This document shows, piece by piece, positions 1-64,000 of a DNA stretch of 64,000 nucleotides. A program made the translations under genes and the position numbers. Within the stretch, counting starts at the first letter, position 1. The number at the start of each line of letters is the position of its first letter. The notes under the pieces are model-generated. The model did no database searches and was not told the DNA's origin. It saw only the letters and a program-made list of their open reading frames with translations. Source of the DNA: Methanolobus sp. WCC4 (GTDB lineage: Archaea > Halobacteriota > Methanosarcinia > Methanosarcinales > Methanosarcinaceae); the NCBI RefSeq assembly GCF_038022665.1, contig NZ_CP150629.1:1-64000 (forward strand), in the 5' to 3' direction.

Positions 1-158
1 ACATGAAATTACACACTCTAGTCAATAAACACTAGCTAGTGAAATACACCGCATCATTAGCCCTTCCAAGAACTTTTTCAATGCTTTTTGACAATGGGAA
101 AGATAATATTGTAAATACAAAAGAAATCCAGTTCGTTTATATATTTGTATGTCCATTT

Positions 159-1571
159 ATGGACAAGGAAACATCATCTATAGCCACATACGGAGGAATA
201 ATTGTTAAATCAATAATACTGGCAGGTGGATTTGGAACGCGCCTCTGGCCCCTCAGCCGCGAAATGTATCCGAAACAGTTTTTAAAATTGAATGAAACAT
301 CATTGTTTCAGGATACAGTACTCAGATGTCTTGAGATATCAGACATCACAGAGATATTCATTGTTACAAATGAATTGCAAAAATTCTTTGTTCTTGGACA
401 AATAGAAGAACTTGGTTATGAGTTTCCAGCGGATAATATATTGCTGGAACCTGTTGGAAAGAATACCCTCCCTGCAATTACCTTTGGTATGAATGAGATA
501 AAGAAGCGTTTTGGCAAGTCCAAAGTAAGTATTTTTTCATCAGACCATATATTGAACAAAAAAGCAATGGAAATAATCAGGAATTCCGAAGAGCTTGCCA
601 CTGATCACCTCCTCACATTTGGAGTTGTACCCACTTCACCACATACTGGTTATGGGTACATCAAACCAGCAGATGCAATTGGAAACGGATTCAAGGTCTC
701 AGAGTTTAAGGAAAAACCTGACACATCCAGTGCTGAAAAGTACATAGAAGAAGGATGTTTATGGAACAGTGGCATGTTCCTTTTTGATACGGATGTTTTC
801 TTCGAAGAGCTTGAAAACTATACTCCAGAGATAGATAGTGCTTTCAAAAAGACAGATGACATCAGAATGATTTTCGAAGAGATGCCTTCAATTTCCATTG
901 ACTACGGAATCATAGAAAAATCGAGTCGTGTAGCCGTCATAAAACTTAATGAGAGATGGAGCGACCTTGGTAGTTTCAAAGCCCTCCATGAAGAGTTTGA
1001 GAAAGATGATAACAATAACATCATACAGAATTGTGATGATGTACTTATCAACTCCTCCGGTAATTTCATCCATTCAAAAAGTGGAAAGGTAGTATCACTT
1101 ATTGACATCAACGATGCGATTGTTGTGGACACTCCTGATGCATTGTTGGTCTGCCCAAAGGAGAGCAGCCAGAAGGTAAAAGATGTTGTATCTTCACTCA
1201 AATATCGAAAAGATGAGCGTGCACAATTACATCAGACTGTGTACAGACCCTGGGGCTCATATACTATACTAGAGGAATCTGAAAAGCACAAGATAAAGAA
1301 CATAGTTGTTCTGCCACAGAAGAAGTTGAGTTTGCAATTACACCATCACCGGAGTGAGCACTGGGTTGTTGTGAAAGGGATGGCATGTGTGCAGGTGGAT
1401 GGCGAACAGTATTTCTTACGACAGGGTGAGAGTACATTCATCAGGGCTGGTGTTAAGCACAGATTGTCCAATCCTGGGAAAGTGCCTCTTGAAATAATTG
1501 AGGTGCAGCTTGGTGATTATGTTGGAGAGGATGATATTGTCAGGTTCGATGATGAGTATGGGAGAGAGTAA
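159..1571 (+). CDS. Mannose-1-phosphate guanylyltransferase / mannose-6-phosphate isomerase (ManC/AlgA type)
   Basis: Predicted bifunctional enzyme that makes GDP-mannose and interconverts mannose-6-P and fructose-6-P for surface glycans. An N-terminal nucleotidyltransferase domain opens with the signature LAGGFGTRLWPLSRE, and the C-terminal type II isomerase cupin carries LQLHHHRSEHW and a VQVDGEQYFLRQGE strand region. Length about 456-470 residues matches the family. The start is uncertain: ATG at 159 has no ribosome site, whereas GGAGGA at 192-197 sits just before the conserved VKSIILAGG, where only ATT (201) or GTT (204) codons are available. It heads a plus-strand run of nucleotide-sugar genes. 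The family assignment is secure; the exact sugar preference is inferred. Confidence 0.9.
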   Translation: MDKETSSIATYGGIIVKSIILAGGFGTRLWPLSREMYPKQFLKLNETSLFQDTVLRCLEISDITEIFIVTNELQKFFVLGQIEELGYEFPADNILLEPVGKNTLPAITFGMNEIKKRFGKSKVSIFSSDHILNKKAMEIIRNSEELATDHLLTFGVVPTSPHTGYGYIKPADAIGNGFKVSEFKEKPDTSSAEKYIEEGCLWNSGMFLFDTDVFFEELENYTPEIDSAFKKTDDIRMIFEEMPSISIDYGIIEKSSRVAVIKLNERWSDLGSFKALHEEFEKDDNNNIIQNCDDVLINSSGNFIHSKSGKVVSLIDINDAIVVDTPDALLVCPKESSQKVKDVVSSLKYRKDERAQLHQTVYRPWGSYTILEESEKHKIKNIVVLPQKKLSLQLHHHRSEHWVVVKGMACVQVDGEQYFLRQGESTFIRAGVKHRLSNPGKVPLEIIEVQLGDYVGEDDIVRFDDEYGRE

Positions 1572-1631
1572 AACACTACAGCTTTAGCAAATGTACTCAT
1601 TTATATAAAATCAAGAAGTTAGAAGATTACA

Positions 1632-2594
1632 ATGCAACTCGAATCAAACCTCAAGAACAAAAAAATACTTGTCACCGGCGGTGCAGGATTCATCGGTAGC
1701 CATATTGTTGACATATTGATGAAAGAAGAGTGCAAAGTCATAGTTTTTGATAACTTAAGTTCGGGATACACGGAGTTTATTGAACATCACACAGGAAATC
1801 CCAATTTTGAGTTCATAAATGGAAATCTGCTCACACCCCATGAAATAAACATGGCATGTAATGACATTGATTTTGTATTTCATGTCGCAGCAAATCCTGA
1901 TGTGAAGTTAGGGGCAGTTGACACAAAAGTGCACTTTGACCAGAACATCACAGCAACCTACAATCTGCTTGAAGCAATGCGCAAGAACAATGTAACAAAC
2001 ATTGTTTTCACTTCCACATCGACAGTCTATGGTGAAGCAGAGATTATACCCACACCTGAGAACTACGGACCATTGATACCAATATCACTGTATGGTGCAT
2101 CTAAACTTGCATGTGAAGCACTCATTACATCCTATTCACATACATTCGACATGAAATCATGGATATTCAGGTTTGCGAATATCATCGGAGAACGAAGTAC
2201 ACACGGAATAATTGTTGATTTTATTCAAAAGCTCAAGGACAATCCACATGAACTTGATATTCTTGGTGATGGCAGACAATCCAAATCATATCTGCATGTA
2301 AGTGAATGCGTCAAAGCGATAATGTTCGCTTTAAATAATAGCAATGAAGCAGTCAATATATTCAATGTAGGTTCCGAAGACACGATAAATGCTACAGAGA
2401 TCGGTGAGATTGTTGTTGATGAAATGGGACTTGAAGATGTTGAGTTTACATACACTGGCGGAAAGCGGGGATGGAAAGGTGATGTTCCACGAATGTTGCT
2501 TGGAATTGATAAATTGAAAGATACAGGGTGGGTTCCTGAATATTCGTCACGGAGAAGCGTAAAGGAAACAGTGAAATCCCTGATTTGCAGATGA
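1632..2594 (+). CDS. NAD-dependent sugar epimerase/dehydratase (extended SDR, GalE-like)
   Basis: A 320-residue extended short-chain dehydrogenase. It has the Rossmann motif GGAGFIGSHIVD near the N-terminus, the STSTVYGE strand and the catalytic LYGASK (Y-x3-K) motif, and a C-terminal substrate domain with NVGSEDTINATEIG. Family members epimerise or dehydrate nucleotide sugars; UDP-glucose 4-epimerase is the closest look, but the substrate cannot be fixed from sequence. It lies 60 bp after the ManC-like gene and 83 bp before the RmlA-like gene on the same strand, in a nucleotide-sugar supply cluster. The ATG start immediately precedes the Rossmann fold with a short N-terminal tail. Confidence 0.88.
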   Translation: MQLESNLKNKKILVTGGAGFIGSHIVDILMKEECKVIVFDNLSSGYTEFIEHHTGNPNFEFINGNLLTPHEINMACNDIDFVFHVAANPDVKLGAVDTKVHFDQNITATYNLLEAMRKNNVTNIVFTSTSTVYGEAEIIPTPENYGPLIPISLYGASKLACEALITSYSHTFDMKSWIFRFANIIGERSTHGIIVDFIQKLKDNPHELDILGDGRQSKSYLHVSECVKAIMFALNNSNEAVNIFNVGSEDTINATEIGEIVVDEMGLEDVEFTYTGGKRGWKGDVPRMLLGIDKLKDTGWVPEYSSRRSVKETVKSLICR

Positions 2595-2677
2595 TTTAAT
2601 GTGGCATGGTTATGGCCCATCATTAACAAACGATTAGCAAAACGCATAAATGTTTAATATTATAGCGGTGAGAAATA

Positions 2678-3688
2678 ATGAAAGTAATAATCCCTGCTGC
2701 AGGAACAGGAACACGCCTGTTCCCACATACCTATACAAAACCAAAACCCATGGTATATATCGCCGGCAAGCCAATCATAGGACACATTCTTGACAGGATG
2801 ATAGATCTTGAGCCTGAAGAGATTATACTTATTGTAGGATATCACAAAGAACAATTGATATCATATACAAAAGAACACTATGAAGGGATATTTAACATCA
2901 GGTATGTAAATCAGGAAAACAGGCTGGGACTTGGTCATTCCGTGTACATAACACGCGAATATGTGAAAGATACGGATATCATGATAGCCTTGGGAGATAT
3001 GATCTTTAAGGCAGGGTACATGGATTTTTATAAGAAGCACATTGAAAATGAAAAATGTGCAGGTTCAATTGGAGTAAGGGAAGTCGAAGAACCCAGAAAA
3101 TACGGCATTGTCGAACTTGAGAAAACATCATCCTGTATCAAAAAACTAGAGGAAAAACCTGAAAATCCGGCATCAAACCTGGGAATTGCAGGAGTGTATT
3201 TTATAAAAGACACACAAATGTTGTTCGAAACCCTCGAAAGAATGATAATGAATGATATCAAATCACGTGGAGAATATCAACTTACAGACGCTCTCCAGGA
3301 AATGATAAATGAAGAATGTAAATTAAAGACTTTTGAAGTTTCAAGCTGGTATGACTGTGGCCATGCTAAATCCCTTCTTGAAACGAATCAAGTGCTACTG
3401 GATGAAAAAGAGAATATAAGTTGCAACTATGAAAGCATGGATTCTGTGATAATACATCCTGTAGCCATAGGAAAAGGTGTGAAGATCTCCAATTCGGTAA
3501 TCGGACCACATGCATCGATTGCAGATGATACTGTTGTGGAAAGCTCCATAATATCAGATAGTGTAATAGGTTCTCGCACGTATGCTTCTAATGTGAATCT
3601 GCAGTCATCCATAGTTGGAGATGATGCAAATGTCGTGGGCAAGCATAACTCTTTAAGTATAGGCGACTCTTCCTCCATAGAGTTCTAA
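2678..3688 (+). CDS. Sugar-1-phosphate nucleotidyltransferase (RmlA-like, long form)
   Basis: A 336-residue nucleotidyltransferase that activates a sugar-1-phosphate with NTP. The N-terminus has [20 protein letters not shown], the nucleotide-binding signature with the catalytic Arg and Lys. [13 protein letters not shown] is typical of glucose-1-phosphate thymidylyl/uridylyltransferases. The last roughly 90 residues are hexapeptide-like repeats ([21 protein letters not shown]) that form a left-handed beta helix, as in long RmlA and GlmU-type proteins. GGTGAG lies 7 bp before the ATG. It is followed after 10 bp by the UDP-glucuronate decarboxylase gene and is probably co-transcribed. Whether it makes dTDP-, UDP- or another NDP-sugar is not decided. 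Confidence 0.87.
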
Positions 3689-3698
3689 AAGTGATAAT

Positions 3699-4634
3699 AT
3701 GAGATCAATAGTAACAGGCGGTGCAGGATTTTTAGGATCGCATCTTTGTGATTTGCTTCTTGAAAAAGGACATGATGTTATTTGTATAGATAATCTGGTG
3801 ACTGGTAACGCAAGAAATATTGCCCATATAAACTCAGATAGCTTTACATATTTGAAGCATGACATCACCAGACCAATATATTTTGGGGATAAGATCGATT
3901 ATATATTCCACCTGGCAAGTCCTGCTTCTCCAGTTGATTATCTCGAACTGCCAATTCAGACATTAAAAGTAGGAGCGCTGGGCACGTATAATATGCTGGG
4001 ACTGGCAAAAGAGAAAAGGGCAAGATTGCTTATTGCCTCTACTTCTGAAGTTTATGGAGATCCTCAGGTCAATCCTCAGCCTGAAACCTATTGGGGGAAT
4101 GTGAACCCTATTGGACCCAGAGGAGTCTATGACGAAGCGAAACGTTATGCTGAAGCTATTACTATGGCATATCACAGGTATCACGGCATAGATACCAGAA
4201 TTGTACGTATATTCAACACATATGGGCCACGTATGCGTGCAAATGACGGAAGGGTTGTACCGAATTTCATAAATCAGGCTCTAAAAGGGGAAGATATAAC
4301 TGTGTATGGCGATGGAAGCCAGACAAGGTCCTTTTGTTACGTTTCCGATCTCATAGATGGAATATACAGACTGATGATGTCTGATTTTACAGATCCTGTG
4401 AACATAGGCAATCCTGCCGAAATGACCGTACTGGAGTTTGCAAGATCCATTATTGAAATAACAGGAAGCAAATCCAAGTTAGTTCACCGGGATTTGCCAG
4501 TAGATGATCCTAAAGTTAGAAGGCCGGACATCAGCAAGGCTAAGGAGATCCTTGGATGGGAACCAAAGATCGCTTTGGAAGAAGGATTGAGAAATACTCT
4601 GGAATATTTTATGTCGATGAGGAGTGAATTGTGA
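3699..4634 (+). CDS. UDP-glucuronate decarboxylase (UDP-xylose synthase, UXS type)
   Basis: A 311-residue extended SDR that would convert UDP-glucuronate to UDP-xylose with bound NAD. Diagnostic segments are [51 protein letters not shown] (catalytic Tyr/Lys) and [10 protein letters not shown], all characteristic of the UXS/ArnA-decarboxylase branch. The length equals cytosolic UXS enzymes. GTGAT precedes the ATG at 3699. The stop overlaps the GTG start of the next SDR gene by 4 bp, indicating translational coupling. It suggests that a pentose or a uronate-derived sugar is part of the surface glycan. Confidence 0.9.
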
Positions 4635-5698
4635 CGAAAACCTACTTGATCACGGGCGGTGCCGGCTTTGTTGGTTCTAATATAGCGATTGATTTCAAAG
4701 TGAACAAACCTGAAATCAGAGTTGTGGCTTTAGACAACCTGAAAAGAAGAGGGTCGGAACTGAATCTACGAAGGTTACTGGACAATGGTGTGGAATTCAT
4801 TCATGGTGACATAAGAAATCGCGAAGATCTTGAGGAACTAGGGCATGTTGATGTAATAGTAGAATGTTCTGCCGAACCTTCGGTACTCGCAGGATTCGAC
4901 TCATCGCCTGACTATCTAATCAACACCAACCTAATAGGTACGATAAATTGTCTTGAATACGCAAGAAAGCACGATGCAGTTTTTGTATTTTTGTCCACAA
5001 GCAGAGTGTATCCCGTTAAAACGATCAACAGTCTTGCATTTTCAGAGAGCAGTACAAGGTTCAACATCTTAGATGAACAGAACATCATCGGTGTATCATC
5101 CCATGGATTTAAAGAAGATTTTCCTCTGAATGGTACTCGTACATTATATGGCACCACAAAACTTGCCTCGGAACTGATAATTCAGGAATACGTTGAAATG
5201 TATGGACTCAAAGCAGTAATCAATCGTTGCGGAGTTATCACGGGAAGCTGGCAGATGGGAAAAGTCGACCAAGGTGTTGTTGTCCTGTGGGTGGCAAAGC
5301 ACCATTATCAACAGGACTTGAACTATATCGGATATGGCGGCCAAGGAAAGCAGGTAAGGGACCTCCTTCATGTTGAAGATTTGTACAGGCTTCTTGAGAT
5401 TCAGATAAACGATATTCATTTTCATACAGGAGAGATCTACAATGTAGGGGGCGGGCTGGAAAGAAGTGTTTCCCTGTGCGAACTGACATATATTTGCCAA
5501 AAATACACAGGCAATGTGATCTCAATTGCAAGTATTCCGGAAGATAGAGTAGGGGATATTCGGATATATATAACAGACAATGAAAAAGTAACTGAAAGAA
5601 CGGGCTGGAAGCCTGAGATTACTGTAGAACAGATGATCGAAGAGATACATAACTGGATCAGAGAGAATTCAGAACAATTAAAACAGATACTTGCTTGA
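4631..5698 (+). CDS. NDP-sugar epimerase, CDP-tyvelose 2-epimerase-like SDR
   Basis: A 355-residue extended SDR starting at GTG 4631, inside the stop region of the UXS gene. It has [20 protein letters not shown] and the catalytic [13 protein letters not shown]. The insert after the VYP strand and the late motifs [16 protein letters not shown] and [15 protein letters not shown] resemble the CDP-paratose/tyvelose 2-epimerase branch. The substrate is inferred only. No CDP-glucose synthesis genes are visible in the window, so a different NDP-sugar is possible. The next gene is a divergent paralogue of the same branch. Confidence 0.78.
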
Positions 5699-5716
5699 TT
5701 ACAGGAGTGCTTATTA

Positions 5717-6784
5717 ATGGATATAGCTTTGATAACCGGATCTGCAGGCCTGATAGGTGCAGAAGCTGTCAGATTCTTCAATGAAAAAGGACTTATGGTC
5801 GTTGGAATCGACAATGATATGAGGAAGACTTTTTTCGGTGCAGAGGCTTCTACGAAATGGAGTAAAGAAAAACTGGAATCAGAAATAACTGATTATGTGC
5901 ATTACAACGAGGACATAAGAGATAGGGATCAGATAGAAAGCATATTCAAACAATATGGTGCTGACATAAAACTGATAGTCCATACTGCTGCACAACCTTC
6001 CCATGATTGGGCCGCAAAGGATCCTTTCATAGATTTCACAGTTAACGCGAACGGTACTTTAACGCTCCTTGAAATGACACGGCGATACTGTAAAGATGCC
6101 GTTTTTATTTTCACTTCTACTAATAAAGTATATGGCGACACGCCAAATGACCTGCCACTCGTAGAGCTTGATAGCAGGTGGGAGATAGATCAGTCGCATC
6201 CTTTTTTTGAAAGCGGGATAGATGAATCAATGAGTGTTGATCAAACAAAACACAGTCTGTTCGGTGCGTCAAAATTAGCGGCGGATGTGCTTGTACAGGA
6301 ATATGGGAAATATTTCAACATGAAGACAGCCTGTTTCAGAGGAGGATGCTTGACAGGACCCGGCCATTCCCCCACCCAGCTTCATGGTTTTCTGGCATAT
6401 CTCATGAAATGTGCCATTACCGGCGAACATTATACGATTTTTGGATATAAGGGGAAACAGGTCCGCGATAATATCCACAGTTATGATCTTGTCAATGCAT
6501 TCTGGCATTTTTACCAGGACCCCCGGGAAGGGGAAGTATACAATATTGGCGGCGGCCGTCATTCTAACTGCTCGATGATGGAAGCCATCAGTATGTGCGA
6601 GGAAATCACTGGAAAAAAAATGAACTATAGCTACAGTGAAGAAAATCGAATTGGGGATCATATCTGGTGGATAAGTGATGTCAGCAAATTCAAGGAACAC
6701 TATCCAGAATGGGATTACAAGTATAGTATTAGGGATATTCTAGTTGAAATATACAGGAGCAGTATTTTTAGCAATGTTAGGTAG
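5717..6784 (+). CDS. NDP-sugar epimerase, second CDP-tyvelose 2-epimerase-like SDR
   Basis: A 355-residue SDR, the same length as its upstream neighbour but clearly diverged. It shows [51 protein letters not shown] (here Phe precedes GASK where most SDRs have Tyr) and [17 protein letters not shown] with YNIGGG. The TSTNKVYGD and [11 protein letters not shown] segments are typical of tyvelose-epimerase-like proteins. The Phe for Tyr change in the YxxxK position is unusual and may mean an altered mechanism. GGAG at about 5703 gives the ribosome site. It probably acts in the same sugar pathway as the preceding gene. Confidence 0.78.
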
Positions 6785-6817
6785 TCCAACCTGAAGTAAT
6801 TGTATTTATTGATATTT

Positions 6818-8551
6818 ATGACACAGATTTCAATTGTTGTTCCGGCACATAATGAAGAAGGGAACTTATATAATTTATTTACTAGACTTATCCCTGCCCT
6901 TGAACAAAACAAGGAGACCAGGGATTTTGAAGTTGTTATCGTCAATGACAACAGTACTGACAAAACTGCAGTGATAATAGATGACTTTGCATCGAAGGAC
7001 CCAAGGATCAAACCAGTGCACAGGACATCTACCCCCGGCTTTGGCAATGCCATAAAAACAGGATTAAAGAAAGCGTCTGGAAATATAATGATCCCTGTCA
7101 TGGCCGACCTTTCCGATGACCCGAATGATATTCAAAAGTTAGTTTGGAAAATAGAAGAGGGTTATGATATTGCTTACGGATCCAGATTTTGTAAAGGTGG
7201 TTCTACAAATAGCTACCCAAAGAAAAAAATGCTGGCCAACAGAACATTCAACAATACTGTAAGGCTGTTATTTGGTATCCGCCATAAAGACGTGACAAAT
7301 GCATTCAAAGCGTATCGCAAAGAAGTCCTTGATGCAATTGGCATAGATAATCTTGAAGCTACAGGTTTTGATCTGACCGTTGAGATCCCTTTAAAGGCCC
7401 ATATTCTTGGTTTTAGTAGTGCTGAGGTTCCAGTGTCATGGCACGACCGCAAAATGGGAGAAGCGAAATTAAAATTATCGCAGAATGGACATCGGTATGG
7501 ATCACGACTGATTAAGATGTTTGTTTTAGGCAATATCATCGGGCTTGGGGACCTGTTGGGAACTATTGTAAAAGGATCACCTCTTCGCATAATATTTGCA
7601 GTACTGCTGGGACTTCTACTGCTTGGAGGCATATTCTCGGTTGCAGGCATATCGGAAGTATTTGACATCCTCTCAGATATATCACCTGGATATGTAGCTC
7701 TGGCATGCCTTATGATAACAACTACCTTTGTCGTTCGAACATGGCGCTGGAGTGTTCTCCTTCGAGAATCTGGGCACAGAGTACACAGGGACACGGCATT
7801 CAAATGCATCATGTTCGGATGGTTATTGAATTACCTTTTACCTGCTAGGATCGGTGACGTGGCTCGTGGTATGGCACTTAAGACTACAGAAGGTACACCT
7901 TTGAGCATCAGTTTATCGTCAATCATTATCGAGCGTGCAATGGACATGTTCACGCTTGGCATGATGTTGATGACGACACTTTTGTTCTTTTCAAAGGATA
8001 CACATTTGTTTTCTATTGCGATTGGTGCACTTGCAATTGCCTTTATTCTGATAGCAGGTCTTTTGTTCGTATCGAAGTATGACCACATTATAGCTAACAG
8101 ATTAGGAACAAGGTTCGAATCACTGTTAAAAGGGATTAATGAACTGAACGAGGGATTACGTAATATATATTCTAACCCACAGGCAATCATACTATGTCTT
8201 ATCCTATCCCTTCCTATATGGATCTTTGAGATAGCAAGCATCTATTTCTCAGCAAAAGCAATTAATTTCAGTCTATCTCCAGGCATATCGACACTTGCCG
8301 GTATTACTGCATTCATTGCACAGGCCATACCAACCACTCCCGGAGGAATTGGAGTCCATGAGGGGTCGATAGCCGGAGTGCTGAACCTGTTTAATATCAA
8401 TCTAACAATAGGGACGTCAATAGCATTAGTGGACCATTTTGCGAGAGGATTGGTAACCTATGTTCTGGGGATGATATCTGCTGTACACATAGGGTTTGAA
8501 TCCAGGGGATATTTCACAAGAACAAAAAATGATACCAGGAATGGAGATTGA
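6818..8551 (+). CDS. Family 2 glycosyltransferase fused to a flippase-like (UPF0104/LPG synthase TM) domain
   Basis: About 577 residues. The first roughly 230 residues are a dolichol-phosphate-mannose-synthase-like GT2 domain: ISIVVPAHNEEGN, VNDNSTDKT, the DLSDDPNDI acidic motif and TGFDLTVEIPLKA. After a loop, residues from about 250 to 560 contain eight or so hydrophobic segments with PARIGDVARGMALK and IPTTPGGIGVHEGS, the signature of the lysylphosphatidylglycerol-synthase transmembrane family. Likely role: synthesis of a polyprenyl-phosphate-sugar and handling of it at the membrane. ATG at 6818 is preferred over an upstream TTG because it directly precedes the GT2 fold. It ends 1 bp before the GT39 gene, so the two are coupled. 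Confidence 0.87.
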   Translation: MTQISIVVPAHNEEGNLYNLFTRLIPALEQNKETRDFEVVIVNDNSTDKTAVIIDDFASKDPRIKPVHRTSTPGFGNAIKTGLKKASGNIMIPVMADLSDDPNDIQKLVWKIEEGYDIAYGSRFCKGGSTNSYPKKKMLANRTFNNTVRLLFGIRHKDVTNAFKAYRKEVLDAIGIDNLEATGFDLTVEIPLKAHILGFSSAEVPVSWHDRKMGEAKLKLSQNGHRYGSRLIKMFVLGNIIGLGDLLGTIVKGSPLRIIFAVLLGLLLLGGIFSVAGISEVFDILSDISPGYVALACLMITTTFVVRTWRWSVLLRESGHRVHRDTAFKCIMFGWLLNYLLPARIGDVARGMALKTTEGTPLSISLSSIIIERAMDMFTLGMMLMTTLLFFSKDTHLFSIAIGALAIAFILIAGLLFVSKYDHIIANRLGTRFESLLKGINELNEGLRNIYSNPQAIILCLILSLPIWIFEIASIYFSAKAINFSLSPGISTLAGITAFIAQAIPTTPGGIGVHEGSIAGVLNLFNINLTIGTSIALVDHFARGLVTYVLGMISAVHIGFESRGYFTRTKNDTRNGD

Positions 8552-8552
8552 T

Positions 8553-10073
8553 ATGAATGACAAAATTATTTTAGACAAAAAAATATTTGCATTAATTATA
8601 ATTGCTTCTTTGTACATTGCAGCAAGACTCTATTTTGCCAGTATCTCATCCTATGGATTTTATCATGGATGGAATGAAGCTCATTATTCCAATATCGCAA
8701 AGAACTACTTTACGCATACTATCTGGTACCAGATACCTTTGATAGGTGGTCCGGTCTTTGACTCGCTGCCACCGTTCTATTCATACATGGTGTATGTATC
8801 ATTCAAGGTATTCGGCATCTCGGATATGAGTGCCAGACTAGTGTCCATATTTGCCGAGATTTTAGCTGTTGGAGCTATTTATCTGCTTGCAAAAGAAATA
8901 TTTGGTGAGAGAACTGCGATCCTGTCATCTGTAATTTTCCTTGTTCTTCCCTGGAATATACTATGGTTTGGAAGGGTTTTCACTGATCCACTAATGACCG
9001 CTTTGCTGACCGCATCCATAGCTTCCTATGTTCATGCTTACAAGAATAACGGAAGCATGCTTCCCTTTGGGATATTCTTTGGCCTGGCAGTTTTTACAAA
9101 GCAGCCTGCACTTGTAATTCTCCCAATAGTAATAATATGGTCCTTGATAGTAGGTCCCAAAAGAGAACTACTCATAAAGGGAGCTATATCAGCAGCTGTT
9201 GGATTACTCCCTCTTCTATTATGGCTTGGACACTATTTTATCGAAGGGGACATGAGTTTTTTGTCACAGATACTATATGGTGAACTTGCAAATCGATCCG
9301 CGCCTTTTTCCAATTCGGTCAAAGTTATAGCATTGACAACGATCGGTTTGTCACCATTGATTTTGCTTTTAGCTACATACGGATCGACCAAATGCAAAAA
9401 AGAAAGCTCTGTATTGTTTATCTGGCTTGTCCTGTATGGCATATTCGTGATAATCAGAACACCTCCCAGTCATGAGTACTATAGTCTTCCACTTACCCCT
9501 GTATTTGCAGTACTTGCTGCAAAAGGTGTTCTTGACATATCAAAAATAAAAGTTTTCAATAAATGGTCCCCGTCAAGATCATTATCATTTATAGTGATAT
9601 TCATAGTGCTATCCACACTACCCATCACATACGCACTTCTATCATATTCGGGAGATATTGGATACACATGCACTGAAGATGTGGGGAACTATTTGAACGA
9701 ATACATGGACCAACATCCCGAAGAAATCGTCCTTATCGTAACACCAAGCAGATATGTCCCTCAGATGGTGTGGTACGCTAATTTAACTAGTATTGGACAT
9801 TCTAGACGGCAAGTGTATGGCATTAGTAATGATTTATCCAGTGCTTCAATTAAAAATATAGAAGATATAACGAAGAAAAATGATGATGCACAAATATTTT
9901 TGGTAGTGGATAATCGTCAAGGATTCGCAAGTAAACTAGACCATAGTTACGAGAAGATATATGAAACTACATACATTACAAAAATACCTAATATGGCCGA
10001 TGTTTATACAACTGAGAATAGTTATGAAAAGTATTTCAATCAATCTTTGCTTATATATGACATAGAAATCTAA
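8553..10073 (+). CDS. GT39-type membrane glycosyltransferase (ArnT/PMT_2-like)
   Basis: An integral membrane protein of about 506 residues with ten or more hydrophobic segments and the GT39 hallmark region near the N-terminus: FYHGWNEAHYSNIAKNYF (acidic catalytic residue in the first extracytoplasmic loop), GGPVFDSLPPFYSY and KVFGISDMSARLVS. Such enzymes transfer a sugar from a polyprenyl-phosphate carrier to a lipid or protein outside the cell. The donor is plausibly made by the GT2 fusion immediately upstream. ATG at 8553 is chosen because GGAG lies about 8 bp before it; the frame is open further upstream only through coding sequence of the previous gene. It is followed by 35 bp and then the insertion sequence. 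Confidence 0.86.
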   Translation: MNDKIILDKKIFALIIIASLYIAARLYFASISSYGFYHGWNEAHYSNIAKNYFTHTIWYQIPLIGGPVFDSLPPFYSYMVYVSFKVFGISDMSARLVSIFAEILAVGAIYLLAKEIFGERTAILSSVIFLVLPWNILWFGRVFTDPLMTALLTASIASYVHAYKNNGSMLPFGIFFGLAVFTKQPALVILPIVIIWSLIVGPKRELLIKGAISAAVGLLPLLLWLGHYFIEGDMSFLSQILYGELANRSAPFSNSVKVIALTTIGLSPLILLLATYGSTKCKKESSVLFIWLVLYGIFVIIRTPPSHEYYSLPLTPVFAVLAAKGVLDISKIKVFNKWSPSRSLSFIVIFIVLSTLPITYALLSYSGDIGYTCTEDVGNYLNEYMDQHPEEIVLIVTPSRYVPQMVWYANLTSIGHSRRQVYGISNDLSSASIKNIEDITKKNDDAQIFLVVDNRQGFASKLDHSYEKIYETTYITKIPNMADVYTTENSYEKYFNQSLLIYDIEI

Positions 10074-10108
10074 TTTAATTTCACATGATGTTTTAATACA
10101 TAATTTCC

Positions 10109-11109
10109 GGCTCTGTAGAAAACCTACTTCCTATTTTATTTTGACATAATAATTTAAAAAGGATTAATCCCCTGAGTATTACTTACCACAAGAAAACACA
10201 AAGGGATGATTGTGTTTTGCCTAATAAGTACTTAATGTTTGTTGATACAGCGCTAGCTGTATCAGGAAACTCACACCTTGATATATACAGCTGCAAGTAT
10301 TCAAAAAGAAAATACACTCAACACCAGTTACTGACGTTGGTTTTACTGAAAGAGTATCTTGATAAGGGTTATCGAGATATAGTCGAAATTGTTGAAGTAA
10401 TGGATAAGATCAAAGACAAAATAGGACTCAAAGAGGTTCCACATTTCACTACACTTCACAAATTCATTACAAGACTAAAATCTATATATTTCAATGGACT
10501 ACTGTATCAAACGCTAAAACTCTTTTACTCATATGGTGAAAAAATAGAGACCACTGCCATTGATTCAAGTGGATTTACCAGTGGTCATTGTAGTTACTAT
10601 TATTCTTGGAGAACAGGGAAGAAACGAAGGTCATTCTTGAAAACCAGTATTTCAGTAGATACTGAAAAGTTCATTGTTACTGGTTTTAAGGTATCGGGTA
10701 AACCTGTGCATGATGCAAAGCATGCGATGACATTGCTAAAGCAATGTCATAAAACGCGCAGATCAAAGTATTATGTCATTGATAAGGGTTACGATTCAGA
10801 AGGCATACATTCACTAACAAGAGAACAACTAGAAGCGATAGCTATGATTCCTTTGAGGGAACGAAAAAGGAAAAGGATCAAAGGTTATTATCGCAGAAAA
10901 ATGGTATGGGAATTTGACAAGGAATTGTATCACAAAAGAAACTTGGTTGAGACAATGTTCTCCGTTCTGAAAAGAAAATATGGAGAAGAAATAAAAGCAA
11001 AAGGATACTGGAATCAGGCAAAAGAGGTGAAATCCAAACTATTAGTGCATAATCTTGACAGGTATGTCAAGATTGCACTTATTAGTCGGATAAGGATTTC
11101 TACAAAGCC
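10109..11109 (+). mobile_element. Insertion sequence, 1001 bp, IS5-like (ISH1-type), copy 1
   Basis: The element starts at GGCTCTGTAGAAAACC and ends with the inverted GGATTTCTACAAAGCC, giving imperfect terminal repeats of about 16 bp. Both sides carry the 8-bp sequence TAATTTCC (10101-10108 and 11110-11117), a clear target-site duplication. Length is 1001 bp, identical to copy 2 at 58230-59230. One DDE transposase gene fills it. An 8-bp duplication with this size fits the ISH1 subgroup of IS5; this naming is inference. It sits between a GT39 gene and a flippase gene and interrupts no recognisable coding region. Confidence 0.93.
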
Positions 11110-11146
11110 TAATTTCCTAAATAATATGTTAAACATTGTCAAATAA
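10217..11146 (+). CDS. DDE transposase of IS copy 1 (reads out of the element)
   Basis: A 309-residue IS5-like transposase. Catalytic-triad segments are [13 protein letters not shown] (D), [12 protein letters not shown] (D) and [15 protein letters not shown] (E with the K/R-x6 pattern). Translation probably starts at TTG 10217 (MPNKYLMF in both copies); an ATG lies five codons later. The frame is still open at the terminal repeat, crosses the element end at 11109 and stops only at 11146 in host DNA, adding about a dozen host-encoded residues. Copy 2 behaves the same way, so the element carries no stop codon of its own. Probably functional. Confidence 0.92.
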
Positions 11147-11164
11147 GCTTCACATATAATTTAC

Positions 11165-12628
11165 TCAAATTGTACCTATTTTTTGCATAATTGAATTGAA
11201 TTCTTCATATATTTTTTTATCAACTTTAAGCATAAAAATACTATATATTAGGCCACCAAACAAAACAAGTATAATAACGAACCATAAATTTGACAATGGT
11301 AAGAATAGTCGATATGTCCATAGAATAAGACCCATTGCTAAAGAAGATAATATCATATGTAGAATACTATCATACTCAAATGTAATTGATATTTTATTGG
11401 ATAGTTCACTGTATGCTAATAAAGCATTTAGTGCCATAGCAGCAAGCGTTGCAATGGCAGCCCCATTGATACCCATTGTTGGAATTAATATTACGTTAAC
11501 TATGATATTCAATAGCGCTGCAATAGCAGTTACCTGAAAAGACTTTTTTTGACAATCAAGTGCACTTAAATATGCAGTGAAAAGAATTTGAAATATACTT
11601 ATTATTTGCATACACAGTAAGATAAAAAGTGTAGTATAGCCGTGAACAAATTCAGCCCCATAGAAATAATACAAAAGTTTATCTCCGAGTAGTGCCCCAC
11701 CAACAAATATAGGAATTGCAAACAACAACGAATAACTGATAGAACGGGATAAAGATTCCTCAATACTTTTATATTTTCTAGTCTTGCCCCATCGACTAAC
11801 TTTAGGCCAAAGTGTAGATCTTAGAGCTGCAGTAGATAATGTTGCAATTGTTACAAACTGAAATATTACTCGATAAACTCCAACATCTGAATTGTTAAGA
11901 AAATATCCTATCGTAATAGTATCAGCATATGCAAATACCATATGGCTACTGGATATTAAAACAAGCCAAAATGAAAAAGATAATAAGCTTTTTATATGAG
12001 TCAAATTAAAACTTGTAAGCTTCAAGTCAAGGAAATGAAACTCCATAATTAAGGAAACAAGCATCCCTCCTACAAAGCCTGCTACCATTCCAGCAGTTCT
12101 AAAACCTATATAAACAGCAACTACCTGGAAAACAATTCGTGATACGTTGTTAACAAATGTACCAGTTGCAAACAGCCCCATTTTTCCAGACCCAGCTATT
12201 CCATGATGAACTGATCCATGAAATATTGATAATAATAACGCTAGTATAAGCCACACAAATATTCCTTCACTATTAAGATCTACGAAATATTCCTTTACTG
12301 AAAGAAGCAAAATAATAACTGCAATTAATAAAATCAAACGTAATGTAAAAAATGCACTGAAATAAGAATCTTGTTCTTCACCTTCACTTATGCGTTTTAT
12401 TGCAGCACTACCCAGTCCACCATCACTCAACATAGAGGATATTCCATAGTATGCTGTAAAAAGAAAATATGCTCCAAGAACACTAGAGCCTACTTTGTGG
12501 GCAAAGTACATCGTACTAAGAAAACCTAGAAAAGTAAAAGCAAGTTGAGTAACAAAAGAAATTAGACTCTGGCGCTGGACTTGTCCTATACTCATAATGT
12601 TAGAGTGAATTGACTTTAAACTAGACAT
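11165..12628 (-). CDS. Polysaccharide flippase (Wzx-like, MOP superfamily)
   Basis: A 487-residue integral membrane protein with about 14 hydrophobic segments and the N-terminal pattern FVTQLAFTFLGFLSTMYFAHKVGSS typical of polysaccharide-exporting MOP flippases. It is expected to move a polyprenyl-linked oligosaccharide across the membrane to the side where AglB or other transferases use it. It is AT-rich compared with the genes after 21 kb and is transcribed towards insertion sequence copy 1. A TATA-like element (GCTATAAATATAG) lies around 12650-12662 upstream of its start. Family is confident; substrate unknown. Confidence 0.88.
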   Translation of the reverse strand: MSSLKSIHSNIMSIGQVQRQSLISFVTQLAFTFLGFLSTMYFAHKVGSSVLGAYFLFTAYYGISSMLSDGGLGSAAIKRISEGEEQDSYFSAFFTLRLILLIAVIILLLSVKEYFVDLNSEGIFVWLILALLLSIFHGSVHHGIAGSGKMGLFATGTFVNNVSRIVFQVVAVYIGFRTAGMVAGFVGGMLVSLIMEFHFLDLKLTSFNLTHIKSLLSFSFWLVLISSSHMVFAYADTITIGYFLNNSDVGVYRVIFQFVTIATLSTAALRSTLWPKVSRWGKTRKYKSIEESLSRSISYSLLFAIPIFVGGALLGDKLLYYFYGAEFVHGYTTLFILLCMQIISIFQILFTAYLSALDCQKKSFQVTAIAALLNIIVNVILIPTMGINGAAIATLAAMALNALLAYSELSNKISITFEYDSILHMILSSLAMGLILWTYRLFLPLSNLWFVIILVLFGGLIYSIFMLKVDKKIYEEFNSIMQKIGTI

Positions 12629-12863
12629 GATTGAACTAAAAAAGAACTTATGCTATAAATATAGTAGACAAAAATCATTATTTCATTTCCAAGTAGGTCA
12701 CTTAGACCAAATATGAATTATTTATTAATTTTCCCATATTCATTTGATTTTTGAAAATAGATATATTTTAATAGGAAAAAATACTAAAATGCGTTGCGAG
12801 TTATAATAAGAATTACATGTAACCTAGATAAAACTAAATGCATTAATTAGCAATAGGAATCCA

Positions 12864-13973
12864 ATGAATAAAAAAATAAAAGTAACTCTTAAGAGTGCTT
12901 CTGGATCAGTCACCCATTCAGCATATCAGGAGTTGTTTTGTAATCCGCCTTCTAATTGCAGTTATTATTACGAAAAACAAACATATTCCGATAGGATAAT
13001 GAGTGCAACTAGCTACTATTTGCCCCTTCCAAGCATAGGATACATTAAAGAAAACACAGACCTTGTTCATTCACATCAGCAGCTTATTGTTAACAAAATC
13101 CCTTTTGTAATAGATTTTGAACATATTAGTGCTTTAGTTCATTTCAACCACAAAAAATTAAAAAGCAGTTTGAATAAACGTATAATAGAAAAATTCTTTT
13201 CCTCGAAAAATTGTATGCATATATTACCTTGGAGTGTTGCTGCAGAAAGAAGCATGCAATATTTATTGGATACAAAATCATTTAAGGAAAAAATTAAAGT
13301 TGTTTATCCTGCAATGCATTCAGTTGAAATTACTAAAAAAAAGTCAAATGAAATTACTATCTTGTTTGTTGGCCGACTTTTCCTAAGAAAAGGTGGTCTA
13401 GAAGTGTTGAAAGCTTTTGAATTGTTAAACCAAAAATATGATATTCGTTTAGTTGTAGTATCTCAAGTTCCTGATGAATTAAAAGCCAAATACGAACATT
13501 ATCATAATATTGAATTTTATAACTCAATTCCGAGAACTACACTGCTTAATGATTTCTTTCCGAAAGGAGATATCTTTTTATTTCCTACTTATTATGATAC
13601 ATTTGGAATGGTGTTTCTCGAAGCTATGGCATACGGCATGCCAATTGTAACCCTTGATGGTTTTGGCACATCTGAAATAATAGAAGATGATAAAAATGGA
13701 TTCCTGATCAAACCATATTCAAAGAAATGGTTTGACACAAATTATTTGCCACATCCAGAATGGGGAGATTTTTCTAAATTATATGAATTGATTGATCAAA
13801 ATGAACAGAAACGAATTGTCTCAGAGATTGTTGATAAAGTATCAAGTTTGATAGAAAATGATTCAATGCGGGAAAAAATGGGGAAGTATGGGAAAAAAAT
13901 GGTTGATTACGGAAAATTTTCAATCGAAAAACGAAATAAAACGTTAACAGAAATATACGAAATGTCAATATAA
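12864..13973 (+). CDS. Glycosyltransferase family 4
   Basis: 369 residues. The C-terminal GT-B half shows ITILFVGRLFLRKGG, the nucleotide-sugar-binding region FPTYYDTFGMVFLEAMAYGMPIV (E-x7-E type) and GTSEIIEDDKNGFLI. The N-terminal acceptor half is not diagnostic. It probably adds one sugar to a lipid-linked glycan on the cytoplasmic face. Codon use is strongly A/T-ending, as in the next two genes. The upstream 235 bp separate it from the divergent flippase gene and hold only A/T-rich promoter-like DNA. Confidence 0.86.
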   Translation: MNKKIKVTLKSASGSVTHSAYQELFCNPPSNCSYYYEKQTYSDRIMSATSYYLPLPSIGYIKENTDLVHSHQQLIVNKIPFVIDFEHISALVHFNHKKLKSSLNKRIIEKFFSSKNCMHILPWSVAAERSMQYLLDTKSFKEKIKVVYPAMHSVEITKKKSNEITILFVGRLFLRKGGLEVLKAFELLNQKYDIRLVVVSQVPDELKAKYEHYHNIEFYNSIPRTTLLNDFFPKGDIFLFPTYYDTFGMVFLEAMAYGMPIVTLDGFGTSEIIEDDKNGFLIKPYSKKWFDTNYLPHPEWGDFSKLYELIDQNEQKRIVSEIVDKVSSLIENDSMREKMGKYGKKMVDYGKFSIEKRNKTLTEIYEMSI

Positions 13974-14039
13974 GTTGTGAGTAATAATAATAAATAAAAA
14001 CGTCTGAATAAAAATTTATGAAAAACCGGAGAACACATA

Positions 14040-15179
14040 ATGAATATTTGTATAATGTGCCAAGACTTTCCCCCTTTAATTGGCGGTATTGCAGCCCATG
14101 TACATGAACTTTCTAAAGCTTTGGCCAAGCAGGGGAATGAAGTCCATGTTATTGTCCCAAGATATCCATATAATCTAAAGTGGGAAGAAAATTTTGATGG
14201 AATTCACGTGCACCGGGTGTTCCAGATACGTAAACGTTTTTTGAGTGGTAATTTATATATTCCTTTTGCAATTGCTAAATTGCTATCCGTGATTAAAAAG
14301 CACAATATTGACGTTGTTCATTATCATTCATCTTACCCAGAAAGTATAATCACAAAGTATATAAAAAATAAGCCTGTGATTTTCACTGCTCATGAGTCTG
14401 GGTTTTTAGAAATGGCAAGCAACGAACGCTTCATAAATAAATTAAAATACAGACTTTCACACCCCGACATAATCATTGGCCCAAGTCAAGAATTAGCAGA
14501 TGTACCAACTAAATTTGGTGTTGATAAGAACAAAACAATTTTTATATCAAACGGAGTTGATGTAGATAAATTTAGTCCAAGTATTAGCGGAAGCAGAATC
14601 AGGGAAAAATACAAAGTAAAAGACGATGAAATAGTCGTTCTATGTCCTCGAAGACTAGCTCCAAAAAATGGCGTTATCTACTTAATCGAAGCTATTCCAC
14701 AGATTGCTGCCATTAATCAAAAAATTAAGTTTGTGATTGTTGGAGAAGGGGGATTCAAAAAACAAAGAACTGAAATGGAAGATACACTTATAAATTTATC
14801 TTTGGATGACAAGGTCATATTTACAGGTGATATTCCTAATCATGAAATGCCAGAATTTTTTGCGGCCTCTGATATTGTTGTTTTACCATCACTGATGGAA
14901 GCTACTAGCATAGCGGGCTTAGAAGCAATGTCGTCTAGCAAACCTTTAATAGGCACTACTGTTGGGGGAATACCATATTTAATAGATGACAATATAACAG
15001 GAATCCTTGTTCCTCCAAAAGACTCGGAAGCATTAGCAAATGCAATTGATCGCTTAACCAAAGATGAAGATATGAGAAATTACATGGGTTTAAATGCTAG
15101 AAAAAAAGTTGAAACGGAATTTTCTTGGGAAATCATTGCTAAGAAAACATTAAGAATTTACGAGGAATTAATAGTATGA
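14040..15179 (+). CDS. Glycosyltransferase family 4
   Basis: 379 residues, classic GT-B fold: N-terminal ICIMCQDFPPLIGGIAAHVHELSKAL (glycine-rich loop) and C-terminal VVLCPRRLAPKNGVIYLIEAI, VGEGGFKKQ, and FFAASDIVVLPSLMEATSIAGLEAM with the E-x7-E motif. GGAG lies 6-9 bp before the ATG. It overlaps the following UDP-GlcNAc 2-epimerase gene by 4 bp (ATGA), so the two are translationally coupled, and a ManNAc- or GlcNAc-type donor is a reasonable guess. Part of the AT-rich glycan block. Confidence 0.89.
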   Translation: MNICIMCQDFPPLIGGIAAHVHELSKALAKQGNEVHVIVPRYPYNLKWEENFDGIHVHRVFQIRKRFLSGNLYIPFAIAKLLSVIKKHNIDVVHYHSSYPESIITKYIKNKPVIFTAHESGFLEMASNERFINKLKYRLSHPDIIIGPSQELADVPTKFGVDKNKTIFISNGVDVDKFSPSISGSRIREKYKVKDDEIVVLCPRRLAPKNGVIYLIEAIPQIAAINQKIKFVIVGEGGFKKQRTEMEDTLINLSLDDKVIFTGDIPNHEMPEFFAASDIVVLPSLMEATSIAGLEAMSSSKPLIGTTVGGIPYLIDDNITGILVPPKDSEALANAIDRLTKDEDMRNYMGLNARKKVETEFSWEIIAKKTLRIYEELIV

Positions 15180-16264
15180 TTTGTATAATTTTAGGCACTC
15201 GACCAGAGATTATTAAAATGTCTCCTGTTATAAGAGAGTGTCAGAGATTAAACATAGATTATTTTATTCTGCACACTGGTCAGCATTATACATATCAAAT
15301 GGATAAACTCTTTTTTTCTGAACTTAAACTACCTGCCCCAAAATATAATATTGATGTAGGATCAGGTAGACATGGCGAACAAACAGCTAAAATGCTTGCT
15401 GAAATCGAAAATATTTTGCTCGAAGAAAAGCCAGAAGTTGTGTTGGTTCAGGGAGATACAAACACAGTGTTAGCTGGTTCTTTAGCTGCTTCGAAGTTAG
15501 GTATAAAAATTGGGCATGTTGAAGCTGGTTTAAGAAGTTTTGATCGGAAAATGCCTGAAGAATTAAATCGCATTATGTCCGATCATATTGCAGACTACTT
15601 GTTTGCACCTACGAAAAAATCAAAGGAATTATTAATTAATGAAGGTATACCCCATGAAATGATTTCTGTAACAGGAAATACAATTGTAGATTCAGTGATG
15701 CAAAACATTCAACTCATAGATGAAAAAAAGATCCTTGACAAATGGTTGCTAAAAAGAAAGAATTATATCCTTATCACAGCACATCGGCAAGAGAATGTAG
15801 ACAACAAGAGAAATTTGACAAATATTTTAAAAGGTATTGATTTAATTACACAAGATTGTGGACTAAATGTTATATTTCCAATTCACCCTAGGACTGCCAA
15901 AAAGCTTACAGAATTTGATTTGATGCAAAATGTAAAAAAAATCAGAAATCTTATTATTATTGAGCCAGTTGGCTTTTTAGAACTACTTGTTTTGGAAAAA
16001 TGCGCAAAACTGATAATAACGGATTCGGGAGGGCTTCAAGAAGAAGCCTGCATCCTAAATACACCCTGCATTACAATTAGAGAAAATACAGAAAGACCTG
16101 AAACCGTTGAGGTTGGTGCTAATTTGCTTGTAGGCACAAATCCTCAAAACATGTTAGAAGGTTCACGAAAAATGATGAAGGCAAACAGCGACTGGAAAAA
16201 TCCTTTAGGAAAAGGTGACAGTGCAGAAAAAATTATTAACTTCATTTTAAATAGGCATCTTTGA
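15176..16264 (+). CDS. wecB: UDP-N-acetylglucosamine 2-epimerase (non-hydrolysing, WecB type)
   Basis: 362 residues, the usual length. Family motifs are GTRPEIIKMSPVIRE at the N-terminus, HTGQHYTYQMDKLFF, VVLVQGDTNTVLAGSLAASK, GHVEAGLRSFDRKMPEELNR and the C-terminal TDSGGLQEEACIL and IRENTERPETVEVG. It converts UDP-GlcNAc to UDP-ManNAc in the cytoplasm. With the dehydrogenase encoded convergently just downstream it would supply UDP-ManNAcA, a common archaeal N-glycan sugar. Coupled to the preceding GT4 gene by an ATGA overlap. Confidence 0.93.
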   Translation: MICIILGTRPEIIKMSPVIRECQRLNIDYFILHTGQHYTYQMDKLFFSELKLPAPKYNIDVGSGRHGEQTAKMLAEIENILLEEKPEVVLVQGDTNTVLAGSLAASKLGIKIGHVEAGLRSFDRKMPEELNRIMSDHIADYLFAPTKKSKELLINEGIPHEMISVTGNTIVDSVMQNIQLIDEKKILDKWLLKRKNYILITAHRQENVDNKRNLTNILKGIDLITQDCGLNVIFPIHPRTAKKLTEFDLMQNVKKIRNLIIIEPVGFLELLVLEKCAKLIITDSGGLQEEACILNTPCITIRENTERPETVEVGANLLVGTNPQNMLEGSRKMMKANSDWKNPLGKGDSAEKIINFILNRHL

Positions 16265-16274
16265 TGTGAAAAAC

Positions 16275-16311
16275 AAAAATCGGGCCGAATCAATCTATTG
16301 GCCCAATTTTT
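16275..16311. terminator. Bidirectional hairpin terminator between convergent genes
   Basis: The stem AAAAAT-C-GGGCC / GGCCC-A-ATTTTT (16275-16286 with 16300-16311) has a 13-nt loop and ends in a T run on the plus strand and an A run that becomes a T run on the minus strand. It lies between the ends of wecB and the UDP-sugar dehydrogenase and overlaps the last few codons of the latter, so one element can serve both transcripts. Confidence 0.7.
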
Positions 16312-17605
16312 TTAACACACAACATTTACTTTGGTTTTGATTAAGAACATTTATGCAATCAACGACAACCACATCACTAATAAATTGTGATGAAATATAA
16401 TCCAAATCATAGTATGAATGTTTTACACCAATAATAACACAATCAAAATTTTGAATCGTTTCAAGTGGAGTTGATGCTAGAAGCTCATTATCCATACGAA
16501 CTTCATTAATAAATTCATCATTATAACTTACTTCTGCTCCCATTTTCAACAATTGCTCAAAGACACTAAGCATTGGAGAATTTCTTAAGTCATTTACATC
16601 TTTCTTATATGCCAAACCTAATATTAAGACTTTAGAACCATTCACACTTTTTTTAACTTCGTTTAATCCCGCAATTGTCATATTAACAATATGTTTTGGC
16701 ATATTTTGATTTATTTCTCCCGCTAGTTCAATAAATTTGGAATTAAGACCCACTTCTTTTGCTTTCCAAGATAAGTAAAATGGATCTACGGGTATACAAT
16801 GTCCACCTACACCAGCTCCGGGATAATGTGGCATGAATCCATAGGGTTTTGTGGATGCTGCATCTATAACTTCCCAAATATCAAACCCTAATTGTTCTGC
16901 CAATATTGCAAGTTCATTAACTAAAGCTATGTTTACAGCACGAAATACATTTTCTATTATCTTAGTAGCTTCAGCATTTTTAAGTGAAGACACTTTTACT
17001 ACTGAAGTTATTTGACTATAGAGTTCTCTAGCTATATCAGCGCAATCTTCATTAATCCCCCCTACAACTTTAGGAGTATTTGATAAATTGAATGTAATAT
17101 TTCCAGGGTCCACTCTTTCAGGAGAATATGCCACGCCGAAATCCAAGCCAGCAACCATTCCACTTTGTTCAATTATAGGTATCATGATTTCTTCAGTAGT
17201 TCCAGGATAGGTTGTGCTTTCCAGAATGAGAAACATGTCTTTTGTTAAGTAGGGTAAAATATCTATAAGAGCAGACTTTATATAATCCAAGTTTGGATCA
17301 TTTGATTTTGTAACTGGAGTAGGCACACAAATGATAATAAAGTCTGTATTTGTGAATGCTTTTTTGGGAGAATTTGTAGCTTTGAAGTTAAACTCCACTG
17401 ATTTCAACAATTCATCTGAAATTGTAGACAAATGGCTTTTCAAATCATTAATATTATTTACAAGGTCAACAGAAACATCATATCCAATGACTTCAAAATC
17501 TCTTTTTGCAAATTCAATTGCAAGTGGCAACCCCACATAGCCTAATCCAACTATACAAATTCTAGCAGTTTTTTTATCAATCTTAGATTTAAGTAACTGT
17601 AGCAT
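16295..17605 (-). CDS. UDP-N-acetyl-hexosamine 6-dehydrogenase (WecC/WbpA type)
   Basis: 436 residues of the UDP-glucose/GDP-mannose dehydrogenase family. N-terminal NAD fold ICIVGLGYVGLPLAIEF, then CVPTPVTKSNDPNL, ESTTYPGTTEE, AYSPERVDPGN, catalytic cysteine in GAGVGGHCIPVDPFYL, and C-terminal ILGLAYKKDVNDLRNSP. It oxidises C6 of a UDP-HexNAc to the uronate; UDP-ManNAc is the likely substrate given wecB next door, UDP-GlcNAc the alternative. It is last in a minus-strand run after two GT4 genes and a GT2 gene, 13 bp after the preceding gene. Confidence 0.9.
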   Translation of the reverse strand: MLQLLKSKIDKKTARICIVGLGYVGLPLAIEFAKRDFEVIGYDVSVDLVNNINDLKSHLSTISDELLKSVEFNFKATNSPKKAFTNTDFIIICVPTPVTKSNDPNLDYIKSALIDILPYLTKDMFLILESTTYPGTTEEIMIPIIEQSGMVAGLDFGVAYSPERVDPGNITFNLSNTPKVVGGINEDCADIARELYSQITSVVKVSSLKNAEATKIIENVFRAVNIALVNELAILAEQLGFDIWEVIDAASTKPYGFMPHYPGAGVGGHCIPVDPFYLSWKAKEVGLNSKFIELAGEINQNMPKHIVNMTIAGLNEVKKSVNGSKVLILGLAYKKDVNDLRNSPMLSVFEQLLKMGAEVSYNDEFINEVRMDNELLASTPLETIQNFDCVIIGVKHSYYDLDYISSQFISDVVVVDCINVLNQNQSKCCVLKKLGQ

Positions 17606-17618
17606 GTGAACACCTGTT

Positions 17619-18878
17619 TTATTTGAGATACGGATATAACACTTTTTGATACATACGTAGATAGTTATTTGTTACAAACTCAGTAGAGTATTTATGCATT
17701 GATATTAATTTACCTGTAATACCCATTTTTTTTGCAACTTCATGATTGCCTAGCAAATATAAAACTGCATCAGCTATTTCAGGAACATTTGCTGGCTCAA
17801 CAATTACTCCAGTTTCCATATGTTTTACATTTTCTGGAATAGCTCCTGTGTTAGACCCTATTACGGGCTTACAAAATGCCATTGCTTCAGCTGCTACCCT
17901 TCCAAAGGTTTCAGGTACAATTGATGGAAAAACAACGATTCTAGTCTTAGAAAAATATACATCTATTTCATCAGAAGAAACAAAACCTTCAAAAATGACA
18001 TTGTCTGAAACATCTAGCCTTTGAGTCATTTTTTTAAACTCATTAAAACGATCTCCATCTCCAATTACCCTGAAAATACATTCTGGATATTTCTTGATAA
18101 TTTCAGGCATTGCCTGAATTACATACTCACAACCCTTAAATTTACCAAGTGCACCTACAAATAAAATATCACTTTCAAATTTATTATTATAGTTTATGGG
18201 TTCTGTAAACTCACAGATATTAGGAATAATTGCAGTTAATTTATCGCCAAATATGGTTTTTACATAAGAATGAATGTTCTTCGATATGCAAACTACTCCA
18301 TCTAATTTCTTAGCAGAATATTGTCTTTCAATCATTTGCAATTTTGAATAAAGAGGACCAAATAATTGTTCCAGCAAACTAGAAGAATGTCTATAACACC
18401 TGAAAGCGGAAAGGAGGTTACATTTACCATCACAAACTGAAAAACCATCATACATTTTTAACATATAGCCATAAGGGCAGGTTAACCAATGACTGTTTAT
18501 TGTTGCAACAGATTTTACCCCATGCTTACTTGCCGCGAAAACAACACCAGGTATAGTATCCATATTCATTGCATGGACTATATCGATGCCAGGATTATTC
18601 TTAAGGAATGCAGATACAGTTTTATATGTATTCCAGTAAAAAAGCTCGTTGTTCCCAATATGATAAAACACGCCAGGTAAGATATTTGGCTTAATAATGG
18701 GGTGCAAAACGAAACCAGAGCCAGGGATTGCAGTTATGTTTTCAGAAGTTATGACATGAACCTCCACACCTGAATCGCTCAATCCTTTTGCAAGATTATA
18801 AGCACTTATTTCCCCACCTCCTCTTATGTTAGGGGGAAAATATTTTGATACGATGGCAACTTTAATTTTATTCTTCAT
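17619..18878 (-). CDS. Glycosyltransferase family 4
   Basis: About 419 residues starting MKNKIKVAIVSKYFPPNIRGGGE, the GT4 acceptor-domain opening. The C-terminal half has ILFVGALGKFKGCEYVIQAM, FRVIGDGDRFNEF, and VVFPSIVPETFGRVAAEAMAFCKPV. A cysteine-rich segment (CPYGYMLKMYDGFSVCDGKCN) of the type seen in some GT4 enzymes occurs near residue 150. ATG 18878 is chosen over an upstream ATG because it begins at the beta strand; it overlaps the preceding GT4 gene by 11 bp. Confidence 0.87.
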   Translation of the reverse strand: MKNKIKVAIVSKYFPPNIRGGGEISAYNLAKGLSDSGVEVHVITSENITAIPGSGFVLHPIIKPNILPGVFYHIGNNELFYWNTYKTVSAFLKNNPGIDIVHAMNMDTIPGVVFAASKHGVKSVATINSHWLTCPYGYMLKMYDGFSVCDGKCNLLSAFRCYRHSSSLLEQLFGPLYSKLQMIERQYSAKKLDGVVCISKNIHSYVKTIFGDKLTAIIPNICEFTEPINYNNKFESDILFVGALGKFKGCEYVIQAMPEIIKKYPECIFRVIGDGDRFNEFKKMTQRLDVSDNVIFEGFVSSDEIDVYFSKTRIVVFPSIVPETFGRVAAEAMAFCKPVIGSNTGAIPENVKHMETGVIVEPANVPEIADAVLYLLGNHEVAKKMGITGKLISMHKYSTEFVTNNYLRMYQKVLYPYLK

Positions 18879-19923
18879 ATAGATCAACCAACTCATGGAC
18901 TACATCGTTCCAGTCAGCAATGGTATTTGGAACAGTATCATTGTATTTTAACCGTTTGATAATCGAGGACAATATCCTTGGGTCATAATCATCTATTCCA
19001 AAGCACATTTCATCATCCACAAATTCATCCAGTGCACTTCCCAAGGCCACGATACACAGCGTTCCTGATGCCAGGGCCTCTGCAACAGTTATACCGTATG
19101 CCTCATGTTTTGAAAGCATCAAAAAAACATCTGCAGAGACATAATGTTTCAATAGCTCTTTCCTGGAGACATCTTTTAGCCACTCTACCTTACTTGCAAC
19201 TCCCAGCTTATCTGCAAGTTCACGCAGGTCATGTTCAAACGGACCTTTTCCTATGACAGACAAACTATGGTCTGGGAGATATAGCAATGCCTGAATTATA
19301 TACTGAACACCTTTATATTCCTCCAGTCTTCCAACATAGAGGAGTTTATTGCCATCACCTTTTTTCAAATCAAGTCTTACATTCCTGAACTCAGCCAAAT
19401 TGATCCCATTGGGAATCTTTCTTATCTTGCCGGGAGGTAGAACGAAATCCTCTGAAACAAGCCCTTTCTCGTACTCTGAAACACATACAATATTGTCAGC
19501 TCTGGAAAATATCATCTTTCCGAATAACTTGTAAGGCTTATGCAGCAGATTCCTCAGAAAGGTATGTCCGCCTCGGTGATAATGGGGGGTGAATACAAAT
19601 TTGCATCGGCCTTTACCCATCCCTGCAAAAAAAGCAGGCAGAGCATGATAGTTATGGGCATGTACAACATCATATCCATTACTTTTCAGGTAAAAGTATA
19701 TCATAGGAGAAAGATAATATGCTTCCCCTGGCGCAAAAGATCTGAACCTTGTGATCTTGACACCATTCAGCATTTCAGTCTGAGGTAACTTGCCGCCTAG
19801 ATCCGTGGTCAGCACTTCCACTTCATTTCCAAGCAGTACCATCCGTTCACTGATCTCTTTTACGTGAGTTTCAACACCCCCTATGAAGGGATGATACCTG
19901 TGACAGACCTGTGCAATTTTCAT
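18868..19923 (-). CDS. Glycosyltransferase family 4
   Basis: 351 residues: MKIAQVCHRYHPFIGGVETHVKEIS, then KLLYVGRLEEYKGVQYIIQAL, SVIGKGPFEHDL, and VFLMLSKHEAYGITVAEALASGT with the E-x7-E motif. This gene is richer in G+C than those at 11-18 kb, so a composition boundary lies close to here. It starts 8 bp after the GT2 gene and overlaps the next GT4 gene. Likely adds a sugar to a lipid-linked precursor. Confidence 0.89.
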   Translation of the reverse strand: MKIAQVCHRYHPFIGGVETHVKEISERMVLLGNEVEVLTTDLGGKLPQTEMLNGVKITRFRSFAPGEAYYLSPMIYFYLKSNGYDVVHAHNYHALPAFFAGMGKGRCKFVFTPHYHRGGHTFLRNLLHKPYKLFGKMIFSRADNIVCVSEYEKGLVSEDFVLPPGKIRKIPNGINLAEFRNVRLDLKKGDGNKLLYVGRLEEYKGVQYIIQALLYLPDHSLSVIGKGPFEHDLRELADKLGVASKVEWLKDVSRKELLKHYVSADVFLMLSKHEAYGITVAEALASGTLCIVALGSALDEFVDDEMCFGIDDYDPRILSSIIKRLKYNDTVPNTIADWNDVVHELVDLYEE

Positions 19924-19931
19924 TTTAAACT

Positions 19932-21083
19932 CTATTTACTAAGATAGGCATCTCTCAATTCTTTGTCCACTTCCCATGTACCATTGCTCTTTCTGCCAAA
20001 TACCAGACCAAGTCCCCCTACAAGAAGAGATATCTGAGTATCTATGAATGAATAGATAGGTTCAAAGATGGAAAGCTTGTCAGACTGACCAAGGTACATG
20101 AAAACTGCACCAAAAGCCATCACCAGTAATAACCCGATGAACGAGGTATAGGTGTAAACTGCAACTAAGAAAGACAGTGTGAACAAAACCATCATGTAAG
20201 GCGAAATTATCATCATGAAATAGTTCATAGGGAATACAGCAGTTCCATACTTCCCATAGCTGGAATTTAAAAGAACGTCCCTGTGCTGCAAAAGCAATCT
20301 AATCAGACCCTTTCCTCTCCGATCCTTCTGCATCCTTCTTTTGAAGAATCTGCTCTGGCTGGCTTCATAGAACATTACTTCAGGATCGATTATGGTCCTG
20401 TAGCCCTGCTTTCTTATCTTGACCGCAAGTTCACTATCATCTGCAAGAGAAGCCGGGTCTATCGGTACAATCAGATTCTTTCGGTATGCTGAAAAAGGGC
20501 CATGGAATATTATTGTTGAATCAAGCCATGATTCTACTATTTGCAATCTTGACTGAATAGACCTGTAGCCTTCCTCTACTTTTGAACTATTTATAACGAC
20601 CTGTTTCCCACAAACAGCACCAATACTCTTATCTGCAAAATTTGCCACCATTTGGCTGAGTGCATCCTTATGTAGGAAACTATCACAATCTGTTTTCACA
20701 ACAATATCATTCTTAGCAGCCGAATATGCTTTATTCAGAGCCGTTGCAAGACCTGCTCGTTCTCCTTCATTAATGATGCGTATATTTCTGTATTTTTCCT
20801 GATAGGTCGAAATAATATCTCTTGTTTTGTCCGTTGAGGAATCAATAAAAATTACTTCAATCAGATCAAGAGGATAATCCAATTCTAATATGTTATCAAG
20901 TTTTTTCGCAACAATCAATTCTTCATTATATGTAGGAATAACTATGGAAATAGATTGTTTGAACCCATAGTCTTTGGAAACGGGAGATTTTCTGTACCCA
21001 TATTTTTTTATCAATAACATAATTGAAAAATATGGGAGTCCAACTAAAAACAGCAACAATATAGAAATGTAGATAAATATCAT
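19932..21083 (-). CDS. Membrane-anchored family 2 glycosyltransferase
   Basis: 383 residues. An N-terminal transmembrane segment (residues 2-27) is followed by a GT2 domain with ISIVIPTYNEEL, FIDSSTDKT, VVKTDCDSFLH (D-x-D-like) and DPASLADDSELAVKIRKQG, then two or three C-terminal hydrophobic segments. The layout resembles processive or polyprenyl-acceptor GT2 enzymes. It is first in the minus-strand run 21083-16295 and is divergent from aglB across 164 bp, so its promoter lies in that gap. Confidence 0.86.
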   Translation of the reverse strand: MIFIYISILLLFLVGLPYFSIMLLIKKYGYRKSPVSKDYGFKQSISIVIPTYNEELIVAKKLDNILELDYPLDLIEVIFIDSSTDKTRDIISTYQEKYRNIRIINEGERAGLATALNKAYSAAKNDIVVKTDCDSFLHKDALSQMVANFADKSIGAVCGKQVVINSSKVEEGYRSIQSRLQIVESWLDSTIIFHGPFSAYRKNLIVPIDPASLADDSELAVKIRKQGYRTIIDPEVMFYEASQSRFFKRRMQKDRRGKGLIRLLLQHRDVLLNSSYGKYGTAVFPMNYFMMIISPYMMVLFTLSFLVAVYTYTSFIGLLLVMAFGAVFMYLGQSDKLSIFEPIYSFIDTQISLLVGGLGLVFGRKSNGTWEVDKELRDAYLSK

Positions 21084-21247
21084 ATAATTTACTCACTAAG
21101 GCTTCATAGATTCATGATTATTCATATAGGTATATATGTAAAGTGGATTTTCTTATATAGATAATACTAAATAAATCCAGTGGCATCTAGAACATAAAAA
21201 GTAGGTTTTTATTACAATGTTCTGTATAAATCACAAAGGTGTAAAAT

Positions 21248-23683
21248 GTGACAACTTTAAAAAAAAGTGGCTTTGTGCCTTTTCTATTATTACTTCTGGC
21301 AGGCTTTGCAACATATATAAGAACTATACCATCTGCTGGAGTGTTCATTTCAAGCAACTTCATACGATTTGGAGGCAACGACCCATGGTATCATCTTCGA
21401 AACGTAGAATCAATCCTGCATAACTTCCCACATATCCTTTGGTTTGATGCATATACACACTACCCTAATGGAACACAACAGGTTTTTGCACCCCTCTATG
21501 ACCTTGTCCTTTCAACCATCATATGGATCATTGGACTTGGCAATCCAAGTACTGAGCTGACACAGACAATCTCAGCCTATTATCCCATAATCTTGGGAGT
21601 ACTTGTGATAATACCAACTTATTACACAGCAAAGTGGGTTTTTGATTACCGAGTAGGTCTGCTCGCAGCAACACTTATTACAGTTGCCCCTGGACAGTTC
21701 CTATCAAGATCAATCATTGGATTCAATGATCATCACATTGCAGAAACTCTCCTTACAACTACCATATCCATGTTTTTGATAATGGCTCTTAAGGCCTCAC
21801 ATGAACGAAATATTATTTTTAAAGACCTGACAGATAGGAAATATGATCACTTAAAAGCAGTCCTTCCATATGTTATACTTGCAGGAATAGCACTTGGAAC
21901 TTATTCATTATCATGGTTGGGTGCAATCTTCTTCAGCTTCATACTTGGCATATATTTCACCGCCCAGCACATAATCAATCATATGCACAAGCGTGAAACA
22001 GGCTATCTGGCTATCATTGGAGCATTAGTATTTTTTGTAGCTTTGTTGATGGTACTTACAATGCCTGAACTTCGAGAAAGGGACCTGATGATAAAAGGAT
22101 TCTTAGCAGGCATTATTGCATTTCCATTCTTCACAATCCTTTCAATAGAATTCAAAAAGAGGAAGTTAAATGAAAGATACTATCCACTTTCAATTCTATC
22201 ATTGTCAGTTATTGTAGTGATCTTGTCAAAGGTGGTATCACCTTCTACATATGCACTGATAACAAGCTTAGCAAGTTTTTTCATGCGCACAGGCGGCGGC
22301 CTTACCATTGCAGAAGCATCCCCCCTGTTATCCATAGGAGGACAGTTCTCCCTTGCACCACTCTGGTACAACTTCGGAGCGCTTGGATACATCTCCTTCA
22401 TCGCCCTAGCAATACTCATCTACAGGGCATTCACCCAGAAGAACACACCTGAGAACACATTCCTTATAGTATGGACACTCATGATAATCTGGGCCATGCT
22501 CCAGCAGAACCGCTTTGCATACTACTATTCAGTCAATGCGGCCATACTCAGCGCATGGGTCGGTATCAAAGTACTGGAACTTTCAGGATGGAAGGATCTG
22601 ATCACTGACATCAAGGATAAAGCGTTCAGTGCCAAAAATATAAAGGCGATGCACATAATCTCAGCCATTTTCATCATACTTGTCCTGATATACCCATCCT
22701 ACAGCCTTGCAATGCAGCAGTCCCAGGGAACCGGTGGACCCAACGGATACTGGATTGAAGCAACCACCTGGCTCAGGTACAACACCCCTGATCCAGGACT
22801 TGATTACTACGAAAGTTATGAAAAACCTGCAGATGGTGAAAGCTACGAATATCCCGATACGGCATACGGAGTAATGTCATGGTGGGATTACGGACACTGG
22901 ATAGAAGTTATCGGCCATCGCATTCCCAACGCAAACCCATTCCAGCAGGGCGTTGGTGGCCGAAGGAATAGTATAGAAGAAGAGAACCAACCCGGTGCAT
23001 CCACCTTCTTCACCGCACCATCCGAAGAAGAAGCAACAGCAGTCCTCGAAGCCATCCATCCGGACCCCGAAAAGGCAGGTGCTCGCTATGTGATCTCTGA
23101 CGTTGAGATGGCAACAGGAAAGTTCTATGCAATGGCAGCATGGACACTTGACACAGAGAACTATTACATAGATGTCCAGACTGATTCAGGATATATGACA
23201 GTACCAGGCCCAAGATACTATAGCTCAATGGAAGCCAGGCTTCACATGTTCGATGGTAACGGACTCAAGCAGTATCGTCTGGTACATGAATCTCCAGCAG
23301 GAAGCACACAGGAACCAGGTTATAAGAACGTTTATAATCAACTCTTTGGAGGTAGTCTATCTGAAGAGGATACAGGATATGTGAAGATATTCGAGTATGT
23401 GGAAGGCGCAACCATTACAGGTACAGCCCCTGCCAATGAGACAGTGACCATCAGCAACACAATAATGACAGGACAGATGAGGACATTCACATACTCCCAG
23501 TCAACAAGTTCTGACGGGACCTACTCTTTCATCGTACCTTATTCCACAGAAGGACCTATCGAAGGAGAGACACAATTCGATACAATGCCCATGGGACCTT
23601 ATGTGATAAGCTACGGGGACACCACACAGCAGGTCAGTGTCAATGAAATGGATGTCCTGAATGGGAACACTATCGAAGTCTGA
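21248..23683 (+). CDS. aglB: Oligosaccharyltransferase AglB (STT3 family)
   Basis: 811 residues. The protein transfers a lipid-linked glycan to asparagine of exported proteins such as the S-layer and archaellins. About a dozen transmembrane segments occupy the first roughly 480 residues, with GGNDPWYHLR (first acidic catalytic loop) and IGFNDHHIAE. The soluble domain contains the catalytic/sequon-binding WWDYGHWIE at residue 545. A beta-rich tail from about residue 720 (TITGTAPANETVTISN) is an extra domain. The start is GTG 21248 with AAGGTG 6 bp upstream. Its position beside the glycan block suggests it uses that glycan. Confidence 0.95.
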   Translation: MTTLKKSGFVPFLLLLLAGFATYIRTIPSAGVFISSNFIRFGGNDPWYHLRNVESILHNFPHILWFDAYTHYPNGTQQVFAPLYDLVLSTIIWIIGLGNPSTELTQTISAYYPIILGVLVIIPTYYTAKWVFDYRVGLLAATLITVAPGQFLSRSIIGFNDHHIAETLLTTTISMFLIMALKASHERNIIFKDLTDRKYDHLKAVLPYVILAGIALGTYSLSWLGAIFFSFILGIYFTAQHIINHMHKRETGYLAIIGALVFFVALLMVLTMPELRERDLMIKGFLAGIIAFPFFTILSIEFKKRKLNERYYPLSILSLSVIVVILSKVVSPSTYALITSLASFFMRTGGGLTIAEASPLLSIGGQFSLAPLWYNFGALGYISFIALAILIYRAFTQKNTPENTFLIVWTLMIIWAMLQQNRFAYYYSVNAAILSAWVGIKVLELSGWKDLITDIKDKAFSAKNIKAMHIISAIFIILVLIYPSYSLAMQQSQGTGGPNGYWIEATTWLRYNTPDPGLDYYESYEKPADGESYEYPDTAYGVMSWWDYGHWIEVIGHRIPNANPFQQGVGGRRNSIEEENQPGASTFFTAPSEEEATAVLEAIHPDPEKAGARYVISDVEMATGKFYAMAAWTLDTENYYIDVQTDSGYMTVPGPRYYSSMEARLHMFDGNGLKQYRLVHESPAGSTQEPGYKNVYNQLFGGSLSEEDTGYVKIFEYVEGATITGTAPANETVTISNTIMTGQMRTFTYSQSTSSDGTYSFIVPYSTEGPIEGETQFDTMPMGPYVISYGDTTQQVSVNEMDVLNGNTIEV

Positions 23684-23783
23684 TGACTTCTGTCCCATTC
23701 ATCCTTTTATTTTTCTTTTTTGTTTCCGACACTTACAAATAACATCATGCAGAAGCTAGCTCTAAGGTGATATATTGGACAAT

Positions 23784-24263
23784 ATGATCAAGGGAAAAGC
23801 ATGGATATTCGGTAGTGATATCGATACCGATGTTATAATTCCCGGAAAATACCTGCGCACAAAGGATATGCAGGTCTTTGCAGACCATGCCATGGAAGGA
23901 ATAGACCCTGAGTTCTCAAAAAAAGTGCAGAAAGGAGACATCATTGTTGCCGATGATAACTTCGGATGCGGTTCATCCAGGGAGCAGGCAGCACTTGCAT
24001 TGAAATATGCAGGCGTTGGTTGCGTGGTAGCAAAGTCCTTCGGAAGGATATTCTTCAGGAATGCCATAAACGTAGGGCTGCCACTCATGGAAGCAGATGT
24101 TGAGTGCAAAGAAGGTGATGAGGTAGAGATAGACCTGCTTGAGGGAACTGTCAAAGTGGATGGAAAGGTGTTCCATGGAAACAAATTACCTGATTTCCTT
24201 CTGGAGATGCTAACTGCAGGCGGACTTGTAGCCCAGCACAAAGCAAAGAAGAACATCCAGTGA
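23784..24263 (+). CDS. hacB: Homoaconitase small subunit (HacB), LeuD family
   Basis: About 159 residues of the aconitase swivel-domain family. It has [37 protein letters not shown] and [18 protein letters not shown]. The substrate loop reads Y23-L24-R25-T26; YLRT is the sequence reported for methanogen homoaconitase (HacB), while isopropylmalate isomerases differ at this loop. It would pair with a large subunit (not in this window) to act on homocitrate homologues in coenzyme B biosynthesis. An upstream TTG (23775) is possible, but ATG 23784 matches usual family starts. It is followed by an unknown gene and aksF. Confidence 0.85.
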
Positions 24264-24272
24264 CCTGTACAC

Positions 24273-25139
24273 ATGATATTCCCGGATGAATACAAATACG
24301 TGGGCCATAGCAGGCATCTTCCCGATGGAAGTGACAAACGCATCTATTTCCTTACAAAATACCTCATCGTTGAGAATGAGAAATGTGACAACGGAAGCTA
24401 TTCACTTTATGAGGTAGTGCACCAGGGAGACGAGTTACTGAGAGATGTGGTAACCCTGAAAGAACTCGCAACCGGGGAAGAGATAGTTCACTATGATAAA
24501 GAACTAAACATAAAGGACAGGGCACTTCTCATTGAGATTGCAGCAGACATCTGTAAAGGAAATGTCAATACTGTGGTATTCACAGGCATAGACAAACACC
24601 TGACCTTCGTACACAAGCCGGACATTGGGGCTGTCCTCGATATAGAGATCGTTGATGTGGTCCCTCCCGAGCCATCCTGGCTTGCTAGTGTCATACGCAG
24701 ACTGGAGGAGAGCGGGATATTCGGCGACCTGACGATCAGGTTCACAGAGAACCTGACAGACCTCAGGAAATTCGAAGGGGAGAACACAGTATTCCCATGT
24801 TCATCTTCAGGACTTAAAGGTAAATGTCTGGATTGTGATGTTATCGAAGAAGATGGCTATCTGCTCGTAGGATGTGAGATATCAAAGGGTCTTTTTGAAT
24901 CGAGATTCCCGGGAATCGAATATTCATTTGTGAACATCTGCCCTTTCAAGTCGGACATATTCAAACCATCAGGACCATTCATCACACGATGCTGCCGTTC
25001 TGAAGAATCCGGAATCGTTACCATCAATGGGATCCGCGGTGCTGTGGTCCATTGGGGTGCTTCTGAATTTGACGTTGCCAGAGCGGTATGGGACCTTGTG
25101 GCAGACATAAGGAAAAGAGAGAACGAAGAGGTACGATGA
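24273..25139 (+). CDS. Conserved-looking protein of unknown function in the hacB-aksF operon
   Basis: 288 residues that I do not recognise. It is soluble, with no signal peptide or transmembrane segment. The middle and C-terminal parts contain several cysteines (CSSSGLKGKCLDCD, LLVGCE, VNICPF, RCCRSEESG) that could bind a metal or Fe-S cluster. It lies 9 bp after hacB and overlaps aksF by 4 bp (ATGA), so all three are one transcription and translation unit and a role tied to the aconitase/dehydrogenase steps of coenzyme B synthesis is plausible. No function is assigned. Confidence 0.75.
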   Translation: MIFPDEYKYVGHSRHLPDGSDKRIYFLTKYLIVENEKCDNGSYSLYEVVHQGDELLRDVVTLKELATGEEIVHYDKELNIKDRALLIEIAADICKGNVNTVVFTGIDKHLTFVHKPDIGAVLDIEIVDVVPPEPSWLASVIRRLEESGIFGDLTIRFTENLTDLRKFEGENTVFPCSSSGLKGKCLDCDVIEEDGYLLVGCEISKGLFESRFPGIEYSFVNICPFKSDIFKPSGPFITRCCRSEESGIVTINGIRGAVVHWGASEFDVARAVWDLVADIRKRENEEVR

Positions 25140-26137
25140 TGAAACTTGCTGTTGTAGAAGGCGACGGAATTGGTAAAGAGGTTATCCCGGCAGCCGTAGA
25201 GATACTTGATGCCTTTGAGATGGACATCGAGAAAGTACCTGTTGAACTGGGTTACGGCAGATGGGAAAGGACAGGTTCAGCAATAACCGACGAAGATGTG
25301 GCAACATTGAAAGAATGTGATTGCGTGCTCTTCGGCGCGGTGACAACACCACCGGACCCCAATTACAAGAGCGTGCTCCTCACCATCCGCAGGGAACTGG
25401 ATATGTATGCGAATATACGACCCATACGTCCATTGCCCTCTGTGAAGGGAATTCATGAGCGTAACGACTTCAATTACATCATTGTAAGGGAAAATACGGA
25501 AGGCCTGTATTCGGGAATCGAGGAGATAGGGGACGAGGTTTCCACCACAAAGAGGGTCATCACGAGAAAAGGCTCCAAAAGGATCGCTGACTATGCCTGC
25601 AAGCTTGCGAACAACAGGATGAGAAAACTGACCATTGTCCACAAGTCCAACGTAATGAAGGCAGACAAGCTCTTCCTCGATGTTTGCAGAGAGAGCGCAA
25701 CTGGTGCAGGAGTCGTACACAATGACGAACTTGTAGACTCATTCGCTTACAACCTTATCACATCACCATGGAACTATGACGTTATCGTTACAACGAACCT
25801 CTTTGGAGATATCCTGAGTGACATGTCAGGTGCACTTGTCGGCGGACTGGGGCTTCTCCCCAGTGCAAACATTGGCGACAAACATGCATTCTTTGAACCG
25901 GTACACGGAAGTGCACCGGATATTGCAGGACAGAACAGGGCAAACCCCATAGCCACTATCCTTAGCCTCAAGATGATGCTTGAATGGCACGGAGATGTTG
26001 CTGAGGCAGCCATATTGGAAGAAGCTGTAGACTCTGCATTGAACATGGGTATCTGTACACCTGACCTCGGTGGCAGGCACACTACATCAGAAGTGGGCAA
26101 TATAATTGCAAAATACATAAGGACAAGACTGGAATAA
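25136..26137 (+). CDS. aksF: Isopropylmalate/isohomocitrate dehydrogenase family (AksF-like)
   Basis: About 333 residues of the beta-decarboxylating dehydrogenase family: LAVVEGDGIGKEVIPAAVEIL, SVLLTIRRELDMYANIRP (substrate arginines), IIVRENTEGLYSGIE, TIVHKSNVMK (catalytic Lys), NLFGDILSDMSGALVGGLG (metal aspartates) and the NAD site EPVHGSAPDIAGQNRANP. Next to a YLRT-type HacB the likely reaction is oxidation of isohomocitrate homologues for coenzyme B, with leucine biosynthesis (LeuB) as the alternative. ATG 25136 or 25139 is the start; both overlap the preceding stop codon. Confidence 0.86.
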   Translation: MMKLAVVEGDGIGKEVIPAAVEILDAFEMDIEKVPVELGYGRWERTGSAITDEDVATLKECDCVLFGAVTTPPDPNYKSVLLTIRRELDMYANIRPIRPLPSVKGIHERNDFNYIIVRENTEGLYSGIEEIGDEVSTTKRVITRKGSKRIADYACKLANNRMRKLTIVHKSNVMKADKLFLDVCRESATGAGVVHNDELVDSFAYNLITSPWNYDVIVTTNLFGDILSDMSGALVGGLGLLPSANIGDKHAFFEPVHGSAPDIAGQNRANPIATILSLKMMLEWHGDVAEAAILEEAVDSALNMGICTPDLGGRHTTSEVGNIIAKYIRTRLE

Positions 26138-26205
26138 AGACCAGAACATCTTTTCCAGTTGCTTTTCTTCCTTTACAATTGTTTTTTCTATTGGTTTCAG
26201 CCATC

Positions 26206-27882
26206 CTAACTAAGACCGAGTAGTGAGGACACTCCTGCCATGGTGACAACTGCACTTGCACCTGATATCCATACCATGATAACAAAATCTGTGGTAGCAC
26301 TCAGCATGTGGCCTCCGTCGACGATACGAATGAGAAGCGCGGACATTAAAGAGTGACCTACCATTATGGCAAGGACCATGTTCGAAAGTGTGTCAATGCT
26401 ACCTACATTCGTATACAGGATCATTCCCATGGACATACCGGCAGGCATCTCAACAGATGTGAACATTTCCTGCATCAGTCCCACCACACCAAGTGAAATA
26501 TACATGGTAAAACCGATACCACCGGTCAGGCCATAGAGAACACCTACAAGACTGCCTGAGGACTGGGACCTTTTCTTCCTGAGAGTGACGATCCTATGGA
26601 AATTCGTGGCTATGATATCACCTATAACCTCTGGCTGACCACCAAGGTTGGTTGCCTGTACGAACATACCAGAGAAACGCTGTATGAGGTTACTTCCCGT
26701 GTTTGCTGAAAAATAATCCCATGAACTGAACTTATCGATCCTTGTAACAAGCATCTTGTACAGACTGTCCACATCCCTTGTAAGAGGACCAAAATCGTGT
26801 GCCCTCAACGCCTTGAGAGCTTCATCGATCACACCACCCCTTGCGCCGGCAGAACTTCCAAGAGAACGGATGAATGCAGGGAAATTCTCATCCTTCCTTC
26901 GGATAGCCTTCTCTATCTTCCTGGAAACATGCCCCGTATAGATGAGAGGGGTCAGCACCATCGCAACAGCGATCGATGTCTCGATCGGGGTGTATAGTAT
27001 TCCCCATAGCTTTACGGCAATGAGAACAACAATACAACCTGTAATTGAAATAGGGACGGAACGATATAATTTTAATTTGTTCTCAGTGATGTTCTTAGAA
27101 CGACTCCATGCAGGATCCTTTGGTATCTTGCTCTTTGTGAACATCAGCATGACAGCGTCAGTGACCAGGAAGATCAGAACAACGATACCCATGAGCAATT
27201 CCGCATTCATACCTGTGATAACAGGCATGATAACAGCGAAGGATGCCATGAATATCAGGGACATGATAAGTGATACGAAGAGTTCCTTGATGACCTCAAC
27301 AGTATACAGGGCGCCATTGTACATGGCCTCGTATTCATTCATCACGACGTTCTGTTCTGCGAAAAGAAAGGTCTTGACATCTTCACCTGACTGCAGTGCG
27401 TGGGCGAACCTGTCAAGGAAATCCTCAAAGATAATAGATGGTGTCCTTTTTGATGTGAAACGGCACGCCTCTGCAAGGCTCATGTGCCACACAGTAACAA
27501 GATCGTATATCTTCTTCGTTTCCTCTGCAAGTTCCTCATAATCCTCATTCTCGGAAACGATACGGACGATATCTATCCTCGGGGTCTCTGCCGTTGCGAT
27601 CGATCCCATCTGAGTGATATAATAGTGCATATTATTGTCTATTCGGGATGCTTTGGCAGCAAGTATGGACAATGGATAGGAGAATGCAAAGACAATACAT
27701 ACAACTGGTATCAGTACAGGCACAAGCTTCGTGGTTCCCGTGAAAAGTGTCGGAAGAAGAGCGAAAAGGAGTATGGAAAAAATGAAACCGAATGCTATGA
27801 TAGGTATGGCGAATTTCTTGGCATAGGCCTTGGGTTCCATGCCCAGATTCTTGAATGCCTTCTCATAGCTCATAGAACTCAC
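26206..27882 (-). CDS. arlJ: Archaellum membrane platform protein ArlJ (FlaJ)
   Basis: 558 residues of the type II secretion F/TadC family: two halves each with a GSPII_F-like domain (LSLAEACRFTSKRTPSIIFEDFLDRFAHALQSGED; LGSSAGARGGVIDEALKAL) and about nine hydrophobic segments, with a terminal cluster of them. It forms the membrane core of the archaellum motor that anchors ArlI. It starts directly after arlI (0-bp gap) and is the last gene of the operon. It ends 69 bp from the convergent aksF, with a T-rich stretch in between. Confidence 0.93.
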   Translation of the reverse strand: MSSMSYEKAFKNLGMEPKAYAKKFAIPIIAFGFIFSILLFALLPTLFTGTTKLVPVLIPVVCIVFAFSYPLSILAAKASRIDNNMHYYITQMGSIATAETPRIDIVRIVSENEDYEELAEETKKIYDLVTVWHMSLAEACRFTSKRTPSIIFEDFLDRFAHALQSGEDVKTFLFAEQNVVMNEYEAMYNGALYTVEVIKELFVSLIMSLIFMASFAVIMPVITGMNAELLMGIVVLIFLVTDAVMLMFTKSKIPKDPAWSRSKNITENKLKLYRSVPISITGCIVVLIAVKLWGILYTPIETSIAVAMVLTPLIYTGHVSRKIEKAIRRKDENFPAFIRSLGSSAGARGGVIDEALKALRAHDFGPLTRDVDSLYKMLVTRIDKFSSWDYFSANTGSNLIQRFSGMFVQATNLGGQPEVIGDIIATNFHRIVTLRKKRSQSSGSLVGVLYGLTGGIGFTMYISLGVVGLMQEMFTSVEMPAGMSMGMILYTNVGSIDTLSNMVLAIMVGHSLMSALLIRIVDGGHMLSATTDFVIMVWISGASAVVTMAGVSSLLGLS

Positions 27883-29541
27883 CTAAATGGAAAATGGAAG
27901 TCCATCCACACCATGCTTATAGAAATTGACTATGATCTCAAGGACCTCATAGTAGTCCTCGATCCCTCTTGAACGCATCTCTTCCAGTATCTTTGCCCTG
28001 AGGAAAAGATCCTGATAGATCATCCTCTTATCCTCATAACCAAGCTTTGAAGCTATCTTGTCCTCGAGGATGTAACTGTTATTGAGACCACGGAACTTAT
28101 GGGTGTCAGTATCAGGTTCCCATATGAATACAGCTCTTGTGGCAACTCCGCCTATCTCCTCGTAATAGCCTTCTATCTCCTCTATGGCAAGTGCACGTCT
28201 GAGGAACTTGCCTTTACGATAGACAGCTGAAAGGATCATGGCAATGTTCAGATTATCAATAAAGGTCACAGGTACGTTGATAGGATCTGCTGTCAGACGC
28301 TGGATCATCTTCGATACAGCAGATGCGTGGAAAGTCGCAAGTACAGGGTGACCTGTCTGCATACCCTGGAAAGCGACGTTACCTTCAGCTCCTCGAATCT
28401 CACCTACAATGATATAGTTCGGCCTGGAACGCAGAGCAGCCTTAAGAAGTGCAAATGTATCTACCCTGGACTCGGGCGGACCTTCCTCACGGGTGATCAG
28501 CTGCTGCCATACAGGCTGTGGTGGCTGAACCTCAGCTGTGTCCTCTGCAGAGAACACCTTTGCCTTAGGGTTGACAAAAGCCAGACATGCATTGAGCATT
28601 GTGGTCTTGCCACTTGCAGTCTCACCACTGAAGAAGATACTCATACCATTCTCAAGACACATCCACATGTAAGCTGCCATTTCCGCGTCCAGTGCACCCC
28701 AGTTTATAAGCTGGGTAATACTTACAGGAACATCACTGAACTTACGCATGGTGAAACTGCTACCACGCTTACTAACATCTATAGGATAGATGATGTTAAT
28801 ACGGGAGCCATCCGGCAATGCACCATCGGCAATTGGCCTGGCATCACTTACAGGACGGCCTATACGCTCGCTCATACTGCGGAGCCAGTCGTCAAGACCC
28901 TGCTCATCCCCGAATGTAAGGTCGGTCTTTATAGTATCAAATATTTTATGGACAATAAAAACATTGTTTACTCCTATACTGCTGATATCCTCAAGATAAG
29001 GGTCCCTGATGATCGGCTCGATCGGTCCCGAACCGATGATATCCCTTTCTATATGGTAGAGGATCTTGTTATACTCCCCCTGAGTTAAAGGGACTTTTTT
29101 CTGTACAGGTATGAACTTCTGGAGAAAACTGAATTTCCCACCATCTCCATCTTCTATATTTCCACCTGCACCAACATCAACTGATGAATTGAGCAATTTA
29201 GTGATAAGCTCCTTAAGTTCGCTCTCTGTCTCTGGAACAGGTTCACTTGCTGACTTTTCAAGTACTATGTCCAGAATTGCACGATACTTGGCTTTATCAG
29301 AAGGGGTCAGTTCAGGCTCTATTCCATAATATCTTATCTCTCCAAGTTCGTCACCCCCATGAAGATGAACGAACACAGGATCACCAACTGGAAGGATAAT
29401 GTTAACTTTGGAAGGATCGATATCCTTTGAAAGACTTACCATAAAAGTAGGCTCATCATCCCCGGTTTCCTGCATGAATTTCTTTACATACGTTCCCAGA
29501 TGAGGATTCCTTTGTATAGCTTTCTGAAATTCCTGATCCAT
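27883..29541 (-). CDS. arlI: Archaellum motor ATPase ArlI (FlaI)
   Basis: 552 residues of the type II/IV secretion ATPase superfamily. Walker A GETASGKT is at residues 306-313, the Walker B/Glu region NYIIVGEIRGAEG at about 375-387, with GMQTGHPVLATFHA (His box) after it. The N-terminal roughly 160 residues are the variable family domain. It powers assembly and rotation of the archaellum from the cytoplasm together with ArlJ and ArlH. Gene order arlH-arlI-arlJ is the universal archaellum core. Confidence 0.95.
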   Translation of the reverse strand: MDQEFQKAIQRNPHLGTYVKKFMQETGDDEPTFMVSLSKDIDPSKVNIILPVGDPVFVHLHGGDELGEIRYYGIEPELTPSDKAKYRAILDIVLEKSASEPVPETESELKELITKLLNSSVDVGAGGNIEDGDGGKFSFLQKFIPVQKKVPLTQGEYNKILYHIERDIIGSGPIEPIIRDPYLEDISSIGVNNVFIVHKIFDTIKTDLTFGDEQGLDDWLRSMSERIGRPVSDARPIADGALPDGSRINIIYPIDVSKRGSSFTMRKFSDVPVSITQLINWGALDAEMAAYMWMCLENGMSIFFSGETASGKTTMLNACLAFVNPKAKVFSAEDTAEVQPPQPVWQQLITREEGPPESRVDTFALLKAALRSRPNYIIVGEIRGAEGNVAFQGMQTGHPVLATFHASAVSKMIQRLTADPINVPVTFIDNLNIAMILSAVYRKGKFLRRALAIEEIEGYYEEIGGVATRAVFIWEPDTDTHKFRGLNNSYILEDKIASKLGYEDKRMIYQDLFLRAKILEEMRSRGIEDYYEVLEIIVNFYKHGVDGLPFSI

Positions 29542-29558
29542 ATAAACACCCTTTCAAC

Positions 29559-30254
29559 TCATGATACAGAAGCGATCTCTACTACCAGACCCACTCTTGG
29601 CTCTATTCTGAATCCTATCATCTGTCCCACCGGAGCCTTGGCACCGGTGAACTTGTTAACAAGGATGGTCCTTTTGACCTCACTACCAAGAGGTTTCGTT
29701 TTCAGGGTCATGTAGACATCACATGAAGAGCGGAACATGGATGCGATCTCCTCACTTAGCTGATTGGATTCTATCGTCAGTATAATGACCTTACCCATCC
29801 CATTCAGCTTCTTGAAAAAAGATATCAGATCCAGACTCTTCTCTGTGTTGGCGCTGTATTTGATCAGCGAGGATATGGTATCGATAATGATAACATCCTT
29901 CTCAAAGAGCTCTTCAGCTGACATCAGCCTCTCTATGAAATCAACACGTGACTTCGCAGCCTGGACCAGCGGAATTACCGGAATGAACAACAGTGAGCCG
30001 TTCAACAGGTAGGGAGCTATAGGATAGTCCATGGAATACATCTGGTTGATGAAACCTTTTGTTGTCATCTGTGTGGAAACAACTGTCACACTTACGTCAT
30101 TCTCTATCAACCCGAATGTCAGGCGCTGGGAGATGGAACTCTTTCCGCCGCCACTACCGCCCTCGAGAACTACCAGCGAACCGTGTGGAAAACCTCCACC
30201 TAATTTCGAATTAAGGTCATCCCTCGGAATCTCAAATGCATGTACATGTGCCAT
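29559..30254 (-). CDS. arlH: Archaellum regulatory ATPase ArlH (FlaH)
   Basis: 231 residues, RecA/KaiC-like single domain. Walker A GGSGGGKSS is at residues 32-40 and the Walker B region DVIIIDTISSLI at about 123-134. ArlH binds ATP, forms a ring under ArlI and is needed for motor assembly. The absence of a catalytic glutamate after Walker B fits the reported weak or absent hydrolysis of the family. It lies 17 bp before arlI and 24 bp after arlG. Confidence 0.93.
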   Translation of the reverse strand: MAHVHAFEIPRDDLNSKLGGGFPHGSLVVLEGGSGGGKSSISQRLTFGLIENDVSVTVVSTQMTTKGFINQMYSMDYPIAPYLLNGSLLFIPVIPLVQAAKSRVDFIERLMSAEELFEKDVIIIDTISSLIKYSANTEKSLDLISFFKKLNGMGKVIILTIESNQLSEEIASMFRSSCDVYMTLKTKPLGSEVKRTILVNKFTGAKAPVGQMIGFRIEPRVGLVVEIASVS

Positions 30255-30278
30255 TTTTACCTCTGATAATTACCTCTG

Positions 30279-30785
30279 TCATGTTTCAAAGCTCATAGCA
30301 CCGGACTTACCATTCTCAGCAGCTACCTGTATCCTATGGTCACCCGAACCCAATGGAGAAGGAGTGGTAGTGACATTCATGGTCAGGACATAACCGGGCC
30401 TCCACATAATGTCCCCATCATCAAGACTCAGGTCCACATCGCTGGGATCGATCAGGATACCATCTACAAGCACCGTCACGTAATCGGGCACCAATTCAGT
30501 CTTGCCTGTGTTCTTGGCATAGAAAGTATACTTCTGGGTGCTGTTGTCAAATGGAATGGTCTCGGGATCATTGATAATTGTTATATCTGTCCTCATCTGC
30601 TCGGAGAGCAATCTGCTGCTTGCACCGGATGATGAGACCAGGGACTGGACATCGGCTGTTATCAGCGCAACCGCACTGATCGCCAGTATGATAGCGGCTA
30701 TGAAGAATATCATGTGAGTTATAGCCGTTTCTGCACCCGAGTCTTCTAACAGGCCAGTTCTTTCTCCAGGTAGTATGCGTTTCAT
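30279..30785 (-). CDS. arlG: Archaellum stator protein ArlG (FlaG)
   Basis: 168 residues. One N-terminal transmembrane helix (about residues 20-45, THMIFFIAAIILAISAVALIT) is followed by a beta-sandwich C-terminus (KYTFYAKNTGKTELVPDYVTVLVDGIL), the layout of ArlG/ArlF stator proteins that anchor the motor to the S-layer in the pseudoperiplasm. Family call rests on the fold pattern and on position between arlF and arlH. Confidence 0.86.
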   Translation of the reverse strand: MKRILPGERTGLLEDSGAETAITHMIFFIAAIILAISAVALITADVQSLVSSSGASSRLLSEQMRTDITIINDPETIPFDNSTQKYTFYAKNTGKTELVPDYVTVLVDGILIDPSDVDLSLDDGDIMWRPGYVLTMNVTTTPSPLGSGDHRIQVAAENGKSGAMSFET

Positions 30786-30870
30786 GTTTTTCTGCCGGTC
30801 CGAATATAATATATGATCAATAGAATCAGATGTATAATATATAATTATTAGTATTTAAAATTGCATCCTG

Positions 30871-31302
30871 TCAGACCAGATAGGTATCATAAGCTGAAAC
30901 ACCATTCTCTGTCACGACCTTGACACGATGTGTACCAAGACCATAGAGACCTGTTACTGTCAGGTTCCTTGATTCTGAAGGTGTCCACGTGTACGAAGTA
31001 TCGGTATATGAGTACGAACCCAGTTCTCCATCGATAAGAACATTCAACCTGTCGAACCTGATAGATTCGCTACCAGTGTTGGAAAGCATTACAGTTATAT
31101 TGTAATCACTACCTGAAGAATAAACGATAGAATCATCGATCTCAATATCCGTCTGAAGCTTCAGGTATTGCATCTCAGACTGTTCATCAGAAGCATCACT
31201 GACTATCTCACTGGAAGTACTCAATGCAGTGTAGGACAGTGTTCCGAGAAGTACCGCAGAGATGAAGAAGATGACAGTGACCACGGACAGTTCAAATCCC
31301 AT
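30871..31302 (-). CDS. arlF: Archaellum stator protein ArlF (FlaF)
   Basis: 143 residues: N-terminal hydrophobic helix (VVTVIFFISAVLLGTLSYTAL) and a beta-rich domain with YNITVMLSNTGSESIRFDRLNVLIDGELG, the pattern shared with ArlG. ArlF binds the S-layer and forms a stator complex with ArlG. It overlaps the arlCDE gene by 11 bp and is 85 bp upstream of arlG. Confidence 0.87.
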   Translation of the reverse strand: MGFELSVVTVIFFISAVLLGTLSYTALSTSSEIVSDASDEQSEMQYLKLQTDIEIDDSIVYSSGSDYNITVMLSNTGSESIRFDRLNVLIDGELGSYSYTDTSYTWTPSESRNLTVTGLYGLGTHRVKVVTENGVSAYDTYLV

Positions 31303-32617
31303 AGAGTTCCTCCAGTCCGTGCTTTACCTTTGCCATTTCCCTGTCTATGGAACTGAGCATATTCCTGTCGATCTTACGTCCGGATAACCTTTCAATGAAA
31401 AGCAGGGATTTCGTATGATCCTCAGGAAGAAGACGCCATGTAGGCTTCTCAACATAATAATCTATACCACGTGCATAAGCCATGATCTCAGACATGACAT
31501 CCTCGCTTATCCATCCGATATCAACATAATAATCAAGAGCATCCATCAGATTGTTCCTTCCAACACGTTCCATCAGGAACTCTATCCAGTTGAGCAGGAC
31601 AACAACACTTGTAGGGTCGGCCTTGATGGATTCAAGCCTCACCATTGGCAGGGCCATCTTCTTAGAGGCACCTGCAACATCGGTTTCCCCTTCTTCTGCG
31701 GCCTCCTCATCGGAAAAAGCACTTTCAGTGGATTCCTCAGCACTTTTAGCCCTTTTTGATACAGGTCCATTCTTTTCCAGTTCATCGATCCTCAGGGAGA
31801 TATTGGCTGTTGCCTCTGCCAGATCCACTATGTTCTGGTCAAGCACATCGGTCCTTGTTGAGATCTCCTCTGAACGGGCGGTCAGTTTCTCTATGCCTTC
31901 GTGCATCATTACCATGGCATCTGCAAAGGCATCCATCTTGGACTCAAGGTCCTGCATCCTTGTATTTACCTCTTCTGAGATACCTGTTGGCATGCTCAGC
32001 TTCTGGTTCGTTGTATCAAGCTCGTTCTTAATAAGAACAAGCATATCACCCAGTTCAGTGATCCTCTTGTCAGTCTTCTCGAACCTCTCTATCGTATCGC
32101 GGGAACCTGCATCATCACCCACGAAAGGGTTGACCTGATTGGAGACGATCTCATAGAGGGATAACAGTTCAAGGACACTCTGGTCTATCTTATCAACAGT
32201 TTTCCTGATATCCTCATTGTCCTTCTGGACCATGCTCAGGGTCACATCTGCCTTTGAGACCTTAGTTTCTACATCTTTCAGCTTTTTCCTGTTCTCCTCT
32301 ACCATCTCATTGTCGACAGATGATTGTTGAACCTGCTGTACACCAGGACCTGGCAGAGCACCTGGAGGACCGCCCGGGGCACCCATACCCGGTGGGAACT
32401 GGGGAGAGTCAACACCCGGTGGACCAGGTGGAGCACCTATACCCGGCGGACCACCTGGAGGGAATCCTGCGGACAGGTCCGGAACTGACCCAAGGTCAGG
32501 AGTACTCTGGAGAAAAGGAGGGGCTTCTGAGCCAAATGGAGAATCGGCTTCCTTTTTTTTGCCCTTTTTCGAAAGAGCGGAAGTCACTTTTTTTATCTTG
32601 TCGCTTAATCCGGCCAT
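31292..32617 (-). CDS. arlCDE: Archaellum switch-complex fusion protein ArlCDE (FlaC/D/E)
   Basis: About 441 residues. Order: short basic N-terminus (MAGLSDKIKKVTS), a Pro/Gly-rich linker from about 35 to 100 with repeated PPG/GPP units, a long coiled coil of about 200 residues (FlaC-like, TDKRITELGDMLVLIKNELD), and a C-terminal FlaD/E domain (LNWIEFLMERVGRNNLMDALDYY; GIDYYVEKPTWRLLPEDHTKSL). In methanogens with separate genes C, D and E form the cytosolic ring that receives chemotaxis input through CheF. The start is set at MAGLSDKIKK since the upstream extension is hydrophobic and lacks family features. First gene of the operon; no archaellin gene precedes it. Confidence 0.9.
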   Translation of the reverse strand: MAGLSDKIKKVTSALSKKGKKKEADSPFGSEAPPFLQSTPDLGSVPDLSAGFPPGGPPGIGAPPGPPGVDSPQFPPGMGAPGGPPGALPGPGVQQVQQSSVDNEMVEENRKKLKDVETKVSKADVTLSMVQKDNEDIRKTVDKIDQSVLELLSLYEIVSNQVNPFVGDDAGSRDTIERFEKTDKRITELGDMLVLIKNELDTTNQKLSMPTGISEEVNTRMQDLESKMDAFADAMVMMHEGIEKLTARSEEISTRTDVLDQNIVDLAEATANISLRIDELEKNGPVSKRAKSAEESTESAFSDEEAAEEGETDVAGASKKMALPMVRLESIKADPTSVVVLLNWIEFLMERVGRNNLMDALDYYVDIGWISEDVMSEIMAYARGIDYYVEKPTWRLLPEDHTKSLLFIERLSGRKIDRNMLSSIDREMAKVKHGLEELYGI

Positions 32618-32783
32618 GGTTCCACTGATACTGATAAATGTTATGAGATAGATAAATCTATATTTCATAGATTATACCCTTAATAATATATATAAATTAT
32701 GAATAAAATGCATGAGGCATTTTCATTTAAATATCAGTCAGATCAGTTTAAATCACTTATCAGACTTTACATTACTGATCCAC

Positions 32784-33806
32784 GTGGCACGTAAGAAAAC
32801 ATTCAAGACCGAGATGATATCCGATAAGGATGGTATCAGATTCGCAACCCCGGAGCCTGTTGCAGAGTACAGGGCAAAAAGGCTGCAATGCAAGGTCATC
32901 GCAGACATCAGTTGTGGTATCGGAGGACAGGCAATATACTTCGCAAAACGATGCGACAGGGTATATGCAATAGAGATCGATCCCAAAAAGATAGAATATG
33001 CAAAGAAGAATGCAAAGATAATGGGTGTTGACAATATCGAGTTCATTACAGGAGATGCGCTTGCACCGGAGACCATTGCACAACTGCCTGAACTTGACGT
33101 GGTCTTTTCAGACCCTGCAAGACCTCCTGCGGAAAAGGAGAGAAGCATCGATAACCTGAGTCCTTCCATCCCGGAAGTTATGAAGGCATATGCAGATAAG
33201 AGTTCGAACTTTGCATTCGAGGCACCTCCCCAGCTCTCACCTGAGAAGATACCTTATGATTGTGAGAAGGAGTACATGTCACTTGAAGGAAAGCTGAACC
33301 GCCTGGATCTCTATTTTGGCGAGCTTAAAAAAGCAGATATATCCGCTATTGCCCTGCCAGGTGAAGCGATCATTCAGGGATCAGGTGAACCGGCTAGCGT
33401 TAAAGTTACAGAGCAACCGCAAACCTATACCTATGAACCGGAAGAATGTGTTACAAAAGCTGGCCTTCTTGAACAACTTGCATCATCCTTCAATGAGAAT
33501 GAAGATGAAGTTAGCATCTATCGTATAGATAACAAAAGAATACTCATCAGTTCTGACAGACCACTGGAATCCAGTTTGTTCAAGAATGGATATAAGGTTG
33601 CAAAGATCATGGGTTTTGATATAAAGAAAATTAACTCATACCTGAAAAAGAACTCATTCGGTACGGTCATCATCAGAGCTGCTATAGATCCAGAGAAATA
33701 CTGGGACGTGCGCAACACACTGGAAAACAATTTAAAAGGGGAAAGAAAAGCGCATCTTTTCGTCAAAGGAAATGACGCGATCATATGTGAAGTGCTGGAT
33801 CAGTGA
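32784..33806 (+). CDS. Class I SAM-dependent methyltransferase (DPAR-motif, THUMP-like-domain type)
   Basis: About 340 residues. SAM-binding motif I IADISCGIGGQAIYFAK, acidic ribose-binding AIEIDPKKIEYAKKN, and the catalytic-loop motif VVFSDPARPPAEKE. The C-terminal roughly 90 residues (INSYLKKNSFGTVIIRAAIDPEKYWDV) resemble the THUMP-like domain of RNA-methylase-related proteins. A tRNA or rRNA target is therefore the best guess, without proof. I place the start at GTG 32784 (ARKKTFKTEM); the frame is open further upstream without features. It is divergent from the archaellum operon. Confidence 0.75.
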   Translation: MARKKTFKTEMISDKDGIRFATPEPVAEYRAKRLQCKVIADISCGIGGQAIYFAKRCDRVYAIEIDPKKIEYAKKNAKIMGVDNIEFITGDALAPETIAQLPELDVVFSDPARPPAEKERSIDNLSPSIPEVMKAYADKSSNFAFEAPPQLSPEKIPYDCEKEYMSLEGKLNRLDLYFGELKKADISAIALPGEAIIQGSGEPASVKVTEQPQTYTYEPEECVTKAGLLEQLASSFNENEDEVSIYRIDNKRILISSDRPLESSLFKNGYKVAKIMGFDIKKINSYLKKNSFGTVIIRAAIDPEKYWDVRNTLENNLKGERKAHLFVKGNDAIICEVLDQ

Positions 33807-34174
33807 AATTCCATTTCCAGCAGTTCCTTCGTTCTTTTTATGAGCTCTTTCCTGCTGAAGGGTTTAGTGATGTAGTCATCTGCTTTGAGGACATGCAGAC
33901 CAAGCATCTTGTCGAATTCCTGACTCTTCACGGTCAGCATGGCCACTGGTAAACGTGGACGTATCTCCTTTATCTTATGGAATGTCTCCCATCCATTCAT
34001 ATCAGGCATCATTATATCAAGCAGAATGGCATCGGGGTGTTCTCTGTCAATTGACTCAAGGCACTCGAAACCACTTTTTGCACCAATAACCTCTATATCC
34101 TCGGATTCAAGGATGAGTTTTATAAGGTCAATGGTATCCGGTTCATCGTCAACGACCATAATTTTAGGACACAT
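33800..34174 (-). CDS. CheY-like stand-alone response regulator
   Basis: 124 residues, a single receiver domain with all phosphorylation residues: acidic pair D9-D10, phospho-acceptor D53 in LLDIMMPDMNG, T81 and K104 in YITKPFS. It has no output domain, so it would act by protein contact, as CheY or in a phosphorelay. The start region begins MCPKIMVVDDEPD. Its last codons overlap the convergent methyltransferase gene by 7 bp. Together with the next gene and the archaellum operon it suggests a signalling role in motility, but a link to the motor is inference. Confidence 0.93.
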   Translation of the reverse strand: MCPKIMVVDDEPDTIDLIKLILESEDIEVIGAKSGFECLESIDREHPDAILLDIMMPDMNGWETFHKIKEIRPRLPVAMLTVKSQEFDKMLGLHVLKADDYITKPFSRKELIKRTKELLEMEFH

Positions 34175-34242
34175 AGTTCATCAGTTACTCCTGAAAAGGG
34201 AATAATGATATTATCGTATAAATATATATTGAATATGAATAA

Positions 34243-35304
34243 TTACTCCTCGTCGACCCATCCAAGGCGCCTCATGACCATCTTTATCCTGGCCTTGACC
34301 TCACGCTTGTCGAATGGTTTGGAGATGTAATCATCGATACCAAGTTCCATCCCCCTGACCTTATCCTCTATGGCAGTCTTGGCAGATATCATGATCACAG
34401 GAATGTCGTTTGCCGATTTACTTTTCTTAAGATGCTCAACGACCTCATAGCCGTCCATATCCGGCATCATTATATCAAGAAGGATCAGATCAGGAAGTTC
34501 CTTGAGGGTCATATCAATGGCCTCTTCACCATTGTGGGCTACAATGAAGTCATAAGGTTCACTGATAAGGGACAGTTTCAATAATTCAGGTATATCCGGT
34601 TCGTCATCAACGATAAGGATCTTCAACCGGTCCCCTCTTATCTTTTTCTGCATAGGCTCGAACTCGATAGAGCCTTCTTCCACAGAGTACCTGTAATCGA
34701 AATTCTTCATACCGATCTCAGTGTGTATCTCACCCACGTTCGTTATCTCGATCACAACATCAAAGAACGATGTGATAAGAACTTCTGTTTCAGATGGCAG
34801 GATGTTCTTGGAAAGCATCGAGATCATACCTCCCCCGTTCTCAGCCACCTTCTTCTCCATGAACTTAACAAAGTTCTCCACCACCTGCATGGTGTCGGTC
34901 GATAGGACATTCATATTATCCACAATTAGCAGGGACTTTTCATTGTCCTGGAAGATGTTGGATATATGAGAGGCCATCTTAGTATAATCGGCCACTGAAC
35001 TGCAATAAAAGGTGTCGTCATGATGTTCCCTGCCCGGAGCATCGATATCAATGAAAAGGAGTCTTGCGCCAGTATTGACATCAAAACCGAAATCCTCGAA
35101 CCGGTCAAGTACCTTATCCCTTGAAGCGCTCAGACACAGCCACACTATTGTCCGGTCAGGGTCTTCCTTCTGGACATATGATACATAGAAATATGCCAGC
35201 CGCTCAATAAAACTGTCTACAGGAGCAAGGAACAATGCATTTTTGCTTGCCAGCTCTTTCCTGAGGGTTGAAAGTGCCTCCCGGGTTTGATCATTCATTG
35301 ACAA
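34243..35304 (-). CDS. Hybrid protein: degenerate RecA/KaiC-like N-domain plus receiver domain
   Basis: 353 residues. Residues 1 to about 215 look like a RecA-fold domain without a Walker A loop (ALFLAPVDSFIERLAYFYVSYV; SLLIVDNMNVLSTDTMQVVENF). Residues 226-350 are a receiver domain with D233-D234, phospho-acceptor D277 in LLDIMMPDMDG and K329 in YISKPFD. The N-domain resembles the archaeal KaiC-like proteins that sit near signalling genes, so it may couple nucleotide-ring proteins to a phosphorelay. It lies 91 bp after a KaiC-like ATPase gene and 68 bp before the CheY-like gene, all on the minus strand. Confidence 0.85.
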   Translation of the reverse strand: MSMNDQTREALSTLRKELASKNALFLAPVDSFIERLAYFYVSYVQKEDPDRTIVWLCLSASRDKVLDRFEDFGFDVNTGARLLFIDIDAPGREHHDDTFYCSSVADYTKMASHISNIFQDNEKSLLIVDNMNVLSTDTMQVVENFVKFMEKKVAENGGGMISMLSKNILPSETEVLITSFFDVVIEITNVGEIHTEIGMKNFDYRYSVEEGSIEFEPMQKKIRGDRLKILIVDDEPDIPELLKLSLISEPYDFIVAHNGEEAIDMTLKELPDLILLDIMMPDMDGYEVVEHLKKSKSANDIPVIMISAKTAIEDKVRGMELGIDDYISKPFDKREVKARIKMVMRRLGWVDEE

Positions 35305-35394
35305 GTACCTTTTAATTTTGTTTAGTAAATATTATTAGGTTTATTTTCTTATTAATGTTTGGGAAGAAAATGTGCTTGCAGCAGGGAGATCAGT

Positions 35395-36735
35395 TCATTT
35401 CATGGGTATCAGGCTAACCTGAGGATAACCGGATAAAAAATCCATCTGAACTGCAAAAACACCAGTCTGCGGCACGATACCGTACATCACCAGTGTTTTA
35501 TCCACGTTCTCGAACTTCCAGTGGGTTGTGGCCATGTGCGCCACAGATTCCGTAATCCTCTGCCCATACTTTGTTACCGCAAGGACAACGTTATCAGTGG
35601 TCTTCGTAATAGATGCCATCTGACCTATAATGGAACCGACACTTTCCCAGCCATAATCATACTCCATACTGTCAAGGCCGATATAATCAAGAAGTGGAGA
35701 ACCATACTGGCGCATCATCTCATTTTTGGACTTGTGGAACACATCCATATCCTTATAGACATTGCCTGAGAATGGTTCGATATACGGAGGGATCATGCCT
35801 TTAGCATCACGGATCTCAAAGCCGGTGAACCGGCCATGGAAATTATCATCACCTGTGAAAGGGGAGATCAGGCGTTTCTCGGTCTCGACACTCGTACCTT
35901 CAGTAGGCAGGCTGAGAAGACCACGGCCTAGATTCAGGTGATTTATGAATGTAGGTAAAAGTAAACTGTAAAATGAGTCACCGACACCACTTGTTATCTC
36001 GAACAGATTGAAGCTGCCCTTCTGATAACCACCACCAAGTATCTCATCGAAGTCATGGATACCTGTTGACACCTTACTTTCGATAGGATCTGGCAAAGGT
36101 TGTGGTACCTGTGTTTGTTCAGGGTATGCCACCTTGAAAGGTTCAAAGCTCCTGAACGTCCCCCCGTCAAGCGTGAATGGGTATCTTGACTGGGACAATT
36201 CCACACCGCGCATCTTCAGCAGGTTGATCTTCCTGATGTCACGGCCCGATATATCAGCGATCTCAAGAGAAACAACACCATCTACAAGATAATCAAGGGA
36301 AGTGACACCTGTCTGCTCGGTTATCATAATAAGATCCGCGTTCACCTTCCTAGAGAAATCGAAAAGGAGGCGTTCAAGTTCGAACTTATTGTCCTCCCAG
36401 TCAGCAGAACGTGTTGTGGCGATGCTGAGTGAATCAATAGAATCCACTACAATAGTGGGTTTTGAATCGCTTACCTCCCATATCTCCCTGACACGGGTTG
36501 CAAGCATCCGGAGAAAATCCTCGTTGTTATTGAAATCTCCCTCTATCCAGGGATATTTTCCATACTCAGAGGATTTGTCGATACGCGGCGAGATGTAGAC
36601 ACAATTGCCTTCGGAACACAGCTCATCAAGTATTCCGAACACAAAGGTCGTTTTTCCAGTTCCAGGCTTACCTTTTACAAGAAGCGACTTGCCGAACTGT
36701 GAAGAGAAGAAACCTTTGACCTCACCGGGTATCAT
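35395..36735 (-). CDS. KaiC-like RecA-superfamily ATPase with two domains (GvpD-like)
   Basis: 446 residues. The first domain has an intact Walker A, GKPGTGKTT, at residues 22-30 and a Walker B-like TIVVDSIDSLS. The second domain begins VSTGIHDFDEILGGGYQKGS, the KaiC opening, but the P-loop is replaced by EITSGVGDSF with no GKT, so it cannot bind ATP in the normal way. Such proteins act as sensory or regulatory switches in archaea. It is the first of three neighbouring minus-strand signalling genes, 22 bp after alaS. Confidence 0.85.
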   Translation of the reverse strand: MIPGEVKGFFSSQFGKSLLVKGKPGTGKTTFVFGILDELCSEGNCVYISPRIDKSSEYGKYPWIEGDFNNNEDFLRMLATRVREIWEVSDSKPTIVVDSIDSLSIATTRSADWEDNKFELERLLFDFSRKVNADLIMITEQTGVTSLDYLVDGVVSLEIADISGRDIRKINLLKMRGVELSQSRYPFTLDGGTFRSFEPFKVAYPEQTQVPQPLPDPIESKVSTGIHDFDEILGGGYQKGSFNLFEITSGVGDSFYSLLLPTFINHLNLGRGLLSLPTEGTSVETEKRLISPFTGDDNFHGRFTGFEIRDAKGMIPPYIEPFSGNVYKDMDVFHKSKNEMMRQYGSPLLDYIGLDSMEYDYGWESVGSIIGQMASITKTTDNVVLAVTKYGQRITESVAHMATTHWKFENVDKTLVMYGIVPQTGVFAVQMDFLSGYPQVSLIPMK

Positions 36736-36757
36736 CCATATTCCTCGAATCTGTTAT

Positions 36758-39532
36758 CTATTTGTTGATCTGTTCCTCAAGTAAGGTGCGACCGGCTTCA
36801 AGTGAATCATCGATCTTGCTTGCATCAGTACCGCCGCCACGGGCCATGGCAGGCTTACCGCCACCGCCACCGCCAACCACTTCGGACATCTTCCTTACAA
36901 GCTGTCCGGCATTGGCACCGGCCTTAAGTGCTTCCTCACCTGCAGCACCGACTATCTTGACACCTGCGGAATCACTTGCCAGAAGGACCACCATATCCTC
37001 ATTTGTGGTCAACTCTCCGGCGATCTTCACAAGCTCGTCGATATCGGCATTTGGTATTGTTGTGGCCACAAGGCGTATGTCGCCGATACTGACAGCCTCA
37101 TTTGCCATCTGGATAACGTGGACATGTGCAAGGTCTTCCTTAAGCCTCTGGTTCTCTTTCTTGAACTCCTTCCATTCATTGAAGAAACGGTCGATGGTGG
37201 AAGGCAGATGTTCAGGTCTCACACGCAGTGCATCGGCGGCCTGACTTAGATAGGATTCCATTTCCTGCATTGCCTTTACAGCTGCAAGACCTGCTGCATA
37301 TTCGATACGCTCGACACCATCCTGAATGCGCTCGGTCTTGAGCATCTTTATCGGACCTACAAGTCCGGTGCTCACACAGTGTGTACCTCCACAGGCTTCG
37401 ATATCATCGGCAACCTTCAGTACACGTATGGTCTTTCCTGGAGGGACACCTCCCTGATACAGACCGAATCCGTATTTCTTCTCGGCCTCGACCCTGTCCA
37501 GCCATTCAGCAGTCACACGCTGATTCTCCATGACAGTACGATTAGCGATAAGCTCAATCCGGTTCAGCTCTTCCTGTGAGATACGTTTGTAATGAGAGAT
37601 ATCAAGACGTGCCTTATCCGTGAACTTCTGGGCACCGGCCTGCCATACATGCTCACCGAGCACCTTACGTGCCGCGTCATTGACTATGTGGGTGGCTGTG
37701 TGGTGGCATGCGTGGGACATACGGCGTTCCTCGTCCACATGACCCAGGACCATATCGCCTTTCCTGATATGGAGCTCATCCTCCACGTCTTCTAATATAT
37801 GTACAACAACGCCACTGACGTTCTGGACATCTATTATGTTATGGACAACGTCCTCCACAGTGATAGTACCGTGGTCAGCAGGCTGTCCACCGCCCTCCGG
37901 ATAGAAGAGTGTGCTGTCAAGAACAAGATGATTATCAAAGATATCAAGGACCACTGCCTCGAAGTTCATCCTTGTAGGTTCATCATAGAACAGTTTCTTC
38001 GTTTCAGGAAGCCGGGATACCCTTTCTGAATAGGAGAACTCCTTGACCACCTTGGCTTCTGCCTTGCTATGCCCATCGGCAACAAGGGAATAGAAATTAT
38101 CAGGAAGATCAACTTCCACATCAACCTCAGAAGCTGCCTGTTTTGATATCTCAGGAGGGATACCGTGACTGTCATACATCTCAACAAGAGTGTCAAGAGG
38201 GATCTTCTCTCCTGCTTCCTTGTAGTGCTTTGCAGATTTCTTGATCATACGCTTACCACGTTCAAGGGTATCTGCGAACTTGCGTTCCTCATGATAGAGG
38301 ATATCAGCAATGACATCGAGCTTCTCCTCGAATTCAGGATACTCCGGAAGGTTCTGTACATGCATCTTCACGATCTCTGACAGAGGGATGGTGATATCCA
38401 TATCGTTCATCATCCTCAGGGTGCGGCGCAGTACAAGCCTTGCAAGGTATCCGGCCTTCACATTGGAAGGGATGATACCATCTGCGAGCATGAATGTCAG
38501 GCAGCGGGTGTGATCGGTTATCGCATATATCGACTCAACAGGCTCCATAATTGCAGAGAGCTTCTCCACAGTCGTGCCGATGCTGGAAGCAACCTGTTTC
38601 CTCAGTTCGAAGAGGTTTGCTTTCTCACTTACATCCATAAGACCTGCCAGACGGGCGTTCTGGGAGAGGATGTTCGCATATTCGGAGTTGTCAAGTTCAT
38701 GTTCGACGCCTGCAAGGTCCATGAGGTCGTTAACGATGTTCGGGAACACGGCATCATATATTGTAGGTGAGCCTTTCGATGCCCATACAAGTCTTTCAAG
38801 ACCATAGCCAGTGTCCACGATATAGTTGTCCATCTTGCGATAGTTCTCGCCTTTGATCACGATGTCGCCATCATCTGACTGCTGCATGTTCATGAACACA
38901 AGGGTTCCGACCTCAAGGCCGCCAATGAGCACCTCGACACATGGTCCTGCATTGCCACCACCGGCCCATGGCTCTTCTTTATATGTAACTGCAAGAGGGT
39001 CAGCGCCAAGTGAATTGAGGAATTCATCACACAGTTCCATTGTGCGGTCCTTCCAGTAGATCTCATCTCCCTCATAATTGAAAGCATGGTGAGCCATCAT
39101 CTCGAATGTGGTCAGATGTCGACCGCTCCTGCCAACAGCATCGAGATCTGACAGACGTATGCATGGCTGAGATATGGTCAATGGATTTGCTGGCGGCGGT
39201 ACTTCTCCTGAAGTGACAAATGGCTGAAAATCAGCGATAGAAGCTATGGTCAGATATATGTCATCTCTCCATCTTGCTACCACAGGATACCTTTCGAGTC
39301 TTGTATGACTCCTTTCCTCGAAGAAATTCAGGTAGTATTCCCTCATTTCAGCGAGATCGAACTTTTTCTTAAAAACAGGATTGCCAATAAAAGAGTACGG
39401 ATCACATGGAGCGTCACCACATGTAGCTCTTTCAAGATCGCGGGTCCAAAAGTGACTGCCACATTTGGAACACTGTTTACGAACGAATCCGTTCTCAGAG
39501 AAAAAATCAAGCTGATACTCGTCTTCAAGCAT
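36758..39532 (-). CDS. alaS: Alanyl-tRNA synthetase
   Basis: 924 residues, full-length archaeal AlaRS. It contains an N-terminal zinc-type extension (CSKCGSHFWTRDLERATCGDAPC), the class II core (FEERSHTRLERYPVVARWRDD; EVLIGGLEVGTLVFM), the editing domain with ACHHTATHIV and CGGTHC zinc/editing residues, a coiled coil (FKKENQRLKEDL) and a C-Ala domain with VVGGGGGGKPAMARGGG. It charges tRNA-Ala and hydrolyses mischarged Ser/Gly-tRNA. The upstream 345 bp contain its promoter. Confidence 0.97.
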   Translation of the reverse strand: MLEDEYQLDFFSENGFVRKQCSKCGSHFWTRDLERATCGDAPCDPYSFIGNPVFKKKFDLAEMREYYLNFFEERSHTRLERYPVVARWRDDIYLTIASIADFQPFVTSGEVPPPANPLTISQPCIRLSDLDAVGRSGRHLTTFEMMAHHAFNYEGDEIYWKDRTMELCDEFLNSLGADPLAVTYKEEPWAGGGNAGPCVEVLIGGLEVGTLVFMNMQQSDDGDIVIKGENYRKMDNYIVDTGYGLERLVWASKGSPTIYDAVFPNIVNDLMDLAGVEHELDNSEYANILSQNARLAGLMDVSEKANLFELRKQVASSIGTTVEKLSAIMEPVESIYAITDHTRCLTFMLADGIIPSNVKAGYLARLVLRRTLRMMNDMDITIPLSEIVKMHVQNLPEYPEFEEKLDVIADILYHEERKFADTLERGKRMIKKSAKHYKEAGEKIPLDTLVEMYDSHGIPPEISKQAASEVDVEVDLPDNFYSLVADGHSKAEAKVVKEFSYSERVSRLPETKKLFYDEPTRMNFEAVVLDIFDNHLVLDSTLFYPEGGGQPADHGTITVEDVVHNIIDVQNVSGVVVHILEDVEDELHIRKGDMVLGHVDEERRMSHACHHTATHIVNDAARKVLGEHVWQAGAQKFTDKARLDISHYKRISQEELNRIELIANRTVMENQRVTAEWLDRVEAEKKYGFGLYQGGVPPGKTIRVLKVADDIEACGGTHCVSTGLVGPIKMLKTERIQDGVERIEYAAGLAAVKAMQEMESYLSQAADALRVRPEHLPSTIDRFFNEWKEFKKENQRLKEDLAHVHVIQMANEAVSIGDIRLVATTIPNADIDELVKIAGELTTNEDMVVLLASDSAGVKIVGAAGEEALKAGANAGQLVRKMSEVVGGGGGGKPAMARGGGTDASKIDDSLEAGRTLLEEQINK

Positions 39533-39877
39533 AATAATTCCAACTGGATGATTGTTTTATTATAATGTAAGTCTGATGTTTTGGACATGTAAGTCCGTTC
39601 AAGACTAATTTTATTCTTCCAACTATCGCATCAATGATTAAAAACGTTTCTTATCCCGGGCAACTATATTTCACCGATAGCGACCGAGGACACTATATAA
39701 AATATAATATAAATATACATGCCCTATAATCCCGATACATGCCTTTTTTCGACAAACAACGAACATAAAAATTCATGATTTATGAACATGAACTTCATAT
39801 TATATGTACATCTGAAAGTTTAGTGGTACATTAGGTATAAGTGCGTGATCATAAGTAGGATGTATTGGTGATGATCG
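39533..39877. other. Gene-free interval between alaS and a small ORF
   Basis: 345 bp, divergent promoter region. An A/T-only run around 39692-39717 (CTATATAAAATATAATATAA) looks like one or two TATA boxes. Repeated TTCATGA/TCATGAAC-like words at 39773-39795 are the only other structure. I see no ORF or RNA in it. Confidence 0.5.
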
Positions 39878-40159
39878 ATGGAATCAATGCGTTACATGTC
39901 ATTAGTATTCAGAGGGCTCGTGGAAGAGTATAACAATGCAGGCGTCAGGCCATCCGTTTTCATGGATGCTGAAGGCAGTCTGCAGGTATATCTTTGCGAT
40001 TCTATAGTCGACGAGATGGAAGAAGAGTATGGAATTGACATCCAGAGCGAATATGATGTGAATGGCGGACAGTTCAGCCAGGCATTCTATGTCAACAAGC
40101 CACTTACAACAGAAGTCAGGCACGAGATAGAGAGTGAAGCAACTATCAGCAGCCAGTGA
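39878..40159 (+). CDS. Small acidic protein of unknown function
   Basis: 93 residues, soluble, acidic, with no known motif that I recognise. Segments such as YMSLVFRGLVEEYNNAGVRPSVFMD and VDEMEEEYGIDIQSEYDVNGGQ predict a mixed alpha/beta fold with a helix-rich N-terminus. GGTGAT precedes the ATG by about 6 bp, and composition matches neighbouring genes, so it is probably real. It is followed by a structured intergenic RNA element and another small gene on the same strand. Confidence 0.7.
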   Translation: MESMRYMSLVFRGLVEEYNNAGVRPSVFMDAEGSLQVYLCDSIVDEMEEEYGIDIQSEYDVNGGQFSQAFYVNKPLTTEVRHEIESEATISSQ

Positions 40160-40177
40160 ATGATCCATATCATACAA

Positions 40178-40227
40178 GTAGGGCCTGGCAGGACGGGAAA
40201 CTGCACGGGAAGGGAACAGGCCCCTAC
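40178..40227 (+). ncRNA. Structured leader element: two-tier hairpin with duplicated ACGGGAA
   Basis: GTAGGGCCTG (40178-40187) pairs with CAGGCCCCTAC (40217-40227) over 10 bp with one bulged C. Directly stacked inside is GCAG/CTGC (40188-40191 with 40201-40204), closing a 9-nt loop. The word ACGGGAA occurs once in the loop (40193) and once in the unpaired 3-prime side (40205). It lies 22 bp before the start of the next gene and is G+C-rich against an A+T-rich background. A cis-regulatory RNA or protein-binding site is likely; I cannot match it to a known class. Confidence 0.55.
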
Positions 40228-40249
40228 ATTATCTAAAGGGTGAAAAACG

Positions 40250-40663
40250 ATGGACCATAAGAAATTGCTTAAAGTTCTGAAGAATTCAAAACAGGTCTAC
40301 AGGGAAGATTATGTAAAGAAGATATTCAGGAGTGCACACTATGACATCGGAGTCTTTGAGGAACAGCTCAACGATTTCAATGAAACCCTTTCAGGTAGCG
40401 ATTCAGAACTTGCAAAGTCATATATGGACAGGACCATACTGGCCCAGGTCATAGATGATGCGTCCATTTTACTGGAGATCGTAAAGGATAGTCCGGGACT
40501 TGATGAAGAGCAGAACAGGACTATCGAAGAGATGATATTCAAACTTGATGAGATGAGTGATAAGATAGAGGTCATAGACGAAGTCAAAGCACTTGCAGAC
40601 ATGTCCGACCAGGAAGGTTTCACTTCACCATCAAAGAAAGACAGGATATACGCAAACGTCTGA
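40250..40663 (+). CDS. Small helical protein of unknown function
   Basis: 137 residues, highly charged, predicted almost wholly helical (EEQLNDFNETLSGSDSELAKSY; ILLEIVKDSPGLDEEQNRTIEEM), without membrane segments or cysteines. It may be a coiled-coil or partner protein; no family is recognised. AAAGGGTG sits about 8 bp before the ATG. The structured element at 40178-40227 is in its leader, so its expression may be controlled by RNA structure. Confidence 0.72.
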   Translation: MDHKKLLKVLKNSKQVYREDYVKKIFRSAHYDIGVFEEQLNDFNETLSGSDSELAKSYMDRTILAQVIDDASILLEIVKDSPGLDEEQNRTIEEMIFKLDEMSDKIEVIDEVKALADMSDQEGFTSPSKKDRIYANV

Positions 40664-40765
40664 ACATATCACCTCCCCACTTTTATTTCTTAGACTTACA
40701 CCTGCATTTCAACTGATACTTTTCTATCCATTAATTTTAAGGCATGAGACTGCCCTCTTAAAGGC

Positions 40766-41554
40766 ATGTCAAAAAAGATATTAGTCACAAACGATGACGG
40801 TGTTTATTCCACAGGCATACATGCTGCCTACAGAAGTGTCGCAGACCTTGGAGATGTAACTGTCTCAGCCCCAATGACACAGCAAAGCGGTGTTGGCCGT
40901 TCAATATCTATTTTTGAACCATTGAGGATCACACAGACCACGGTCAATGGAATAGATGTCAATGCAATTGCAGGTACACCAACCGATTCTGTCATACTTG
41001 GCATATTCACGATAATGAAACAGATGCCGGACCTCATACTCTCAGGATTCAACATCGGAGAGAATATCAGCACCGACACGATCACAACGTCAGGAACCAT
41101 TGGTGCTGCACTGGAAGGCGCAAGCTACGGGATCCCTGCGATCGCAGCCTCCATACAGGTCATGGAAGAAGGGGACAAGTTCGATGACAACAGGGAATTC
41201 AAACATGACTATGCTGTGGCCATAGAGGTTGTCAACAAGATAGCGAAGAAAGTGCTTGAACACGGATTGCCTGAGAATGTGGACCTTCTGAACGTGAACA
41301 TACCCCATCACGTGGAGAACGACCCTGAGATAGAGATAACCCGCCTTGCCAGGAAGTTCTTCAGGACGGATGTCGAAGAAAGACATGACCCCAGAGGAAG
41401 GCCATATTACTGGATAGCCGGCGACCTTGTACTGGATGCGAAGGAAGGAACCGATGTCCATGCGGTAATGCACAACGGGAACGTCTCTGTTACACCCATA
41501 ACGCTTGACGCAACCTCTCCGATCGACCTCTCAGAGATAGAGCACCTGCTATAA
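40766..41554 (+). CDS. surE: 5-prime/3-prime-nucleotidase SurE
   Basis: 262 residues. Metal-binding N-terminus ILVTNDDGVYSTGI, then APMTQQSGVGRSIS, NAIAGTPTDSVILGI and LSGFNIGENIS, all SurE signatures. It dephosphorylates nucleoside monophosphates and short polyphosphate in a divalent-metal-dependent way. The C-terminal HVENDPEIEITRLARKFFRTDVEERHDPRGRPYYW region matches the family. It stands alone on the plus strand, with about 100 bp separating it from the preceding small gene. Confidence 0.95.
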   Translation: MSKKILVTNDDGVYSTGIHAAYRSVADLGDVTVSAPMTQQSGVGRSISIFEPLRITQTTVNGIDVNAIAGTPTDSVILGIFTIMKQMPDLILSGFNIGENISTDTITTSGTIGAALEGASYGIPAIAASIQVMEEGDKFDDNREFKHDYAVAIEVVNKIAKKVLEHGLPENVDLLNVNIPHHVENDPEIEITRLARKFFRTDVEERHDPRGRPYYWIAGDLVLDAKEGTDVHAVMHNGNVSVTPITLDATSPIDLSEIEHLL

Positions 41555-41630
41555 CCATATCAAGGCTATCAAAATAATAGATCAGAATAAGAAATAGGAT
41601 CTCAAAGGAAAAAGGACCTCTGAAAAGAGA

Positions 41631-41780
41631 TCATTGCTTTACTTTTATGAGGATCTCCTTGCAATCCTTGTCCACACCATGAAGGGTCGTGGCTGCACCT
41701 ACAACCGTGCTTCCAAGTATTGACTGGACGAAGTGATTGATCTCAATGTCCTTTCCATCTACTGTTAATACGACTTCCAT
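41631..41780 (-). CDS. Small 49-residue protein downstream of moaA
   Basis: A short gene that is easily missed. ATG at 41778-41780 is preceded 7 bp upstream by GGAGAG, and the reading frame runs 49 codons to TGA at 41631. The protein starts MEVVLTVDGKDIEINHF and continues VQSILGSTVVGAATTLHG, with one cysteine near residue 40. It has alternating hydrophobic and charged residues, as expected for a small beta/alpha protein, and no membrane segment. It begins 15 bp after moaA on the same strand, so the two are probably co-transcribed. Function unknown. Confidence 0.7.
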   Translation of the reverse strand: MEVVLTVDGKDIEINHFVQSILGSTVVGAATTLHGVDKDCKEILIKVKQ

Positions 41781-41795
41781 TTTTTATCTCTCCTG

Positions 41796-42710
41796 TCAAT
41801 CCATGCAGAATGGCACACGTCTGCTAACTGCCAGTCTGAACATGTCGGGAAGTTCCTCTTTAGTGGCATGTGAAACATCCACATGATCATCACTTACCAG
41901 CAGACATGGCTTCAGTTGCCCGTCCGCTGTGACCCTGAGCCTGTTGCAGTTAGCACAGAATTCCGTGTTATCCACAGGTCTTACAAACTCGACTTCTGCA
42001 CCATTGATGATATATTTTTTCCTCTTGTGCAGTTCACGGACCTTCACATCCGATGAGCTGGTGAGCAAAGAACGCTCTACTTCCTTTGAATCTATCCTGT
42101 ACTGAGGAAGATCCCTGAAATCCATGAGCTCTATGAGTTGCAGGAGCACATTCCCGCCATATCCGCGTGTGAACTCGAGCATATCAGCTATCTCATCGTC
42201 ATTGAGGTCCTTCAGGAGCACCATGTTCAATTTCACAGGTGTCAGACCTGCATCCACGGCTGCATGTATACCATCAAGCACCTTATCGAAAGTGCCCTTC
42301 CTGCAATTTGTTATCGTGTGGTATTTTTCAGGATCTAGTGTGTCAAGACTTATGTTGACCCTGTCAAGACCGGCATCTTTTAGCGAAGCTGCCCTCTTTT
42401 CCAGCAGAACGGCATTGGTCGTTAGGGAAACATCACGCAGCTCAGGCAGACGCACCAGTGCATCCTCAAGGTCCTTTCGGAGCAGGGGTTCCCCGCCTGA
42501 TATCTTCAACCGGTCGATCCCGAACTGTGATGCAACATCCACTATGTTGACTATAGTATCCACTGACATCTCATTGCTGTGGCCAATATGACCTTCATTA
42601 TGGCAATAGATGCAATTGAGGTTGCAACGGTCGGTCACGGACATTCTCAGACTCCTGACCGTACGGCCATAGGAATCCGTTAGAAGTTCCGCAGTTCCTG
42701 AGGAAAACAT
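41796..42710 (-). CDS. moaA: GTP 3-prime,8-cyclase MoaA (molybdenum/tungsten cofactor biosynthesis)
   Basis: 304 residues of the radical-SAM family. The N-terminal cluster motif is C-x3-C-x2-C in DRCNLNCIYCH; the SAM-binding ISGGEPLLRKDL follows, and the C-terminal second cluster is FCANCNRLRVTADGQLKPCL. It converts GTP to the cyclic intermediate of molybdopterin, needed in methanogens for formylmethanofuran dehydrogenase. Slightly shorter than bacterial MoaA but with all motifs and the C-terminus intact. Divergent from cfbB. Confidence 0.95.
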   Translation of the reverse strand: MFSSGTAELLTDSYGRTVRSLRMSVTDRCNLNCIYCHNEGHIGHSNEMSVDTIVNIVDVASQFGIDRLKISGGEPLLRKDLEDALVRLPELRDVSLTTNAVLLEKRAASLKDAGLDRVNISLDTLDPEKYHTITNCRKGTFDKVLDGIHAAVDAGLTPVKLNMVLLKDLNDDEIADMLEFTRGYGGNVLLQLIELMDFRDLPQYRIDSKEVERSLLTSSSDVKVRELHKRKKYIINGAEVEFVRPVDNTEFCANCNRLRVTADGQLKPCLLVSDDHVDVSHATKEELPDMFRLAVSRRVPFCMD

Positions 42711-42800
42711 AGTACCTAGATATACGTTATTTATTTAACTATTTTGAATACATCAGCCGGGAGAATAATACATATATACCAACTGTACACAATTAACTCC

Positions 42801-44117
42801 ATGACTAAAGCGGTCTTACTTGCAGGTACCAACAGTGGAGTTGGAAAAACAACAGTATCCATGGGCATTATGGCAGCCCTCAGGAAGAGACAGATGGAAG
42901 TGCAACCCTTCAAGGTCGGACCTGATTACATCGACCCAACATACCACACGGCGATCTGTGGCAAACCATCACGTAACCTTGATACATTCATGATGCAGGT
43001 AGAAGGTGCCAGGAAGACATTTTCAAAGCACTCCGAGAATGCAGATATCAATATTGTGGAAGGAGTAATGGGACTATTTGACGGAATGGGAGCAACTGAG
43101 ACCGCAAGTTCCGCCCATGTCGCAAAATCCCTCGACATACCGGTAATACTCATAGTGAACGTACACGGAATGTCACGAAGTGCCGCAGCCATAGTCAAAG
43201 GTTTCTCAGAGTTCGACAGGGACGTAAAGGTTGCAGGAGTCATCCTCAACAAGGTGGGAAGCCCGAGACATGCGCAGATGATCATCGACTCCATACCGGA
43301 CATACCGGTGGTTGGAACACTTCCACGTAACAAGGATGTGACCGTCCCATCACGCCATCTGGGACTTTACATGGCGAACGAGATGGAGTTCGATACAGAT
43401 AGTCTTGCAACCTTCATCGAAGAGAACATAGACCTTGATGCAATAATCGCACTTGCAGAAACTGCCTCCGACGCTGAGGAATATGTGGAAGAGGAGGAGA
43501 AGGAAGCAGATGTCAGGATCGGTATCGCATACGACAGTGCTTTCTGTTTCTACTATCAGGACATGTTCGACGCTTTCCGAAGCGCAGGTGCAGAACCTGT
43601 GTTCTTCAGTCCATTGAAGGATGAGCTTCCTGAAGTGGATGGATTCTACTTTGGAGGAGGATATCCTGAACTATACATCTCAGAACTTGAGGGTTCGAAG
43701 ACCACAAAGGCCCTCAAGGACCTGTCAGCCGAGGGAATACCCATCTATGGAGAATGTGGCGGATTACAATACCTGTCCACATCCTACGAGATAGAGGGAA
43801 CCGTTTACAAGATGGCAGATGTCCTGCCTGCAGAGACCGTCCTTACAAAGAAGCTACAGGCACTGGGCTACACAAAAGGACAGGCAAATGGCAGTTTCAT
43901 CAAGGGCACCATAAGAGGACATGAGTTCCACTATTCAGCCACCTATTGTGACAACGATGCAAAACTCATCTACGAGATGGAGAGAGGAAAGGGCATTGTT
44001 GACGGAAAGGACGGACTCACCGAGCATAATGCACTTGCAAGTTATACACATGCGCATCCGGCATCATTCCCGGTCGAGAGCTTTGTAGAGAAGTGCAGGG
44101 AATATAAGAGAAGCTGA
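42801..44117 (+). CDS. cfbB: Cobyrinate / Ni-sirohydrochlorin a,c-diamide synthase (CobB/CbiA/CfbB family)
   Basis: About 438 residues. The N-terminal ATPase domain has the P-loop LLAGTNSGVGKTTVSMG and FKVGPDYIDPTYH; the C-terminal class I glutaminase domain has the nucleophile Cys in YGECGGLQYLS and the His in RGHEFHYSATYC. It amidates the a and c side chains of a tetrapyrrole using glutamine. In methanogens this family serves both corrinoid and F430 synthesis; the exact substrate is undecided, and the gene symbol is a best guess. The start is ATG 42801 at the P-loop strand. A T8 run follows the stop. Confidence 0.85.
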   Translation: MTKAVLLAGTNSGVGKTTVSMGIMAALRKRQMEVQPFKVGPDYIDPTYHTAICGKPSRNLDTFMMQVEGARKTFSKHSENADINIVEGVMGLFDGMGATETASSAHVAKSLDIPVILIVNVHGMSRSAAAIVKGFSEFDRDVKVAGVILNKVGSPRHAQMIIDSIPDIPVVGTLPRNKDVTVPSRHLGLYMANEMEFDTDSLATFIEENIDLDAIIALAETASDAEEYVEEEEKEADVRIGIAYDSAFCFYYQDMFDAFRSAGAEPVFFSPLKDELPEVDGFYFGGGYPELYISELEGSKTTKALKDLSAEGIPIYGECGGLQYLSTSYEIEGTVYKMADVLPAETVLTKKLQALGYTKGQANGSFIKGTIRGHEFHYSATYCDNDAKLIYEMERGKGIVDGKDGLTEHNALASYTHAHPASFPVESFVEKCREYKRS

Positions 44118-44139
44118 TTCCCTCTTTTTTTCTTTCATT

Positions 44140-45246
44140 TCACATTTCAGAAGATGGCTCTTCAGCCTTCTTTTCGCCTGAACCGGAAGCTTCGTTCTCA
44201 GATGGCCTGTTGTTCCCCCCAGCTCTTTGAGCATCCCTTTTTTTGAACCAGAGCTTGCGGCTGTAATAGTTAAGAGGATGACTTATCTTCTTGCACATCT
44301 CATCAGGAGCATAGCAATTACCATAGGTCTGCATAGTGGAGCATGACGGTGGTTTATAGTGAGTTCCCGAGGAACCTGCGATGTGCTCTACCTGATACCT
44401 CGCTTTTTCCACATCGAAGTCAGGAGATGTGGCGAACATATTGATGATGTCGTCAACGGTCATCCCGATGGTCAGAAGGAAGGCGGTCATTGCAAACCGC
44501 ATTGAGTGTGCAAGGTTCACACCAGCCTGCGTATTTGCGATCGCATGGGTCACGCATGGTGGGAACAGGTCAGTTTCCACAGACTCGAACTCAGATTCAC
44601 CAAAGGTGCTCTTTCGCTCCTCCAGAAACTCACGTACCTCTTTGAGATATGGCTCACACGCCTCGGCAAGCTCATCGGGTACAGGCATTGGGAGATTATG
44701 TTCGACCCGGGCCTTGATGAGTTCCTGTAGAAGACGGGCGAACTCCTCTTTTGAGACATTGACATTCCCATGGTCAAGCTTGCGGTTAACAAGTTTCCAC
44801 TCTATTGCCTTGAGGGAGCTTGCCATTCTTATATATGAAGTGAAATGCAGCCTGAAACCTGGGTCACTCTCGTCGGGATAGACCCCGAAATCCGAAGCGA
44901 ACTCCATAAGAAGACCAGTATCCTGTGTCTTCAGGAGCTTATACGAGGCAACTGCCTCTGCAAGACAGTATCTCCTTGTGAGGAAAGCATCATCGATACA
45001 GGAGACAAGTATTCTGGAAAAAGGATAGGAAAGTAGTTCCAGCAGGATCTTCTGTTCATCCGAGCTGGAGATACCGGGTTTTGTAAGTTCACCTTCAATG
45101 GCCTGCAGGACGCGCTCTTTCCCGCGCACGCGCGCAGAGTCCATTGCCCTTGAAGTGACCAGACGGTCAAGGGATATACCGAGGCTCTTTACGTGTGACG
45201 ATGCCCCGGAAATGTAAGGATACAGTGCAAAATCCTTTTCATCCAT
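44140..45246 (-). CDS. priL: DNA primase large subunit PriL
   Basis: 368 residues. The C-terminal half carries the Fe-S cluster cysteines: PPCVTHAIANTQAGVNLAHSMRFAMTAF, then SCSTMQTYGNC and MCKKISHPLNYY. The N-terminal part starts FALYPYISGASSHVKSLG and has the expected helical layout. It partners PriS to make RNA primers. A low-complexity charged tail (after residue 340) follows. It begins 3 bp after the PCNA gene and is surely co-transcribed with it. Confidence 0.93.
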   Translation of the reverse strand: MDEKDFALYPYISGASSHVKSLGISLDRLVTSRAMDSARVRGKERVLQAIEGELTKPGISSSDEQKILLELLSYPFSRILVSCIDDAFLTRRYCLAEAVASYKLLKTQDTGLLMEFASDFGVYPDESDPGFRLHFTSYIRMASSLKAIEWKLVNRKLDHGNVNVSKEEFARLLQELIKARVEHNLPMPVPDELAEACEPYLKEVREFLEERKSTFGESEFESVETDLFPPCVTHAIANTQAGVNLAHSMRFAMTAFLLTIGMTVDDIINMFATSPDFDVEKARYQVEHIAGSSGTHYKPPSCSTMQTYGNCYAPDEMCKKISHPLNYYSRKLWFKKRDAQRAGGNNRPSENEASGSGEKKAEEPSSEM

Positions 45247-45249
45247 AGA

Positions 45250-45987
45250 TCAGTCAGACTCGATCCTTGGTGCAAGAAGATAACCTACCTTTCCTGCGCC
45301 TCCGGCAATGGAGAAACCGATCTTGACAGGGAAGTCCTTTCCAAGCTCTACCGTGACTTCGTTGGAGCGGGATGCAGGCTTGACTATATCTGACAGGTAG
45401 TCCAGAGAGAACAATGAACGTGCTTCTCCTGACTTAAGGTCGATAAGTGTGTCACGTGCCATGTCAAGGCGCACGCGGTCCGTATCACCTTCTGCCTCCA
45501 TGTAGAAGACATCCTCGTCAACACCGAGTAACATATGGTCACTGATCTTCTCAGCAGCCTTTACTGCCCTCTGAAGCTCCTTACCATTGAGAACAACCTC
45601 AGCAGGAAGCTCGAGCTGTGGTATCCTTGGCTCTGCCCTGATGGTCGATGGGTCGAGCAGTGCAAGGGTATAGGATAATCCTCCGAGATGTAATGACATC
45701 TTCTGTGACATCTCATCAAGTTCCATGACAACCTTCTCATCCCTGCCGGCAACGCCAAAGATATCATTGATCTTAGAAAGGTCCATACCGATCTCACAAT
45801 CATCTGCACTGAACTCATCAAAAGCACCGGAGCTGAGTTCAAAACTTACCATGGCTACGTTTGCGGGGTCCACTGCCCTTACAGAGATTCCTTCAGGGGA
45901 TATCCTGAACCTTGCCTCATCGACAAGAACGGAAAGAGTTTCAATTGCAGTTTTTAAAATATCTGCGTCAATTGTTGCCTTGAACAT
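45250..45987 (-). CDS. pcn: DNA polymerase sliding clamp (PCNA)
   Basis: 245 residues, the standard archaeal PCNA length. It begins MFKATIDADILKTAIETLSVLVDEARFRISPEGISVRAVDPANVAMVSFEL in segments typical of the family, with the interdomain connector region and C-terminal GKVGYLLAPRIESD. It forms a trimeric ring that tethers polymerase, ligase and FEN1. It is followed by priL after 3 bp and preceded, across 107 bp, by the TFS gene, giving a replication/transcription gene group. Confidence 0.96.
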   Translation of the reverse strand: MFKATIDADILKTAIETLSVLVDEARFRISPEGISVRAVDPANVAMVSFELSSGAFDEFSADDCEIGMDLSKINDIFGVAGRDEKVVMELDEMSQKMSLHLGGLSYTLALLDPSTIRAEPRIPQLELPAEVVLNGKELQRAVKAAEKISDHMLLGVDEDVFYMEAEGDTDRVRLDMARDTLIDLKSGEARSLFSLDYLSDIVKPASRSNEVTVELGKDFPVKIGFSIAGGAGKVGYLLAPRIESD

Positions 45988-46094
45988 CTTGATTCGCCAC
46001 CATAATTTGAATTTTTACGTCATTATATCTACTAAGTAATATAAGTTTTCTTTTAATTTAGATCCGTGATCTACAAAGTGTCAGATATAGCAGA

Positions 46095-46409
46095 TCAGTC
46101 GTATTCACGCCAGGTGCAACCACACTTGGTGCATTTGAAGAAACGTGTCTCAGACTCATCCGCAGATCGGAGCTGACGCAACCACCAGTAAGCGACATTG
46201 TGCCCACATTCCTCACACCTTGCAGTGGTTGTGGGGAGACCCTGGTCCACATTGCCCTCAAGAACGGTCACATCCCTCTTTGCCCTTGATTCTTTTGAGA
46301 TCAGAGCTTCAGAACTGGCATCTTTTCCTTTTTCATAGCCACATTTCCTGCACTTGAAGGAGCCACCTGAAGGGAACATCATACTTTTACATTCGGGACA
46401 GAATTCCAT
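46095..46409 (-). CDS. tfs: Transcription elongation factor TFS (RpoM-like)
   Basis: 104 residues with two zinc ribbons: N-terminal CPECKSMMFPSGGSFKCRKCG and C-terminal CEECGHNVAYWWLRQLRSADESE... then RFFKCTKCGCTWREY, including the acidic DE pair used to stimulate RNA cleavage by stalled RNA polymerase. The start is ATG 46409 directly at MEFCPEC; it overlaps the end of the upstream Nudix gene by 23 bp. Confidence 0.94.
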   Translation of the reverse strand: MEFCPECKSMMFPSGGSFKCRKCGYEKGKDASSEALISKESRAKRDVTVLEGNVDQGLPTTTARCEECGHNVAYWWLRQLRSADESETRFFKCTKCGCTWREYD

Positions 46410-46803
46410 AAATATCACTTTTTGCATTCTCTATTATTAAGTTGTGGTCAAAGGCCATTTCCGGTATATCATGCACATCGAAAAGATGTACCCCTTTTGC
46501 ATCCGAATCTGCCTTTGGAATACCATTCCCGCGGACCACGAAGACTATGCTCACAGTATGCCCGCGAGGGTCGCGCGAAGGTTCAGAATATACCCCAAGT
46601 AACTTAACTATTTCTATTGTAAGACCTGTCTCTTCCATGACTTCGCGTGCAACAGCTTCTTCGACCGTTTCACCAATATCCACAAAACCACCGGGAAGTG
46701 CAAATCTCCCTTTGAACGGGGGATTCTTTCTTTCAATGAGGACTATCTTTCCATTCAATATGATTACTGCATCAACTGTTAGCTTTGGAGTATTGGGGGG
46801 CAT
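46387..46803 (-). CDS. Nudix hydrolase (ADP-ribose pyrophosphatase-like)
   Basis: About 138 residues with a perfect Nudix box, G-x5-E-x7-R-E-x2-E-E-x-G, in GGFVDIGETVEEAVAREVMEE. The downstream proline (EPSRDPRGH) sits at the spacing that typically marks ADP-ribose-preferring members. It cleaves a nucleoside diphosphate linked to another moiety. It is first in the group nudix-tfs-pcn-priL and overlaps tfs. The true start is ATG 46803 or a TTG three codons earlier. Confidence 0.92.
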   Translation of the reverse strand: MPPNTPKLTVDAVIILNGKIVLIERKNPPFKGRFALPGGFVDIGETVEEAVAREVMEETGLTIEIVKLLGVYSEPSRDPRGHTVSIVFVVRGNGIPKADSDAKGVHLFDVHDIPEMAFDHNLIIENAKSDIYGILSRM

Positions 46804-46869
46804 GAGGAACAAAAGCTTAATAGACTACATCAAATATATAGAAGCCATACCTATTAAAGGTGTGCTTAT

Positions 46870-47685
46870 ATGATCGAGAATATTCTATGGATTGCTGTAG
46901 CTTTCATGCTACTGGGATCAATCGTCCCTAAGACCTTCAAGCCCCGCAGAGTGATATCTGCCGTTGGATGGGGGTTCTTTTCAATACACTGGTTCTACCA
47001 GCCACTGCATTACATTGAGATACAGGATTACTTCAATGTATTACTTGTGATCACAGTAGGAATAGTATGTCTGATAATAGCACATACGATGGTCAGGGAG
47101 TACAGGACCGGGAACATCCCCGGCTCTGATATAACAACAATGGCAACCAGTGCCACTGCCCTGGGATCCCTGTTCTATTTCCCATTCGCACAGATGGAGG
47201 TCCTGAATGTGGGCATCATAGCCCAGGTAACGGACAATGTGTTCTGGATGCTGCAGACGTTGAACGTACCTGCAGAAATGACAGCATGGAACAAGATAGC
47301 ACTCAACGGCTATCAGGTCGAGATAATCCTTGCATGCACCGCCATTGAGAGCATAGCATTGTTCATAGGGCTCATCGCATCCGTGAATGCACCATTTAAG
47401 AGACTGACCGCTGCATTCATGGCATCCGTACCTGTTATATATATCCTGAATATTATACGGGATGTATTCGTCATCATGGCTTATGGATACCAGTGGTTCG
47501 GTCCAAATAGCTTTGATATCGCACATCATAATATAGCAAAGATAGGATCGGGTATTGCACTGTTCGTTATAGCCTATGTGGTCATGCGCATCCTGCCTGA
47601 ACTCATAGACCTGATAGAAGGGGTCTGGCTGTTGGTTACCGGATTCATTCAAAAGCTATTCTATAAAGTAGTAGGAAACCAATAA
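46870..47685 (+). CDS. artA: Archaeosortase A
   Basis: 271-residue integral membrane protein of the exosortase/archaeosortase family. Catalytic Cys156 lies in EIILACTAIES, the conserved Arg197 in LNIIRDVFVIMAYG, and candidate His residues in FDIAHHNIAK. It cleaves PGF-CTERM proteins, including S-layer glycoproteins, and swaps the C-terminal helix for a lipid anchor. No PGF-CTERM substrate is encoded here. The stop is immediately followed by the ATG of the archaetidylserine decarboxylase gene, which makes a lipid thought to serve this reaction. Confidence 0.93.
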   Translation: MIENILWIAVAFMLLGSIVPKTFKPRRVISAVGWGFFSIHWFYQPLHYIEIQDYFNVLLVITVGIVCLIIAHTMVREYRTGNIPGSDITTMATSATALGSLFYFPFAQMEVLNVGIIAQVTDNVFWMLQTLNVPAEMTAWNKIALNGYQVEIILACTAIESIALFIGLIASVNAPFKRLTAAFMASVPVIYILNIIRDVFVIMAYGYQWFGPNSFDIAHHNIAKIGSGIALFVIAYVVMRILPELIDLIEGVWLLVTGFIQKLFYKVVGNQ

Positions 47686-48294
47686 ATGCTTGCTAAAGGT
47701 TCTTTTCCCTGGATATTGACATCCATAGTTGCGGGTGTGCTCAGTTCGCTGGCATACTTTTTTTACAGTATACCATATACAGGGACTGTTGCGCTACTAT
47801 CGATAGGTGTGACAATCTTCTTCTTTTTCTTCTTCAGGGATCCTGAAAGGAAGATCGAAGAACATGACAGTTACATGCTCTCACCGGCTGACGGAAAGAT
47901 CGTGGACATCAGAGGCAGGAAGATATGCATATTCATGAACTTCCAGAACGTTCACGTCAACAGGGCACCGATCAACGGAAAGGTCCATATGATCGAGCAC
48001 AAGAAAGGTGGATACATACCTGCTTTCTGCAAGGATTCACACCGCAATGAGAGAAGCCATACACTCATAGAGACCGAACACGGCATCGTGGAGGTCATAC
48101 AGATCGCCGGAACCGTCACCCGCAGGATAGTCTCCTATGTAAAGGAAGGAGACCACATGAAGCAGGGACAGCGTTTCGGAATGATACGCTTTGGTTCAAG
48201 GGTCGACGTTACCATTCCTGAGAACTTTGAGATCTTGACAAAGAAAGGCGACAGGGTATTTGCCGGGGAAACGGTAATCGCCAGAATAAGATAA
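47686..48294 (+). CDS. asd: Archaetidylserine decarboxylase (PssD/Asd type)
   Basis: 202 residues. Two N-terminal hydrophobic segments, then FFRDPERKIEEHDSYMLSPADGKI, MNFQNVHVNRAPINGKV and the self-cleavage site FGS (G170-S171), which yields the pyruvoyl group. It converts archaetidylserine to archaetidylethanolamine in the membrane. The gene starts with no gap after artA and is followed 5 bp later by pssA, so the three are one operon. Confidence 0.93.
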   Translation: MLAKGSFPWILTSIVAGVLSSLAYFFYSIPYTGTVALLSIGVTIFFFFFFRDPERKIEEHDSYMLSPADGKIVDIRGRKICIFMNFQNVHVNRAPINGKVHMIEHKKGGYIPAFCKDSHRNERSHTLIETEHGIVEVIQIAGTVTRRIVSYVKEGDHMKQGQRFGMIRFGSRVDVTIPENFEILTKKGDRVFAGETVIARIR

Positions 48295-48299
48295 AGGAT

Positions 48300-48971
48300 G
48301 TGAACCAGATACTCCATACTTTGAAATTACCCGATCTTGTCACCCTTCTAAATGCATTGTGCGGGATCGCTGCAATTCTTCTGACATTGAACGGACCAAC
48401 CTATCTTGCACCTTTGCTCATCCTCATTGCAGCAGTTGCAGACGGTATTGACGGTCATATTGCCAGAAAGTTCTCATCAAGTGAGATAGGAGGAAATCTG
48501 GACTCACTTGCAGACGTAATCTCATTCGGCGTCACACCCGTAGTTATCACATTTGCACTGGTCGAAGGCAGTATACAATACATAGTCCTTCCAGCACTGG
48601 GATTCTACTTCATTTGCGGCATTCTCAGGCTTGCAAGGTTCAATACCATGCACATGGGATTTGATGCCTTCAGCGGACTTCCCATAACTGCAGGAGGGAT
48701 AGTCATGTCATCATACCTCCTTATGGGAGAAGCATTCTTCAACGCCTATGTCGTTGCTGTACTGGCCCTGATACTCGGCCTCCTTATGGTCAGTGATGTC
48801 AGGTACATGAAAGCAAGGAACAGGAAGATACTCATGCCGCTGACAGTTATCTTCGCAGCCACGATCATATCATATTTCATCAACATCGAATTCACACATA
48901 TGCTTGCATCCCTCCTGACAGGGATCATGGCGCTATATGTGTTATCACCTATTATCAAAAGGACCACATGA
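48300..48971 (+). CDS. pssA: CDP-archaeol serine O-archaetidyltransferase (PssA)
   Basis: 223 residues, CDP-alcohol phosphatidyltransferase family, with about six to eight transmembrane helices. The active-site motif D-G-x2-A-R ... G-x3-D-x3-D occurs at residues 51-72 (DGHIARK ... GNLDSLAD). It makes archaetidylserine from CDP-archaeol and serine, the substrate of the preceding gene. The start is GTG 48300, just after AAAGGAT. It overlaps or touches the mptD-like gene at its end. Confidence 0.93.
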   Translation: MNQILHTLKLPDLVTLLNALCGIAAILLTLNGPTYLAPLLILIAAVADGIDGHIARKFSSSEIGGNLDSLADVISFGVTPVVITFALVEGSIQYIVLPALGFYFICGILRLARFNTMHMGFDAFSGLPITAGGIVMSSYLLMGEAFFNAYVVAVLALILGLLMVSDVRYMKARNRKILMPLTVIFAATIISYFINIEFTHMLASLLTGIMALYVLSPIIKRTT

Positions 48972-48979
48972 GGGATATC

Positions 48980-49339
48980 ATGCAGGAAAATGTAGCAATA
49001 ACTGACAGGGACAATGTGCTTTTCGAAGCAGGGATCAAACTTGGTGCTCTCTACCACCAGTTCACAGGTTCACCTGTCAATCTCAGAACGGTTGACAGTC
49101 TTGAGAAAGCAATACAGGAAAGTATCTCGGTCCAGCCATGTGTAGAGGAGATAAAGGTCCTGATCAACAGGGACATGATACGCTCAAAACTGAACAGCGA
49201 ATATGGTTACTGTGAACTCGAAGGCCGTATGCTGGATGTGAGGATAACTGCAAGGTTCGAAAGTGCAAAAGCAGATGTCAGTCTGGCATTTGATACCGAA
49301 CTTGACTATCCGCTTATGAAAATAGAAAAGATATACTGA
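48980..49339 (+). CDS. mptD: Dihydroneopterin aldolase, archaeal type (MptD)
   Basis: About 119 residues. The opening DNVLFEAGIKLGALYHQFTGSPV and the following VDSLEKAIQESISVQPCVEEI and the tail DYPLMKIEKIY match the methanogen MptD family, which cleaves dihydroneopterin to 6-hydroxymethyl-dihydropterin plus glycolaldehyde for methanopterin. The start is ATG 48980 with GAGGG about 7 bp upstream; an ATG at 48968 also exists. Last gene of the artA-asd-pssA-mptD run; the convergent hisC gene ends 2 bp later. Confidence 0.85.
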   Translation: MQENVAITDRDNVLFEAGIKLGALYHQFTGSPVNLRTVDSLEKAIQESISVQPCVEEIKVLINRDMIRSKLNSEYGYCELEGRMLDVRITARFESAKADVSLAFDTELDYPLMKIEKIY

Positions 49340-49341
49340 TC

Positions 49342-50430
49342 TCAGGCCTTTGCTTCCTTAAAGGCCTCAACCACTTTCTCATTCTGTTCTTTCGTTCCCA
49401 CTGTCACACGGATAAGGGACTCGCCTGCATTCTTGAATGACCTGCAATTCCTGACAATGATTCCTTTCTTAAGGAGGGATTCCACAACATCTGAAGCGAA
49501 CTGCGGAGATACATCCACAAGTACGAAGTTCGCCTGGGAATCATAGACCTTGAAAGGTATGTTCTCTGTGAGGAATGCACGTCCTTCTATTGCGCATGAG
49601 ACACTGGCCTCAAGATAATCCCTGTCCGAAAGTGCGGCCACGCCTGCCATGACAGCAGGAAGGCTTACATTGAACGGGGTTGCTATCTTCATATACTGGG
49701 TCTTCAGCCATGCAGGCATCAGTCCATAGCCAATTCTCAATCCTGCAAGTCCGAATGCCTTTGAGAATGTCCTTCCGATAATGAGATTATCATATTCCGA
49801 TATCATATGGGAGATATTGCGGTCTGAGAATTCCACATATGCCTCATCCACGAACACAAGACCCTTTGTGGAGGCGAGGATGTCACGTACATCGTTCTCT
49901 GCCATCAGTTTGCCCGTTGGATTGTTAGGAGAACAGAGGAAGACCACCTTTGTCCTGTCGGAAATAGCATCCTTTATTGCTGCAACATCGAATTCAAGTT
50001 CCTCTCCGGGTTCCACATGAACTGCCACAGCACCATTCGCACGGGCTGCGATCTCATAATATGAGAATGTGGGCGTTGGGATCACAACCTCATCACCCGG
50101 TTCTATCAGAAGCCTCATGAGATTATCAAGCAGTCCATCCATTCCCGGACCGGAAGCGCATATATTCTCAGCAGGAAGACCTGTGTACTCAGATATTGCC
50201 TCCACCAGTTCAGAAGCATCGGCTGAAGGATATATGTTGACCTTCGAGGCAGTGGAGACAAGAGCCTCTATAGCCTTTGGAGAAGGACCCAGTACATTCT
50301 CATTGGATCCCAGTTTTATTATCTCAGATGGAGCAATACCGTATCCCTTTGCTATTTCCTCGATGGACTTGCCGGGAACATACTCTGCTATAGATGAGAC
50401 TACCTCTTTTACCAGTTCAGGCCTGCTCAA
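49342..50430 (-). CDS. hisC: Histidinol-phosphate aminotransferase
   Basis: 362 residues, PLP-dependent class I/II aminotransferase. [53 protein letters not shown] and the PLP lysine in [20 protein letters not shown] are all HisC motifs. The start is TTG 50430 with GGTG 7 bp upstream; it overlaps the argD gene by 14 bp, so the two are coupled. Confidence 0.94.
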
Positions 50431-51589
50431 GTACGTTCACCACCCTGTCGATCTCCTCTTTTGTGATCACCAGAGGTGGTGCGATACGCAGGACCGTCTC
50501 GGATGTGCAGTTCAGGAGTATACCATTCTTACGACCGTGCTCTACGAGGTCAGCACATTTACGGTCGAACTGGGCACCCAGCATAAGGCCTTTTCCACGG
50601 ACCTCTACAAGACCATCTGTTGACAGGTTACTGAGCTCCTTCCTGAAGTACTCACCCATCTCCTTTGAGCGCTGTACAAGTTTCTCCTCACGGATGATAT
50701 CGATAGATGCAAGTGCTGCTGCACATGCCAGTGGTCCGCCACCGAATGTCGCTGCATGCTCTCCACGACCGAATGAGACACCTTCACGGGCTGCTATGGC
50801 ACCCATTGGGAAACCTCCACCGATCGCCTTTGCCATTGTCATGATGTCAGGCTCCACACCGAAATGCTCCTTGCAGAACCATGTTCCTGTACGACCGAAA
50901 CCTGTCTGGACCTCATCGAAGATAAGGAGAGTCTCGTTCTCATCGCATATCTTGCGTACCTCTTTCAGATAGCCTTCTGAAGGGACGTTTATGCCACCTT
51001 CACCCTGAATAGGTTCGACAATGACCGCTGCTGTGTTCGGAGTGATAGCATCTGATATCGCCTGTGCATCATCGAACGGGACGAACTTCTCTTCCTGCAC
51101 CAGTGGCTTGAAGGGAGCACGATACATATCCTTGTATGTAAGGCTCAGGGCACCCATGGTACGTCCGTGGAATGAGTGTTCAACAGCTATGAAATCGGTC
51201 TTCTTCGTGGTGACCCTTGCAAGTTTCATTGCTGCTTCCACTGCCTCCGTGCCGGAGTTACAGAAGAAGACACGGTCCATTCCGGTCAGGCCCACCAGCT
51301 GCTCGGCAAGCTCGGCCTGAGGTTCGGTGTAGTAGAGATTGGATACGTGCAGCAACTTTTCAGCCTGCTTCTTTATGGCTTCCACAAGACGTGGGTGGCA
51401 GTGTCCGACATTGTTCACGGCAATTCCGGCAACACAGTCGACATACTCACGTCCCTCTGTGTCATACACAAGTGAACCCTTGCCGTTCTCAAGGACGATC
51501 GGCTGACGGCCGTACGTCTGCATCACGTATTTTGAATCTTTGTCAAAGATAGTTTGTGAATCTGATGATGATGAATTATAATCCTGCAA
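50417..51589 (-). CDS. argD: Acetylornithine aminotransferase
   Basis: 390 residues, class III PLP aminotransferase. [61 protein letters not shown] and the PLP Lys in [15 protein letters not shown] identify it. It makes N-acetylornithine in arginine synthesis; some archaeal members also act in lysine synthesis. The start is TTG 51589 with AAGGTG about 5 bp upstream. Unlike neighbouring genes the first 15 residues (NSSSSDSQ) are low-complexity. Confidence 0.94.
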
Positions 51590-51676
51590 ATTAACACCTT
51601 TTCATAGTAATATTAGAACATCTTTTAAATCTGACTATCGCTACAGATCGGACCGGCTGAGCAAATAAAGAAAAAA

Positions 51677-51700
51677 GTGAACCTGACCTCGAAAGAGGTC
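51677..51700 (-). terminator. Intrinsic-like terminator for the 115-residue membrane protein gene
   Basis: On the minus strand GACCTC-TTTC-GAGGTC (51700-51685) forms a perfect 6-bp hairpin, followed by a T-rich run (TTTTTTCTTTATTT). It lies 12 bp beyond the stop of the 51713-52060 gene, in the 123-bp interval before argD. Confidence 0.65.
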
Positions 51701-51712
51701 TGGCATCAATAT

Positions 51713-52060
51713 CTAAAGGATACGTCTGTCCGGGACCTTTATCGCAACATAGAGATGATAAAGGAAAATAAGTACGGTAAGCTGGAATGCAAGTTGCATC
51801 AAGCCTTTGATACCATCGTACTGTGTGCTTCCGGGAACAGAATTGATGGTTAGGAGCAACTCAAAAAGATAGAGCACAAGACCGGCGGTCAGTACAATGA
51901 AGTACTTCTTGAGATTGCTAAAGGAAACATATATTCGCGACCGGATAACATCCGGATCAATCTTTACGAGCAAGTAGGACGTAAGTATCGCCAGAATAAC
52001 AATACAAAGCCTTGTTGCAAGGTCCAGTAAGTTCAATATTGGATCTGAGTTCATAGCCAT
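51713..52060 (-). CDS. Small membrane protein of unknown function
   Basis: 115 residues with three hydrophobic helices: LATRLCIVILAILTSYLLVKI, YFIVLTAGLVLYLFELLLTI and LMQLAFQLTVLIFLYHLYVAI, with short polar loops. No family recognised. It starts 35 bp after the bactofilin-like gene on the same strand and ends at a hairpin terminator, so it is probably co-expressed with that gene and could be its membrane partner; this link is inference. Confidence 0.75.
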   Translation of the reverse strand: MAMNSDPILNLLDLATRLCIVILAILTSYLLVKIDPDVIRSRIYVSFSNLKKYFIVLTAGLVLYLFELLLTINSVPGSTQYDGIKGLMQLAFQLTVLIFLYHLYVAIKVPDRRIL

Positions 52061-52095
52061 CCCCTCATTTTGTGTGTAAAACCCTGTGTCCGTTT

Positions 52096-52992
52096 TCAGA
52101 CATCGAGTTCCATCAACTCACTATCACTCAAAGCATCGTCTTCCTCACGCTCAAAGATAATGCCACCCGGTGCACGCATGACACCATCCACACGGGCAGA
52201 CTCATGTATGGTTATTGACTGGGAATTTATCTCTCCCAGGATATGAGTGCCTGCTGCCACGTAGACATTACCCCGCGAGATAATGTTGCCGTGGATCGTG
52301 TTGTCGTTACCTAACTTTACGTCATGTATGGTACGAATACTTCCGTAAAGTGTGGTCTCATCCGCCATTTCAAGTGAGGTGGCCCTTATATTTCCAACGA
52401 GCCTGCATTTGCTTCCTATGATAGCATTTGATGGTACCCTGATAGAGTCCATAGATATTTTGGAACCATTTGGGATTATCATGGAATTGAGCCCTATGGA
52501 CTCCATGTCATCCTCGAACAGGTCCTCAAGTGCCTTTTCGACCTCTTCATCCTTTCCAAGTCTCAAAAGTTCACTGATGTAAAGGAAGAGATAGACTATG
52601 ACAGGAACAGGATTCCTTACAACTATCCAGCCCTTTGCCTCAAAACCGCCGTTTATCTTAACATCGTTGCCGATATCGAGGTCGCCCTTTACCACCAGTT
52701 TGCCATCAATGGTAACGAACTCGCCAATGTAGGCATTATTATCGGTTCTGACGTTCCCGCCTATCTGTGACCATATATCGATCCTTGTATCACCGGTTGT
52801 GGTGAGATCACCGGTCAGGGTTACCCTCTCTCCGAATATCGCAGAGTTTGCAATAACACCGTATTTGATCTCAGAGTGATTGCCAGCTATGACATCCCCA
52901 TCTATGACTATTGTATGTTCTTCCATCCTGGTATTGTCTGGAATTACAAAGGTCTTAAAAATCTCCTCTTCTATGCTTTCACTCTCCGGCAA
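52096..52992 (-). CDS. Bactofilin-like polymer-forming / beta-helix protein
   Basis: 298 residues built from two runs of hexapeptide-like beta-helix turns: HTIVIDGDVIAGNHSEIK ... AIFGERVTLTGDLTTTG ... DVKINGGFEAKGWIVV, then after a helical insert at about residues 130-170 (LYISELLRLGKDEEVEKAL), SNAIIGSKCRLVGNIRATS ... LYGSIRTIHDVKLGNDNTIHG. This matches archaeal polymer-forming cytoskeletal proteins rather than a hexapeptide acyltransferase, since no catalytic His is apparent. A cytosolic scaffold or structural filament is likely. Confidence 0.8.
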   Translation of the reverse strand: MPESESIEEEIFKTFVIPDNTRMEEHTIVIDGDVIAGNHSEIKYGVIANSAIFGERVTLTGDLTTTGDTRIDIWSQIGGNVRTDNNAYIGEFVTIDGKLVVKGDLDIGNDVKINGGFEAKGWIVVRNPVPVIVYLFLYISELLRLGKDEEVEKALEDLFEDDMESIGLNSMIIPNGSKISMDSIRVPSNAIIGSKCRLVGNIRATSLEMADETTLYGSIRTIHDVKLGNDNTIHGNIISRGNVYVAAGTHILGEINSQSITIHESARVDGVMRAPGGIIFEREEDDALSDSELMELDV

Positions 52993-53068
52993 GGGGTCAA
53001 TGTATCAAAGGCATTACTATGACTTTATTCTATCGTATTTAATAGATATCGATTTATAAATAGTTATT

Positions 53069-53542
53069 CTAAGATTGTGCTATCCCTCGCCTTACATCCA
53101 CTGCAGGACCCCTGTCCATATGGATGGCCTCGTCAGGAGACAACAATAACTGACCTGTGGCCAGAACGGCATCCGAATCGTCGACCAGTATCACTTCGTC
53201 GCCTGCTCTTAAATTCGGGTCGACTGCCATGACATGTTTTGCAAAAGCGGTCTTTCCCTTTGATACAAAAGGAACAGCATCCTCACAGATAACGACCCTT
53301 GATGCGGGTTTCTCGAGAATGTCATGAAGAGCAACGGCGCCACCTATACCGAGAGTGAGCATACCATCCTTTGCACGAACGGTTGCCAGGTGCTTGCCCT
53401 TATACTGGACCTGCCTCACGCGCTTGGTCCTTGAAAGCTGGAAAGTGACATCATCCGGAAAAAGAACTTCTCCACTGCCTTTTCCGAACTGGATATCAGC
53501 CATTATCCTTACTTTTTTGAGATTCTTATCAATATTGCTCAT
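53069..53542 (-). CDS. PUA-domain RNA-binding protein (archaeosine TGT C-domain-like)
   Basis: 157 residues. The N-terminal KKVRIMADIQFGKGSGEVLFPDD is the signature of the small domain preceding PUA in archaeosine transglycosylase relatives. The PUA domain follows with RVVICEDAVPFVSKGKTAFAKHV and LRAGDEVILVDDSDAVLATGQ. It lacks the catalytic TGT domain, so it is a stand-alone tRNA- or rRNA-binding protein, possibly an accessory of tRNA modification. A single-gene transcript; the 823-bp interval upstream contains no protein gene. Confidence 0.87.
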   Translation of the reverse strand: MSNIDKNLKKVRIMADIQFGKGSGEVLFPDDVTFQLSRTKRVRQVQYKGKHLATVRAKDGMLTLGIGGAVALHDILEKPASRVVICEDAVPFVSKGKTAFAKHVMAVDPNLRAGDEVILVDDSDAVLATGQLLLSPDEAIHMDRGPAVDVRRGIAQS

Positions 53543-53639
53543 AGACGCCAGATAATATGTAAGCTTTAAATTGATAGCGGTTAATTAACAGCAAAATTAA
53601 AGGAAGTACACATATATAGAGTGAATGCAGGTGATCATC

Positions 53640-53683
53640 ACTCCTTATTTCAGAGAGTGAAACATCCTCACTATATAAGGAAT
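53640..53683. repeat. Two-tier inverted repeat
   Basis: ACTCCTTAT (53640-53648) pairs with ATAAGGAAT (53675-53683) at 8 of 9 positions; inside it AGTGA (53656-53660) pairs with TCACT (53668-53672). It ends 12 bp before the TATA box of the predicted small RNA and could be an operator or a separate RNA hairpin. Confidence 0.5.
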
Positions 53684-53694
53684 GCCGAACACAT

Positions 53695-53702
53695 TTATAT
53701 AT
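53695..53702 (+). promoter_or_regulatory. TATA box of the predicted small RNA
   Basis: TTTATATA lies 20-27 bp before the 5-prime end of the RNA helix at 53722, the normal archaeal TATA-to-start spacing. Confidence 0.65.
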
Positions 53703-53721
53703 AATAATGACTAATTATTAC

Positions 53722-53848
53722 TTGAGGAACGAGAGCAACTGCTTGTAACTGTATTCAAAGGTATAGTAACTGTAACCAAGCAAAACCATTCATCCCCTCA
53801 AACATGTTCTCGTTTCCTCGTTGCTCAATAAAGCAACGGACTTTTTTT
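53722..53848 (+). ncRNA. Predicted small non-coding RNA, about 127 nt
   Basis: A 5-prime arm from G724 to A737 (GAGGAACGAGAGCA) pairs with 53805-53819 (TGTTCTCGTTTCCTC) over 14 bp with one bulged T, enclosing TGCTTG/CAAGCA (53740-53745 with 53777-53782) and a weaker inner stem CTGTAT/GTATAG. The 3-prime end is the hairpin GTTGCT-loop-AGCAAC (53820-53837) and then T7 (53842-53848), an intrinsic-terminator layout. GAGCAAC (53733-53739) is also perfectly complementary to GTTGCTC (53820-53826), so the terminator arm has an alternative partner. No ORF or known RNA class (5S, SRP, RNase P) fits. Confidence 0.68.
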
Positions 53849-54014
53849 CTTCAAATTATTGTGACCTTTAGATGTAGCTTTGTCTTTTGACAGTTGATTT
53901 TGGGTAAATCACAATCACATCAATGTTTTAAATTACAAGTATGCAGAAAAAGAGTTTTATCAAATACCAACGCAACCATCCGCCGCAGGCGGCGTGTTCC
54001 TTCACTGCCAAGAA

Positions 54015-54316
54015 GATTATTGAAATAATGGCAGTAATTGAAAATTATTAAGTTCAAAGATGTAGCTTGAAAAATACCGCCTTTAGCCACTGTTTTTACT
54101 TGCTGGTACGCAAAAAGAGTAAAAGACAAACTACTATATTTCCACTTTTTCGGACCGTGCCGGCTTCGCCGGGACCCTTCGGGATGGTTTGAGTTATTTA
54201 TAACTTCCGATTATCCTAATTCATTAGTTCCTACTCTTGTGTTTCTAATAATTCAACACAAGATCATTGAAATAATGCAGTAATTGAAAACTAATGTTCC
54301 AAAGCTGCAACTTGAA
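54015..54316. repeat. Pair of direct repeats R1 and R2 (55-57 bp) with hairpins between
   Basis: R1 (54015-54071) and R2 (54262-54316) share a nearly identical first 30 bp (one substitution, one indel): GAT(T/C)ATTGAAATAATG, then CAGTAATTGAAAA. The tails TTCAAAGATGTAGCTTGAA and TTCCAAAGCTGCAACTTGAA are related. The core ATTATT-GA-AATAAT in R1 is itself palindromic. They could be remnants of a small non-autonomous element or duplicated RNA/operator modules. Confidence 0.6.
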
Positions 54317-54365
54317 TACTATCAATTTTCAAAAAAGATGAGTTCTAAAGAAAGGTCAACAGGAG

Positions 54366-55832
54366 TTAACCTTTCACAACTCCCATCGGAAGGACACGTG
54401 CAACCTTTGTGGCAATTCCGAGATCATGAACAACATCAACTACATCGCTGCTGGATTTGTACACTTCCGGTGCTTCCTCAGCTATCAGTGAAGGCTGGGT
54501 GGCCCTTACGATAATACCCTGTGATCTCAGGTCCTTCTGTATATCCTCGCCGCGAAGCTCTTTCTTTGCACTCTTTCGGCTCATTACCCTTCCTGCACCA
54601 TGACAGGCACTGCCGAAGGTGAGTTCCATTGAATTAGGACCGCCTTTCAGGACATAGGATGCAGTGCCCATGCTACCGGGGATGATGACCGGCTGGCCGA
54701 TGTCACGGTAGTCATCAGGGACCTCGGGGTGTCCGGCAGGGAATGCTCTGGTGGCACCTTTCCTGTGGACGTATACCTTCTTCTCCTCGCCATCGATCAT
54801 GTGTTTCTCGAGTTTGGCGACATTATGTGCCACGTCATAGACGAGGTCTAGTCCGAGATCACCGTGTTCTGCTTTGAAGAAGTCATCGAATACCTCACGG
54901 GACCAGTGCATGATCACCTGACGGTTGACCCATGCATAGTTAGCCGCACATATCATGGCCTTGAAATAGTCCTGTGCTTCCTCCGAACTGGCAGGAGCAC
55001 ATGCAAGCTGCTTGTCCGGCAGAGGGATGTTGTACTTCTTCGAGGCCTTTGTGAGATTCTGTAGATGGTCGGTACATATCTGGTGTCCGGCTCCACGGGA
55101 ACCGCAGTGTATCATGAATGTGATCTGCCCTTCCTTCAGGCCGAAAGCCTCAGCTGCCTCTTCGTCATAGACCTTGTCCACATACTGCACCTCAAGGAAA
55201 TGATTACCACTACCAAGTGTGCCTATCTGTGGCCTGCCTCTCTTACGTGCCTTCACGCTGACCTTTGAAGGATCTGCTCCACGCATCATACCGTTGCTCT
55301 CACAATGGGCAAGGTCGTTCTTCACACCATAGCCATTCTTCACGGCCCACTGCACACCATGGATGAATATGGCATCAAGCTCGGTATCGTTCACCCTCAG
55401 ACGGCTCTTAGAACCTACACCGGAAGGTATTGCCTCGAAGAGTGCATCGAGCAGTTCAGGGAGTTTTGGACGGACATCCTCTTCCATGAGATTGGAACGT
55501 ACCAGGCGGACACCGCAGTTGATGTCAAAACCCACACCACCCGGACTTATCACACCTTCATCCTTGTCGAAGGCTGCCACACCACCAATGGAGAAACCAT
55601 ATCCAAGGTGTGCATCCGGCATTGCCATGGAAAACTTCTGTATGCCGGGAAGGCATGCAACATTTGCCACCTGGTCGATGGTCTCCCTTTCAAGGAGATC
55701 AAGCAGGGTCTTCGATACGAATATCCTCCCCGGGACCTTCATATCAGGTTTGAAGTTACCGGGCACCTCCCATGTGTTATCATTAACTTTAGTAAGAACA
55801 TCATAAACCGAACTTTCATTATCCTCTGACAT
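54366..55832 (-). CDS. rtcB: RNA-splicing ligase RtcB
   Basis: About 488 residues, no intein. Active-site segments are [16 protein letters not shown] (metal Cys), [10 protein letters not shown] and [10 protein letters not shown] (metal His residues), and [12 protein letters not shown], which holds the His that becomes guanylylated. It joins 2-prime,3-prime-cyclic phosphate and 5-prime-OH RNA ends, including tRNA exon halves. The start is the second ATG (55832), 6 bp from the perfect AGGAGG; the first ATG is only 3 bp away from it. The archease gene upstream encodes its activator. Confidence 0.96.
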
Positions 55833-55842
55833 CATTATCCTC

Positions 55843-55884
55843 CTGTCAAATCCTTCCTGTCAAATCCTTCCTGTCATCTTTCCT
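55843..55884 (-). repeat. Tandem Shine-Dalgarno-like repeat in the rtcB leader
   Basis: A 14-bp unit, TCCTGTCAAATCCT on the plus strand, occurs at 55843-55856 and 55857-55870, with a third partial copy from 55871. Read in the direction of rtcB this gives three successive GACAGGA(A/G)GG-type ribosome-site lookalikes, the last being the true AGGAGG beside the start codon. Confidence 0.75.
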
Positions 55885-55989
55885 GCCGAATATCTATTAT
55901 GGAGACTATGTACTCTGATCGTATGAATATATCGATAATAAAAACTATCATGAAATATTAGAATTGAAACTATAAGGGAACGCGGCGAT

Positions 55990-56433
55990 TCAGGTATCCA
56001 CCGTCGCCTGTATCATCCAGCCATCATCTGTCTGCTCGATCCTCATATCATTATAGGTGGCTGCCTTTACCTCGGTATCGAAAACATGTACCGAGAGGTC
56101 GATGGTCTCACCGTAAAGTGTCGCTGAGAGAGAACATTCATCATCACATACTTTTATCTCGTTGACCTTCACTCCACCAAATGCCATATCCTCTACCTCG
56201 AAAAGGAAGAGTATCTCAGAAAGCCAATCGAAGAGAAGACTGTCAATTTCAGGGGAACTGAGTTCTACTTCAACGGATGATGTATTGTTAACTGAATCCG
56301 TCTCTACCATGACATTTAGCATGGCAAGTGCAGCGTTCTCGAAAGCTTCCTCAAGGCTTTTCCCGTAAGCCCTGAATTTAGCATCGGCTACGTGTTCCAG
56401 ATACTCGAAGGATCCTTTCACATCAGATGACAT
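55990..56433 (-). CDS. Archease (RtcB activator)
   Basis: 147 residues. FEYLEHVADAKFRAYGKSLEEAFENAALAMLNVM and the C-terminal VKAATYNDMRIEQTDDGWMIQATVDT are archease hallmarks with the conserved acidic metal site. It speeds RtcB guanylylation and widens its nucleotide use. It lies 157 bp upstream of rtcB on the same strand, the common archaeal pairing. Confidence 0.94.
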   Translation of the reverse strand: MSSDVKGSFEYLEHVADAKFRAYGKSLEEAFENAALAMLNVMVETDSVNNTSSVEVELSSPEIDSLLFDWLSEILFLFEVEDMAFGGVKVNEIKVCDDECSLSATLYGETIDLSVHVFDTEVKAATYNDMRIEQTDDGWMIQATVDT

Positions 56434-56492
56434 GAACCTTAATTGATCCTGATATAATTAAACCAGACCCCTGAGGATGAGGGAAGAGGTGA

Positions 56493-57107
56493 TCATTCTC
56501 CAAGCTGTTTCCAGATATGAGCAATGCGCTGGAAAGCTGTTATGTGACTGCCTATTCCTATTATTATGATCATCCAGCCAAGGGCTGAGAAGCCATATAC
56601 CGGCGACTGATAGAAGAAATATACCACCGAGGAGAGCATGATAAGCACCAGACGGTCAGCCCTTCCAATGATACCACCGTAGTACCGTCCGAGCTGGAGT
56701 GCCTGAGCCTGTGTGCCCAGATAGCTTACAAGCAACACACCAACAATGGCTGCAGTACCGATCTGCCAGTCCACGTAGCCTCCGAAGAAGATACCGCAGA
56801 TGATGAAAACATCGGAATAGCGGTCTATGACATGATCAAGGAAGTCGCCCCTTGCACTGGCTATGTTGAGATAACGGGCCATAAGACCGTCCATGGCATC
56901 AAAGAATGAATTAAGGGCTACTAGAAGCCCGGCTACAAGGACAAAAAGAGGATTTGAGTCCGAGTAGTAGTACAGGAAACCGGAGAGTGCCGCGAACAGA
57001 AGTGAGAGCAGTGATATGGCATTAGGGGTTATGCCTGAATCTGCCATTGCCCGGGCAATTGGCTCGAGTATCTTTGTTGCTACAGGTCTTAGAGCATTGA
57101 ATGTCAT
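56493..57107 (-). CDS. CDP-alcohol phosphatidyltransferase (archaetidylinositol-phosphate synthase-like)
   Basis: About 204 residues with six hydrophobic segments and the family motif D-G-x2-A-R-x8-G-x3-D-x3-D in MDGLMARYLNIASARGDFL then DHVIDRYSD. In archaea this subgroup transfers a phospho-archaeol group to inositol-1-phosphate; other head groups cannot be excluded. The start is ATG 57107 (MTFNALRPVATK); an ATG five codons earlier is possible. Distinct from the PssA at 48.3 kb. Confidence 0.87.
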   Translation of the reverse strand: MTFNALRPVATKILEPIARAMADSGITPNAISLLSLLFAALSGFLYYYSDSNPLFVLVAGLLVALNSFFDAMDGLMARYLNIASARGDFLDHVIDRYSDVFIICGIFFGGYVDWQIGTAAIVGVLLVSYLGTQAQALQLGRYYGGIIGRADRLVLIMLSSVVYFFYQSPVYGFSALGWMIIIIGIGSHITAFQRIAHIWKQLGE

Positions 57108-57165
57108 GAATATTCTACCCAATGGGCATTTTTACGATTTAACGTTTTCCGGGAAACAGGCAATA

Positions 57166-57720
57166 TCACTTATTCTTTGCAAGGTCGTACCAGTATTTTA
57201 TCTTGCAGGAATGCTCTACCTGAGTGGTAAGTACGTATGCCTCATCCAGTACCTTCCCGGTTGCAAAGGTCCCGTGACTCCATACAATAGCCGTCTTGTG
57301 AGATGCAAGGGCACTGCTAAGGTTCTCCGCAAGTTCACCGGAGCCGATACCGCCTTTGACAACGGGCACTTCACCCAGGAAATACTGCCCCTCACTGTCC
57401 GCAGGAGTGATGCTGTCACCCTCCTCCAGCAGTGAAAGAGTTACCGCAAAGGGACAGTGGGCATGGACTATGGCAAGTGCCGGTGTGTTACTGTAGATGG
57501 CGCGATGGACAACGGTCTCGGACGATGCGACCATGTCAAGGGCGCACGACCCGTCAACACTGACCTCTACGACCATGTCCTCGGTTATCTCATCCAGAGC
57601 GCAACCGCTCCTTGTGATTAGCATCCGGTCACCGACCCTGACACTGATGTTCCCGAAGTGGGATTCTACCAGCCCGTTCTCCACAAGTTTCTTACCTATC
57701 CTTGATATCTCACGCCACAT
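57166..57720 (-). CDS. Class II aldolase/adducin family (fuculose-phosphate aldolase-like)
   Basis: 184 residues. SHFGNISVRVGDRMLITRSGCALDE (phosphate-binding loop), IVHAHCPFAVTLSLLE (two zinc His residues) and TTQVEHSCKIKY (third His). Methanogen homologues cleave L-fuculose-1-phosphate and have been proposed to make lactaldehyde for coenzyme F420; that role is an inference here. It is 43 bp upstream of the phosphatidyltransferase gene. Confidence 0.87.
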   Translation of the reverse strand: MWREISRIGKKLVENGLVESHFGNISVRVGDRMLITRSGCALDEITEDMVVEVSVDGSCALDMVASSETVVHRAIYSNTPALAIVHAHCPFAVTLSLLEEGDSITPADSEGQYFLGEVPVVKGGIGSGELAENLSSALASHKTAIVWSHGTFATGKVLDEAYVLTTQVEHSCKIKYWYDLAKNK

Positions 57721-57817
57721 AGGACCTCTCCAGGTAGCCAGCTACCATAAAATTTATCTGCTATTATGATATGTAAGGGATTGCTTCCCATAAATAGATG
57801 TGGAGCGCATTCATGGT

Positions 57818-57891
57818 GCCTCGGTGGCTCAGCCCGGCAGAGCGAGTGATTTGTAATCACTAGGTCGCGTGTTCAAATCACGCCCGGGGCT
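57818..57891 (+). tRNA. tRNA-Thr, anticodon UGU
   Basis: 74 nt cloverleaf: acceptor GCCTCGG/CCGGGGC (one T-G pair), D arm GCTC...GAGC, anticodon stem AGTGA/TCACT with loop TTTGTAA (anticodon TGT at 57852-57854, reads ACA), T arm GCGTG-TTCAAAT-CACGC, discriminator T. No intron and no encoded CCA. A T7 run at 57917 probably ends the transcript. Confidence 0.96.
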
Positions 57892-57939
57892 CATGATTTT
57901 CAATGTAAAAAACCCAATTTTTTTGAATTATATAAACTC

Positions 57940-57982
57940 GACCTACTGTAGGTCAGAATTATGACGTTTTGAAATGTCATAA
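57940..57982. repeat. Two adjacent inverted repeats downstream of tRNA-Thr
   Basis: GACCTAC-T-GTAGGTC (57940-57954) is a perfect 15-bp palindrome, and TTATGAC/GTCATAA (57959-57965 with 57976-57982) is a perfect 7-bp inverted repeat extendable inward. They lie in the 338 bp between tRNA-Thr and insertion sequence copy 2, which otherwise shows nothing but the read-through tail of the transposase frame. Confidence 0.6.
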
Positions 57983-58135
57983 GTCTTTTCGTTTATAGTA
58001 GAGTTTCTTTATCCTATATTCTTATAGACGGCGACATTCACTCATATACTATCATACTCTTTCTATGTTGGAAATGAAGGATTTAAAAAAGCCATAAAGT
58101 AACAGAGGATGAAGATTGGTAGCCTTCGTCGAGGG

Positions 58136-59122
58136 CTAAGGATCAAAGTAATGTCTGATATCTATCTTTTTCTTATTCGATAAAATGCCTGATACGGAAT
58201 ATGCTTTTAATGTCAAAAGCTCAATTTTTGGCTCTGTAGAAATCCTTATTTTGACAATAAGTATAACCTTGACATACCTATCAAGGTTATGAACTAATAG
58301 TTTGAATTTAACTTCTTTTAGTTGATTCCAATACCTTTTTGCCCTTATTTCTTCACTATATTTCCTTTTGAGAACAGAGAACATCGTTTCAACCAGATTT
58401 CTGTTATGATACAGTTCTCTGTTAAATCCCCGTTCCATTTTTCTACGGTACTTTCCTTTGATCCTTTTCCTTTTTCTTTGTCTCAAAGGAATCATAGCTA
58501 TAGAATTCATTTGTTCTCTAGCTATTGAATGTATGTCCTCCGAATCGTATCCTTTATCCATTACATAATACTTGGATTTACGATTCTTATGGCATTGCTG
58601 AAGCAATGCCATTGCATGCTTTGCATCATGAACAGGCTTACCTGATATCTTAAAACCAGTAATAATGAACTTTCCAGTATCAACAGAGATACTTGTTTTT
58701 AGGAACGATCTTCGCTTCTTTCCTGTCCTCCAGGAATAATAGTAGCTACAATGTCCACTGGTAAATCCACTTGAATCAATTGCAGTAATCTCTATTTGTT
58801 CTCCATAGGAATAGAACAGTTTTAGTGTTTGATGCAATAGTCCACTGAAATCGATTGATTTTAGTCTTGTAATGAATTTATGGAGAGTAGTAAAATGTGG
58901 AATCTCTTTTAGTCCAATTCTTTGTTTGATCTCATCCATTAATTCTACAATTTCAACTATATCCCGATAATCTTCATCAAGATATTCTTTCAACAAAACC
59001 AATGTCAAGAGCTGATGCTGAGTGTATTTTCTTTTCGAATATTTACAGCTATATATCTGAAGGTGTGAGTTTCCTGATACAGCTAACGCTGTATCAACAA
59101 ACTTTAAGTACTTATTAGGCAA
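58136..59122 (-). CDS. DDE transposase of IS copy 2 (reads out of the element)
   Basis: 328 residues as read, of which about 297 are element-encoded and closely similar to copy 1 with scattered substitutions. Catalytic segments: [25 protein letters not shown] and [15 protein letters not shown]. Start TTG 59122 as in copy 1. The frame crosses the terminal repeat at 58230 and ends 94 bp further in host DNA, so the last roughly 31 residues are not transposase. The intact frame suggests recent activity or potential activity. Confidence 0.9.
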
Positions 59123-59230
59123 AACACAATCATCCCCTTTGTGTTTTCTGTTGCAAGTAATACTGAGGGGATTGATTCTTTTTAAATTATTGTCTCAAAA
59201 TAAAATATGAAGTAGGTTTTCTACAGAGCC
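58230..59230 (-). mobile_element. Insertion sequence, 1001 bp, copy 2 (inverted relative to copy 1)
   Basis: It runs from GGCTCTGTAGAAATCC (58230) to the inverted GTAGGTTTTCTACAGAGCC ending at 59230, the same 1001-bp length and ends as copy 1. Flanking 8-mers CAATTTTT and ACTATAAT do not match, so no target duplication is left. It marks the edge of the accessory module that follows. Confidence 0.92.
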
Positions 59231-59687
59231 ACTATAATTAGTATTTAAAAATAAGGTGACTTATGCCAGTAACCTTGATTGAGAAGAATCCATGTTCAGT
59301 ATATCCAAAAAGAGGTATTATTTCACTTCCTTTTGTGTTATATGTTTGCGGTTTTATAAAATTTAAAAATAATTAGGTTCGTAGAATTACAAAACCTTTG
59401 CCTTAGAACAAAAGAGTTGTGGAGATGCAATTCTACAGGTGTTGTTTGTATTGTCAAGGCGAATGTAGACCCTTTAAGGAGGAACATTTAGTCCTGCTTT
59501 TTAACTTAACAATTTAGAAGGAGGTATACCATCCGAACCTAACATTGTGTAGATATAATTCTCTAGGCAAAACATTCTCACTACTCATATGAAGGATTCT
59601 GCCTAGAGTAATTACCATTAATAATCGTAGCTTTTTGTCATCTCTATCATTTTCTGCAGGTTCTCAGAGGATGCCTTGATAGCAGCA
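59231..59687. other. 457-bp interval between IS copy 2 and the FrhB-like gene
   Basis: No credible gene. CTCTAGGCA (59561-59569) and TGCCTAGAG (59600-59608) form a perfect 9-bp inverted repeat with a 30-nt loop, a possible end of the minus-strand transcript. Between 59618 and 59699 a minus-strand frame continues the FrhB-like protein if one base is skipped. The rest looks like decayed or non-coding A/T-rich DNA. Confidence 0.5.
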
Positions 59688-60734
59688 TCATTTGTGTGAT
59701 TTTCTCTTATTGATTGGATACATCTGAACCTTTTTCATTTTTGCAAGGTTGAGTACTTTTTCAATCTCATTTTTCTCTAAAACCCTAGATTCAATGTACC
59801 CACTGTCCGCCGCTTCGTTGAAAATCTCATATCCAATTCCTGAACGGGCAAAGATGGTTGTCCAACCATTTGGAGTCCCTATACCACCAAATGAAAGATC
59901 TGATGTTTCAGCTGCCATATCTGTACAGAATTTACAGGAACTGCTACGATAACTGTCAAATTCATTTAAGCTAAAGTCTCGAATTTCATTATTCGTATGA
60001 AATTCAAATTTACCTTTACGTATTTTCATTGCATCTATATCTTCAAGTTTTATGTTTTTAGATTCAACAAATTCTTTGATGCCCTCATAGTAAAATGTGT
60101 CCATGCAGAATAATCCCATCTTCAGTATATTTGCTCTCATGAAAAGACGCAGGAAACCGTGTGGGCTTTTTTGCATCTTGGTGACAGCATCAATATTACA
60201 GCTAGGACCAACAAAGGCAATGCTCCGCATATCTTGTTTAATTGCACTCATAAGAGCTTCCATGGTCATACTATGGCTATATATACTACCGGATGAATTT
60301 AACAAATCTTCATATGTTTTGGCAACAATAGGAATCGGTTTCCATGGTTCTTCTTCAGACCTAGTAGTTACTATAGCACAATCGATGAGTCCCTCATCGA
60401 GGGCATAGGCAAGTACAGATGTGATAACACCTCCATCCTGTCCTTTTAGTTTGGGTATTGTTGTTTTTGCACAGTAAGCATGCCGTATTTTTCCGATTAG
60501 ATTCTCTTCAGTGGTAATCGTTCTAGGACACTGAGTATAACAGACCCCGCAACCATCACACTTATCTATTAATTTTGGAAACTTATCTACAATTAATATG
60601 GATTTACATGTAGAGGCACATGCCCCACAGAGAGTACAAATACCCGGCTTGATAACATCTTTCCTTAATTTCCCATAACCAATACGTTCATCATTAATTG
60701 ATTTCTTTAGACGAATGATACTATTCATTGGCAT
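59688..60734 (-). CDS. F420 hydrogenase/dehydrogenase beta-subunit family protein (FrhB/FpoF-like)
   Basis: 348 residues. Two 4Fe-4S motifs open it: CTLCGACASTCKS and CDGCGVCYTQCPR. The FrhB N- and C-domains follow with KGQDGGVITSVLAYALDEG, IAFVGPSCNIDAVTKMQ, LFCMDTFYYEGIKEF, RKGKFEF and SFGGIGTPNGWTTIFART-like SFGGIGTPNGW. Relatives bind FAD and exchange electrons with coenzyme F420. It is a paralogue-type protein and not within an fpo or frh operon, so its partner is unknown. GGTGA is 8 bp before the ATG; a TATA-like ATATATAAATGA lies about 95 bp upstream. Confidence 0.88.
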   Translation of the reverse strand: MPMNSIIRLKKSINDERIGYGKLRKDVIKPGICTLCGACASTCKSILIVDKFPKLIDKCDGCGVCYTQCPRTITTEENLIGKIRHAYCAKTTIPKLKGQDGGVITSVLAYALDEGLIDCAIVTTRSEEEPWKPIPIVAKTYEDLLNSSGSIYSHSMTMEALMSAIKQDMRSIAFVGPSCNIDAVTKMQKSPHGFLRLFMRANILKMGLFCMDTFYYEGIKEFVESKNIKLEDIDAMKIRKGKFEFHTNNEIRDFSLNEFDSYRSSSCKFCTDMAAETSDLSFGGIGTPNGWTTIFARSGIGYEIFNEAADSGYIESRVLEKNEIEKVLNLAKMKKVQMYPINKRKSHK

Positions 60735-60927
60735 TTATTGTTTCACCTAATATGTGTCTGTGAGAGTTTTTATTTTATCAAAACTGTATGATTTGCAGTT
60801 GCCCAAATCCAGAGTGATATCATTTATATATCTTCATATTTTTACAAATTAGAAGCCTTTGTATATCGGATTAAAGTTATAGTTGCATAAAAAAGGAGGA
60901 AAAGGCTGTTTAAAACCTTACATTGAA

Positions 60928-61602
60928 TCAATTCCTTTCAGCGAAAATACCTTCATAGGTAAGTCCTGCAACAACTCCTCCAACAACAGGTCCAATCCAG
61001 TAGACCAGATGATTCATCCAATAACCAGATGCAAGAGCAGGCCCAAATGTCCTTGCAGGATTCATAGATGCACCTGTCAGAGGGCCTCCTACAAGGATGT
61101 CGAATAAGACGACCATTCCTATAGCAAATCCTGCAAATCCTGCAGGTGCTCTGCTGTCAACGGCTACCCCGAAAATAGTAAGGACGAGAAGGAATGTAAG
61201 TATTGCTTCTACCAGTATACCTGTGCTAAAACCAATGCCAGATCCCAGTGCTGTTGTTCCCAAGTTCACACCTTCAACAGCTGTTGGATAGATTATCTTG
61301 AGTGTAAGTCCGGCGAAAACTGCACCTAACAATTGTGCTCCCATGTAAATGGATCCATCCTTTAAACCAATCTTTTTAGTTACCAGAAGGGCAATGGTAA
61401 CCGCCGGATTGATGTGTGCTCCGGATATGTGTCCGGTTGTATAGATCATTGCCATTACAACAAGGCCGAAAGCTGCAGCAATACCGATTAAGCCAAGTGC
61501 GCCTCCAGAGATGTAATTTGTTGCTACTGAACCAGCACCGATAAAGACCAGGGCAAATGTCCCTACAAATTCGGATATGTATCTTTTAATAGAATCATCC
61601 AT
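60928..61602 (-). CDS. Aquaporin / glycerol facilitator family channel (MIP)
   Basis: 224 residues, six transmembrane helices with both signature loops, SGAHINPAVT and GASMNPARTFGPAL. The selectivity arginine follows the second NPA (NPAR). A glycine-rich, small-residue pore lining is visible but does not distinguish water from glycerol or another small neutral solute. The start is ATG 61602 (MDDSIKRYISEF) with GAGGTGAT upstream; a longer frame upstream lacks support. It follows the DUF2193-like gene by 64 bp on the same strand and precedes the FrhB-like gene. Confidence 0.93.
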   Translation of the reverse strand: MDDSIKRYISEFVGTFALVFIGAGSVATNYISGGALGLIGIAAAFGLVVMAMIYTTGHISGAHINPAVTIALLVTKKIGLKDGSIYMGAQLLGAVFAGLTLKIIYPTAVEGVNLGTTALGSGIGFSTGILVEAILTFLLVLTIFGVAVDSRAPAGFAGFAIGMVVLFDILVGGPLTGASMNPARTFGPALASGYWMNHLVYWIGPVVGGVVAGLTYEGIFAERN

Positions 61603-61666
61603 GATTATCACCTCATAAAATAGCAGGCAGGACAATCCCACCTTTTTTGAATGTTTAGTACTATCC

Positions 61667-63145
61667 TTAGATTGCGTCAGCCCACTGACAGTACTGGTGT
61701 GTCTTGACCAGATCAGATGTTGCACAGAACTTGCATCCTCTTGCAGGTGATCCAGGTGACTCCGGGTTCATTGCAATGAGGTTGGTCATCAGGGTTGCAG
61801 TTACCGGTTCACTTGTGAGCAGGCATGGGAAATCAGCAAGTCTCATGAGTGAGGAGAACCTGACGGTAATTGCACATGCAGGGTATGCGTATTTCTGTGG
61901 GTTGCTGATAACCTCGTGATTGTCGATTGGACTAAGGTCAACTTTTACACCACCTATTATTCCGCCTTTTCCAACAGGTCTGGTCTCCAGCAGGTTGGAA
62001 CCGCGCTGTACCATATCCATGAAGTCAACATTGTGAAGCTCAGCAGCAGCACCTCTTGTTGGATACATCTGGACGTAGTTGGTAAAACGCTTTGTGAGAA
62101 GGTCTACAAGCATTGTTGCAGTAAATCCGTCTTTCTGAAGAATGTGTGCTGCACCAACTGCAGTAGCACCTGTTGCAAGATTGAGTATTGAATTTGCGGA
62201 CTTAAAGCCGTTCTTTAGTCCTGCTCTTAAGGTGTTATCAAGGACTTGGGATTCAGCCTCAATAATAGCCATTGTCATGTCATCTTTGCACATGTTGAAC
62301 ATGGACTGGGAGATGTGGTGTGCGACATCACCGACACAGTAGGCAGGTACTGTAACAATGTTCCCATAATTCACATCATCATCCATAGCTGCTTTGACAG
62401 TGGATTCCATCTTAGCCCTGTATTTGTTCATGTATTCACGTGTATCGAAGGATGTATGTCCAACTTCATCCATGAGCTTGGCCTGTGCATCTATCGGGTT
62501 TGAATATACCATCTGCAGCATCTCAATCTCATCTTCAACTGCTTCAGCAGCGGTCTTTCCGGCTTCCAGGGAGGTCTGGAAAGCTGCACCGATACCGTAT
62601 GAAGTGTTCATTCCCCATGATTTTGCAGAAAGGATGGCTTCCTTGTGGTCGTTGTTAATGTCAAGGTTTTTGAGTATCCTGTTGACCACATTGCTTGTGG
62701 AACCAGGGGAGAATGCGAAGTCAACGACACATGTCGGGCCATAGAATCCGCCATATCTTCTGATAGCTTCTTTGCCAATCAGTTGTTCATGATCTGCAAT
62801 TGCCTCTACAAACTTATCAACTGACACCTTGAATGCAGGATCTTCATCAAAGAGGATTTCGAGGATAGGTGGTGTCTGGTAATGCTCAACAAAAGGATCA
62901 TCTTCCGGTCTTACAGTGTTTGTCTGCCCGTTCAGTATGTCGTAATGTGCATTGACAGAATTTATGTGAAGGTCGAAAACTGTCTGTGACTGGTTCTCTG
63001 CTGCTTCCATTTCGTTTACCGCATCGACATAAGGTTTAGCATCACTGATTTTAAAATCAGTTCCACGTTTTCCTTTTATTGTCTCTACATCTGCCCACTG
63101 AGCTGCAAGGGCTTCATTTACCATTTTAGTGTATAGTTCATCCAT
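61667..63145 (-). CDS. Methanogen protein of unknown function, DUF2193-like
   Basis: 492 residues, soluble. My best match from memory is the methanogen family DUF2193; no reaction is established. Visible features: an N-terminal helical region (YVDAVNEMEAAENQSQTVFD), RRYGGFYGPTCVVDFAFSPGS, VPAYCVGDVAHHISQ, and a cysteine-rich C-terminus GCKFCATSDLVKTHQYC that could bind metal or an Fe-S cluster. ATG 63145 fits the family start. It is the first gene of a probable minus-strand operon with the MIP channel, divergent from an HTH regulator across a palindrome-rich promoter. Confidence 0.75.
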   Translation of the reverse strand: MDELYTKMVNEALAAQWADVETIKGKRGTDFKISDAKPYVDAVNEMEAAENQSQTVFDLHINSVNAHYDILNGQTNTVRPEDDPFVEHYQTPPILEILFDEDPAFKVSVDKFVEAIADHEQLIGKEAIRRYGGFYGPTCVVDFAFSPGSTSNVVNRILKNLDINNDHKEAILSAKSWGMNTSYGIGAAFQTSLEAGKTAAEAVEDEIEMLQMVYSNPIDAQAKLMDEVGHTSFDTREYMNKYRAKMESTVKAAMDDDVNYGNIVTVPAYCVGDVAHHISQSMFNMCKDDMTMAIIEAESQVLDNTLRAGLKNGFKSANSILNLATGATAVGAAHILQKDGFTATMLVDLLTKRFTNYVQMYPTRGAAAELHNVDFMDMVQRGSNLLETRPVGKGGIIGGVKVDLSPIDNHEVISNPQKYAYPACAITVRFSSLMRLADFPCLLTSEPVTATLMTNLIAMNPESPGSPARGCKFCATSDLVKTHQYCQWADAI

Positions 63146-63205
63146 GCTAATCAATTGGATAGTAGACGCCGGATTGCATATAGTTGATTTAGGATATGCT
63201 CTACA

Positions 63206-63221
63206 TTCTGTATGGGACATG
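63206..63221. promoter_or_regulatory. Degenerate second copy of the operator half-site
   Basis: TTCTGTATGGGACATG repeats the half-site TTCTATAGGACATG of the 24-bp palindrome with one substitution and one or two extra/changed bases, 48 bp away and closer to the DUF2193-like start. It could be a second, weaker site for the same regulator. Confidence 0.5.
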
Positions 63222-63253
63222 AACAAAGAGAATTGTCATCTATACACCACATA

Positions 63254-63277
63254 TTCTATAGGACATGTCCTATAGAA
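63254..63277. promoter_or_regulatory. 24-bp perfect palindromic operator
   Basis: Arms TTCTATAGGACA (63254-63265) and TGTCCTATAGAA (63266-63277) are exact reverse complements with no spacer. It lies 108 bp from the DUF2193-like start and 65 bp from the regulator start, within their shared divergent promoter. Length and symmetry fit binding of a dimeric regulator. Confidence 0.8.
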
Positions 63278-63283
63278 CATAGT

Positions 63284-63315
63284 TATGAATTAAGTTCATA
63301 TTATGAAAATTCATA
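63284..63315. promoter_or_regulatory. Nested inverted-repeat array next to the regulator gene
   Basis: TATGAATT (63284-63291) and AATTCATA (63308-63315) are perfect inverted repeats, and between them TTCATA-T-TATGAA (63295-63307) is another perfect palindrome. The recurring word is TTCATA/TATGAA. It lies 28 bp upstream of the regulator start codon, over its likely core promoter, and differs in sequence from the 24-bp palindrome. Confidence 0.65.
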
Positions 63316-63342
63316 TCTTCATTAAAAAAGAGGTTTGTTAAT

Positions 63343-63747
63343 ATGCTTGAAGCTAAAATATCCGTGGAGCAACATCAATGTTCTCTTGCTACCGTTACAA
63401 AAGAAAAAGGCCTTGAGCTGGAGATTATGTCGCATATCCCTTTGTCTGAAGACCGAATCCTTTTCCTTGTACAGGAAAAGAAGCGTGAAAGTGCAACTCC
63501 TAGGTATCTGAAGGAGATTGAGGAGCATGAGTCCACGAAATCCTTTGAAGTTATTCAGATATCCCCTGAAAAAACCCTTTTCATGGCTACAATTGATGAT
63601 GCAAGTGCAATTCATGCTTTTGAAGAATCACATTGTTTTATAAAGCATCCTATCCTCATAAAGAACGGCAATAAATATTATACGATACTTGCCACTGACC
63701 TGAAAAGCCTGAACCGGGCCTATGGTGAGCTGAAAAAAATTAGGTAA
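63343..63747 (+). CDS. N-terminal part of a frame-disrupted Bat-type transcriptional regulator
   Basis: 134 codons ending at TAA just after an A7 run (63733-63739). The sequence MLEAKISVEQHQCSLATVTKEKG and the YYTILATDLKSLNRAYGELKK end resemble the ligand-sensing N-domain of archaeal regulators with a C-terminal HTH_10 domain. GAGG lies about 8 bp before the ATG. With six instead of seven A residues the frame reads straight into the HTH segment that follows. Either an indel mutation, a sequencing error or frameshifting on a slippery A run explains the break. Confidence 0.75.
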   Translation: MLEAKISVEQHQCSLATVTKEKGLELEIMSHIPLSEDRILFLVQEKKRESATPRYLKEIEEHESTKSFEVIQISPEKTLFMATIDDASAIHAFEESHCFIKHPILIKNGNKYYTILATDLKSLNRAYGELKKIR

Positions 63748-64000
63748 GTGGTCAATAGATGAGGTCTACAATCTTGATAAGGAAACTTCCGGTGACAACC
63801 TTACCCCGATGCAAAGAAAGATATTGTTTACTGCAAAAGGCATGGGCTATTTTGATGATGGTCATACGGTTACAATTGAAGATATTGGTAAAGCGCTCGG
63901 AATCTCTAAGTCAACTGCTCACCATCATCTAAAAGAAGCAAAGAGAAAACTTGTGTCTAAGTATATTTTCGAGTATCAGGAAAATCAACTGAGAGAGGAT
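63734..64000 (+). CDS. C-terminal HTH_10 (Bat-type) DNA-binding domain, cut by the window end
   Basis: Open frame without its own start codon until an ATG inside the domain (63809). It encodes LTPMQRKILFTAKGMGYFDD, VTIEDIGKALGISKST and AHHHLKEAKRKLVSKY, the bacterio-opsin-activator type helix-turn-helix that binds DNA. It continues beyond position 64000. It is best read as the second half of the gene starting at 63343, joined through the A7 run. The likely targets are the palindromes at 63254-63315. Confidence 0.75.

Follow-up and report, generated by a model that had tools for sequence, protein, structure and literature searches.

A putative antisense small RNA of Methanolobus and its predicted partner, the leader of a winged-helix mRNA in Methanosarcinia

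In a window of 64,000 nucleotides from the genome of Methanolobus sp. WCC4 (contig NZ_CP150629.1, positions 1 to 64,000), an intergenic stretch of the plus strand carries the gene of a small RNA which is, with a probability of about 0.87, a trans-acting antisense sRNA of ~100-130 nt whose core would pair with the 5' leader of the mRNA of a winged-helix protein. Judged from the sequence comparisons given below, it would seem to serve as an RNA switch dedicated to this winged-helix regulator and to form a new, widely conserved family within a known kind of RNA, the base-pairing sRNAs of archaea. Its transcription, the pairing in the cell and the direction and outcome of the regulation are what we infer from these comparisons. 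The preliminary description of the locus had seen an orphan transcript, to which the conserved core, the target mRNA and the class-wide spread are now added.

Gene, fold and conservation of the sRNA in Methanosarcinaceae

The sRNA body spans 53722-53820 on the plus strand, as delimited by a match to covariance model R1 (G000:C1:53722-53820, E = 5.7e-21, G000 being the genome of the window), and is present in one copy in this genome. A TATA box, TTTATATATA, lies on the same strand at 53694-53703, ~20 nt 5' of where the RNA body starts (53722), and it keeps this placement with respect to the body across an alignment of 64 relatives, with the variant TTTAAATAT in other genera. In the minimum free energy (MFE) fold, a closing helix of 14 bp is formed between the 5' arm GAGGAACGAGAGCA (53724-53737) and the 3' arm TGTTCTCGTTTCCTC (53805-53819), with a single bulged U at 53813. 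It encloses an inner hairpin at 53740-53782 (MFE fold and covariation count), made of a UGCUUG (53740-53745)/CAAGCA (53777-53782) stem and an apical stem, and the unpaired, nearly invariant core AAACCATTCATCCCCTCA at 53783-53800, for which pairing with the target leaders is predicted. At 53820-53848 there is a terminator-like GTTGCT/AGCAAC hairpin (53820-53837) followed by T7 (53842-53848), these elements all being on the plus strand. Folding of 53719-53848 gave an MFE of -33.4 kcal/mol against -21.0 +/- 3.5 for shuffled sequences, 0 of 200 shuffles being as good (z = -3.5), and a terminator scan recovered the same hairpin, with 5 terminator-like sites in the whole intergenic region where the shuffles predict 0.3. 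The TATA box, the one-bulge closing helix with its inner stem and the hairpin with T7 had all been read from the letters in the preliminary description and all of them stand, the terminator hairpin being retained in only part of the genus.

The same description had held that the stretch encodes no ORF and corresponds to no known archaeal RNA such as 5S, SRP or RNase P, and both statements were borne out. Indeed, no plus-strand ORF of at least 60 aa overlaps the sRNA and its homologues are distinguished by non-triplet indels in the alignment, so that a short-protein reading was rejected. A search of Rfam 15 gave no match at gathering score and a permissive search returned chance-level matches only; a housekeeping RNA was rejected because of this result, and a C/D or H/ACA guide RNA was set aside given that no Rfam match exceeded the threshold and no boxes were seen by eye.

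Both neighbour genes of the sRNA are on the minus strand. The divergent one (53069-53542) encodes a protein with TGT_C2 and PUA domains and an archaeosine-synthase-like C-terminus (Pfam PF14810 and PF01472; synteny), and the convergent one (54366-55835) is rtcB, encoding the RtcB RNA ligase (Pfam PF01139, E = 6e-183; synteny). Between the sRNA and rtcB, an imperfect direct repeat of ~35 bp (AAGATYATTGAAATAATG-GCAGTAATTGAAAAYTA) is found at 54013-54047 and 54260-54293, with a spacing of ~247 bp.

A DNA search gave matches in 68 of 150 relatives, and R1, built from 48 distinct sequences, finds the sRNA in 65 genomes of Methanosarcinaceae (family f1) belonging to 8 genera, with E <= 2e-11; a weak match of G138 to R1 looks like chance. 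The gene order PUA gene, sRNA, rtcB is retained in every locus read with flanks long enough. Across f1 the TATA box, the closing helix and a GCTTG/CAAGC hairpin are conserved, the best-conserved part of the 64-relative alignment being the unpaired stretch ACTGTAAYCAAGCAAA(A)CCATTCATCCCCTCAAA. Immediately 5' of the core, ACTGTAAYCAAG (53769-53780) is conserved at nearly the same level, yet it has no partner in the target. The closing helix is paired in 96.3% of the alignment cells compared to 45-58% when the partner is slid, and the stem of the inner hairpin in 95.6-100%. Compensatory changes in relatives, which had been proposed as a check of the helix, were found as well, with 6 pairs of the closing helix changed on both sides against a mean of 2.5 in shuffles that ignore kinship. 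Furthermore, a U-rich tract lies downstream in 59 of the 64 relatives and, together with the conserved TATA box, provides the promoter-like and 3' end signals of an independent gene.

Complementary sites in the leader of a winged-helix gene

The target was sought by pattern searches and by reading selected stretches. A 15-base core pattern was run on 186 genomes of the order with the reversed pattern as control; besides its single match at the sRNA, ~30 genomes show a second one at another place, against 0 occurrences of the control in any genome. Twenty-one of these second-place loci were read and 18 belong to the 5' leader of one and the same gene, which encodes a winged-helix protein, usually with two sites ~30-37 nt apart, the remaining ones being unrelated (L173, L176) or a copy of the sRNA of family f3 (L174). 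The sense strand of the target leader reads TCTGAGGGGATGAATGGTTT. In the genome of the window, the winged-helix gene is located at G000:C1:2798332-2799219 on the minus strand and its leader sites at C1:2799280-2799296 and 2799243-2799259, and this is the one place in the genome with a tandem pair at three mismatches or fewer to the complement of the core. Moreover, the sites are present in the orthologous leaders of the f1, f2, f3, f5 and f6 genomes read.

According to the alignment, the winged-helix protein (~175-390 aa) has a short domain at its N-terminus (MKVRLEIIDDDG...) and a winged helix at its C-terminus, for which the Pfam matches, to Penicillinase_R and MarR_2, are weak; the f1 proteins additionally possess a Gln/Pro-rich linker. 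EarA was considered as its identity and set aside: winged-helix matches were weak or absent in searches of Pfam, NCBIfam and PDB, and no Methanosarcinales EarA sequence was found in a literature search. TTCACA/TGTGAA-like elements (e.g. GTGTTCACAA) recur upstream of the winged-helix start in several families (in the genome of the window, L198 3220-3410, minus strand) and are possibly an operator for self-regulation of the winged-helix gene.

Single near-matches to the core complement were also observed at other start codons. One of the two nearest in the genome of the window (one mismatch) is GGAGGGAATGAATGG at G000:C1:657956-657969 (L088), at the start codon of a gene encoding 211 aa; this gene was the first target guess, set aside after the tandem leader sites were found, and it could be a second target. 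In f2, CTGAGGGGATGAA lies just before the start codons of two further genes that recur (L295, L296, L303, L320, L321 and L297, L306), which are, by sequence, possible further targets.

In f1 leaders, folding predicts two hairpins, each with the GAGG of TCTGAGGGGAT in its loop, and in several genera the Shine-Dalgarno sequence downstream of the sites is predicted to be mostly open. In the proposed mechanism, the long closing helix and the small hairpin of the sRNA would hold out the unpaired core CCAUYCAUCCCCUC, whose CCCCUC would meet a GAGG loop and start a loop-to-single-strand contact; the leader hairpin would then open and the duplex would zip to ~16-20 bp. Binding 20-75 nt before the start codon would alter translation or stability of the mRNA. 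The duplex might cap the two GAGG loops, which resemble Shine-Dalgarno sequences and closely precede the ribosome site, and ribosome loading could thereby be hindered. We lean to such repression, at about 60:40 against stabilisation or activation in this model, given the likeness of these loops to a tandem of Shine-Dalgarno sequences shortly before the genuine one. It is not evident that the ribosome site would simply be masked, since the second site ends ~22 nt before the AUG, and in several genera the predicted fold already leaves the Shine-Dalgarno sequence mostly open. It is conceivable, with somewhat less probability, that the same antisense pair activates, the mRNA being stabilised or ribosome loading aided upon binding. 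By analogy, sRNA154 of Methanosarcina mazei stabilises several mRNAs, for which masking of cleavage sites was proposed (PMC5867862), and the sites studied here are upstream of the ribosome site within hairpins predicted to be stable; against activation stand the likeness of the loops to Shine-Dalgarno sequences and the folded leaders, in which no anti-Shine-Dalgarno element that the sRNA could release was predicted.

Predicted pairing, co-change and distribution in the class

For the 41 genomes with both parts, the predicted pairing ranges from -20.6 to -39.3 kcal/mol per site. In the genome of the window, site 1 (-31.7) is beaten by 0 of 21,299 background windows, which were drawn from the 64 kb, and 1 of them is as good as site 2 (-23.7); the best value among shuffled cores was -22.0, obtained against the site of a relative. 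Both of these sites contain an insertion of 1-2 nt at which the predicted duplex bulges, hence they appear slightly decayed, and most Methanolobus show a single A-C mismatch at site 1.

The two partners change together, both between and within families. Indeed, the f3 sRNA has CATCCATC and its leader GATGGATG, compared to CATTCATC in the f1 sRNA and mostly GATGAATG in the f1 leader, and the sRNA of genome G044 has CCGTTC and its second site GAACGG. When eight cores were swapped against eleven sites, the leader of its own family is the best partner for nearly every core, as for the f3 copy-A core with f3 (-34.5), f5 with f5 (-41.8) and f6 with f6 (-36.9, with 18 uninterrupted pairs). The exceptions are the f2 core, which is nearly as good with f5 leaders, and the G044 core, which is better with a site of genus g3 than with its own second site. 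Two marks of a base-pairing sRNA were thus found, namely a conserved single-stranded segment with complementarity to an mRNA encoded elsewhere and compensating changes between sRNA and target (f3 versus f1, G044, and f2, f5 and f6), and the predicted sRNA-leader pairing is strongly supported. A single RNA-binding protein that recognises both the sRNA and the leader, the complementarity not being used for pairing, would be suggested by the tandem-hairpin GAGG loops, which are similar to those of protein-binding leaders such as CsrA targets; it is very improbable given that the two sequences are complementary and not identical and that their changes compensate.

Analogous RNAs built on other helices around the same CATYCATCCCCTC core are found in f2, f3, f5 and f6. 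Versions with GGGGCA...GCCCC occur in 8 of the 8 f5 genomes searched, a family we infer to be Methanoperedens, and in most of the 8 f2 genomes searched, and another version occurs in both f6 genomes searched; in all versions folding leaves CATCCATCCCCTC unpaired or in a loop. Family f3 has two sRNA loci. Copy A precedes a riboflavin-pathway reductase-like gene (MRPYVFINAAMSxDGKIS) by ~20 nt on the same strand (L085:2009-2108; L147 ~1960-2070) and could be made from the leader of its mRNA, and the second copy lies elsewhere with its own TATA box and U-rich end. Copy A is what would speak for a cis-acting leader, or an untranslated transcript with no trans function, which is the least credible of the readings considered: the Methanosarcinaceae neighbours are both on the opposite strand, and the second f3 copy has its own signals. 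A cis-regulatory leader or riboswitch was likewise rejected on the opposite orientation of rtcB in the window and in f1 relatives, with f3 copy A as the exception.

In f7, an RNA with this layout is found in one genome, G190, although no GAGGGG site is present in the winged-helix leaders read in this family; other targets of the core are therefore conceivable. It would then be a general binder of Shine-Dalgarno-like sites (CCCCUC/GAGGGG) acting on a regulon of several mRNAs, with the winged-helix leader as its best or oldest target or as a decoy. The occurrence of CATYCATCCCCTC in every version, including that of the f7 genome whose leader has no site, and the near-matches at other start codons in the genome of the window, e.g. 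at G000:C1:657956, agree with this reading. We nevertheless regard it as unlikely in view of the single tandem pair in that genome and the co-change of the sRNA with the winged-helix leader.

The winged-helix gene was found in 171 of 238 genomes of the class. The f1 genera without it (g2, g7, g9, g10 and g11) are the same genera without the sRNA, g7 being apparently Methanosarcina; matches of g7 to a second model, R2 (<= 33 bits, core not intact), look like chance. In genus g12 of f1, the gene with its sites was found and the sRNA was not, in two MAGs ~75% complete, and in G061 and G080 the sRNA was found and the winged-helix gene was not, in MAGs 83% and 60% complete. This joint absence could reflect one or two loss events and, since it may be a single event, it supports a link between sRNA and gene and does not prove it. 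On balance, we think it rather probable that the two form a dedicated sRNA-mRNA pair across most of Methanosarcinia, in which the core is near-fixed, the scaffold was replaced several times, the tandem GAGG loops are a coevolving receptor and sRNA and regulator were lost jointly in the Methanosarcina lineage.

Relation to known archaeal RNAs

To our knowledge, few archaeal sRNAs have a defined target, and these are mostly conserved within one genus. For the present sRNA a target can be named, the duplex is predicted to the single base and natural compensatory mutants exist, over a range which includes methylotrophic methanogens and Methanoperedens-type methane oxidisers. It also points to an uncharacterised putative regulator kept across the class. 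Established genetics exist for Methanosarcina and, if this genus is truly without both parts, it would offer a clean background for reconstituting the pair with a reporter.

As a structured non-coding RNA of archaea, the sRNA is similar to the families of Rfam 15 (5S, SRP, RNase P, C/D and H/ACA guides and others). In Methanolobus psychrophilus R15, which belongs to the same genus, 195 intergenic sRNA start sites were reported by dRNA-seq (PMC5378194); the window sRNA may well be among them, and the main-text passages of that article consulted here describe no structure or target for this RNA. The sRNA154, sRNA162 and sRNA41 of M. mazei are likewise intergenic RNAs of a methanogen, with unpaired regions that pair with mRNAs (PMC3510493, PMC5867862). 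No homology to these three was found, and g7 shows neither an R1 match nor the core pattern. Among them sRNA162, which targets the mRNA of a transcription factor, is the closest precedent for a methanogen sRNA controlling such an mRNA (PMC3510493). The window sRNA differs from the M. mazei sRNAs by its predicted pairing, which involves a tandem of hairpin loops 5' of the ribosome site, and by being kept over several families as opposed to one genus.
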